NCBI GenBank assembly: GCA_002787235.1
Contig: PCWG01000003.1
Span: forward strand, 1-38,276
Length of the DNA stretch: 38,276 nucleotides
Direction of reading: 5' to 3'
Source of the DNA: Nitrospinae bacterium CG11_big_fil_rev_8_21_14_0_20_45_15
Lineage (GTDB): Bacteria > Nitrospinota > Nitrospinia > Nitrospinales > VA-1
How positions within the stretch are numbered: the stretch's first letter is position 1; each line of letters opens with the position of its first letter. Of this stretch, positions 1-38,276 are shown in pieces. The notes below the pieces were generated by a model. The model was not told where the DNA came from and did not search any database. It saw only the letters and a list, made by a program, of their open reading frames with translations. A program made the translations under genes and the position numbers.

Positions 1-221
1 TCAAAATTATTTCATTAAACAAAACTGCTTGGACCTGTTGTTTGGACGTTCAGCCCGGTCAAAAATCCTCACTAATTCTGCCAGCGAGGGGGCACGGAAG
101 TGTAGAGAAATATCATAGGGGTTTGTTAAAGTCAAGAATTTTGCAGGTGTATGAAATGCCTGAAAAGGGCTTTAAACGCTATGTTTTTGATGATACAGGG
201 CCTGCCGATTCGAACAATCGG
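1..221. other. Left-edge region with no supported gene
   Basis: I see no gene I can defend here. A plus-strand frame opening with TTG at 42 runs to 293, but it overlaps the small minus-strand membrane-protein gene and resembles nothing I know. A short stem-loop (CCGATT / AATCGG around a 5-nt loop, about 204-220) lies just past the stop codon of the minus-strand gene ending at 222. It could be a weak 3' end structure, but on the minus strand no T-run follows it. Confidence 0.4.
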
Positions 222-428
222 TCAGTCGTTTTTTTGAGGTGCTGTGGAAGGAGGGTCGATTGGCATGAGCAGAATACCAAAACCCATTGCTGATGAGAGG
301 ATGCTGGCGAGCCCGACAAAAATTTGTGGCCACTCAGAGCTTATCAGACGGACAGCAACGACGAACAGGATACCACCCAGTATCATGAGTCCAAGACCTG
401 TGGCACGGATTTTTAATTTACTTTTCAT
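222..428 (-). CDS. Small two-helix membrane protein, unknown function
   Basis: A 68-residue protein with a basic N-terminus (MKSKLKIR) and two hydrophobic helices, about residues 9-27 and 33-55, ending in a short polar tail. I do not recognise the family. Its ATG overlaps the TAA stop of the upstream LAB_N gene by one base (TAATG), so the two are probably translationally coupled and co-transcribed in a minus-strand run rlmN, glycosyltransferase, LAB_N protein, this gene. By position it may assist the envelope glycan or lipid step suggested by its neighbours; that is inference only. The tight coupling is the main argument that it is real. Confidence 0.6.
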   Translation of the reverse strand: MKSKLKIRATGLGLMILGGILFVVAVRLISSEWPQIFVGLASILSSAMGFGILLMPIDPPSTAPQKND

Positions 429-928
429 TAACTGCTCCTCAGTCCTGCGGCATTGCTTCTCAGCTCTGCGGCATTGCTTCTCAGCTCTGCGGCATTGCTC
501 TCCAACTCCGCGGCATCGCTTTCAAGCTCAGCGGCATTGCTCTCCATCTCTGCGGCATTGTTCTTCAGCTCTGCGGCACTGTTTTCCATTTCTGCGGCAT
601 TGTTCTCCATCTCTGTAGCTTTACGCTCCAGTTCAGCGGCATTGCTCTCCATCTCTGCGGCGCGCGCTCTTCTCTTCTTTTGGTCGATCAATACCAGATT
701 TCTAACGTATATAATGGAACCCAGGCTTTGGCCGACTATAAAAACGGGATCTTCTTTATAGATGGCGTATGTCAGCAAAACGATACTGCCACCAATGCTA
801 CAGTACCAGAATGCAAGGGGAATGGTGCTTTCCCCTTTTTTTTCTGAAACGATCCATTGAATAATGAAACGGGCTCCAAACAAGGCTTGCCCGGCAAAGC
901 CTACTGCAAGCCACCATGTTGCTGTCAT
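428..928 (-). CDS. LAB_N (lipid A biosynthesis N-terminal) domain membrane protein with heptad-repeat tail
   Basis: 166 residues. Residues 1-85 form a complete LAB_N-type domain with about three membrane helices; recognisable patches are FGARFIIQWIVSEKKGES, PLAFWYCSIGGS and GQSLGSIIYVRN. The domain occurs alone or at the N-terminus of lipid-A-disaccharide-synthase-like proteins, and free-standing copies often sit beside GT2 and GT39 glycosyltransferases that handle polyprenyl-phosphate sugars. Here a GT2 gene ends 4 nt upstream. Residues from about 89 onward are odd: about 11 tandem heptads of the form AAELESN/AAEMENN, encoded by a 21-bp DNA repeat. Ala and Leu/Met recur in an a/d pattern, so a cytoplasmic coiled coil is predicted. 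The fold call is firm. The exact substrate and the role of the tail are unknown. Confidence 0.82.
   Translation of the reverse strand: MTATWWLAVGFAGQALFGARFIIQWIVSEKKGESTIPLAFWYCSIGGSIVLLTYAIYKEDPVFIVGQSLGSIIYVRNLVLIDQKKRRARAAEMESNAAELERKATEMENNAAEMENSAAELKNNAAEMESNAAELESDAAELESNAAELRSNAAELRSNAAGLRSS
434..660. repeat. 21-bp tandem repeat (minisatellite) inside the LAB_N gene
   Basis: About 11 in-frame 21-bp units. On the plus strand each begins GCGGCATTGCT or a close variant; the units starting at 447 and 468 are identical, and the others differ at a few positions. Because 21 is a multiple of 3, copy-number change keeps the frame and only lengthens or shortens the heptad tail. Identical neighbouring units at one end point to recent duplication. 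The periodicity also leaves plus-strand frames open, which creates spurious antisense reading frames. Confidence 0.92.
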
Positions 929-932
929 AAAC

Positions 933-1664
933 TCAATTCTCCTCAGCGATATCGTAGTTGATCCACCTTTTTTTCATCCAGCGGATGGCGAGCAGGTCGA
1001 GAAACGCGACCAAAGCCCGATTTCCTATGCCATATTTGGAAATGCCGTGAACGCGCGGGTAATGCCCGACTTTGACCTGGGTCACTTTGAATCCTTCCAT
1101 CTTCATCAGGGTGGGGAAGAATCGATGGAGTCCATTATAGAGGCGAATATTGGCAAAACATTCCCTGCGAAATGCTTTCAGGGAGCATCCTGTATCGGCA
1201 ATGGTTTCGGCACTCAAGGTGTTGCGGATTGCGTTGGCGATTTTTGAGGATATTTTTCTTACCCAGGGATCGTTTCGCTTGTGGCGCCAGCCGCATACAA
1301 CATCGTATTCATCCATTTTTTCGAGCAACAGGGGAATGTCTGCGGGACTGTTTTGCAGATCGGCGTCCATGGTGATGATGATTTTGCCGCGTGCTTTTTT
1401 GAATCCTGCCCAAAAGGCAGCCGTTTGCCCATGGTTATTCCCAAACCGTATCAGCCGGATGTGTGGGTTGACGGTTTGCAGTTGGCGGACGAGATAGGCA
1501 CTGCCATCGGTGCTTCCGTCGTCTATTAACAGGATTTCGTAGCTCAGGCCCAGTCCAGGCAGGGTCTTTTCCAGTTCTGCTTCGAGAGGGACCAGATTGT
1601 CTCTCTCGTTGTACAGGGGGATTACAATGGAAAGTTCGAGTTCGGTTGCTTGCTCTGTGTTCAT
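933..1664 (-). CDS. Family 2 glycosyltransferase, dolichol-phosphate-mannose-synthase/ArnC-like
   Basis: 243 residues from the ATG at 1664. A longer frame reaches 1742 but would run into rlmN, and the true domain begins only after MNTEQATELEL. It transfers a sugar from a nucleotide donor, probably to a polyprenyl phosphate on the cytoplasmic membrane face. Visible GT-A motifs: SIVIPLYNERDNL near the start, LLIDDGSTDGS, and the metal-binding TMDADLQNSP. The C-terminal GISKYGIGNRALVAFLDLLAIRW is typical of the short ArnC/DPM1-type enzymes that lack C-terminal membrane helices. A GAGGA element lies upstream of the chosen start. The LAB_N gene follows after 4 nt, a frequent pairing for envelope glycan modification. 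The acceptor and the sugar cannot be read from sequence. Confidence 0.88.
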   Translation of the reverse strand: MNTEQATELELSIVIPLYNERDNLVPLEAELEKTLPGLGLSYEILLIDDGSTDGSAYLVRQLQTVNPHIRLIRFGNNHGQTAAFWAGFKKARGKIIITMDADLQNSPADIPLLLEKMDEYDVVCGWRHKRNDPWVRKISSKIANAIRNTLSAETIADTGCSLKAFRRECFANIRLYNGLHRFFPTLMKMEGFKVTQVKVGHYPRVHGISKYGIGNRALVAFLDLLAIRWMKKRWINYDIAEEN

Positions 1665-1689
1665 TATTTTATTTTGAATTTCCTCAAAA

Positions 1690-2739
1690 TCAGGCCGGAA
1701 CGGGTTGGGATTGAGAGCTGGCGGCCAGCTGTCCGCAGGCACCCATGATGTCGGCTCCTCGATTTTTCCTGACGAACGTTGTGAAATTTCTTTCGATCAA
1801 ATAATTCTGAAAGTTCGCGACCGTCTCCACAGAAGGGGGAAGGTATTGCGAGGGCGCAAAGGGATTGAAGGGAATCAAATTGATCTTGCAGGGAATGCCT
1901 TTGAGCAGGTGGACTAGACGCTCGGCGTCTTCCTGACTGTCGTTGATTCCTTTTAATAGAATGTATTCGAAGGTCAAACGCCGCTGCGGTTTGAGAGGAT
2001 AGTTCCGCAGGCATTCGAGCAGGACTTCGATCGGATATTTTTTATTGATTGGAATCAATACGTCGCGAGTGGCATTTTCTGTTGCGTTGAGTGAGATTGC
2101 CAGATTGACGTGTAAATTTTCTTCCTGAAATTTTTTGATTTTGTCCACCAGCCCCGAGGTGGATACGGTGACTTTTCGTGTTGAAATCTTCATGGCTTCG
2201 GGGGAGATCATGATACGGACGGCATCGACAAGCGCATCGTAGTTGTCGAGGGGTTCGCCCATTCCCATGAGAACGATGTTGCTGATGCTGTCTTTTTCCT
2301 GCAAATCTTCGTTTACAGCCATGATTTGACCGACAATTTCGCTCGCTTCCAGATTGCGCTGAAGTCCCATAGTTGCCGTCATGCAAAACGAACAATTCAA
2401 CCGGCAGCCCACCTGGCTTGAAACACAGAGCGTTCTTCTGCTATCAGAGGGCATCCAGACACTTTCAATCATTTTCCCATCGGACAATTCAAAAAGGTAT
2501 TTGATCGTTCCGTCGCGGGACAGATCCTTCTTATTGATTTTTGGAAGCGAGATGTGAAATCGTTCGGCCAGTCGGGTTCGCAGGTTTTTGGAAAGATTGG
2601 TCATTTCCATGAAGTCTTTGATCCCGTAATGGTAAACCCAGGTCAAGGCCTGCCGGGCTCTGTAACCCGGTTCGCCGAGTTCTTCGAAGATGGCGATGAG
2701 TTTTTGCTCGGGAAAGCCTATGAAATTTTTAGTTTGCAT
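1690..2739 (-). CDS. rlmN: 23S rRNA (adenine2503-C2)/tRNA methyltransferase RlmN
   Basis: 349 residues, normal for this radical-SAM enzyme, which methylates C2 of A2503 in 23S rRNA and of A37 in some tRNAs. The iron-sulphur motif CxxxCxxC is Cys112-Cys116-Cys119 (GCRLNCSFCMTA). The mechanistic cysteine that forms the methylene adduct is Cys335 in IMGACGQL. MGMGEPL and the SAM-binding segments (VSTSGLV, NLAISLNA) are also present. It is the first gene of a minus-strand run; the glycosyltransferase starts 25 nt downstream of its stop. The intergenic region to the divergent J-domain gene is about 190 nt and shows no promoter I would defend. Confidence 0.97.
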   Translation of the reverse strand: MQTKNFIGFPEQKLIAIFEELGEPGYRARQALTWVYHYGIKDFMEMTNLSKNLRTRLAERFHISLPKINKKDLSRDGTIKYLFELSDGKMIESVWMPSDSRRTLCVSSQVGCRLNCSFCMTATMGLQRNLEASEIVGQIMAVNEDLQEKDSISNIVLMGMGEPLDNYDALVDAVRIMISPEAMKISTRKVTVSTSGLVDKIKKFQEENLHVNLAISLNATENATRDVLIPINKKYPIEVLLECLRNYPLKPQRRLTFEYILLKGINDSQEDAERLVHLLKGIPCKINLIPFNPFAPSQYLPPSVETVANFQNYLIERNFTTFVRKNRGADIMGACGQLAASSQSQPVPA

Positions 2740-2929
2740 TGCATTTTAAAAGCGTTAACATTTATAGAATATCAGAACTTACAATCACTTCCCGTGTCAT
2801 AGCTTCAGTGAAGAGTTATTTTGCTGAAATAGGGAAATTTTTGCCGATCGGTTTGCCTGCAAAAGCGTTGAAGTTATCAAATAACCATAAATATCAATAC
2901 TTTTCCACTTTTTTTATTTGGCACGGATT

Positions 2930-3781
2930 ATGAATAATTTTTCAGCTATGGATTTTAACGAATGTTGCCGGGTATTGCAGATCGAGCAAAATCTTCCCTG
3001 GGAAGAGATTAAAAAGAACTATTATACCTTGGCCATGAAATATCATCCCGATAAAAATCGGGGAAATCTGGAGTCTGAGGCGCGGTTTAAAGAAATAAGC
3101 CTGGCTTTTCAAACTCTTGAGCGAAAATTTCTGCGTGATAAGGTTGATTCTTATGCAACGGAAGAGCCCCTGAGCTCTTCCGATGATTCAACCGGGTCTA
3201 ACGTGGTGCTCAACTTCATCAAAAATCGGGCCTGTAAAAACCCGAAAACCAGGCAAATCGTCGAAAATCTAGGCCGGGTCATGAACCAATTGGACAAAGC
3301 GATTTTCCAGTTGGATGTGCGTCAGGAAGTCGCTATTTCTGCTTCTGTTGCGGAGCGTGGTGGCATGGTACGCATTCGCAAGGGCAAGGAAAATTTTGAA
3401 GTACGTATTCCACCGGGTGCCTGGGATAAAATGACTCTTAAAATTCCTGAGCGAGGTGAGCCCAGTTTCTTTGGCAACCGCAGAGGCGATTTGACGATTT
3501 CTATCAAAATTTTGCATGACGGCAAGTCTGGAAATAAAAATCTTCAGGCTTATTATAATCTATTTGTGAGTCAAAAACATATAGCGGATGGGCGGGCATG
3601 TACTCTGAATACCGCCGAAGGCCCTATTAAATTTTTTCTTCCCAAAACGGCAAGGGAAGGGCAATCCTTCACATTATCGAGTCAGAAAGCTTCAGAAAAT
3701 CTACAGCGGAAGGCGCATGTGGTTACGCTGAATTTTGTCGATCAGGACTATGTGAAAGTTGAAGAAATTCAGGCAGAGTGA
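2930..3781 (+). CDS. J-domain (DnaJ-like) co-chaperone
   Basis: 283 residues from ATG 2930; an in-frame TTG at 2918 and an ATG at 2948 are alternatives. The J domain fills about residues 6-65, with helix II KKNYYTLAMKY followed by the HPD tripeptide (YHPDKNRG) that stimulates Hsp70 ATPase activity. A linker of about 70 residues replaces the usual G/F region, and there is no cysteine-rich zinc domain. A single DnaJ C-terminal substrate-binding subdomain follows (IRIRKGKENFEVRIPPGAWDKMTLKI..., about residues 140-190). A further 80-residue tail is not diagnostic. This layout is closer to CbpA-like or truncated class III proteins than to DnaJ itself. It stands alone, convergent with the lipoprotein gene 10 nt downstream. 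Confidence 0.85.
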   Translation: MNNFSAMDFNECCRVLQIEQNLPWEEIKKNYYTLAMKYHPDKNRGNLESEARFKEISLAFQTLERKFLRDKVDSYATEEPLSSSDDSTGSNVVLNFIKNRACKNPKTRQIVENLGRVMNQLDKAIFQLDVRQEVAISASVAERGGMVRIRKGKENFEVRIPPGAWDKMTLKIPERGEPSFFGNRRGDLTISIKILHDGKSGNKNLQAYYNLFVSQKHIADGRACTLNTAEGPIKFFLPKTAREGQSFTLSSQKASENLQRKAHVVTLNFVDQDYVKVEEIQAE

Positions 3782-3790
3782 TCGTTATTT

Positions 3791-4567
3791 TTAGTAAAAC
3801 CGTGCAAAGATGAATACCTGAACGCTCAGTGAAAGAAACGCGATCAACAAAGTACTGGCCACCATTCCCATGATGGGACCGGGAGTGGTGAATGTGTTTT
3901 TGGATACCCACCAGCTATTCACCCCAAGACTCAAAACCGAAATCACCAGAGCCGTAAAGGTCATGATCAAAAGAACCGAACTGAAAATGGTATCGGGTTT
4001 CATGTGGTTGACCACGGCCAGCGACCAACCTGCGGGTACGAGTGTGAAGAAAAAGGTGATGAATAATTTTCGGTAAACGGGCTGGTTGTAACGGAAATAC
4101 AGCTTGATGCCAAAAAACAGGAGCAGTCCCAATAAAATTCTGGAGGTCCAGTCGTTAATATTTTTCTTCTTTTGATCGGCCCTTATATGGTTGAGAGATC
4201 CCAGTACATATTTGGAAACCTCTTCCTCGTCCATTTCATAGAACCCACCTTGTTTCGTATCAAATGCAAACACTCGCGCGGTGACCGACTCAGCCGGCAG
4301 GGCAATGGCGCGCCAATCGTCTTTATTGGCTTCTTGAAATTCAAGATAGACAACACCATTGTCGTATTTTAAATTGTATTTTGCAATTTCGCGAAGTGTG
4401 CTGGCGTATTTCCCCGTCTCGGTATGATACTTTTGCTGAATTTCAGCCAACTCATGCAGTACCTTTTGCGAGAGAAAATCCTCATCGGACTCAAATATTG
4501 TTTTGCAGGCAGAGGTGAGTGTGAGAATAATGAAAAGAAAAACGATTCGTTTGTAAGCGGATATCAT
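3791..4567 (-). CDS. Predicted lipoprotein with C-terminal membrane helices, unknown function
   Basis: 258 residues. The N-terminus is a lipoprotein signal (LFIILTLTSAC, lipobox Cys at about 21). A soluble region of about 120 residues follows, in which QQKYHTETGKYASTLREI recalls the segment after the N-terminal helix of type IV pilin-like and secretion pseudopilin proteins. From about residue 142 there are four hydrophobic helices. A lipidated N-terminus followed by several membrane spans is unusual; the protein may be an inner-membrane protein whose periplasmic domain is anchored at both ends. I do not recognise the family. It is monocistronic, convergent with the J-domain gene and divergent from rdgB. 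No clear ribosome-binding site precedes the ATG. Confidence 0.7.
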   Translation of the reverse strand: MISAYKRIVFLFIILTLTSACKTIFESDEDFLSQKVLHELAEIQQKYHTETGKYASTLREIAKYNLKYDNGVVYLEFQEANKDDWRAIALPAESVTARVFAFDTKQGGFYEMDEEEVSKYVLGSLNHIRADQKKKNINDWTSRILLGLLLFFGIKLYFRYNQPVYRKLFITFFFTLVPAGWSLAVVNHMKPDTIFSSVLLIMTFTALVISVLSLGVNSWWVSKNTFTTPGPIMGMVASTLLIAFLSLSVQVFIFARFY

Positions 4568-4673
4568 AGGGGATTGGACACGTAAAAGTAAGTTCGAAAG
4601 TACGTTCTATTGTATTTGAAAAGTTTATTCTTATATCACAGGAACCCAAATCAGGCAACACGATGTGTGATAA

Positions 4674-5243
4674 ATGACTGAAAATTCTATTTGGAACAAT
4701 ATTTCCTTTGTTACGGGGAATCCCAATAAAGCTAAAGAAGCCAGCGAAATTCTTGGGATCGAATTGCGGCAGGTGCGTGTTGATGGATTGTTTGAGATCC
4801 AGACCGCTGATCTGGAAGAACTGGCGGCTCACAAAGTTTCCACCGCCTATGAAAAACTGGGATCTCCGGTTTTGATCGAAGATTCGGGTCTGATATTCGA
4901 TGCCTGGGGCCAACTTCCCGGTGCATTGGTCAAGTGGTTTGAAGACAGTGTCGGATGCGAGGGCATGCTCAAAATGCTGGATGGTTTTGAGAACCGCAAG
5001 GCGCGAGCGTTGTGTTATGCCGCCTTACACGATGGGGAAAACATTCATATCGCCAAAGGAGAAGTCCAGGGCACTATTGCGCTGGAAATACGCGGAGCCG
5101 GTGGCTTTGGTTGGGATGTGATCTTCATTCCCGATGGACACACCAGAACCTTTGCCGAAATGGCCTCCTCGGAAAAAAATGCAATCTCCCACCGCCGGAA
5201 GGCTTTCGAAAATTTAAGAACAATTATTGAACGATTCCGTTGA
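4674..5243 (+). CDS. Non-canonical purine NTP pyrophosphatase (RdgB/HAM1 family)
   Basis: 189 residues, usual size for the family. These cytosolic enzymes hydrolyse ITP, dITP and XTP to monophosphates plus pyrophosphate and keep deaminated purines out of nucleic acids. Motifs: the N-terminal nucleotide-binding VTGNPNKAKE, the catalytic EDSGLIFDA, FGWDVIFIPDG, and the C-terminal KNAISHRRKA that contacts the base. The stretch LPGALVKWFEDSVGCEGMLKML resembles the archaeal/eukaryotic ITPase branch more than E. coli RdgB. Its start lies about 106 nt from the divergent lipoprotein gene. Family assignment is secure; the exact substrate range is not visible. Confidence 0.94.
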   Translation: MTENSIWNNISFVTGNPNKAKEASEILGIELRQVRVDGLFEIQTADLEELAAHKVSTAYEKLGSPVLIEDSGLIFDAWGQLPGALVKWFEDSVGCEGMLKMLDGFENRKARALCYAALHDGENIHIAKGEVQGTIALEIRGAGGFGWDVIFIPDGHTRTFAEMASSEKNAISHRRKAFENLRTIIERFR

Positions 5244-5320
5244 TTTTCTGAAAGTCTTTCCTCTATTTTCATATCTCCTTAGAAACAGTCTCAATATTTT
5301 ATTACTTTTTGCCGATAGAT

Positions 5321-5337
5321 AACCTGAGGTTTTTTAT
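5321..5337 (+). terminator. Weak hairpin plus T-run after the HAM1 gene
   Basis: AACC-TGA-GGTT followed directly by TTTTTA. A wider alternative pairing (AACCTGA with TCAGGTT at 5338-5344) competes with it. It lies about 80 nt downstream of the pyrophosphatase stop and ahead of the next gene. The stem is short, so this is tentative. Confidence 0.3.
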
Positions 5338-5369
5338 TCAGGTTCAATGATCTGGAGGCGAACAAGGGC

Positions 5370-5969
5370 ATGACTTTTTCTATTCGCAAGGATTCGGGCG
5401 GGGTGATTTTGAATTCTGTGGCGGTTGGTTTTCTGATTTTTTTGCTGTGGACACCCTTTTCTTTTGCTTACAACCAATTATTGTCTCATTTGACGACGCC
5501 CATGCTGTCGGCTTTGGGGCCGTCTGATATGAGTGGCGTGGTGGCAATGGAGGATTGGAAAGTGGCTTTAAAATCGGGCACGGCTTCTGTTTTGGAACAA
5601 TTTCCCAAGGCTGATTTTCAGGCGTTCCAGTTCAGCATTTGTATCTTGTTTGTTCTGGCTTTGCTGGTTCCTAAAATGGAATGGGCGGAAAAAGGCAAGT
5701 TATTTGGTTTGGGAATGTGTGGTGTCATTCTTTACCATGCTTTTGTGGTGCTCAATAAAATATTTTTCCTTTGCTCCACGCAATTGGGGGAGTACAGCTT
5801 GCTCACCTATATGGACATTCAACGGAATATTTTTGGGGCGTTGGACAGTTTCAATTCTGATATCGGAGTGTATGCTGTTCCTGTTCTAATCTGGCTGGTG
5901 TTTGTTTATCCCTTCTTCCGAGCCCAACAAAAAAACGCCCAACAAAAAAACGTGCCAAGTCCGGCATAG
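5370..5969 (+). CDS. Multi-pass membrane protein, unknown function
   Basis: 199 residues, starting after a clear GGAGG element (CTGGAGGCGAACAAGGGCATG). Four hydrophobic helices are visible, about residues 14-34, 88-105, 111-131 and 167-184, with a polar, probably periplasmic loop between the first and second. The layout faintly resembles small exosortase-associated membrane proteins, but I see no diagnostic motif and do not assign it. The C-terminus carries a short tandem duplication, AQQKNAQQKN, from a 15-bp direct repeat with A-runs. It converges on alr with only one base between the stops. Function unknown. Confidence 0.7.
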   Translation: MTFSIRKDSGGVILNSVAVGFLIFLLWTPFSFAYNQLLSHLTTPMLSALGPSDMSGVVAMEDWKVALKSGTASVLEQFPKADFQAFQFSICILFVLALLVPKMEWAEKGKLFGLGMCGVILYHAFVVLNKIFFLCSTQLGEYSLLTYMDIQRNIFGALDSFNSDIGVYAVPVLIWLVFVYPFFRAQQKNAQQKNVPSPA

Positions 5970-5970
5970 A

Positions 5971-7143
5971 CTATTTACTCCCGCGTTGGGGGCGTGCGGG
6001 GTCGATGTAGACGCGCGGGACTCTCTGTCCGACGGCGCAGAGCAGTTCGTAGGACACCGTGCCACAGTTCTCGGCGGTTTCTTCCACTCGAATACACGCG
6101 TCATTTTGACGACCAAAAATGACAGCTTCGTCGCCGACCTTGATCTCAGGGTGATCGGTCACGTCAACAAGTGTGCTGTCCATGCAAATTCTTCCTACTT
6201 GCGGGACTCGTTTCCCACGAATCAGTAATTCCATTTTATTCGATAATTGCCGATGCAATCCGTCGGCGTAACCGACACCAATCAGCCCGATTCTGCTGTC
6301 GCGCTGGGTTGTGAAGATGGCTCCATAGCTGAGAGGCGTTCCTTTGGGAACGTCCTTGATTTGCAAGAGGCGACACTTCCAGGTCATCACAGGCTTGAGT
6401 TTGGGATTTTCCGCACCCGATTCGGCAAGGACCGCGTCCAGCCGTGTTGATGGAAAGGCACCGTACAGCATGATGCCGGGGCGAACGCAATCAAACCAAC
6501 TTTCAGGATGATTGATGATTCCCGCAGAATTTGCACAATGCAGTATCGGAAAAAGCGTTCCCTTTTTTTTGAGTGGAGTCGTTATTGCTTTGAATTTTTC
6601 AATCTGCTCGCGCGAATGTTGTTTGTCTTCCCATTCGGCGGTCGCAAGGTGTGTCGAAACACCGACCAGTTGCAAGGATTTTTGGCTGTTAATGTAATTT
6701 ACGAGATCAGCAACCGCAGAGGGCAAGGTCCCCAGCCGTCCCATTCCTGTATCGATTTTGAGGTGAACCTTTACGCATTTGTTCTGCCGATGGGCTTCTT
6801 GTGCAATGGCGATGGCCTGGTTTTTCTCATGCAGGGTGATTTCAAGATTGTGATGGATCAGGTCTCCGATTTCTTCGGGGACAAATCCTCCCATCACCAG
6901 AATGGGACGCTTGATACCGTTTTCTCTCAGCTCAATCCCTTCGTTGCCGATGGCAACGCCGAGTCCATTGGCTCCCGCATCCAATAATGTTTTTGCGCAA
7001 GGCAGGACGCCATGCCCATAAGCATCGGCCTTGACCACTGCGAGGATTTCAGTTGTGGGAGGAAGAAGTTTGCGAACGAGTGTAAAATTATCACGCAAGG
7101 CACTGAGATTGACTTCTGCCTGACTTGCACGGTGGAATGCCAT
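5971..7143 (-). CDS. alr: Alanine racemase
   Basis: 390 residues, typical length. A PLP enzyme that interconverts L- and D-alanine in the cytoplasm, supplying D-Ala for peptidoglycan. The PLP lysine is Lys38 in AVVKADAYGHG, the catalytic tyrosine of the second half is Tyr273 in LSYGAIF, and the C-terminal beta-domain shows GYADGLHRQLS, VPQVGRICMDSTLVDVT and GDEAVIFG. The N-terminal TIM-barrel segments (GLGVAIGNEGIELR, HLKIDTGMGRLG) match the family. It starts at an ATG without an obvious Shine-Dalgarno element. DUF1566 lies upstream on the same strand, about 134 nt away across an AT-rich gap, so alr is probably transcribed from its own promoter. Confidence 0.97.
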   Translation of the reverse strand: MAFHRASQAEVNLSALRDNFTLVRKLLPPTTEILAVVKADAYGHGVLPCAKTLLDAGANGLGVAIGNEGIELRENGIKRPILVMGGFVPEEIGDLIHHNLEITLHEKNQAIAIAQEAHRQNKCVKVHLKIDTGMGRLGTLPSAVADLVNYINSQKSLQLVGVSTHLATAEWEDKQHSREQIEKFKAITTPLKKKGTLFPILHCANSAGIINHPESWFDCVRPGIMLYGAFPSTRLDAVLAESGAENPKLKPVMTWKCRLLQIKDVPKGTPLSYGAIFTTQRDSRIGLIGVGYADGLHRQLSNKMELLIRGKRVPQVGRICMDSTLVDVTDHPEIKVGDEAVIFGRQNDACIRVEETAENCGTVSYELLCAVGQRVPRVYIDPARPQRGSK

Positions 7144-7277
7144 AAAATTTTTCTGTGACCAGCGGGTTCCTGAAAAATATTTTTTTTATTTTTTATGAAA
7201 ATTGCAGAAGAATGCCTGCCAAATAAATTCATCACCAACAAGTTTGGAAAGACGAATTTATTTTTTCAGCACTCAGA

Positions 7278-7769
7278 CTATTCTCGGCGTGAGCGCCCGG
7301 TATTGGACAGGCGACCCATTTTTTTGACTTTGGGACCGGCGGTACGAACAGGGCGACAGGACATGTTGCTTTCGCTGGAAGTGGTTTTGCGAATGGTGTA
7401 GGCGCGGTCACTGTAAAAATTATAAGCCATAGCATTGATGCCCTTACCCTCGGCACACCAGTAGGTGAAGCCGCAACCTTCAGGAAATTTCAAATCAATG
7501 TGGACAATGTCATCGTTGAAGTCCATATTTTTGCATTCATGATCGTACAGATTTCTGCATTCCTGAGAACTTGGCAGACGCCAGTCGGAAAAGCCGGCGA
7601 ACTGCTCCTCATTCATTTTTTCAACAAATTTGCTGGCCCCTTTCCAAGTGCACCATTTGCCCTTCAACTGATAAGTATCCTCTTTAAACCACATCAGATT
7701 ATACTTCGTGTCCGTAAGGGTGCCATTTCCATTGTCTATAAAACGATTGCCTTCTTCTGATTCTGACAT
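7278..7769 (-). CDS. DUF1566 domain protein
   Basis: 163 residues. The hallmark DUF1566 (Lcl C-terminal domain-like) pattern is present: RFIDNGNGTLTDTKYNLMWFK at residues 9-29, then WKGASKFVEKMN, the GFSDWRLPSSQECRNLY block, and YWCAEGKGINAMAYNFYSDRAY...SCRPVR. In other proteins this fold resembles C-type-lectin or formylglycine-generating-enzyme-like surface modules. No signal peptide is visible, so this copy would be cytoplasmic unless secreted another way. Six cysteines may form metal or disulphide sites. The tail after residue 142 is basic and probably disordered. Biological role unknown. Confidence 0.82.
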   Translation of the reverse strand: MSESEEGNRFIDNGNGTLTDTKYNLMWFKEDTYQLKGKWCTWKGASKFVEKMNEEQFAGFSDWRLPSSQECRNLYDHECKNMDFNDDIVHIDLKFPEGCGFTYWCAEGKGINAMAYNFYSDRAYTIRKTTSSESNMSCRPVRTAGPKVKKMGRLSNTGRSRRE

Positions 7770-7926
7770 TTTAAGAATTGGGTGTGAATGGGTTTTTAGG
7801 TTTTACGTAAAAAATCATTATAATATATCAGCAAATAAATTCGTGTTAAATAGTGAATCCTTATAACTTAATTCAAATCATAATTTAGAAACGTGAATCA
7901 TCAAAAGAAACTGGAAAGGTTGGACG

Positions 7927-8232
7927 ATGCCAAAAATTGAAATACAAAGTTTTTTCTATGACTTGATCCATTGCAAAGACAAGATTTTGTCTACCTTTGA
8001 TAAATGGGATGAAGTGTACGATGAAGATGAGCGAGGTCCGCTTGTTGCCGGTATACAGGAATGCAAAGAGGCGGATCTGATCAATCTCCTGCTCAATATT
8101 CAACGTCTGGCTTCGGGCTACGAACAAATCCATGAGCTGATGAATGCGGCAGAACAGGAACAGGTTGACGCCCTGATCGAAGAAACGGAAAAGGAAGACG
8201 ACGGTGACGATGACGACGAATGGGCAGACTAG
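7927..8232 (+). CDS. Small acidic protein, unknown function
   Basis: 101 residues, preceded by AAAGG with good spacing to ATG 7927. It is mostly helical, strongly acidic, and ends in an Asp/Glu-rich tail (EKEDDGDDDDEW). I recognise no family. It stands between the divergent DUF1566 gene and the 330-nt leader of the hybrid kinase. The strong ribosome-binding site and clean frame support a real gene; an acidic-tailed regulator or adaptor is possible, but nothing in the sequence shows it. Confidence 0.6.
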   Translation: MPKIEIQSFFYDLIHCKDKILSTFDKWDEVYDEDERGPLVAGIQECKEADLINLLLNIQRLASGYEQIHELMNAAEQEQVDALIEETEKEDDGDDDDEWAD

Positions 8233-8298
8233 ATATTGCCTCCAATCCATACTATGACCATGACTCCACTCGTAGCAATGTGGCATAGGTTCGCTTAG

Positions 8299-8329
8299 TG
8301 CTCTTTTTCAAATAATTTGAAAAAGAGCA
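8299..8329. promoter_or_regulatory. Long perfect palindrome (15-bp arms)
   Basis: Left arm TGCTCTTTTTCAAAT, one central A, right arm its exact reverse complement. It lies 67 nt past the acidic-protein stop and 235 nt before the kinase start. As RNA it would form a strong hairpin, but no T-run follows on either strand, so it is not a standard intrinsic terminator. An operator, an mRNA-stabilising 3' hairpin and a cruciform are all possible. Confidence 0.65.
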
Positions 8330-8370
8330 TCCTTCCCCTGCATAACAAGATCGAAACTTTATTTGGGCCA

Positions 8371-8391
8371 ATTTTTGATGTTGTCAAAAAT
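8371..8391. promoter_or_regulatory. Inverted repeat ATTTTTGA-N5-TCAAAAAT
   Basis: Eight-base perfect arms around TGTTG, about 175 nt upstream of the kinase ATG. It resembles a TTGA...TCAA operator but has a 5-nt rather than 6-nt centre, so it is not a proper FNR/FixK box. Candidate dimeric-regulator site. Confidence 0.4.
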
Positions 8392-8563
8392 ACAGGAGGT
8401 GTGTCTGTGTTCTTAGAATTACCTTTACACTTATTGGTGTAGTTAATCTTTCATGTTGAATAGATGTTTTTTTTAATGTAATATTTGTTGTCTAAAAATA
8501 GTTTCTGTGAAGTCTTAAAGAACGTACTTTTTCATCGTCTTGCAAGATACGGCGGGCATTTCT

Positions 8564-11095
8564 ATGACTTATTGTCTTCAGGATTTTCTTCAGAAACTAA
8601 TTATCAGAAGCTCCCTCCTGTACATCCTCGCTGGTATTTTAACAGCATTTATATTCATTTTAGACATCAATATGGAATTAGGCGTTGCGGGGGGGATTCC
8701 CTACGTTATCGTTATTCTTTTTGGCCTTTTGCAAGCGGATGCAAGGTATTTTCTTTGGGGTGGCATTACGGCGGTCGTCCTGACCATTGCGGGTTACTAT
8801 CTGTCGCCGGCGGGAGGGGATGAATGGAAAGTTCTGCTTAACCGTTTCTATTCTATTTTTTCGATTTTGTCCATATCGGTACTTTGTTTTATTTACAGGA
8901 AAATGGACGCCAATATCAAGAAAGCGAATAAAGAACTCAGTCATAAATTTCAACATATTTTTGAAGAATTTGGATACACCAAAAGTAACTCACTGACGGA
9001 TGACTCCTATTTTGAAACACTGAGTAAAAGTATGGTTGATGGCCTGGTGGTTATTGATGAGGCCGGAATTGTCAAATCAATCAACCCCGCAGTCAAGGAT
9101 ATTTTTCAATATGAGACTCATGAAGTCATTGGCAAAAATGTCAATTTATTAATGCCCGAGCCCTATAAAACGGAGCACGACCGCTATTTGAAGAATTACC
9201 TGACTTCAGGTAAGGCAAAGATCATTGGAATAGGGAGGGAGGTTCTGGGGCTCAAAAAAGACGGTAGCACCTTTCCAGTTGCGATTGCTGTCTCGGAGGT
9301 CTTTGTTGACGATAAAAGAAATTTCATTGGCGTAGTGAGAGATGTGAGTGAGCGGGAGAGGCTTCAAAACAGTCTTAGGTTGGAGACCCTCTATCTGAAG
9401 CATTTGTATTTAATGGCATCCATAGCCAACGAAACGCAGGATTTTGATGAGGCGATTCGATTTTGTTTGCACCAAATTTGCATTTTATCTGGTTGGTGTA
9501 TTGGACATTTTTTTATTTTTTCAAAAGAGAAGCAGGAATTTTTTTCATCTAATATCTACTATTGTCATGATGTGGATAGTTATATTGATTTTATTGCGGA
9601 AACAAAAAACAAAAAATTTGCAATTGGAGAAGGATTGCCCGGCCGGGTTTTTCTGAGTAAAAAGCATGAATTGATTGAGGATGTTTCTAAAGATATAAAT
9701 TTCCCACGCGCCAAAAATGCTACAAAGTCAAATATTAAAGGAGGCTTTGGACTCCCTTTATTTGTGAATAATGAAGTTTATGGCGTTATTGAATTTTTTT
9801 CCAAAGAGTCGATCAAGCCCAATCAACGGCTTATCGAGTTTGTGGATAATATGGGAATGCAAATGAGCCGTCTTCTGGAAAGAAGAGAATTTGAATACCA
9901 GTTGAGGTTTTCAAAAGATTATGCTGAAAAGGCCAATCAAGCGAAATCAGAATTTTTATCGAAAATGAGTCACGAGTTGAGGACACCCTTGAATTCGATT
10001 TTAGGGTTTTCGCAATTAATGCAAATGGATTCAAAAAATCCCTTGTCTGACGTACAAAAGGCGAATAACGAAAAAATTTTTAGTTCAGGGAAGCATTTAT
10101 TGCAACTTATCAATGAAGTATTGGATCTGGCAAAGATTGAGTCTGGAAAACTAGACGTTAAAACCGAATCTGTAAATTTGAGCGAATTGATAGAAGAATG
10201 CCTTGCGATGGTATCTCCGTTAGCCAGCAAAAATATGATAACCGTTGTTAACGAGCTATTGAATGATACACCGATATATCTCATGGCAGATAAAATGAAG
10301 CTCAAACAGGTCATCCTGAATCTTTTTTCCAATGGAATAAAATACAATAAGAAAAATGGAGTTTTGAAAATTCATGGGGCTCAAATAAAAGGCAATATTG
10401 CTCGAATCCGCATATCTGATACGGGAAAAGGCTTGTCGGAGGAAGCACAGCTGGAGGCTTTCGCGCCTTTTAGCAGGCTGGGGGCTGATAAAACAGACGT
10501 GGAAGGGACAGGCATTGGATTGCCCATTGCAAGGAACTTGATCGAAGCGATGGGTGGTATCTTGGGTGTTGAAAGTATATTGGGTGAAGGCAGTACTTTC
10601 TATTTTGATTTGCAATTAGCGAATCCTTATATTCCGGATCTAAATGTAGCTGACTCAAGTGATGATTTGGAAAATTCTAATAATACTGAGACTAAAAGTA
10701 TTTTCAATGTTCTATATATCGAAGACAATTTGTCTAATCTGAAATTGGTCGAACAAGTTTTATTGAGAATTGAAAATCTCAGATTTTTTTCTGCTACGGA
10801 AGCCTTGTCCGGAATTGATCTGGCAAGGCACCAGACTTTAGATTTAGTGTTGATGGATATCAATCTCCCTGACATTGATGGTTATGAGGCTTTTAAATTG
10901 CTTACAAATTATCCAGGAATGAGAGACATCCCTGTTTGGGCTGTCAGTGCCAATGCAATGCCGGAAGAAATTGAAAAAGCATTGGATATGGGATTTTCAG
11001 ACTATATAACGAAGCCCATTGATCAGATCAAATTTCTTGCCAAAGTTGAGAAATATGTGAATTCCTCCAGGTCTTCTGACACTCTTGACGTATAA
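8564..11095 (+). CDS. Hybrid histidine kinase: membrane domain, FixL-like haem-PAS, GAF, HisKA, HATPase, receiver
   Basis: 843 residues from ATG 8564 (GGCGG upstream; an in-frame TTG at 8540 is an alternative). Order: three or four membrane helices in residues 10-115, a coiled linker, PAS (about 155-265), GAF-like sensor (about 280-435), HisKA with the phospho-His at about 470 (SKMSHELRTPLNS), HATPase (NLFSNGIKYN, DTGKGL, GTGIGLPIA), then a receiver with phospho-Asp at about 765 (LVLMDINLPDIDG). The PAS matches FixL closely: MPEPYKTEHDRYL places His205 at the FixL haem-ligating histidine, and IIGIGREV places Arg225 at the FixL O2-contacting arginine. I therefore predict an oxygen-sensing haem kinase. 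It has no adjacent DNA-binding regulator, so its output partner is unknown. Confidence 0.9.
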   Translation: MTYCLQDFLQKLIIRSSLLYILAGILTAFIFILDINMELGVAGGIPYVIVILFGLLQADARYFLWGGITAVVLTIAGYYLSPAGGDEWKVLLNRFYSIFSILSISVLCFIYRKMDANIKKANKELSHKFQHIFEEFGYTKSNSLTDDSYFETLSKSMVDGLVVIDEAGIVKSINPAVKDIFQYETHEVIGKNVNLLMPEPYKTEHDRYLKNYLTSGKAKIIGIGREVLGLKKDGSTFPVAIAVSEVFVDDKRNFIGVVRDVSERERLQNSLRLETLYLKHLYLMASIANETQDFDEAIRFCLHQICILSGWCIGHFFIFSKEKQEFFSSNIYYCHDVDSYIDFIAETKNKKFAIGEGLPGRVFLSKKHELIEDVSKDINFPRAKNATKSNIKGGFGLPLFVNNEVYGVIEFFSKESIKPNQRLIEFVDNMGMQMSRLLERREFEYQLRFSKDYAEKANQAKSEFLSKMSHELRTPLNSILGFSQLMQMDSKNPLSDVQKANNEKIFSSGKHLLQLINEVLDLAKIESGKLDVKTESVNLSELIEECLAMVSPLASKNMITVVNELLNDTPIYLMADKMKLKQVILNLFSNGIKYNKKNGVLKIHGAQIKGNIARIRISDTGKGLSEEAQLEAFAPFSRLGADKTDVEGTGIGLPIARNLIEAMGGILGVESILGEGSTFYFDLQLANPYIPDLNVADSSDDLENSNNTETKSIFNVLYIEDNLSNLKLVEQVLLRIENLRFFSATEALSGIDLARHQTLDLVLMDINLPDIDGYEAFKLLTNYPGMRDIPVWAVSANAMPEEIEKALDMGFSDYITKPIDQIKFLAKVEKYVNSSRSSDTLDV

Positions 11096-11108
11096 TATTC
11101 TGTTGATA

Positions 11109-11585
11109 TTAAAAGAGGGTTGTTTTTGCCGTTTTACGCAGGTAAAGCGGATGTTTGGGTTGTCCCATTTGCGTCAAACCGAAGGTCTCGGGCGCGATCC
11201 CCTCTTTTTTCAGCAATAGCAAGAGTTTGTCCCCGCGTTCCAGATGGATGCCGTGGTTGCCCCAGGCGCACACGACTTTTTGGGCCTCTTTTGCTCTTTT
11301 TAAAATCATGGCATTGTTTCTGGGCCCGATGGGTTTCCCCATTTTCAAGAGCTCTTTCGGGTAGGTAGTGCGGAAGGCAAAAATATTACAGACGTACATT
11401 CCACCAAAGCCCCAAAGTTTTGCAAAACGCTGACAACGTTCCACGGTTGGGTCGTTTTTTGTCTCATCTGCGGTTGAAGGGTTGAGCATGATGAAAGCGA
11501 CGGATCCTTTTTCCTTGTCCCACAGCCGCCATAAATCGTAGCGATATTGTTTGCATTTTGAAAATACAGCCCCCGTGTCGATCAT
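11109..11585 (-). CDS. DUF1643 family protein
   Basis: 158 residues matching the DUF1643 pattern throughout: YRYDLWRLWD, FIMLNPSTADETKNDPTVERCQRFAKLWGF, the NIFAFRTTYPKEL core, NNAMILKRAKEAQKVVCAWGNHG, and the C-terminal LTQMGQPKHPLYL. The family is widespread and cytosolic, and no biochemical role is established to my knowledge. Its ATG overlaps the stop of the upstream SGNH hydrolase gene (ATGA), so the two are co-translated. It converges on the hybrid kinase with a gap of 13 nt. Confidence 0.88.
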   Translation of the reverse strand: MIDTGAVFSKCKQYRYDLWRLWDKEKGSVAFIMLNPSTADETKNDPTVERCQRFAKLWGFGGMYVCNIFAFRTTYPKELLKMGKPIGPRNNAMILKRAKEAQKVVCAWGNHGIHLERGDKLLLLLKKEGIAPETFGLTQMGQPKHPLYLRKTAKTTLF

Positions 11586-12259
11586 CGGTGATCCTCAGCT
11601 TCCAGCATTTGAGTCATTACCGGCAGGATGGTGTTGACCCATCGTTGATATTGTTTGGCAGAGGGGTGCATGCCGTCTTCTGAGAACATTCCCTTTTGCA
11701 GGCACAATTCCCGTGAGAGAGGAAAAATATCGACTCTGGTGAGATGACGCTTTTCGGCCTCTTCGACGAGAATACGATTCATCCTCTGAATGCCATTGAC
11801 GGCACTTTTGCCGTATCCCCATTTTTTCCCAGTAGGTGAGCATGAAAATTCCGGGGCGGTTACGATTAAAATCCGTCCACTTGTCACTATTTCTAATAAG
11901 GAATCCAGAATAAGAATGATTTCTTTTCGGTAGCGAGTGCTGGTGAATCCATGTGCCCAATCGTTCACGCCGATCAGAAAGCTGACGAATTGCGGTTTCA
12001 GTTCTTTTAGTTGCGGAATCTGCGATTTTAAAACTTCAGTGGAAGTGTTGCCAGACTGTGCGAGATTCGCGACAAGTTCAACGGTTTGCCCCTGTTGATT
12101 GAGAAGATGCGTCAGTTGCGCAGGCCAGCTTTCTGAGGGGTTGACACCGGGCCCTTGGGTATAAGAATCTCCCAGTGCAACATACCGTAGATTTTCTGCA
12201 AAGGCAGGGGTTCCGTTAAAAGTGACTGTCAATAAAACTAAAGTCAGGAAAGGAAGCAC
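11582..12259 (-). CDS. Secreted SGNH/GDSL hydrolase (esterase or lysophospholipase type)
   Basis: 225 residues with a cleavable signal peptide (LTLVLLTVTFNGTPAFA, about residues 5-21); the start codon appears to be GTG. SGNH blocks: nucleophile Ser32 in ALGDSYTQG, oxyanion Gly70 (LAQSGNTS), Asn99 in IGVNDW, and the Asp195/His198 pair in EDGMHPS. This is the TesA/arylesterase-like layout, and a periplasmic ester hydrolase is expected; the substrate is not visible. It lies downstream of the hemQ-like gene's terminator, so it probably has its own promoter, and its stop overlaps the DUF1643 start. Confidence 0.88.
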   Translation of the reverse strand: MLPFLTLVLLTVTFNGTPAFAENLRYVALGDSYTQGPGVNPSESWPAQLTHLLNQQGQTVELVANLAQSGNTSTEVLKSQIPQLKELKPQFVSFLIGVNDWAHGFTSTRYRKEIILILDSLLEIVTSGRILIVTAPEFSCSPTGKKWGYGKSAVNGIQRMNRILVEEAEKRHLTRVDIFPLSRELCLQKGMFSEDGMHPSAKQYQRWVNTILPVMTQMLEAEDHR

Positions 12260-12282
12260 GATTTGTGTGTGTCCTCAAAGTA

Positions 12283-12320
12283 AAAAGGGGGCCTGCGCCT
12301 TGTGGCGCAAGCCCCCTTTG
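12283..12320 (-). terminator. Intrinsic terminator of the PCP_red-HemQ gene
   Basis: AAAGGGGGCCTGCGCC (12285-12300) pairs with GGCGCAAGCCCCCTTT (12304-12319) across a 3-nt loop with one mismatch. On the minus strand the hairpin is followed by TTTTTAC. It begins 17 nt after the stop of the 12337-13293 gene, so that gene is a discrete transcript end. Confidence 0.88.
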
Positions 12321-12336
12321 AATGATGCGAGATAGA

Positions 12337-13293
12337 TCAGCCGAGGCTGTTGATTGTATCTTCCAGTGACATGGCGATACAGGTGAAAATTGGAGTGTCC
12401 TCCACAACATAGCGACTGCCTTCGGTTTCTCTAAGTTCCATAACAAGATCCACAAAATCCGCGGGGTAGTCGGTCTCGAAGGCAACAACAAATTCTTGAT
12501 CGTCGATCCCAAAGGAATAGGTGGTGTTCAATTTAACAGAGGGGAATTTATTCCCAACATAGATATGCTCATCCATGATCCCTTGTCGTGTGAACTGGGT
12601 AAGCAAGTACCATTCCCGTGATTTGACGAAAGGATAAATGAACAAATACTTCGCCTTGCCGGGGATGATGTGGGTTCTGTCTTCTTCGTGCTCGGGATTG
12701 AACATGTCCTGATACATGGACCGCTTGGTCATGGACAAGTAAGATATCGTCGTATTGAGATAAGCACCCAAACGCGTTTTCAGCAATTGCGTTGTCATCT
12801 TTTGGAACTCTTCGAGTTCGTAAGAGATGCGCCAAAGCATGATATCGCAGTCGCTACGAATGCCAACCATGGAGTAGCTGAGCAGAATCATTTTGGATTG
12901 AGTGTCGTATTCTTCCAAAAAGTCAATGAACTCTCTCTTTGCGGCTTCCTTTTCTTCTGTAGGCAGACGTCGGAAAGATGGATCCAGTTTGTAAAAGGAA
13001 AAATTGACGTATTGTCTTTTTACTTCTTTATTAGCAGTCGTTTCCGCCTGTTGTTGGGCTTTCTCAGCTCTCGATGCGGCGATAGCGGCACCTTCCCGTT
13101 CTTGTCTTGCACGAGAAACCACTTCGTCATCTACCTCTGTAAGGCCTTTGTCTTTTGCGTAATTTTCGATTCCACGGACTACACTTTTTCGGACGAAGAA
13201 GGGAACATTCTTCATCCTTTCCACCGCTTCGTCGGTCCAATTCAATTCCACAGCCGGCATAAAATCTTCCAGCTCTTTGTCGTCGATGCTCAC
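12337..13293 (-). CDS. PCP_red domain fused to a chlorite-dismutase/HemQ-family haem enzyme
   Basis: 318 residues. Residues 15-63 match the PCP_red domain found at the C-terminus of light-independent protochlorophyllide reductase subunit B (NWTDEAVERMKNVPFFVRK...ENYAKDKGLTEVDDEVV). A charged helical linker (64-93) leads to a full Cld-family domain (94-318). Proximal haem ligand is His243 (MDEHIYVG). The coproheme-decarboxylase tyrosine is Tyr220 in FIYPFVKSREWYLL. At the distal position, where true chlorite dismutases have a catalytic Arg, I see Leu255/Asn256, as in actinobacterial-type HemQ. Coproheme decarboxylation is therefore likelier than chlorite dismutation. It has its own terminator and is divergent from the CDF gene. 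Confidence 0.87.
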   Translation of the reverse strand: MSIDDKELEDFMPAVELNWTDEAVERMKNVPFFVRKSVVRGIENYAKDKGLTEVDDEVVSRARQEREGAAIAASRAEKAQQQAETTANKEVKRQYVNFSFYKLDPSFRRLPTEEKEAAKREFIDFLEEYDTQSKMILLSYSMVGIRSDCDIMLWRISYELEEFQKMTTQLLKTRLGAYLNTTISYLSMTKRSMYQDMFNPEHEEDRTHIIPGKAKYLFIYPFVKSREWYLLTQFTRQGIMDEHIYVGNKFPSVKLNTTYSFGIDDQEFVVAFETDYPADFVDLVMELRETEGSRYVVEDTPIFTCIAMSLEDTINSLG

Positions 13294-13532
13294 GTCGGAA
13301 TTCTCTTTATTTAAGGGTTTAGGATAAGCCGAAATTATACCTCAATGCCCATCAAAAGCAAAGATTTTCTCAAAAATCTGTTCCGACGGTTCTTCAGTCT
13401 TATAAAAAAACAGTCGAAAACGGCCTTATCTTGACATCATTGAAGGGGCTTTCTACAATGATCGCTAACGGTTCATAGTATATATTATAGATTGAAATAT
13501 CAGAAAAATCATTCCATTCCAAGCCGAAAGAA

Positions 13533-14429
13533 ATGACACACTCTTCACATATAAAACAACGGTTGAAGTGGGCACTGCTCTTTACAGCCCTCATATTGAT
13601 CGTTGAGTTGATTGGCGGAATTATTGCGAATAGTCTCGCGTTGATTGGTGATGCGGCGCATATGTTTTCAGACATGGCGGCTTTAGGGCTCAGTTGGCTG
13701 GCTCTAACCTGGGCGCATCGTCCTTCCCCAAATGATAAAACTTACGGTTACCACAGGGCTGAAATTTTAGCGGCACTCATCAACGGCATTTTATTGTTTA
13801 CCATGGCGGCAATGATCGCGATGTCGGCTTGGGAACGGTTGAATGCACCACGGGAAATAGATTCTGTAACGGTGATGATTGTTGCGGCCATTGGCCTGGT
13901 TACCAATGGGATTGTCATTTTTATATTGAAAGATTCGCACCATCATTCGCACGACCTGAATGTGAAAAGTGCTTTTTATCATGTCATTGGAGATACGATC
14001 AGTTCGGCGGGAGTCATCGTGGGGGGTGCCGTGATCTGGTATACGGGATGGTATTATATTGATTCTTTAATCGCGCTGGCGATTGCGTGCCTCCTGGTTT
14101 GGGGAGCTAAAAACATTCTTTCAGATTCTGTGCATATTCTGATGGAAGGTGTGCCGAAAAACGCATCTGTTACAGATGTTGTTCAGGAGCTAAAATTATT
14201 GCCCGGAATTCTTGATATTCATGAACTCCATATCTGGAGTATTTGCTCCAATGTCAATGCTCTGAGTGCCCATGTCCTGATACCCGATCAAAAGGTCAAT
14301 CAGGCTGAAACGATACTCACTGACATACAGTCTGCACTTGCCGATAAATTCAATATCACACACTCCACGATTCAGTTTGAGAGTGCTCTGTGTAATACTC
14401 CAGACCTTTCCTGTGAAATCGAACATTGA
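13533..14429 (+). CDS. Cation diffusion facilitator metal/H+ antiporter (CzcD/ZitB-like)
   Basis: 298 residues with six membrane helices in the first 200 and a cytoplasmic C-terminal ferredoxin-like domain (about 205-298). Family members export Zn2+, Co2+, Cd2+ or related divalent metals. The intramembrane metal site is visible as HxxxD in helix 2 (DAAHMFSD, His43/Asp47) and HVIGD in helix 5. Also present: YGYHRAEILAALINGILL and ILMEGVP, a conserved family segment. A short His-rich loop (HHHSHD) lies between helices 4 and 5, typical of Zn exporters. The metallo-hydrolase gene starts 16 nt downstream, suggesting an operon. Confidence 0.95.
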   Translation: MTHSSHIKQRLKWALLFTALILIVELIGGIIANSLALIGDAAHMFSDMAALGLSWLALTWAHRPSPNDKTYGYHRAEILAALINGILLFTMAAMIAMSAWERLNAPREIDSVTVMIVAAIGLVTNGIVIFILKDSHHHSHDLNVKSAFYHVIGDTISSAGVIVGGAVIWYTGWYYIDSLIALAIACLLVWGAKNILSDSVHILMEGVPKNASVTDVVQELKLLPGILDIHELHIWSICSNVNALSAHVLIPDQKVNQAETILTDIQSALADKFNITHSTIQFESALCNTPDLSCEIEH

Positions 14430-14445
14430 AAGCTGAAAAAAACAT

Positions 14446-15213
14446 ATGGAACTGATTTTTTTGGGTACGGGTACATCGACGGGGGTTCCTTCTCTGTGTT
14501 GCGATTGCGAGGTTTGCCGGTCCGATCATCCTAAAAACCAGCGCTTGCGTTCGTCCATTTTGGTGCGGCAGGGTGATTTTCATTTGCTCATCGATACCTC
14601 TACGGATATGCGGCAACAGTGTCTGGCAAGAAAAATCCGACGCATTGATGCAGTTCTTTACACACACCACCATGCGGATCATGTTCACGGCATTGATGAG
14701 TTGAGAAGCTTCAATTTTTTCAATAAAACGACGACGCCCTGTTACGGCAGTGCCTCGACTTTGCAAGATATTCGGACTAAGTTCAGTTATATATTCGATT
14801 CCAATGTCCAGGTGGGGGGAGGGCTTCCGAAGCTGATTTTGAACGAAATCAACGGGGAGACTTTTTCACTGGGTGACATAGCGGTGACACCTCTGGATAT
14901 TGAGCACGGTGGTTTGACAATCACGGCCTACCGTCTGAATGATATTGCCTATGTCACCGATTGTAGCGGGATTCCTGAGAAAACAAGAGAGCAATTGATG
15001 GGACTCGATTTGCTGATTATCAATGCCTTGGGTTTTGAGCCACATCCTACGCACTTTTGTTTGTCGCAGGCGTTGGATGCGATTGAAGATTTGAAACCGA
15101 AACGAGCCCTGTTAACACACATCAATCACAAATTTGATCATGACAAATTGAGTGCCGAGTTACCAGAGAACGTGGAACTGGCTTACGATGGGCTCAGGCT
15201 ACAGATTCCTTGA
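14446..15213 (+). CDS. Metallo-beta-lactamase-fold hydrolase, PhnP-like
   Basis: 255 residues. The opening FLGTGTSTGVPSLCCDCEVC carries the GTGTSxGVP signature and a cysteine cluster typical of PhnP-type phosphodiesterases. The dinuclear metal site is THHHADHVHGID, with further ligands in YVTDCSG and LTHINHKFDH. Related enzymes hydrolyse cyclic phosphodiesters or act as RNase Z-like nucleases. No phosphonate (phn) genes are near, so the phosphonate role is unsupported here and the substrate is open. It follows the CDF transporter by 16 nt on the same strand; both are metal-linked proteins. Confidence 0.88.
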   Translation: MELIFLGTGTSTGVPSLCCDCEVCRSDHPKNQRLRSSILVRQGDFHLLIDTSTDMRQQCLARKIRRIDAVLYTHHHADHVHGIDELRSFNFFNKTTTPCYGSASTLQDIRTKFSYIFDSNVQVGGGLPKLILNEINGETFSLGDIAVTPLDIEHGGLTITAYRLNDIAYVTDCSGIPEKTREQLMGLDLLIINALGFEPHPTHFCLSQALDAIEDLKPKRALLTHINHKFDHDKLSAELPENVELAYDGLRLQIP

Positions 15214-15234
15214 AAATTTCAGCGGGCGCGAAAA

Positions 15235-15525
15235 TCAGTCAAAGTCAATATCGCGGAGAGGAAGATTGCTGTTTTTATCGACATTTTTTTGAGCTTCCCG
15301 AAACTTGTCCTGTAGAAGCCGATTGCGGTCTTTTTCGCTAGCACTGCGTTGTTTGAATATATTTTCTTGTTCCTTGCGCTGGGAGTCCAGGCTTTTCATC
15401 ATATCCGAGAGCGAGGCCGCTGGTTTTTCCTTTTTTGCTTCCCAGATCACTTCACCCGTTTTTTGATCAACCGTCAGTTTTGTTTCGCAACAAGGGCAAA
15501 CCACATCCAGTTTTTTATAACCCAT
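15235..15525 (-). CDS. Small zinc-ribbon protein, unknown function
   Basis: 96 residues. The N-terminus has CPCCETKLTVDQKTGEVIWE, half of a zinc ribbon with the strand-turn-strand pattern seen in many small bacterial zinc-binding proteins. The rest is a charged helix (about 36-85) that could form a coiled coil. Only one CxxC pair with an extra Cys is present, so zinc binding would probably need a dimer. It is convergent with the metallo-hydrolase gene, and no clear ribosome-binding site is seen. Function unknown. Confidence 0.65.
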   Translation of the reverse strand: MGYKKLDVVCPCCETKLTVDQKTGEVIWEAKKEKPAASLSDMMKSLDSQRKEQENIFKQRSASEKDRNRLLQDKFREAQKNVDKNSNLPLRDIDFD

Positions 15526-15687
15526 GACTTTTTTATCTAAGAAATAGTGTTCGATTCAAATACAGCTCTGCCATTATAGCAAACATAATGAAACCGGCAC
15601 AAGCAGACTGTTTGGTAAAGAATTTTTTGTGAACGGATACTCCATGCGTTCCAGTGGGATGAGAGGGGTTTTCAGGAGAGGAAAAGG

Positions 15688-16425
15688 ATGTCTGGATTTT
15701 TTATTACGGGTGTCGATACGGGTGCTGGAAAAACGACCGTGACGGCGAGCCTGATCGCTTACTGCAAGCGAAAGGGCATGCATGTGGGCTATATGAAGCC
15801 GATAGAAACGGGTGTTGATCCCGAATGCTATTCTTCGGCAAATTCAGATGCACAATTTTTAGCCGAGGTTGCTGGGGATGGCGCGAGAATATCGGACATC
15901 TGTCCGGTTCAACTCAAAACCCCTGCTTCTCCATATCAAGCCTGTCTGATCGAAGGCACTGCGGTCGATATGGAGCAGGTATTGCGGGCCTACCGAAAAT
16001 TGGAATCAGAACGGGAAATCATGTTGGTCGAAGGCATAGGAGGCCTTTCAGTTCCGATAAGTCGGGACCGAATGCTTTATCACCTCGTGAGAGAAATTGC
16101 TTTACCGATCCTTGTCGTTGCGCCCATTCGATTGGGAGCATTGAACCATGTATTGCTCACCCTGAGAGCCGCGCATGAAGAAAAATTAGCGGTCGCAGGA
16201 ATTATTCTGGTTGATGTCGGGGACGTTCGGGGCGATCCCGTTCTCAAAGATTTGGGGAAAATGATTGCTGAATTTACTCCCACACCCGTTTTGGGAACCT
16301 GCCCTTATCTCGCCCCCATGGCACCTGAAATATTTTCAGAGAAACTGGATTTCATAACGGAGATGCTGAATCTGAATCAGGCGGATAACTGGTTGGAACA
16401 TCCGTTAAGCCACAGAGATGGATAA
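15688..16425 (+). CDS. bioD: ATP-dependent dethiobiotin synthetase
   Basis: 245 residues. It closes the ureido ring of dethiobiotin from 7,8-diaminopelargonic acid, CO2 and ATP in the cytoplasm, the penultimate step of biotin synthesis. Motifs: the P-loop FITGVDTGAGKTTVTASL at the N-terminus, KPIETGV, the catalytic EGIGGLSVPI, and the nucleotide-base-binding VVAPIRLGALNH. GGAGAGGAAAAGG precedes the ATG. No other bio genes are adjacent, so the gene is orphaned from its pathway. Biotin links functionally to acetyl-CoA carboxylase, which feeds the fab operon at 31-37 kb, but the two loci are separate. Confidence 0.95.
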   Translation: MSGFFITGVDTGAGKTTVTASLIAYCKRKGMHVGYMKPIETGVDPECYSSANSDAQFLAEVAGDGARISDICPVQLKTPASPYQACLIEGTAVDMEQVLRAYRKLESEREIMLVEGIGGLSVPISRDRMLYHLVREIALPILVVAPIRLGALNHVLLTLRAAHEEKLAVAGIILVDVGDVRGDPVLKDLGKMIAEFTPTPVLGTCPYLAPMAPEIFSEKLDFITEMLNLNQADNWLEHPLSHRDG

Positions 16426-16458
16426 AAAAATCGCGTTTGTGAAATGAAATGTTTTGCC

Positions 16459-16491
16459 GTCGGGCAGGACTCTTGGGGATATCCTGCCCGG
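16459..16491. terminator. Hairpin between convergent genes (possible bidirectional terminator)
   Basis: CGGGCAGGA (16461-16469) pairs perfectly with TCCTGCCCG (16482-16490), loop of 12 nt. It sits midway between the bioD stop and the stop of the minus-strand gene ending at 16511. T-runs are poor on both sides, so termination would be weak or factor-assisted. Confidence 0.45.
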
Positions 16492-16510
16492 ACAACCCGG
16501 TTCCTTTAGC

Positions 16511-16945
16511 TCAATAGGGGGCGGGGTCTTCAATTTCTACCCACTTGGGGTCGCCGTGAGCTTTGAAATTTTCAGTTCCGGCAAAGGTTCCCTCATGGTA
16601 AATATTGACCTTGTATTTCCCGCCACCGTAGGTTTCTGTGATGAATGGAACGGGATCTTCAAGGTGAACCATGTCCGGAGTTTGAAAAAAACCGATCAAT
16701 TTAAATTCCATCCCCATGCCAGCGGGAACGAGAGCGAAAAATTTTAAATTCGTAGTTGGAAGAATATTTCTGAAATCCTCGTCCATATTTTCGCGTGTGA
16801 ATTCGTGGCCGTGCTTGTGGCGCGCCCTTCTCTTTAAATAATCTTCAAGCAAGTTCCAGAACCACCAGTTTCTCTGTTTGCGTGTGTCATGTAAGAATGG
16901 GTACTCGACAAAGCCGTGTTTGTTAATGAAAGGTTTTTTGGCCAT
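16511..16945 (-). CDS. Conserved-looking soluble protein, unknown function
   Basis: 144 residues with a GAGGA ribosome-binding site upstream of ATG 16945. No signal peptide or membrane helix. The N-terminal third is basic and aromatic (KQRNWWFWNLLEDYLKRRARHKHGHEF); the C-terminal part looks beta-rich (KLIGFFQTPDMVHLEDPVPFITETYGGGKYKVNIYHEG). I recognise no family. The clean frame, ribosome-binding site and single-gene setting between convergent and divergent neighbours support expression. Confidence 0.65.
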   Translation of the reverse strand: MAKKPFINKHGFVEYPFLHDTRKQRNWWFWNLLEDYLKRRARHKHGHEFTRENMDEDFRNILPTTNLKFFALVPAGMGMEFKLIGFFQTPDMVHLEDPVPFITETYGGGKYKVNIYHEGTFAGTENFKAHGDPKWVEIEDPAPY

Positions 16946-17108
16946 ACAGGAGATTCCTCAGTTTAAAAGATGAAAGCAGACCTATTCTAGTGGCACTTTT
17001 GTCAGGTGGAAAGCAAAAAATAAATTTTCGATCAACGATCGAAATCGCTCGTCGTTTAATAGGCTATGAGTGTATTTTGGGCGGATTTATTCTAAGAAAC
17101 GGAAGAAA

Positions 17109-17855
17109 ATGATAAAACGTTTGTGGTTGAAATACTATTGGTTGTTTGGTTACCGGTTTCGATTGTATGACTGGTTGACACCCGAAAGTTACCGGGAGTC
17201 TATGGCTCGCACTCTGGAATGTATCGGTAAAATACCCGATGCTGTTTTGCTGGACGCAGGCTGTGGCTCTGGCATCTTGTTCGACGTCGGCGCAAAACAT
17301 CTGGCGTCGGTGAAAAAGATCATTGCGACGGATATCCTTGAGTCCGGCATCCGCATCGCGCGGCGAAAAATAATGGAACAAGGGCTGAAGGTGCCGACAT
17401 TGTTTTTTCGCTCGGATCTGACTTCGCCGTTGCCGATTAAAACTGCAAGCGTGGATGTTGCGATCGCACATTTTTCTTTATACACGATAGGCGACAACCA
17501 AGCGCGTCATCAGGCTTTGAAAAATATCCAGGCGGTGTTGCATTCAGGTGGACTCTGCGCAGTGATCAATCCTTCAGAAGAATATGACGGTCGGCAGATC
17601 ATCCACGAGAGTCTGCAATCCTCTTTGAGTGTGGATCCTTACTGGAAACACTGGCTCAAAAAAAACATTCTTTATCGCATCACCTATTCACTGGGTTTGA
17701 AAAATATAGAAGATCGTTTGCAGGAAGGTGTCTGGAAAAAATATTCAACGCAAGAGCTTTGTGAAGAGATGCAGGCACTGGGATTTGAAATCATTCACAC
17801 AGAAAAAGTGTATGCTTCTTCTGGAATACTGGTTCTTGGACGACTCCCCGCTTGA
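17109..17855 (+). CDS. Class I SAM-dependent methyltransferase
   Basis: 248 residues from ATG 17109 (GGAAGA just upstream; a GTG at 17070 is in frame but less likely). The Rossmann SAM site is visible: VLLDAGCGSGILFDVG (motif I), IIATDILESGIRIAR (motif II with acidic Asp), RSDLTSPLPIKTASVDVAIAHFSLYTI (motifs III-IV), and LHSGGLCAVINP (post-motif). This UbiE/Methyltransf_11-like core gives no substrate specificity. The N-terminus is aromatic and basic (KRLWLKYYWLFGYRF), perhaps membrane-associating. It is convergent with the oxidoreductase gene. A small-molecule or lipid acceptor is plausible but unproved. Confidence 0.88.
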   Translation: MIKRLWLKYYWLFGYRFRLYDWLTPESYRESMARTLECIGKIPDAVLLDAGCGSGILFDVGAKHLASVKKIIATDILESGIRIARRKIMEQGLKVPTLFFRSDLTSPLPIKTASVDVAIAHFSLYTIGDNQARHQALKNIQAVLHSGGLCAVINPSEEYDGRQIIHESLQSSLSVDPYWKHWLKKNILYRITYSLGLKNIEDRLQEGVWKKYSTQELCEEMQALGFEIIHTEKVYASSGILVLGRLPA

Positions 17856-17886
17856 CTGGATCGGGTTGGATTAAAATGATCGCATT

Positions 17887-18927
17887 TTAAACGAAAATCC
17901 GTTTGCCTTCTTCCTGCAGACTGCGATTGACGGCAGAGGTAAATTTCATATATTCCAGACCCTCCTTGAAAGTTGTCAGATGCGGGGACTTATGGTTACG
18001 AATCGAATGGATGAATTCTTCCTCCACTCTCCAGCCATTGTTTTTCATATCGGGCAGAGCAATTTCTTTCCAAATTTTGTCAGAATTTTGCGCGGTGAAT
18101 AACTTCACAGAGGGGAGTAATTCCAGCCGCAAAGCCGCCTTGTTCCCAAATATCTCAATGTGCGGAGATCGGGCTGTTGGCGCGAGTTCCGAAAATATCA
18201 TGGAAGCTTGCGCTCCATTTTCCAATTGCATCTGAACATTCATATAATCTGGAATTTCAATTTGTATCGTAGAAGAATCGCCGGATGAGGCTCGATCATT
18301 AAAACATTTGGACTGTGCAGAAACCCACAATGCAGGCGGGAGCCAGCGTAAAAGCGTTTCGTAAATAATTCCCAGAGTCATTATATTTTCACCGCTGAAT
18401 GTTTTATTTCGGCGCCAGTGAAGCGGTGCGTCGGCAGAACTGACAGGAGCGGTTTGAAATTCTGTTTGAATGTGCGTGATCTGCCCCAGTTCGTTGCTGG
18501 CAATGAGTTGTTTGACGGTATCGTCGGCACGCAGAGTGAACGGGGCAGGCACCAATTGTGCTATCAGATGAGGAGTGTCTTGCGAGGCCTGCAACATTTG
18601 CAGGGCTTCTTTTTCGTTCATCGCCATTCTTGCTTCGCACAGAACGTGTTTGTTGTGCGCGAGGCTCATTGTCGTTGCCGGGCAATGCAAGTAGGGCCAG
18701 GTGCCAATCACGACGGCATCAATATCTTCTGCCTTCGCGATGGCTTCCCAGTCGGAGTGGGCTCGTGGGATGTGGTACTCATTGGCAATTTTCTGACTCG
18801 ATTCCAGTGTGCGATTTGCAACATCTGTTATCTGTACCCCTGGAATGGCTTGCAATAAGGGCAGATGCATCTTTCGAGTATTTGCACCGGCACCAATCAC
18901 ACCGATACGAATTGGCTTTGCATTCAT
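17887..18927 (-). CDS. Gfo/Idh/MocA-family NAD(P)-dependent oxidoreductase
   Basis: 346 residues. N-terminal Rossmann domain (IGVIGAGANTRKMHLPLL, then VVIGTWPYLH) and a C-terminal alpha/beta sugar-binding domain (LHWRRNKTFSGENIMTLGIIYETLLRW, later HIEIFGNKAALRLE, EEEFIHSIRNHKSPH). These enzymes usually oxidise or reduce sugars, inositols or nucleotide sugars. The consensus EKP motif that holds the cofactor and catalytic Lys is replaced by CEARMAMN, so the usual catalytic Lys appears missing and the protein may be divergent or inactive. An 18-bp perfect palindrome lies 46-63 nt upstream of the start. Confidence 0.85.
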   Translation of the reverse strand: MNAKPIRIGVIGAGANTRKMHLPLLQAIPGVQITDVANRTLESSQKIANEYHIPRAHSDWEAIAKAEDIDAVVIGTWPYLHCPATTMSLAHNKHVLCEARMAMNEKEALQMLQASQDTPHLIAQLVPAPFTLRADDTVKQLIASNELGQITHIQTEFQTAPVSSADAPLHWRRNKTFSGENIMTLGIIYETLLRWLPPALWVSAQSKCFNDRASSGDSSTIQIEIPDYMNVQMQLENGAQASMIFSELAPTARSPHIEIFGNKAALRLELLPSVKLFTAQNSDKIWKEIALPDMKNNGWRVEEEFIHSIRNHKSPHLTTFKEGLEYMKFTSAVNRSLQEEGKRIFV

Positions 18928-18972
18928 ATTATTTCCAAAATTTTGTTTGAGTTTGAAAAAAGAATTCCAGCG

Positions 18973-18990
18973 TATGTTTTATAAAACATA
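18973..18990. promoter_or_regulatory. 18-bp perfect palindrome upstream of the Gfo/Idh/MocA gene
   Basis: TATGTTTTATAAAACATA is its own reverse complement. It lies between the response-regulator stop and the oxidoreductase start, about 46-63 nt upstream of the latter. This is a good size and place for a dimeric repressor or activator operator. No T-run follows on the minus strand, so it is unlikely to be the terminator of another gene. Confidence 0.5.
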
Positions 18991-19032
18991 AGGAGGGCAA
19001 TCCCGGTGCCGTCGAAATAAGACGAACAGTCT

Positions 19033-19506
19033 TCAGGAAGAATGGTCTGATGCGCGGGAGGGAAGTTCGGCGACCTCAAGCCAATAAGAAAATAATAATT
19101 TTATTTTTTTCTCCAATTGATCTATTTCCGAAGATTTATGAATATAAGAATTTGCTCCAAGTTCGTAAGATAAAACGATATTCAGTTCATTTTTTGAAGA
19201 TGTGAAAATGATAGTGATCAGATTCTTTAAAGTCTCGTGTGTTTTGATTTCTTTCAGAACCTCAAGACCATTCTTTTTAGGCATATTAATATCCAGGAGT
19301 ATCAGCGAGGGGAGAGGGGACAGAGCAGGGTCCTGCCATTTTTCGCGTCTTAGCAAGTAGTCCATCGCTTCCAGACCATCTTTCACCCAAATGATATCGA
19401 ATTTGAATTTGAAATCGACAGTTTTCAAAATTCTTGAAATAAGGAAAAAATCATCGGCATCGTCTTCAACAACGAGGACGATGTGTTTCTTGTTTGAGTC
19501 AATCAT
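19033..19506 (-). CDS. Single-domain response regulator (Rcp1-like)
   Basis: 157 residues, a receiver domain with no output domain. Acidic pocket VVEDDADDFF, phospho-acceptor Asp72 in LILLDINMPKKNGLEVL, conserved Thr/Ser and Lys positions in IIFTSSKNE and YIHKSSE. The extended loop before beta3 (REKWQDPALSPLPSLILLDINMP) is the hallmark of Rcp1-type partners of phytochrome-like kinases. Its ATG overlaps the stop of the kinase gene (ATGA), so kinase and regulator form one translationally coupled pair. With no DNA-binding domain, it likely acts by protein-protein contact or in a phosphorelay. Confidence 0.94.
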   Translation of the reverse strand: MIDSNKKHIVLVVEDDADDFFLISRILKTVDFKFKFDIIWVKDGLEAMDYLLRREKWQDPALSPLPSLILLDINMPKKNGLEVLKEIKTHETLKNLITIIFTSSKNELNIVLSYELGANSYIHKSSEIDQLEKKIKLLFSYWLEVAELPSRASDHSS

Positions 19507-21161
19507 TGCGTGGTATTTCCCCTTATTTGCTTCCTTGGAAGTTTTACAGTGAAGGTCGTGCCTTCTTTAGGTTTGCTCTTGGCGGTTACTGTTCCATTGT
19601 GCCGCTCTACAATTTTCTTACAAATAGCGAGTCCCATTCCGGTACCCTTAAACTGGTCGTTTCTATGCAGACGTTGAAACGGTTTAAATATACGGTCAAG
19701 GTATTTTTCGTCGAATCCGATTCCATTGTCCTGGAAGTTGATTTCACAGTATTCACTGTGTGGCGAGCCAGTCTCAAAAATTTTTATGACCGGTGATACC
19801 TCATCTCGACTATATTTTATAGCATTACTGATCAAATTTTGGAACAAACGTAGTAAGTGAAATGAGTTGCCGTCAATGGTGGGCAAATCTTCAATTTCGA
19901 TGCTTGCATTTGTTCTACTGATTAAAATATCCAGATCCGTTAAGACTTGCTGGGCTGTAGTGGTTAAATTTACAGTGTCCATCAGATCGTTTATAGACGA
20001 ATCCAATGTTGAAAACTTAACCAGATCATTCAGGAGAGATTGTAATCGACGCGTAGCACTTTTCATTCTTTCCAGAAAATAGGTTCCTTCTTCGTCGAGA
20101 GTATTGGAACTCCATTTTAAGAGATCACTAAAAGAGATGATTTTTCTTAAAGGTTCCTGCAAATCGTGTGAAGCGATATGAACAAAATCTCTCAATTCCT
20201 CGTTACTTGCTTCGAGTCTATGGTAAGAATTTTTTAAAGTGTCGGCTATTCTCTTTCGTTCTAAAGCCGATCCCGCATATTGGGAAAAAATCTTTAAAAT
20301 AGTTTGCGCTATTTCTGGGTCTTCGAGAGGCTTGGTGCACATGAGTCCAAGATGCCCCAGAGGTTTTCCTGCGGCATCAAAAAAAGGCAAACTCATGTAA
20401 TTGTCCACTTCCCACTCAAGAAGAATTTTATCCTTGGGAAATAAATTTTGGAGATTGTCAGGATAATATTGGATGGTTTTATTGGCTATATTTTCGCAAG
20501 GAGTATCTATTAAAGAATATTCAATATTCTCTTTGAAATCGTTATTAACCCACAACGCAAGCGTTTTTGCTGTATCCACACCCGTAAATTCTGAGACGAA
20601 TACGCAATAGACTTGTAGCGTAGTGGCTAGATTTTTTACAAGAGAGTGAAAAAATACCGAGTCATTGTAGGCAATGGCACAACCTTCCACAATTACCCGT
20701 AATTTTTGATGAAAAATCTGGTTCTTTTTTTTCGACTCTTTTCCCAGTTTTATGTCCACAGCCATTTCCACGAACCTGCGGGAGTCGTTGTTTATTTTAG
20801 TAATAAATAGAGTTCTTGAACTCCAGTTCACAGGGTGAATGATGAGGTCAAGAATAGTGAGAGAAGTGCCTTCCAGTTTAGTTTGGAAGTTTTTGTGAAG
20901 ACCCATATCCCATGTTTCTTTGTTGCTTAGATAGCATTGGATTTCATTACAAAGCCCTAGATTGTGGTGATCGGAGAGGAGGCTGTATATACTTTTCCCA
21001 ACAATATCCCGGGCAGGTAAACCGAAGAATGAATTTGCGATCTCATTGCAAAAACAAACTAAAGCATTTTCATCAATAACAAGAATTCCATCCAGCGTAA
21101 CATGAGCGATGGACCTAAAGCGGTCTTCCTCTATGGATGGATTTTCTGGTATTTGAGACAT
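19503..21161 (-). CDS. Soluble PAS-GAF sensor histidine kinase (phytochrome-kinase-like core)
   Basis: 552 residues without membrane helices. N-terminal PAS (about 13-110, FRSIAHVTLDGILVIDENALVCFCNEIANSFFGL), a GAF-type domain (about 155-305), HisKA with phospho-His332 (FVHIASHDLQEPLRKIISFSDLL), and HATPase (NLISNAIKYS, FQDNGIGFDEKYLDRIFKPFQRLH, GTGMGLAICKKI). The HisKA/HATPase core is the Cph1 or bacteriophytochrome type that works with Rcp1-like regulators, which matches the gene at 19033. No bilin-binding cysteine motif or PHY domain is visible, so a photoreceptor role is unsupported. A perfect FNR/FixK-type box lies about 185 nt upstream of the start, suggesting oxygen-dependent expression. 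Confidence 0.92.
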   Translation of the reverse strand: MSQIPENPSIEEDRFRSIAHVTLDGILVIDENALVCFCNEIANSFFGLPARDIVGKSIYSLLSDHHNLGLCNEIQCYLSNKETWDMGLHKNFQTKLEGTSLTILDLIIHPVNWSSRTLFITKINNDSRRFVEMAVDIKLGKESKKKNQIFHQKLRVIVEGCAIAYNDSVFFHSLVKNLATTLQVYCVFVSEFTGVDTAKTLALWVNNDFKENIEYSLIDTPCENIANKTIQYYPDNLQNLFPKDKILLEWEVDNYMSLPFFDAAGKPLGHLGLMCTKPLEDPEIAQTILKIFSQYAGSALERKRIADTLKNSYHRLEASNEELRDFVHIASHDLQEPLRKIISFSDLLKWSSNTLDEEGTYFLERMKSATRRLQSLLNDLVKFSTLDSSINDLMDTVNLTTTAQQVLTDLDILISRTNASIEIEDLPTIDGNSFHLLRLFQNLISNAIKYSRDEVSPVIKIFETGSPHSEYCEINFQDNGIGFDEKYLDRIFKPFQRLHRNDQFKGTGMGLAICKKIVERHNGTVTAKSKPKEGTTFTVKLPRKQIRGNTTQ

Positions 21162-21342
21162 GCGGATATCACTATTCTAAATTTTAGCAAGTCAATGTCA
21201 GCAATGAGGTTTTTCGCAATGCACTTTATGTCATTTTAAATTTATTTGAAAATTGCGTAGAGTAAATTTTTATGTAAATCGGGTGCTTTCAAACGTTTTT
21301 TAATAACGCTTTTCCATTAATTCCTTTTATTAACATCAGTTT

Positions 21343-21362
21343 AGTTTGATTTTCATCAAACT
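21343..21362 (-). promoter_or_regulatory. Perfect FNR/FixK-type operator (TTGAT-N4-ATCAA)
   Basis: The core TTGATTTTCATCAA (21346-21359) is an exact FNR/Anr consensus, and symmetry extends three more bases each side (AGT / ACT). It lies downstream of thrH and about 185 nt upstream of the PAS-GAF kinase start on the minus strand. A ten-base exact core in 38 kb is expected about 0.04 times by chance. It could alternatively form a small hairpin after thrH, but no T-run follows on that strand. Confidence 0.6.
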
Positions 21363-21417
21363 TCAATGTTTATCTATGCTCATGGATTTTCAAACGGTTC
21401 TCAGGATAAAAACGCTC

Positions 21418-22032
21418 TCAATCCTTTTGGATATTTGCTCTGGCAGATAAGAAAGCTGAACGAAAATCATTATAATTATCTGTGACTTTGAATTGTGGGA
21501 ATTCTCCTATGATTGACGGCGGCGGACGAAAGAAAATTCCCGCATTGGCTTGTTTTAGCATCCCCGTATCATTATAAGAGTCCCCCGCGGCAATGACTTG
21601 AAAGTTCAATTGTTGAAATGCGGCTACGGCCTTTGTTTTTCCATCTTTGATACGTAATTGATAGTCATTGATATTGCCACTGCTGTCTACAATCAATTTG
21701 TGGCAAAAAAGCGTCGGGTATTCCAATTGAGCCATCAAAGGGCCAGCGAATTGATAGAAAGTATCTGATAGAATGACTACTTGAAATTCCGACTTGAGCC
21801 ATTTTAAGAAATCGTAAGCTCCCTCCAGGGGAGACATTTCACCGATTACTTTTTGAATGTCCTGTAGTTTTAAATGATGCTCGCGCAGAATCTTGAGTCG
21901 GCCCTGCATGAGTTCATCGTAGTCCGGGATATCACGCGTTGTTAGCTTTAATCCTTCAATCCCCGTTTTTTCTGCAAATTTGATCCATATTTCGGGAATA
22001 AGAACTCCTTCTAAGTCCAGACAAGCAATCAT
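21418..22032 (-). CDS. thrH: ThrH-type phosphoserine phosphatase / homoserine phosphotransferase
   Basis: 204 residues from the inner ATG at 22032, which has AAAGG 9 nt upstream; this gives the usual family length. The upstream ATG at 22050 lacks one. A HAD-family enzyme that dephosphorylates phosphoserine and can move phosphate to homoserine, linking serine and threonine synthesis. Motif I is ACLDLEGVLIPEIW (DxE form, characteristic of ThrH rather than SerB), motif II VVILSDTF, and motif III-IV AAGDSYNDTGMLKQA. Its start is 38 nt from the stop of murJ on the same strand, so co-transcription is possible. Confidence 0.93.
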   Translation of the reverse strand: MIACLDLEGVLIPEIWIKFAEKTGIEGLKLTTRDIPDYDELMQGRLKILREHHLKLQDIQKVIGEMSPLEGAYDFLKWLKSEFQVVILSDTFYQFAGPLMAQLEYPTLFCHKLIVDSSGNINDYQLRIKDGKTKAVAAFQQLNFQVIAAGDSYNDTGMLKQANAGIFFRPPPSIIGEFPQFKVTDNYNDFRSAFLSARANIQKD

Positions 22033-22070
22033 ATTAGATGAACCTTTCATAAATACATTGAATTGATAGA

Positions 22071-23639
22071 TCAGTTATTTTTTTCTTTAGACAGGCCTGT
22101 AATTTTGAATACAAAATCAAGCTCATCAATTTTCATGAGTTTGGAAATGAAAGTGAAAATACCAATACCCAGAGCAATTAAGGCAAATAGAACAGTGATC
22201 TTAACGCTTGTAGCACTGTTTGTGGAGAAAAATATTTCACGCGCCCAAAAGACCGCGATCCCCATCATCAAAGCCGAAAAGGAATATTTAATAATAGAAA
22301 TGGCGATGCGCCTACCGCCCATAAGCCCCAGGCGATTGCGGATTTGATAAATCAACATTCCAACATTAAAAAAAGCAGAGAGAGAAGTTGCGAGTGCGAG
22401 TCCACCGTAGCCCAAAGGACCTATCAGGATGAGATTCAGAACAACATTCAGAATCAAAGAATAAACACCAATTTTCACAGGTGTTTTCGTGTCCTTCAGA
22501 GAATAAAAAGCGGGAGCTATGACCTTGATGCCGGCGAAAGCGCATAAACCAATGGAGTAGAATAACAAGGCATTGGCCGTTCCATGGGTGCTTACTTCAG
22601 TAAACTGGCCACGTTCCCATAGCGCGTTGACCATAGGATAGCGTAATAAGATCAAACCGATTGTGGCAGGGATCGTGATGAAAAGTATCAGACGAATCCC
22701 GAATGCGAGGGTCTGGGTAAGCTTGGCAAACTCACCACGCGCCGCTTGGGTTGAAAGAGTGGGGAGGATGGCTACGCCCAAAGCAACTCCAAAGATTCCT
22801 AATGGCAACTGGACCAGCCGATTTCCATAATAAAGGTAAGAAATCGAACCTTCCTCCAGTAAAGAAGCCAGCAGTGTGTCTATGAGGATATTGATCTCAT
22901 AGACCGCCATTCCAAAAACAATGGGTGGTGTCAGTTTTCCTATTTTTATCAAATCGGGATGTTTCAAATTTAAATTCGGTGACCATCGCAAACCTTTTCT
23001 AAAAACCGCAGGCAGTTGAAACAATACCTGCAAGATTCCTCCCGCGAGTACACCGTAAGCCAGACTCATTACAGGTTCTTCGAGTTGGGGTGCAAGGATC
23101 AATGTTGAAAGTATGATTGAAACATTCAATAAAGCAGGGGCCGCCGCGGGAATCGCAAATACTTTGAATGTGTTCAAAATGCCCATGAGAAGGGAACCCA
23201 CTCCGATGAAAATCAGGTAGGGAGCCATCCACCGAGTCAACGCGATGGTCAATTCAAGTTTTTCAGGATTATTTATGAAACCCGGTGCAAAAGCCATCAC
23301 CACCCAGGGAGCGAGTAGAATCAAGAACAGAGCAAGAGATGTGAGTAAAATCAAAAAGATATTGAGTAAATTGCCAGCCAGAACCCAGGCTTCTTTCTCG
23401 CCTCTTTGATTCAGAGTTTCCGAGAAAATGGGTATGAATGCGGCAGATACCGCCCCTTCCCCCAACAAACGTCTCTGCATGTTTGGAATACGAAAAGCGA
23501 CGAAGAAGGCATCGGCGGCCATAGAAGAACCAAATGCCATTGCGATGATGGTGTCTCTTGCAAAACCCAGAATTCGAGAAATAAGGGTCATGCCGCCAAC
23601 GGTTCCAGCGGCTCTCCCGACTTGAATATTGTCTTGCAT
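22071..23639 (-). CDS. murJ: Lipid II flippase MurJ (MviN)
   Basis: 522 residues from ATG 23639, the family's usual length; upstream in-frame codons begin only with TTG and cross a terminator-like hairpin. A MOP-family polytopic inner-membrane protein (about 14 helices) that flips lipid II for peptidoglycan synthesis. Diagnostic stretches: AAGTVGGMTLISRILGFARDTIIAMAFG at the start, DAFFVAFRIPNMQRRLLGEGAVSAAFIPIF, and RWMAPYLIFIG. Essential arginines of the central cavity lie in the first of these (ISRILGFARD). No Shine-Dalgarno is obvious; the preceding sequence is pyrimidine-rich. thrH follows. Confidence 0.96.
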   Translation of the reverse strand: MQDNIQVGRAAGTVGGMTLISRILGFARDTIIAMAFGSSMAADAFFVAFRIPNMQRRLLGEGAVSAAFIPIFSETLNQRGEKEAWVLAGNLLNIFLILLTSLALFLILLAPWVVMAFAPGFINNPEKLELTIALTRWMAPYLIFIGVGSLLMGILNTFKVFAIPAAAPALLNVSIILSTLILAPQLEEPVMSLAYGVLAGGILQVLFQLPAVFRKGLRWSPNLNLKHPDLIKIGKLTPPIVFGMAVYEINILIDTLLASLLEEGSISYLYYGNRLVQLPLGIFGVALGVAILPTLSTQAARGEFAKLTQTLAFGIRLILFITIPATIGLILLRYPMVNALWERGQFTEVSTHGTANALLFYSIGLCAFAGIKVIAPAFYSLKDTKTPVKIGVYSLILNVVLNLILIGPLGYGGLALATSLSAFFNVGMLIYQIRNRLGLMGGRRIAISIIKYSFSALMMGIAVFWAREIFFSTNSATSVKITVLFALIALGIGIFTFISKLMKIDELDFVFKITGLSKEKNN

Positions 23640-23753
23640 GAAAGGGAAAGGGCTAAGGGAAGGGATTGATTTTAGAGCGTTTATAAAAAAACTCGTAAGC
23701 GGTATTATATCAAATCTGAACAAGAGACTGCGGAAATTTTTGCACAAACAAGT

Positions 23754-23780
23754 AAAAAACTCACGAACGGTGAGTGTTTT
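23754..23780 (-). terminator. Intrinsic terminator of the small membrane-protein gene
   Basis: On the minus strand ACTCAC-CGTTC-GTGAG is followed by TTTTTTAC. It lies about 85 nt downstream of the 23865-24176 gene and upstream of murJ, so it probably separates those two transcripts. Confidence 0.6.
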
Positions 23781-23864
23781 AAGCCTGAAAAACAAGTTTT
23801 AGAAACTTGGGAAGTGAAAAAGGCTGGATTCTGTTGCGAATCCAAATGCAAATGAATCTATCAC

Positions 23865-24176
23865 CTAAATATCAATGATATCGTCAGATTCTTTTTTTAA
23901 GGGCTTAGAAAAGTGTGAACGTTCTATAAATACTTCTGAATTTTGATAGGATATTGTTGAAGCGGGTCTTCTGCCAAATAATCGCAAAAGAAGGATGACG
24001 ATTCCGGCTAAAACGGCAATCACAAATAGCGTGAATGTGAAGGCAAACAATAACCCCAGGCCGACGATAATCCAAATAGCCAGCGAGATCTTTGTCCCTA
24101 GAGACATCTTTTGATTTGGATTGAAAGCAAATTGACGAAAAAACATGAGCATTCCCTGGGAGTTGAGTGTAGGCAT
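23865..24176 (-). CDS. Small membrane protein, unknown function
   Basis: 103 residues. One long or two short hydrophobic helices at about 31-66 (LAIWIIVGLGLLFAFTFTLFVIAVLAGIVILLLRLF), followed by a polar cytoplasmic tail ending KKESDDIIDI. ATG 24176 or the inner Met at 24152 could be the start. I recognise no family. It is divergent from the zinc-ribbon and bolA genes and is followed by a terminator-like hairpin, so it is probably its own transcript. Confidence 0.55.
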   Translation of the reverse strand: MPTLNSQGMLMFFRQFAFNPNQKMSLGTKISLAIWIIVGLGLLFAFTFTLFVIAVLAGIVILLLRLFGRRPASTISYQNSEVFIERSHFSKPLKKESDDIIDI

Positions 24177-24279
24177 CCTGACCCCTATGGGAGGGATGAT
24201 GCTTTACATTCTAATTAACGTGTTTCTCATTTGAGAGATGATATTTTATTTATGAAAATAATTTGCTAGGATAAAAAAT

Positions 24280-24492
24280 ATGAACGATCCCACACTCACA
24301 ATTATAGCTTGTCCACAATGCGGTGTCAAAAATCGTATACGAAGTCTTCGCGGGGAGCAAATACCTGTTTGCGCGAAATGCAAAGGGCATCTGATGACCG
24401 AAAAAGAGAACGAATCGCATCTAAAATATCAGGCATCGCTCAAAAACTTTCAAGGTTTGCCCGATTTGGGTTTGCGCTTTGACAAAGATTAA
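24280..24492 (+). CDS. Small zinc-ribbon protein resembling the N-terminal finger of thioredoxin 2
   Basis: 70 residues, AGGA spaced 8 nt before ATG 24280. Two CxxC knuckles (IIACPQCGVKNRIRSLRGEQIPVCAKCKGHL) match the zinc finger of Trx2-type thioredoxins (CPHCGAKNR...CGKCK), but no thioredoxin fold with WCGPC follows. The remaining 30 residues are helical and polar. It may be a free-standing redox or RNA-binding zinc ribbon; that is inference. bolA starts 42 nt downstream on the same strand, giving a likely two-gene unit. Confidence 0.75.
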   Translation: MNDPTLTIIACPQCGVKNRIRSLRGEQIPVCAKCKGHLMTEKENESHLKYQASLKNFQGLPDLGLRFDKD

Positions 24493-24534
24493 AACATCAC
24501 ACACTATTAATCATTACTAAGTAAGGATAATTTC

Positions 24535-24834
24535 ATGGAAACAGTGCAATTGATCGATAAAATTTTAAAAGAAAAACTCTCCGCCCAGCATGTTGGAATC
24601 ATTGATGACAGCGATAAGCATCGGGGGCACAAAGCCGCAGGTGGAGGAGGACATTTTACCGTAACAGTGGTTTCTGAATGTTTTAGAAATGTAAATATAA
24701 TTGATAAGTGTCGACTGGTTTACAGTGCATTAGATGAACAAATCAATGGCCAGCCCAAATTGATTCATGCGTTACAGATCAAGACATTTACTCCTGACGA
24801 ATGGCAGTCAAGCACTGCAAACACAACAAGGTGA
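24535..24834 (+). CDS. BolA/IbaG family protein
   Basis: 99 residues, AAGGA spaced 8 nt before the ATG. The family core is present: IIDDSDKHRGHKAAGGGGHFTVTVVSECF, with the conserved His residues that with monothiol glutaredoxin bind a [2Fe-2S] cluster, then the helix-turn segment RLVYSALDEQINGQPKLIHALQIKTFTPDEW. BolA proteins act in iron-sulphur trafficking and stress or morphology control. No glutaredoxin gene is nearby. It may share a transcript with the preceding zinc-ribbon gene; the hairpin at 24970-24989 is a possible end. Confidence 0.92.
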   Translation: METVQLIDKILKEKLSAQHVGIIDDSDKHRGHKAAGGGGHFTVTVVSECFRNVNIIDKCRLVYSALDEQINGQPKLIHALQIKTFTPDEWQSSTANTTR

Positions 24835-24912
24835 TGGCATGATGGTGAATTATAAAAGATAGATGGAAAGTTGTCTGCGCGAAAAGATAACGGAATATCA
24901 ATGTAAAACTAC

Positions 24913-24942
24913 TTGACAAAATACCGTTATTGCTTTTATATG
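24913..24942 (+). promoter_or_regulatory. Sigma-70-like promoter ahead of the chemoreceptor gene
   Basis: A perfect -35 TTGACA (24913-24918) with TATATG at 24937-24942 (18-nt spacer) or TTATAT (17-nt spacer). It lies about 155 nt upstream of the chemoreceptor start, which implies a long 5' leader. Confidence 0.55.
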
Positions 24943-24969
24943 GAATTATCCGAAAAGAGAGATTTTGTC

Positions 24970-24989
24970 GGGCTGTTAGAGCCCTTTTT
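24970..24989 (+). terminator. Hairpin plus T-run in the chemoreceptor leader
   Basis: GGGCT-GTTAG-AGCCC followed by TTTTTG. It could end the bolA transcript. However, it lies downstream of a promoter-like sequence at 24913-24942, so it might act as an attenuator or end a short RNA before the chemoreceptor gene. Confidence 0.5.
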
Positions 24990-25041
24990 GTTTCCAGTGC
25001 AATTCTTTTGCTTCGAATCCTGGTCTTAAATCATCGGTCTT

Positions 25042-25068
25042 AACTGTGACTGTCTAAACTGTGACTGA
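25042..25068 (+). repeat. Direct repeat of AACTGTGACTG in the chemoreceptor leader
   Basis: Two copies of AACTGTGACTG at 25042-25052 and 25058-25068, a 16-bp period. They stand 29 nt before the ATG, close to the ribosome-binding region. They may bind a regulator or be a small tandem duplication. Confidence 0.55.
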
Positions 25069-25096
25069 ATGTGGTCCTTTAAAGGGGGGGGTAAAC

Positions 25097-27577
25097 ATGA
25101 GTGATTGGACGATTCAAAAAAAAGTGAACAGTGCAGTTGGGCTGTTATTAGCAGTTATCATCGCTTCAGGTCTTTTCATTGCAGACAGGTTTTCTAAATT
25201 AAATGAAGCGACTGAAACATCTAACGCCATTGGGCGCCAACGCATGCTGTCACAAGCAATGGGAAAGGCCAGTTTGGGTTACGCAATGGGGAAAAGTCGA
25301 GTGCGTACGATCGAACAGAATATTGAGGGTTTGGACCGTTATATAACCCAAATGCGCGGAACCTATACCAAATCAATCATCAGCGTTGCAAAAAAGGTTG
25401 AAGGCGTTGGTATCAGCATGGACCCCTCCAGTGAAGATCACCCCACCGTTCCTTTTCCGGCCAGTTTTACACGCATGGTGAATAAATCTTTTGGTGAGGG
25501 TAGAGATTTTAAGGTCGACATCATTTCAGAAGATCCCATCAATCCGAAGCAAGTGTTACAGACAGAAATGGACAAGGAGGCCAACGCTTTTTTGAAGTCG
25601 GGGAAGGGAAATCTTTTCACTAAAACTTCCGAAGAAGATGGCAAGCTGTACATCACTGTATACACCCCTGACAATGCAGTAGCTCCAGTGTGTGCCTCTT
25701 GTCATCAGGCGATGAAAGGGAAACCATTCAAAGTCGGAGACATGTTGGGTATTCGACAATTCAAACTCGTATTTTCAGACAATATCCCCTTGGGGCGAAG
25801 TGAACTGCAAGCCACTTTGCATGAGTACGAAGATGCTAAAAAAGTGTTTGAACAAACTCTGGGAGCCTTCAAATCGGGTGGCAAATATCCTCTTGATTTG
25901 AAAATGAGTCAACATCGTACGATTGAAGGAACAGAAGATTCGGATTTGCTGGGTGTGATCGGCAAGATTGAGAAAAGTTTTAAAGTATTTAATAGTGCTG
26001 TTAAAACGTTGACGAAATCAGAACCTAATTCGATACCTTATAGACAGTCGCAAAAAACGATTCTTTCAGAAGCCAATACATTACGCAAATACAGCAATGA
26101 TTTGGTTGTGAAGTGGGACGGAGTTTTACAACATCAGCAGGATTTAGTCATGCGGTCTGTTCTGATATCCAGTTTGCTCAACATTGTTATTTTGATTGGC
26201 ATAGCAATATTTATCCGGCGTGTGATTATTCTTCCCGTTGGTAAGATCGCGGGTACACTTGAGAAAATATCTCTTGGCGAGTTGAAGCAGGAACCTTTAC
26301 CTGTAGTTTCTAAGGACGAGGTGGGTGTCCTCAGTCTTTCATGTAACAATATGATGAATCGATTGGATAGTTTTATCAAATACACTGAGGAAATTTTGGG
26401 TGGCAGGTTGCAGAATCGTTCTTTCAATCTTGAAGGCGATTTCTTGAAGTCTCTCAATAGTATGGCGGAACAGGCAGACCAAAAACGTCGAGCTGAAGAA
26501 GAGGGACGTGTTGCCGCTAAAGAACAGGAAAAACTCAAGGCAGAGCAAGCGGAGCAGGCCCGTAAACAGTCTGAAGAAGAAACTCGCCGCCAACGTGAGC
26601 AAATGGAGCGGGAGAAACATGAAGCGGAAGAACTCAATAAAAAAGTATCCAGTATTCTTGAGGTTGTTTCTGCCGCCAGTGAGGGTGATTTGACACGGGA
26701 AGTTCGAGTCAAGGGTACCGATCCTATTGGTAAGATGGGAGAGGGGCTGGCGAAATTCTTTAGAGATCTTCGAGGCAATATCAGCGAGATTTCAAATACT
26801 TCGCAAACGCTCGCAAGTTCTTCTGAAGAGTTGACTTCAGTCAGTCAGGAAATGGCTGGCAATGCCAACGAAACCGCAAATCAGGCAGGGGTTGTTTCTG
26901 CGGCTTCGGATGAAGTCAGTAGAAACATTCAGACCGTTGCGGCTGGCACCGAAGAGATGAATGCCAGCATTCAGGAGATCGCGAGAAATGCTGGACAAGC
27001 GGCTTCCGTAGCTCAAAAGGCCGTGGGCGTTGCCAAGAGCACGACCACAACCGTTGGCAAATTGGGTGATAGTTCTGCTGAAATCGGCGAAGTCATCAAA
27101 GTCATTACCTCTATCGCGGAGCAAACGAATCTTCTTGCGCTGAACGCCACGATCGAAGCGGCACGTGCCGGCGAAGCGGGCAAGGGTTTTGCGGTTGTAG
27201 CCAATGAGGTCAAGGAACTGGCGAAAGAAACCGGTAAGGCGACTGAAGAAATCAGTCAAAAGATTCAGGCGATCCAAAGCGATACCTCCAATGCGGTGAA
27301 GGCGATTGACGAAATCAGTCAGATCATTAATGAGATCAATGATATTTCCAATACCATCGCCAGTGCGGTTGAAGAGCAAACCGCTACTACTTCGGAAATG
27401 GGACGCAATGTCACTCAGGCCGCACGTGGTAGCAATGAAATCTCGACCAATATCGAAGGTGTTGCACGAGCCGCAAACGATACCACCTCCGGTGTCAATC
27501 AAACCCAGGTTGCCGCAAATGAATTAGCGAAAATGGCATCTGATTTGAGATTGCTGGTTCAACGTTTCAAAATATAA
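25097..27577 (+). CDS. Methyl-accepting chemotaxis protein with PilJ-like and haem-c (Tll0287/DUF3365-like) periplasmic sensor
   Basis: 826 residues from ATG 25097, which follows a strong G-run ribosome-binding site (AAAGGGGGGGGTAAAC). TM1 is about 12-29. The periplasmic part starts with a PilJ-type helix ([19 protein letters not shown]) and then a DUF3365-like domain containing CASCH at residues 199-203, a c-type haem-binding CXXCH motif ([16 protein letters not shown]). TM2 is about 354-374, followed by HAMP, a charged coiled coil (about 460-520), a second HAMP-like segment and the MCP signalling hairpin ([38 protein letters not shown]). No CheR-tethering pentapeptide ends it. Redox, gas or small-ligand sensing through haem is predicted. 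No che genes are nearby. Confidence 0.93.
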
Positions 27578-27589
27578 GTTGAAATGATT

Positions 27590-27631
27590 AAGCCGCCTTT
27601 CCCGAATAAGGGAGAGGCGGCTTTTTTTTTT
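27590..27631 (+). terminator. Strong intrinsic terminator of the chemoreceptor gene
   Basis: AAGCCGCCTTTCCC (27590-27603) pairs with GGGAGAGGCGGCTT (27610-27623) around GAATAA, followed by a T-run to 27631. It begins 13 nt after the stop. This makes an ATG at 27584 an unlikely start for the next gene. Confidence 0.95.
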
Positions 27632-27655
27632 ACAAAATATAGAGGAGAGATTGGA

Positions 27656-27907
27656 ATGGAAGAACCGCAACTTTCGGCTTTAAAAGAGATCATCAAGGTG
27701 TCCTTAAAAGTTTCAGATTCTCCCACAGAGGTTAAGGACATTTTTGAACGCTCGTTCATAGAGCTTTCAAAAGAGTTGGAGCCAGTTTCTTTTTTGAATC
27801 CTCAGGAAGAATGCTTGCGAAATTTGATCGTCCATCTGTCGAAATATCCCGTGGCCAGAATTTCTGCCAAAAAGATCTTTACAGATCACAATATCAATTT
27901 GTATTGA
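27656..27907 (+). CDS. Small helical protein, unknown function
   Basis: 83 residues starting at ATG 27656 with AGAGGAGAG 8 nt upstream; a more upstream ATG would lie within the terminator. It is predominantly amphipathic-helical with no membrane segment or metal motif: ALKEIIKVSLKVSDSPTEVKDIFERSFIELSKELEP, then LNPQEECLRNLIVHLSKYP. I recognise no family. It follows the chemoreceptor but is separated from it by a strong terminator. Confidence 0.6.
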   Translation: MEEPQLSALKEIIKVSLKVSDSPTEVKDIFERSFIELSKELEPVSFLNPQEECLRNLIVHLSKYPVARISAKKIFTDHNINLY

Positions 27908-28090
27908 TCCTAACAGGCATCTTTGCTATATCTTTTTTATTAAGGGTCAGATCTTGATTTATTTCAAATCCTGGACTTTGATAGAAGTTGCGGCGGAAAA
28001 TTTTTTAAGATGGGATGACGGCAGTTTAAATCAGCGGGTAGGTTGAAACATCATGTTATACTTTTAAAAATAAATATTTAGGGTGACTCT

Positions 28091-28660
28091 ATGCCGCGAT
28101 TCAAGTTCAAAGCCAAGGACCAGAAAATTTACGATAAAGTGTCTTCAGCTTTTAAAAATACCGAGATTTTCCAAAAACAAAGGGAAATGGTATTTGGGCG
28201 TTGGGATTTTGTCGTCTTTGGTCCCTCTGGAAAAGAGAATATTGTTTTGCGTAAAGGTTACGCAGAGCAATCCACCATTCAGAGGGCGCCTGTCTATATC
28301 GCCTCGCTGGTTGATCCAAGCGTTCACAATGTTTCCGGTGTTCCCATCGAAGAATTCATTTCAGACGATCTCCCGGAGGAATATGCCGGGTTGGAAATCG
28401 TTCAAATCGATCCTCTACGCCCATTGACCATTGAAAAAAAAGAAGTTCTTGCACAAGCCTCAAATGCGGAATCGGAAATTTGTAAACGTTTTGAATGCGA
28501 TAATATAGCCGTGATCCGAGCTCCTGACGAGTCTGATTGGGGCATTGCGGTGTTGCGCTATCTGCATGAATGCGACTCTGTGTTTTCTGATTCTTTAATA
28601 GAAACTTTTAATTTCAGGAACAATGCTTCAATTTCAAAAACGTCAAACTGGCGTAATTAA
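28091..28660 (+). CDS. Soluble protein, unknown function
   Basis: 189 residues with GGGTGA before ATG 28091. No signal peptide, membrane helix or metal motif. Beta-rich N-terminal half (VFGRWDFVVFGPSGKENIVLRKG) and mixed alpha/beta C-terminal half (PLTIEKKEVLAQASNAESEICKRFECDNIAVIRAPDESDWGIAVLRYLHECD). I recognise no family. The upstream 180 nt include TTGA-N6-TCAA at 27954-27967, a loose FixK-type match that is expected by chance in a window this size. The next gene starts 78 nt downstream on the same strand. Confidence 0.62.
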   Translation: MPRFKFKAKDQKIYDKVSSAFKNTEIFQKQREMVFGRWDFVVFGPSGKENIVLRKGYAEQSTIQRAPVYIASLVDPSVHNVSGVPIEEFISDDLPEEYAGLEIVQIDPLRPLTIEKKEVLAQASNAESEICKRFECDNIAVIRAPDESDWGIAVLRYLHECDSVFSDSLIETFNFRNNASISKTSNWRN

Positions 28661-28738
28661 AGGTGAATGATGGTTGTCTCAATTGTTTAAATCCGTTATT
28701 GCCAGTGAGATTTTCTATTTCTCTGAGGTGCTTCAACT

Positions 28739-30373
28739 ATGAACTCATATCGTTTAGGTGCAACGTTCCTTCTATATATAGCAATCCTGTTTTTTTCTGC
28801 GAATACCGTTGGGGCAAAGGAAAGTCGTCAGGATGGACCCGGTATCATCGTCCAAGTTCGTGTTTATACCGATCGTGCTGAGATCACGCGGCGAATTGAG
28901 CGAGAGTTTTCCAGCGGTCAGGAAACCTTTGCTGTGAGCGGTTTGCCAGCATCATTGATTCCTGATTCCGTTCGTATTTCACAGATTGAGGGCTTGCCAG
29001 GAAAACTTTCCATATTGAATGCAGAAAGAAATTTTGATGCGGAATTTTCGAGTCCCATCATACAAAAGCAGGAAGAAATTATTTTCGAATTGCAAGAGGC
29101 ATTGAATGCCGAGAACGATGTTCAGAGCATTTTAAAACGTCAGTTACGAGCTCTTGACAGCATCATCGCCAATGACAATGCCAGTTTGCGAGGCAGGGGT
29201 GATGATTCGGCAAATTTTAACGCCAATTGGGCGGATCAGGCGATTGATTTCATAGCCAAACGAGGCGTCGAAATTACTGCGAAGCTACGGCAGTCGAAAC
29301 GCCGGATTGCGGAACTGGAAAAAGAACTGACAGCAGAAAAAAACAAATTGGCTGATTTGCAAAAGGGAGCGAAAAAACAGACTTGGCGTCTATCCGGTCA
29401 AGGGCAGTTCGAAGGAGAAGGGCGGCGTAGCTTTGAATTAACCTACCAGACGCATCAGGCGCGATGGAATCCGGCTTACATCGTACGAGCAGAGACGACA
29501 GGGAAAAAGATGACCCTGGAGTACTACGGAGAAATCACCCAATCTTCCGGTGAAGACTGGGAAGATGTTGCGCTGGAATTATCGACAGGGAATCCGCAGT
29601 CAGGTGGTTCCCCGCCCAAACTTTCCCCCTGGATTGTGGATTATTATCAGGATCGTCCCCTCAGGCGTTCTATGCAGGAAAAAGCGTACTCCGATGGAGC
29701 GAGTGCGCCGCTTGCGCAAGCGTTCATGCAGGCCATGCCCGTTCAAACTTCGCAGGGAGGACATGCGCTTCTCTATTCACTAAAAGGAAAGCATCGGATA
29801 GCGACCGGATCGGACAAAATGCGTGCGGAAATTTCTCAGGAAAAATTTGAAGCGCGTTTGAACTATCTCACCATCCCTCAAAAAAGCGATCGGGTTTATC
29901 TGACCACCGAATGGGTGAATAACGGCCTCTATGAATACCTCCCCGGAAAAGTCTGGAAATATCTGGATGGAGATTTTGTCGGAACCGATCACCTGAAGTC
30001 AGCCGTTCCGAAGGAGAAAATGGAAATTTCTCTGGGAGTGGACCCCAAGATTCTTGTAGAAAGAAAGTTGGTCAAAAAAGAAGGTGGCGATGGCGGACTG
30101 TTTGACTCGAAGAACCGGCAACGCTATATTTATGAAATCGAGCTGGAAAATTTAAACTCCGAGGCAAAGACAGTCGAAGTTCAAGACCAGATTCCCTTAT
30201 CTTATCAAGAAGATATCGTAGTAAAGGTGAACCGTTTGGAGCCTGCGCCGGATAAAAGAGATAACGAGAACTTACTCAGTTGGAACATTGTATTGTCACC
30301 CAAAGAAAAAAGAACCATTGTTTTGGATTTTCAAGTCGAATATCCAGACGATAAAAAAGTTTCAGGTTTGTAG
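28739..30373 (+). CDS. Exported DUF4140/DUF4139 (mucoidy-inhibitor MuiA-type) protein
   Basis: 544 residues with a signal peptide (about residues 1-26, ending ANTVGA) after a GAGGTG ribosome-binding site. The N-terminal DUF4140 domain (about 33-105) is recognisable from VRVYTDRAEITRRIEREFSSGQETFAVSGLPASLIPDSVRI. A coiled coil follows (about 105-210, ending ELEKELTAEKNKLADLQKG). The DUF4139 domain (about 225-540) shows the family's LTYQTHQARWNPAYIVRA, EYYGEITQSSGEDWEDVALELSTGNPQ and IVLSPKEKRTIVLDFQVEYPDDKKVSGL. Family members occur in bacteria and eukaryotes; the role is unclear, though one was linked to mucoidy control. A GGCAAT/ATTGCC stem overlaps the stop codon. Confidence 0.9.
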   Translation: MNSYRLGATFLLYIAILFFSANTVGAKESRQDGPGIIVQVRVYTDRAEITRRIEREFSSGQETFAVSGLPASLIPDSVRISQIEGLPGKLSILNAERNFDAEFSSPIIQKQEEIIFELQEALNAENDVQSILKRQLRALDSIIANDNASLRGRGDDSANFNANWADQAIDFIAKRGVEITAKLRQSKRRIAELEKELTAEKNKLADLQKGAKKQTWRLSGQGQFEGEGRRSFELTYQTHQARWNPAYIVRAETTGKKMTLEYYGEITQSSGEDWEDVALELSTGNPQSGGSPPKLSPWIVDYYQDRPLRRSMQEKAYSDGASAPLAQAFMQAMPVQTSQGGHALLYSLKGKHRIATGSDKMRAEISQEKFEARLNYLTIPQKSDRVYLTTEWVNNGLYEYLPGKVWKYLDGDFVGTDHLKSAVPKEKMEISLGVDPKILVERKLVKKEGGDGGLFDSKNRQRYIYEIELENLNSEAKTVEVQDQIPLSYQEDIVVKVNRLEPAPDKRDNENLLSWNIVLSPKEKRTIVLDFQVEYPDDKKVSGL

Positions 30374-30514
30374 GCAATTCTGAAAAAAGTATTGCCAATG
30401 TCTCCGATGTGTTGAATTTTTCTTGACTGGAAATGGGATTAAAGCTACCATCGAGGCAATTTTATCCCTTCCTTCTAAAGTTCTATCTATTGGAATTCAA
30501 AAGGGTTTCTGTTT

Positions 30515-31066
30515 GTGCCGATGGATCGACAACGCCTTGTGTTTGAAATTGATAAGCTACCCGAAGCTGGAATGAAGCTGGAGCGGGTAATTGAAGGCGA
30601 ACTTTTTGATATTGAAGGCGAAGACGTCTCTTTAAATGAGAGCGTTAAGCTTAAAGGTGAGTTAAAGAAGGTGAGACGCGATGTCTTATTTTCTGCCAGC
30701 ATCGAGACTGTTGCAACGGTGTGTTGTTCCCGGTGTTTGCAGGCAACGCCGCAAAGCGTCCGTTGCATGGTTAAGGCACAGTTTAAGCCGAAGGCAGAAG
30801 ATATCCAGTCCGATTCCGAAATAGAGCTCAGTTCGGAGGATTGTGAAATTGAATATTTTGAAGGAGATGTTATTTCCTTAGTAGATGTTGTGCGCGATGG
30901 AATACTTCTTTCCTTTCCGGCGATGGTTTTGTGTCAGGAGAATTGTCAAGGTTTGTGTCCCCAATGTGGCGCGAACTTGAATTTGAATTCTTGTAGTTGT
31001 GGTATGGATGCGGTCGTGGATCCTAGATTTGAGAAATTAAAACAGTTGAAAGAAAAATTAAAATAA
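30515..31066 (+). CDS. yceD: YceD (DUF177) family protein
   Basis: 183 residues from GTG 30515 (AAGGG upstream); ATG 30521 is the alternative. DUF177 proteins are needed for normal 23S rRNA accumulation and almost always precede rpmF. Two cysteine sites are visible: CCSRCLQ in the middle and the C-terminal LCPQCGANLNLNSCSC. It is the first gene of the operon yceD-rpmF-plsX-fab-rnc, starting 142 nt after the MuiA-type gene and ending 17 nt before rpmF. The conserved linkage is strong support. Confidence 0.92.
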   Translation: MPMDRQRLVFEIDKLPEAGMKLERVIEGELFDIEGEDVSLNESVKLKGELKKVRRDVLFSASIETVATVCCSRCLQATPQSVRCMVKAQFKPKAEDIQSDSEIELSSEDCEIEYFEGDVISLVDVVRDGILLSFPAMVLCQENCQGLCPQCGANLNLNSCSCGMDAVVDPRFEKLKQLKEKLK

Positions 31067-31083
31067 TTTTGTGAGGGTTTAAA

Positions 31084-31266
31084 ATGCCAGTTCCTAAGAA
31101 ACGAATGTCCCGATCTCGACAAGGTAATCGTCGATCCCATGATGGTTTGAAAGTTCCTGCGTATAGCGAGTGCCCGGAATGTCATGAAATGAAGCGTCCT
31201 CATCATGTCTGCCCAAGCTGTGGTTTTTATAAAGAAAAAGAAATCATGGTGGTAGACTCAATCTGA
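31084..31266 (+). CDS. rpmF: 50S ribosomal protein L32
   Basis: 60 residues, the normal size. N-terminal basic segment MPVPKKRMSRSRQGNRRSHDGLK and a zinc-binding ribbon in the C+ form (CPECHEMKRPHHVCPSCGFY), so this copy is expected to bind zinc. GTGAGGG lies upstream of the ATG. Standard position between yceD and plsX. Confidence 0.97.
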   Translation: MPVPKKRMSRSRQGNRRSHDGLKVPAYSECPECHEMKRPHHVCPSCGFYKEKEIMVVDSI

Positions 31267-31500
31267 GTCCATTTGTAGCGGCAAAGGATGGCCAATTGTG
31301 TCTGAATAGAGGCCTCTTGGTCCCGATGATTCGCCAGTCTAAAATGGTTGAAAATTTTTCTTTAGTATGAAAAAACAACACGGCCTTGCCTTGACTCTTG
31401 GTGTTTCAGGAGTTGATTCGCATTTTGTCCGTTTCTGGAAATATGGGGAATCGCTTTTCCTCGAGGAAAATAGCCCTGGTATTTTAGGAGACAGGATTCA

Positions 31501-32649
31501 ATGAAAATTGCAGTAGATGCGATGGGTGGAGACCATGCGCCCTCAGCTATAGTTGAAGGCGCGGTTCTAGCGGCCAGACAAGGTGGCGTAGAGGTCATTC
31601 TGGTTGGAGTAGAAGCTAAAATCCAGGAAGAGTTGCGCAAGTTTGATGTTGCTCAACTGCCTATTCGTATTGAGCATGCAGATCAGATCGTAGATATGCA
31701 TGACGCTCCTGGAAAAGTGCTTCGCAGTAAACGAAAATCATCCATTAAAGTCGGTTTGGATCTTGTCAAGGAAGGTATGGCCGATGCTTTCGTCAGCGCG
31801 GGCAACACCGGTGCCGTTCTGGCCTTCTCTACCTTGATCCTTCGTCCTTTGAAAGGCGTCGATCGTCCCGCCATTACAGTACAGCTTCCTACCTTGCAGG
31901 GTTCCTCACTTCTCTTAGATGCGGGAGCCAATGTCGACTGCAAAGCCATTCAATTGTTTCAATTCGGAGTCATGGGACACGCCTTCGCCAAGTACATACT
32001 TGGTAAGGAAAATCCTCGTGTGGGAATACTCAGTATTGGTGAAGAGGATGGTAAAGGCAATGAAATAACCAAAGAAGTTTTTCATATGCTGAAAAAGAGC
32101 CACGTCAATTTTATTGGAAATGTTGAAGGTAAGGAAGTCTACCGAGGCAATGCCGATGTCGTTGTTTGTGACGGATTTACAGGAAACGTTGCTTTAAAAA
32201 TCAGTGAGAGCCTTGCCGAAATGATCGGTAAAAACCTCAAGGAAATGTTCAGCCGGAATTGGAAAAGCAAGCTGGGCTATTTCTTGCTGAAATCACAATT
32301 GGCAGAGTTCAAAAAAAAGGTGGATCACTCAGAGACAGGTGGAGCACCACTGTTGGGTGTGAATGGAGTTTGTATCATCGCGCATGGCAGCTCTTCCCCC
32401 AAAGCGATAAAGAATGCTATTAAAAGAGCAAACGAGCTTGCAGAGAAGAAGATCAACGAACACATTCGGGACGATATCGAGTCCAATTTGGCAGATCTGG
32501 ACATGGGACTTTGGAAACAAATCAAAAGTGCTTTTGTCCCGGAGATCCTTGAAGACGGCAAAAAAAATAATTCAGAAAAAGCAGTGGATGGAAACCACGT
32601 AGATTCTGATGAGAAACCCTCGATCAGCGATAAAGGTAAGGACGCTTGA
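31501..32649 (+). CDS. plsX: Phosphate acyltransferase PlsX
   Basis: 382 residues. It converts acyl-ACP to acyl-phosphate, starting phospholipid synthesis with PlsY. Family motifs: the N-terminal IAVDAMGGDHAP, VSAGNTGAVLAFSTLILRPLKGVDRPA, LLDAGANVDCK, and VVCDGFTGNVALK, then GVNGVCIIAHGSSSPKAI. The domain ends near residue 340; a further 40 residues are polar, charged and probably disordered (NNSEKAVDGNHVDSDEKPS), longer than usual. AGGAGACAGG precedes the ATG. The 234-nt gap after rpmF may hold an internal promoter. Confidence 0.96.
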   Translation: MKIAVDAMGGDHAPSAIVEGAVLAARQGGVEVILVGVEAKIQEELRKFDVAQLPIRIEHADQIVDMHDAPGKVLRSKRKSSIKVGLDLVKEGMADAFVSAGNTGAVLAFSTLILRPLKGVDRPAITVQLPTLQGSSLLLDAGANVDCKAIQLFQFGVMGHAFAKYILGKENPRVGILSIGEEDGKGNEITKEVFHMLKKSHVNFIGNVEGKEVYRGNADVVVCDGFTGNVALKISESLAEMIGKNLKEMFSRNWKSKLGYFLLKSQLAEFKKKVDHSETGGAPLLGVNGVCIIAHGSSSPKAIKNAIKRANELAEKKINEHIRDDIESNLADLDMGLWKQIKSAFVPEILEDGKKNNSEKAVDGNHVDSDEKPSISDKGKDA

Positions 32650-32660
32650 ACAGTCATTCA

Positions 32661-33662
32661 ATGAATTCCACGCCCCCTTTTCAAGCAGAAATAGCAGGAA
32701 TTGGTTCTTATCTGCCAGAAAAAATTCTAACCAACTTTGATTTACAAGACAAAATTGATACGGACGATGAGTGGATTCGTCAACGAACAGGTATCGAAGA
32801 GAGGCGCATTGCTTCCAAAGAAGAATCCTCCTCGGTTTTGGCAGCCCACGCCGCACGCAAGGCATTGACCTCAGCCGGTATCGAGGCCGGGGATGTGGAT
32901 TTGATCATTGTCGCGACGTCCACTCCCGATGTACTCTTTCCCGCCACCGCCTGTTTTGTGCAACAGCAATTAGAGGCCAGTCGAGCCGTTGCCTTTGACA
33001 TCACCGCGGTTTGCTCTGGTTTTGTTTTTGCCTTATCAGTAGCAGAACAATACCTGAAAACAGGAAAGTATGAGACGGCTCTGGTCATAGGCAGTGAAGT
33101 CAATTCACGGATCGTTAACTGGCAGGATCGTACGACCTGTATTCTCTTTGGAGATGGAGCCGGTGCAATGGTTTTGAAGCGCACCCAGAACCCTGAGCGC
33201 AGAGGAGTACTTTCAACCCACATTCATTCAGATGGGAGCCGGTCAGATTTGATCAGAGTTCCCGGTGGCATCGGTCGAACCGGCGTGAACTCGCAGGCGG
33301 TTGAGAACGGTGAATATTTCATCCATATGTCCGGGAATGCCACCTATAAAATTGCCGTTCAAAAGCTGGAAGAGGTTTCTCGTGAAGCATTGACCTATAA
33401 CGGATTTTCTACCGATGATGTAGACGTTGTGGTTCCACATCAGGCCAATCGCAGAATCATCGACGCGGCGGGGGAGCGGCTCAATATCGCAAGTGATAAA
33501 GTATTTTCTAACATTTATAAATATGGAAACACATCCGCCGCATCCATACCGATTGCTTTGGCAGAAGCGTATGAAAGCGGTGTCATTAAAAAAGGCAATC
33601 TGGTTCTGCTCATGGTGGTTGGATCGGGTTTGACATGGGGAGCGGGGTTGATTCGATGGTGA
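32661..33662 (+). CDS. fabH: 3-oxoacyl-ACP synthase III (KASIII)
   Basis: 333 residues from ATG 32661; an in-frame TTG at 32646 overlapping the plsX stop is possible. It condenses acetyl-CoA with malonyl-ACP to start type II fatty acid synthesis. Catalytic triad visible: Cys118 in DITAVCSGF, His in VVPHQANRRII, Asn in YGNTSAASIP. Other family segments: RTGIEERRIA, DLIIVATSTPD, LFGDGAGAMVL. Its stop overlaps the chosen fabD start by 7 nt. Confidence 0.96.
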   Translation: MNSTPPFQAEIAGIGSYLPEKILTNFDLQDKIDTDDEWIRQRTGIEERRIASKEESSSVLAAHAARKALTSAGIEAGDVDLIIVATSTPDVLFPATACFVQQQLEASRAVAFDITAVCSGFVFALSVAEQYLKTGKYETALVIGSEVNSRIVNWQDRTTCILFGDGAGAMVLKRTQNPERRGVLSTHIHSDGSRSDLIRVPGGIGRTGVNSQAVENGEYFIHMSGNATYKIAVQKLEEVSREALTYNGFSTDDVDVVVPHQANRRIIDAAGERLNIASDKVFSNIYKYGNTSAASIPIALAEAYESGVIKKGNLVLLMVVGSGLTWGAGLIRW

Positions 33663-34600
33663 AATTAGGATTCTTATTTCCAGGGCAAGGTTCACAAGCA
33701 GTGGGTATGGGGAAAGATTTTTATGACCATTTGCCCGAAGCGCGGTCTATGTACGAACAGGCCAGCGAAGTCCTGGGGCTGGATATTGCAGATATTTGTT
33801 TTAATGGGCCGGAATCGGCTTTGACTTTGACCGAAAACACTCAGCCGGCGATACTCATTCATAGTATAATCGCCTTGAAAATGCTTGAGGGAAATGGTAT
33901 ATCTGCCGTGGTCGCCGCAGGTCACAGTCTGGGCGAATATTCCGCATTGGTTGCGGCGGGGGCACTCGAGTTTCTGGATGCGGTGCGTCTGGTTCAGGCT
34001 CGCGGACGTTTTATGCAAGAGGCAGTGCCTGTGGGTGTGGGCGGCATGGCCGCTATTATCGGTTTGCCCTTGGAAGTGTTACAAGAAACTTGCAATAAAG
34101 TTTCAAAGCCCGGTCATTTGGTGCAGGCGGCGAATATAAACAGTTCAGAACAGTTCGTTATCGCAGGTCATCGCCAGGCGGTTGAGCAAGTGGCTGAAGA
34201 AGCTACGAGCCTGGGGGCTAAAAAAACAGTCATGCTTCCCGTGAGTGCTCCGTTTCATTGCCCACTCATGAAACCCGCAGAAGAAAAATTGCGGCCCGAA
34301 CTGGAGCGAGTTGGATTCAATAATCTTAATTTCCCCGTAATTGCAAACGTAGATGCAGAACCGGTGTTAGAGGGAGATAAGGCGAGAGAGAATCTTGCTC
34401 TTCAGGTTTGTTCCCCCGTATTATGGAATGATACAATGCAACGGTTGCGAGAACAGGGCGTTGAGAAATTTGTTGAACTGGGTCCCGGTCGTGTTTTGTC
34501 CGGCTTGATGCGACGCTTTGACAAGACGACAGAATGTTTTCAGGTTTCCGATTGTAAAACACTTGAGCAGACGGTAACTCAACTCAAACAGCTTTCATGA
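33656..34600 (+). CDS. fabD: Malonyl-CoA:ACP transacylase
   Basis: 314 residues from ATG 33656 (an ATG at 33635 would add seven residues that are not part of the domain). It moves malonyl from CoA to ACP. Motifs: LGFLFPGQGSQAVGMG, nucleophile Ser91 in GHSLGEYSAL, the arginine in VQARGRFMQ, the catalytic His in SAPFHCPLM, and VELGPGRVLSGLM. It overlaps fabH by 7 nt and ends 7 nt before fabG, so translation is tightly coupled. Confidence 0.97.
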   Translation: MVKLGFLFPGQGSQAVGMGKDFYDHLPEARSMYEQASEVLGLDIADICFNGPESALTLTENTQPAILIHSIIALKMLEGNGISAVVAAGHSLGEYSALVAAGALEFLDAVRLVQARGRFMQEAVPVGVGGMAAIIGLPLEVLQETCNKVSKPGHLVQAANINSSEQFVIAGHRQAVEQVAEEATSLGAKKTVMLPVSAPFHCPLMKPAEEKLRPELERVGFNNLNFPVIANVDAEPVLEGDKARENLALQVCSPVLWNDTMQRLREQGVEKFVELGPGRVLSGLMRRFDKTTECFQVSDCKTLEQTVTQLKQLS

Positions 34601-34607
34601 GATCACG

Positions 34608-35348
34608 ATGTCTTTAAAAGAAAAAGTTGCACTCATTACAGGGGGTGCTCAAGGAATTGGATTGACCATCGCGGAAGCATTGGCAGGCGATGGTGCTCAT
34701 GTGGTGCTGGGCGACGTGAATCTTGAGGGCGCAGAAAAATCGGCAGAGACCTTGCGAAATCAAGGGCATTCGGCAAGTGCGGTTCAGTTGAATGTTGCTA
34801 ATCCTGAGCAAGTGCGTGCAGTTTTTGATTCTATAGCCAAAGACTTTAAACCCATTGATATTTTGGTAAACAATGCCGGCATCACCCGTGATGGTTTGGT
34901 GATGAGGATGAAAGAAGAAGACTGGGATCTTGTGATTGATATCAATTTGAAGGGCAGTTTTCTCTGCGGTCAGCAGGCGGCCAAGCAAATGATGAAACAG
35001 AGACAGGGTTCGATTGTCAACATTTCTTCCATTGTGGGGGTCATGGGCAACGCTGGCCAGGCCAATTATTCTTCATCCAAAGCAGGGCTGATCGGTCTCA
35101 CCAAGACCATGGCCCGCGAACTGGCCTCTCGAAATATTACTGTGAACGCAGTCGCTCCCGGCTTCATTGATACGGACATGACTCGCGTCTTGGAAGAAAA
35201 AGTAAGAGATAAGTTGATTGAGCAAATCCCATTGGCTCGTTTGGGAGAACCAAAAGATATTGCAGATTGTGTTTCGTTTCTTGTTTCAGATAAGGCCCGT
35301 TATATTACAGGGCAAGTGATTAATGTTAATGGTGGTATGTTGATGTAA
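34608..35348 (+). CDS. fabG: 3-oxoacyl-ACP reductase
   Basis: 246 residues. A short-chain dehydrogenase that uses NADPH to reduce 3-oxoacyl-ACP. The TGGAQGIG cofactor motif (11-18), NNAG (88-91), catalytic Ser141, Tyr154 and Lys158 (YSSSK), and the C-terminal YITGQVINVNGGMLM are all present. Centre of the fab operon; acpP follows 22 nt later. Confidence 0.97.
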   Translation: MSLKEKVALITGGAQGIGLTIAEALAGDGAHVVLGDVNLEGAEKSAETLRNQGHSASAVQLNVANPEQVRAVFDSIAKDFKPIDILVNNAGITRDGLVMRMKEEDWDLVIDINLKGSFLCGQQAAKQMMKQRQGSIVNISSIVGVMGNAGQANYSSSKAGLIGLTKTMARELASRNITVNAVAPGFIDTDMTRVLEEKVRDKLIEQIPLARLGEPKDIADCVSFLVSDKARYITGQVINVNGGMLM

Positions 35349-35370
35349 CCCCTATCAGGAGTTCTGATTT

Positions 35371-35604
35371 ATGTCCGTAGAAGAAAAAGTAAAAGAAATT
35401 ATTGTTGATCAATTGGGTGTCGATAGCAAACAAGTTGAAGGTTCCGCATCTTTTATTGACGATTTAGGTGCAGATTCTCTCGATACAGTGGAGTTGGTCA
35501 TGGCTCTCGAAGAGGAATTTGACGTTGAAATTCCCGATGAAGATGCTGAGAAAATTGCTACCGTTCAAAATGCGATTGATTACATCAAAAGCCACACAAA
35601 TTAA
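35371..35604 (+). CDS. acpP: Acyl carrier protein
   Basis: 77 residues, acidic. The phosphopantetheine serine is Ser36 in [20 protein letters not shown], followed by the usual [25 protein letters not shown] precedes the ATG. It carries acyl intermediates for all Fab enzymes in the operon and is a PlsX substrate carrier. Confidence 0.98.
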
Positions 35605-35631
35605 TTTCGCTCTCATAATCAAAAGGCAACA

Positions 35632-36870
35632 ATGAAACGACGTGTGGTTGTAACAGGGATGGGGATGGTTTCCCCACTTGGGTTGGGGGTTGAAGAAAAC
35701 TGGGCCGCTATTGTTGAAGGGCGTTCAGGGATTGGACCGATCACCAAGTTTGATACAAGTGATTTTCCTGTAAAAATTGCAGGTGAAGTGCGGGGCTTTG
35801 AGCCCGCCGATTTCATCGACCACAAAGAAATCAAGAAAATGGATCGTTTCATCCATTATGCCGTCGCTTGTAGCAAGATGGCGTTGGATGATTCTGGTTT
35901 TGTGATTTCTGAAGAAAATGCGGAGCGTTGTGGTGTGCAGGTTGGCGTGGGTCTCGGTGGACTGCCTGCGATAGAAAAATATCATGATGTTTTAAAAGAA
36001 AAGGGTGTTAGAAAAATCACCCCCTTTTTTATACCGATGTTGATCGCTAATCTCGCATCGGGACAGGTTTCTATTTTATTTGGGGCCAAAGGGCCCAATA
36101 CCTGCGTCGTCAGTGCATGCGCGACAGGGACACACAGCATCGGTGAATCTGCACGTTTGATTCGTGACGGCGAAGCCGACATGATGATTTCTGGCGGAAC
36201 TGAATCGGTCATCACTCCCTTGTGTGTGGGTGGGTTTCATGCCGCTAAAGCTTTGTCTACAAATAACGACGATCCTCAGGGAGCAAGCCGACCTTTCGAT
36301 AAAGACCGGGATGGTTTTGTTATCGGAGAAGGATGTGGCGTTATGATTCTGGAGGAATTGGAATCCGCTAAAAAGCGTGGTGCCAGGATTTATGCAGAGC
36401 TGACAGGCTACGGATTGAACAGCGATGCCTACCATATCACAGCGACCTCTCCCAATGGAGAAGGCGCGGCACGGTGCATGAAGAGGGCTCTTGATAGTGG
36501 CTCCATTAACTTGGAAGAGATTGATTATATCAATGCTCACGGTACTTCCACTGGCGCAGATGCGACGGAAACCACGGCGATTAAAACCGTTTTCGGAGAT
36601 CATGCCCGCAAGCTTGCGGTCAGCTCCACAAAGTCCATGACCGGTCACCTGCTGGGTGCGGCTGGGGGAGTGGAAGCGATCTATGTTGTTCTTGCCATCA
36701 CCCGAGGTGTCCTGCCTCCTACCATAAATTACAGGACTCCAGACCCTGAATGCGATCTCGACTACGTTCCAAACCAGGCCCGCGAGAAAAAAATAAGACT
36801 GGGGATGTCCAATTCCTTCGGGTTTGGCGGCACCAATGGAGCGCTGGTTTTTAAAGAATTTCTGGGCTAA
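35632..36870 (+). CDS. fabF: 3-oxoacyl-ACP synthase II (KASII)
   Basis: 412 residues, usual size. It elongates acyl-ACP with malonyl-ACP. Catalytic Cys163 in [15 protein letters not shown], His in [11 protein letters not shown] and His in [13 protein letters not shown] (near 303 and 340), and the C-terminal [16 protein letters not shown]. Preceded by AAAAGGCAAC and followed after 5 nt by rnc. A threonine is present at the ACATG position typical of bacterial FabF. Confidence 0.98.
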
Positions 36871-36875
36871 AAACG

Positions 36876-37589
36876 ATGCTTCCTGAGCGTCGGCTTGAAG
36901 AACTGGACTTGCTTCAGGATAGATTAGGCTACCGATTCAACGATGTGGAGTTGTTGAACAAGGCATTGACCCACAAGTCCTACACACACGAAAATAAAGA
37001 GCAGTTCCGGCACAATGAGCGTTTTGAGTTTTTAGGCGATTCGGTACTCGACCTGATTGTGAGCGACTTCATGGTGCGTCGATATTCTGAATACAATGAA
37101 GGTGTTCTATCCAAAATTCGGGCGGCGGTGGTGAATGAGACGAGCCTGGCCGGTTTCGCCAGAGAAATCGATTTGGGAAGATTTTTATTGTTGGGCAGGG
37201 GTGAAGAAAATACCGGTGGGCGAGACAAATCATCGTTGCTGGCAAATGCTTTTGAAGCACTTGCGGGGGCCATTTTCTTTGATGGTCAGCTCGAACCCGT
37301 ACGGCGCGCATTATTTCCATTCTTGAAAAAAGAAATTGAACGGAATGATGGCGCGGCATTCTTTCGTGATTTTAAGAGTGATTTACAAGAGTACACGCAA
37401 AATAAATTGAATTGTGTTCCTGTCTACAAAGTAGTGGGAGAATCGGGACCGGATCATGATAAACTCTTTGAAGTTGCAGTATGGGTTAAAAAAAATCTGC
37501 AAGGCAAAGGGGTTGGAAAAACCAAGAAGGAGGCAGAACAGTCTGCGGCAATGATGGCTCTGGAAAGTTTTCGAACCAATGAATTATAA
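36876..37589 (+). CDS. rnc: Ribonuclease III
   Basis: 237 residues. Cleaves double-stranded RNA, including rRNA precursors. The RIIID signature is ERFEFLGDSVLDLIVSDFM, with further metal ligands in LLANAFEALAGAIFFDGQ. The C-terminal dsRNA-binding domain (about 160-235) ends GVGKTKKEAEQSAAMMALES. It starts 5 nt after fabF, so rRNA processing and fatty acid synthesis share a transcript with yceD and rpmF, a known conserved linkage. Confidence 0.97.
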   Translation: MLPERRLEELDLLQDRLGYRFNDVELLNKALTHKSYTHENKEQFRHNERFEFLGDSVLDLIVSDFMVRRYSEYNEGVLSKIRAAVVNETSLAGFAREIDLGRFLLLGRGEENTGGRDKSSLLANAFEALAGAIFFDGQLEPVRRALFPFLKKEIERNDGAAFFRDFKSDLQEYTQNKLNCVPVYKVVGESGPDHDKLFEVAVWVKKNLQGKGVGKTKKEAEQSAAMMALESFRTNEL

Positions 37590-37610
37590 ATCTAAATGAA
37601 AGGATCCATC

Positions 37611-37895
37611 ATGATTACTGTGGGTATGAATTATAATGTACTTCCCGGCAAAGAAGAGGCTTTTGAAAAAGCGTTTGCAAGTGTCATTGGTGTTATGGAG
37701 GCGGGTGAGGGACACGACAAGTCTGCTTTGTACAAGGATGTCAACAACGCACAGTCTTATCTGATTGTTTCAGAATGGAACTCTGAGGAAGCGTATCAGG
37801 CATTTATCAGTTCAGATAAATTTAAGGGCGTTGTGAACTGGGGAAAAGAAAATATCCTGGCAGGTCGTCCCAGTCACAAAATATACAAAAGTTGA
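37611..37895 (+). CDS. ABM-domain (antibiotic biosynthesis monooxygenase-type) small protein
   Basis: 94 residues from ATG 37611, with AAAGGA 7 nt upstream; ATG 37596 would place that ribosome-binding site inside the gene. A single dimeric ferredoxin-like ABM fold: MITVGMNYNVLPGKEEAFEKAFASVIGVM at the start, then SYLIVSEWNSEEAYQAFISSDKFKGVVNW. Homologues include small monooxygenases, IsdG-like haem-degrading enzymes and many of unknown role. It lies 21 nt after rnc on the same strand, so it is probably co-transcribed with the fab-rnc operon. It is convergent with a small minus-strand gene. Confidence 0.85.
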   Translation: MITVGMNYNVLPGKEEAFEKAFASVIGVMEAGEGHDKSALYKDVNNAQSYLIVSEWNSEEAYQAFISSDKFKGVVNWGKENILAGRPSHKIYKS

Positions 37896-37908
37896 GTTTG
37901 CGGGAAGA

Positions 37909-38124
37909 TCATTCGCTGATTTTGGGTGTGTATTCAAACTCTCCGTTTTTGACGCATCGTAAAACTTTTTTGTAGAAATGTTCGGTATCGTGCGGCAACT
38001 GGTTTTCCTCAGGCCGCCAGCGGATTTGAACGATTCTTCCGTTGGGTCCTTCCTCGATACCGGTTATTTCTCCAGTGTTTCTTGATAGCGGTTCAAAGAG
38101 TGCGTCTCCTACTTGAAGTTTCAT
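37909..38124 (-). CDS. Small soluble protein, unknown function
   Basis: 71 residues, beta-rich: MKLQVGDALFEPLSRNTGEITGIEEGPNGRIVQIRWRPE. The pattern suggests an SH3-like or CarD-like small barrel but is too short and generic to assign. It is convergent with the ABM gene (13-nt gap) and divergent from the gene at the right edge. No Shine-Dalgarno of normal spacing is seen. Real-gene status is moderately likely. Confidence 0.55.
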   Translation of the reverse strand: MKLQVGDALFEPLSRNTGEITGIEEGPNGRIVQIRWRPEENQLPHDTEHFYKKVLRCVKNGEFEYTPKISE

Positions 38125-38199
38125 TGCGGTTTTGTTTATCCTTTCCAGTTAAGTAAATGAGGTGCCATTTTCATGATGGCGGTTTTTGAGGAGTGATTC

Positions 38200-38276
38200 A
38201 TGGAAGAAGAATATATTGTAATGTCGGCAATGTACCCGACGATGACATCTGGAAAAGTTGATAAGTTTCTTGTGGA
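38200..38276 (+). CDS. Start of a gene cut by the window edge
   Basis: ATG 38200 with GAGGAG 7 nt upstream. Only the first 25 codons are visible (MEEEYIVMSAMYPTMTSGKV...). The frame is open to the window end. Too little to identify. Confidence 0.6.
   Translation, partial: MEEEYIVMSAMYPTMTSGKVDKFLV

Follow-up and report, generated by a model that had tools for sequence, protein, structure and literature searches.

The fused gene and its distribution

At positions 12337 to 13293 of the window (the whole stretch of DNA that was analysed, 38,276 nucleotides) lies a gene whose 318-residue product joins a PCP_red domain to a chlorite-dismutase-family domain. Its features are as follows.

12337..13293, minus strand: coding sequence, 318 aa, fusion of PCP_red, a long helix/linker and a chlorite-dismutase-family (HemQ/ChdC-type) domain (open reading frame, Pfam, relatives)
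13105..13239, minus strand: PCP_red domain, residues 19-63 (Pfam; profile match to 2kru/2l09 and BchB C-termini; predicted fold that of 2kru)
13024..13104, minus strand: linker, residues 64-90, comprising the end of the long helix 56-85 and a low-confidence hinge 86-89 (AlphaFold2 model)
12376..12948, minus strand: PF06778 domain, residues 116-306, with the alpha+beta barrel starting at about residue 95 (Pfam and model)
12688..12690, minus strand: His202 codon, possible distal base, in the CdChdC H118 column by HMMER, alignment uncertain (alignment; PMC9953210)
12634..12636, minus strand: Tyr220 codon, counterpart of the catalytic Tyr, CdChdC Y135 (alignment; PMC9953210)
12565..12567, minus strand: His243 codon, proximal heme ligand (alignment)
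12529..12531, minus strand: Leu255 codon; the column holds the distal Arg in Cld, Gln in Bacillota ChdC and Ala in actinobacterial ChdC (alignment)
12284..12319, minus strand: intrinsic terminator, 16 bp stem, z −6.7, immediately 3' of the stop codon

Pfam assigned residues 19-63 to PCP_red (PF08369; 52.9 bits against a cut-off of 32.5, E 3.7e-14) and residues 116-306 to Chlor_dismutase (PF06778; 202.3 bits, E 7.1e-60, above cut-off), and gave these two domains only. No nitrogenase-like domain lay ahead of PCP_red, which ruled out the protein as subunit B of a dark-operative protochlorophyllide reductase. The start codon is GTG; since the N-terminus MSIDDKEL is kept among relatives, this start is credible. 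Given the terminator after the stop codon and an upstream neighbour, a CDF transporter, in divergent orientation, the gene appears to be monocistronic, a transcription unit of its own. The AlphaFold2 model of the protein (mean pLDDT 82) consists of a helical PCP_red domain, the long helix, the hinge and a confident barrel, and the predicted barrel matched ChdC/Cld structures with a TM of about 0.8 by target length (Foldseek). For the small domain by itself, the best fold match was 2kru, an NMR structure of BchB PCP_red (rmsd 0.8, E 7e-4); after the PCP_red structures came AAA+ ATPase lid domains (RuvB/RuvBL), at an E of about 0.1 that is not significant.

The host genome, of 3.37 Mb, has its nearest relatives in the Nitrospinaceae, among which the isolate OFTM96 has a fusion protein 91% identical to that of the window. 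Full-length fusions were present on about 40 independent Nitrospinota contigs and were 69-91% identical over residues 1-318, so the fusion is not the product of chance or mis-assembly; with the Pfam domains, these copies bear out the earlier note, which had proposed a PCP_red domain fused to a HemQ/chlorite-dismutase-family enzyme. All tested families of the host order Nitrospinales have the fusion, in frames of about 317-356 aa, and some incomplete genomes are without it. Elsewhere in Nitrospinota, the Cld-family proteins of f5 and f6 are unfused and either divergent or of Cld type, and families f7-f9 have none. The fusion was also found, with the same domain order and similar spacing, in three genomes of a second phylum (L042/G057, G100 and G198); being fixed in Nitrospinales and recurring in another phylum, it is no artefact. 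Comparison of a single with a double origin of the fusion favored neither (AU p 0.498). In the literature searched, which was mostly without subscription journals, we found no publication on a PCP_red-HemQ architecture.

Active site, clade and heme pathway

We aligned the Cld domains with reference proteins that included HemQs and the plasmid-borne Clds of Ideonella and Alicycliphilus. Published comparisons distinguish Cld, with Arg plus Ile, from ChdC, with Tyr and either Gln or a distal His (review, PMC7611857). In our alignment the Ideonella and Alicycliphilus sequences, both true Clds, read NVKRKLYHS, with Ile in the tyrosine column. Tyr fills that column in the actinobacterial HemQs, whose motif is DVRANT or similar, and in Paenibacillus HemQ, whose motif is KVKQII. 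The fusion protein reads SVKLNT and has Tyr220; at the distal Arg column of Cld stands L255, followed by N256, just as the earlier note had stated in placing Leu/Asn where true chlorite dismutases have Arg. The HemQ Tyr was present and the Cld Arg missing in each fused row. Y220 and H243 were invariant among the 56 aligned proteins, and W228, R288 and the L-N-T motif were invariant or nearly so. The earlier note had called both Tyr220 and His243 HemQ-type; both residues are indeed there, but the proximal His is shared with true Clds and does not by itself mark a HemQ. The remaining Corynebacterium ChdC residues described alongside Tyr135 are His118 and Thr172 (PMC9953210). HMMER placed His202 opposite His118, a placement that was less sure in the wider alignment, and His202 was missing from the Chloroflexota relatives and from some of those in Armatimonadota, with Gln or an acidic residue in some relatives; His202 is therefore no more than a possible distal base.

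The tree of the Cld domain, which the earlier note had proposed as a check, placed the fusion outside the chlorite-degrading clade: a branch with support of 100/100 separated the fusion and the HemQs from a group made up of all true Clds, the Nitrospinota proteins of family f6 and the Nitrospinota paralogs that bear the Arg. In this first tree the true Clds attached beside the second-phylum fusions via a very long branch, a position that we do not trust. The best solved relatives of the fusion were actinobacterial coproheme decarboxylases (E 2e-25). Its scores fell below the NCBIfam HemQ equivalog cut-offs, at 143.8 against 235 for NF042928 (actinobacterial HemQ) and at 82.5 against 253, which points to a separate subfamily of the same kind of enzyme. 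Together, the residues (L255, Tyr220) and the tree confirm the expectation that a 'chlorite dismutase' label would be wrong.

A divergent Cld-family paralog with the distal Arg (FRKLYHS) and without the HemQ Tyr occurs in Nitrospinota (L185-L193) and is missing from the fusion host genome. Chlorite dismutases form lineages 1 and 2, with lineage 2b known from Nitrospina gracilis (Barnum & Coates, PMC9751292), and by sequence this paralog is probably the lineage 2b Cld. In two f6 genomes, G002 and G003, the Cld-type protein is unfused and shows the Arg signature (L195, L196); G002 had neither ferrochelatase nor HemY over cut-off.

The content of heme genes was judged by family searches with curated cut-offs that covered HemH, HemY, HemF, HemN and AhbD-like proteins. 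Ferrochelatase HemH was present in the fusion host genome, confirmed by TIGR00109, and in each fused genome searched for it; HemY was above cut-off in the host and in all searched fused genomes except G004. One genome without Cld, G053, had partial HemY and HemH. HemF was found in none of 14 genomes, and true HemN was above cut-off in none of the Nitrospinota searched; the best HemN-like match of the host was HemW (TIGR00539, 336 bits), with a TIGR00538 score of 194 against a cut-off of 325. The host thus has the gene content of a coproporphyrin-dependent pathway, HemH and HemY without HemF or true HemN, as the earlier note had suggested be checked. True HemN was missing from all 11 tested fusion-bearing genomes of both phyla and present in three second-phylum genomes having PCP_red proteins but no Cld, a co-distribution whose cases are few and related and which we treat as a consistency check, not as a statistic.

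Unfused relatives of the fusion in Anaerolineae and Armatimonadota have a barrel about 50-55% identical to its own. The Rieske Cys/His motif was present across nine loci, and Pfam identified a C-terminal Rieske domain in L080. A ferrochelatase gene lay directly downstream of the unfused relative in eight of the nine loci of one subgroup. At three loci a gene for an AhbD-like radical SAM protein came next; the two of these that were scored reached 454-456 bits, short of the cut-off of 500. The loci encoding a HemQ-type protein with a C-terminal Rieske domain upstream of ferrochelatase are L066, L072, L074, L075 and L077-L080. The Rieske-HemQ loci have the appearance of a heme operon whose ChdC is iron-sulphur-linked, and we take the linkage to ferrochelatase as the strongest functional evidence for HemQ/ChdC identity. 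Around the fusion gene in Nitrospinota there was no heme operon; its conserved neighbours look like housekeeping genes.

PCP_red proteins of the host cell

The host genome contained nine PCP_red matches in five proteins, none of them ChlB/BchB. The four proteins besides the fusion are listed here.

L090:5944-7294 (locus): zinc ribbon plus PCP_red, 145 aa, beside an Mrp-like ATPase at L090:5944-6834
L091:6919-8994: universal stress protein (USP) with three PCP_red domains, 691 aa
L092:8006-9370: NirJ2/AhbD-like radical SAM plus PCP_red, 454 aa
L093:5558-6388: three PCP_red domains in tandem, 276 aa

PCP_red was present in 54 of 57 Nitrospinota genomes, mostly with eight or nine matches each. 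PF08369 has been listed among the most prevalent Pfams for pre-screening phototrophy (PMC12815261); such a pre-screen would flag almost all Nitrospinota genomes, in which the PCP_red proteins examined were not ChlB. Two further proteins (L240:6444-7355 and L243:3985-4836) have PCP_red at the C-terminus behind different N-terminal parts, of which one resembles, by eye, a flavin-reductase-type domain.

The gene for the zinc-ribbon-PCP_red protein adjoined an Mrp-like ATPase gene in 28 of 29 loci (from 21 Nitrospinota genomes and four of another phylum), and in G038, of the same genus as the host, the fused HemQ gene lay about 1.3 kb from this pair. At two loci of that other phylum, L236 and L238, genes for USP-PCP_red, GNAT, Mrp, zinc-ribbon-PCP_red and radical SAM-PCP_red proteins were clustered with HemY and heme O synthase (CtaB). 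The same clusters also hold cytochrome c and EB_dh-type cytochrome genes.

The radical SAM-PCP_red protein was the only AhbD-like protein of the host genome. As AhbD and HemQ are two alternative last-step heme enzymes (review, PMC7242693), both host candidates for the last step bear PCP_red. The case for the radical SAM protein as a plain AhbD last-step enzyme was nevertheless weakened by its score of 313 bits against the AhbD cut-off of 500, and also by the true HemN of the three second-phylum genomes, which have related PCP_red clusters. As it scores below the cut-off, and as genomes with related clusters have no need of it to make heme b, the radical SAM protein may catalyse some reaction other than that of AhbD.

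Role of the fusion and comparison with known systems

We conclude that the fusion protein is very probably a coproheme decarboxylase (HemQ/ChdC), and we infer its catalytic activity from that of its family. In the barrel, His243 would ligate coproheme, H2O2 would serve as the oxidant and Tyr220 would relay the radical while two propionates become vinyls; the heme b so formed would complete the host's coproporphyrin-dependent heme pathway. The N-terminal PCP_red would be an accessory docking module, carried on the long helix and hinge, that probably brings HemQ/ChdC to a partner common to the PCP_red proteins of the cell. This docking role we propose tentatively and hold weakly, with the Mrp-like P-loop ATPase as the best candidate for the partner; it is suggested by the occurrence of PCP_red on unlike proteins, by the conserved linkage to a P-loop ATPase gene, and by the parallel with dark-operative protochlorophyllide reductase, whose NB protein has the L protein as an ATP-binding partner (PMC7948495).

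Other roles for the two domains have to be weighed against these. It is conceivable, if rather unlikely, that PCP_red serves generally for oligomerisation or solubility and has no heme-specific role, its presence on HemQ being historical; unfused relatives manage without it, and the linker of the fusion is of low confidence in the model, but the domain is found in every complete fused copy in Nitrospinales, where it is strongly conserved (NVPFFVRKSVVRGIE), and the same fusion recurs in the second phylum. That PCP_red itself handles porphyrin, receiving or shielding coproheme or heme beside the barrel, we consider unlikely. The best-known home of the domain is a tetrapyrrole enzyme, it sits on a heme enzyme and on the NirJ2/AhbD-like radical SAM protein, and the HemY and CtaB genes of L236 and L238 adjoin PCP_red genes, all of which would suit such a role; yet its invariant columns include neither Cys nor His, and three of the five host carriers (the USP, the zinc ribbon and the triple PCP_red protein) carry out no tetrapyrrole chemistry themselves, which favors docking over general porphyrin handling. 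The suggestion in the earlier note of a general porphyrin-handling or docking module therefore stands as far as a mobile, heme-linked module is concerned, and its porphyrin-handling half is disfavored. For the barrel, a non-catalytic role as heme carrier or sensor would accord with the low HemQ equivalog scores, but the conservation of the catalytic Tyr, the proximal His, W228, R288 and L-N-T, and a host genome with no other coproheme-decarboxylase candidate above cut-off, make it very improbable. That the fusion makes O2 from chlorite is scarcely credible despite its Pfam family label and the separate Cld-type paralog of some Nitrospinota, as it lacks the distal Arg, has Tyr instead of Ile and lies outside the Cld clade, and an ISME J correction has withdrawn the Cld label from such proteins of nitrite oxidisers in oxygen minimum zones, which lack key residues (PMC8319166).

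Taken as a HemQ/ChdC, the fusion protein is unremarkable as a catalyst; its domain architecture is what is new, and it belongs to an as yet unexplained group of PCP_red proteins. That such proteins of nitrite oxidisers are not Clds was already in print in that correction, and our analysis settles the label of the protein type called chlorite dismutase in marine nitrite oxidisers. It also adds to the evidence that a diderm phylum uses the coproporphyrin-dependent route to heme, and it presents PCP_red, in use as a sign of chlorophyll synthesis, as a widespread module of proteins that are non-phototrophic and in part linked to heme; the few, clearly delimited proteins concerned now make the role of the module open to testing. 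A bolder version of the docking proposal, which we regard as decidedly unlikely, would make PCP_red a docking tag of heme metabolism, through which the Mrp/zinc-ribbon pair, a USP hub, HemQ and the AhbD-like radical SAM protein would assemble as ChlL, a NifH-like ATPase, does with ChlB; if true, heme would be synthesized in a complex that could change over from an oxidative to an anaerobic final step and back.

Compared with known systems, the fusion most resembles HemQ/ChdC (Corynebacterium diphtheriae 6xub, Streptomyces coelicolor 9miq, Geobacillus 1t0t), with which it has in common the barrel, the proximal His, the catalytic Tyr, the lack of a distal Arg and, in the host genome, the coproporphyrin-dependent route; it differs in its N-terminal PCP_red, in Leu at the Gln/Ala site, and in an identity of about 28% with scores below the equivalog cut-offs. 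With the Clds of lineages 1 and 2 it shares the Pfam family and the fold, whereas it has no distal Arg and lies outside their clade. Its PCP_red domain is 42% and 38% identical, over the domain, to that of ChlB/BchB (2kru; 2ynm) and to stand-alone Asr4154 (2l09), with the same predicted fold, but here it precedes the barrel of a heme enzyme, and the host genome has no ChlB/BchB among its PCP_red proteins. The Rieske-bearing ChdC-type proteins of Anaerolineae and Armatimonadota (L066, L080 and others) have a related barrel and are encoded in a heme operon with ferrochelatase; as accessory domain they carry a Rieske [2Fe-2S] domain at the C-terminus, in place of the N-terminal PCP_red of the fusion.
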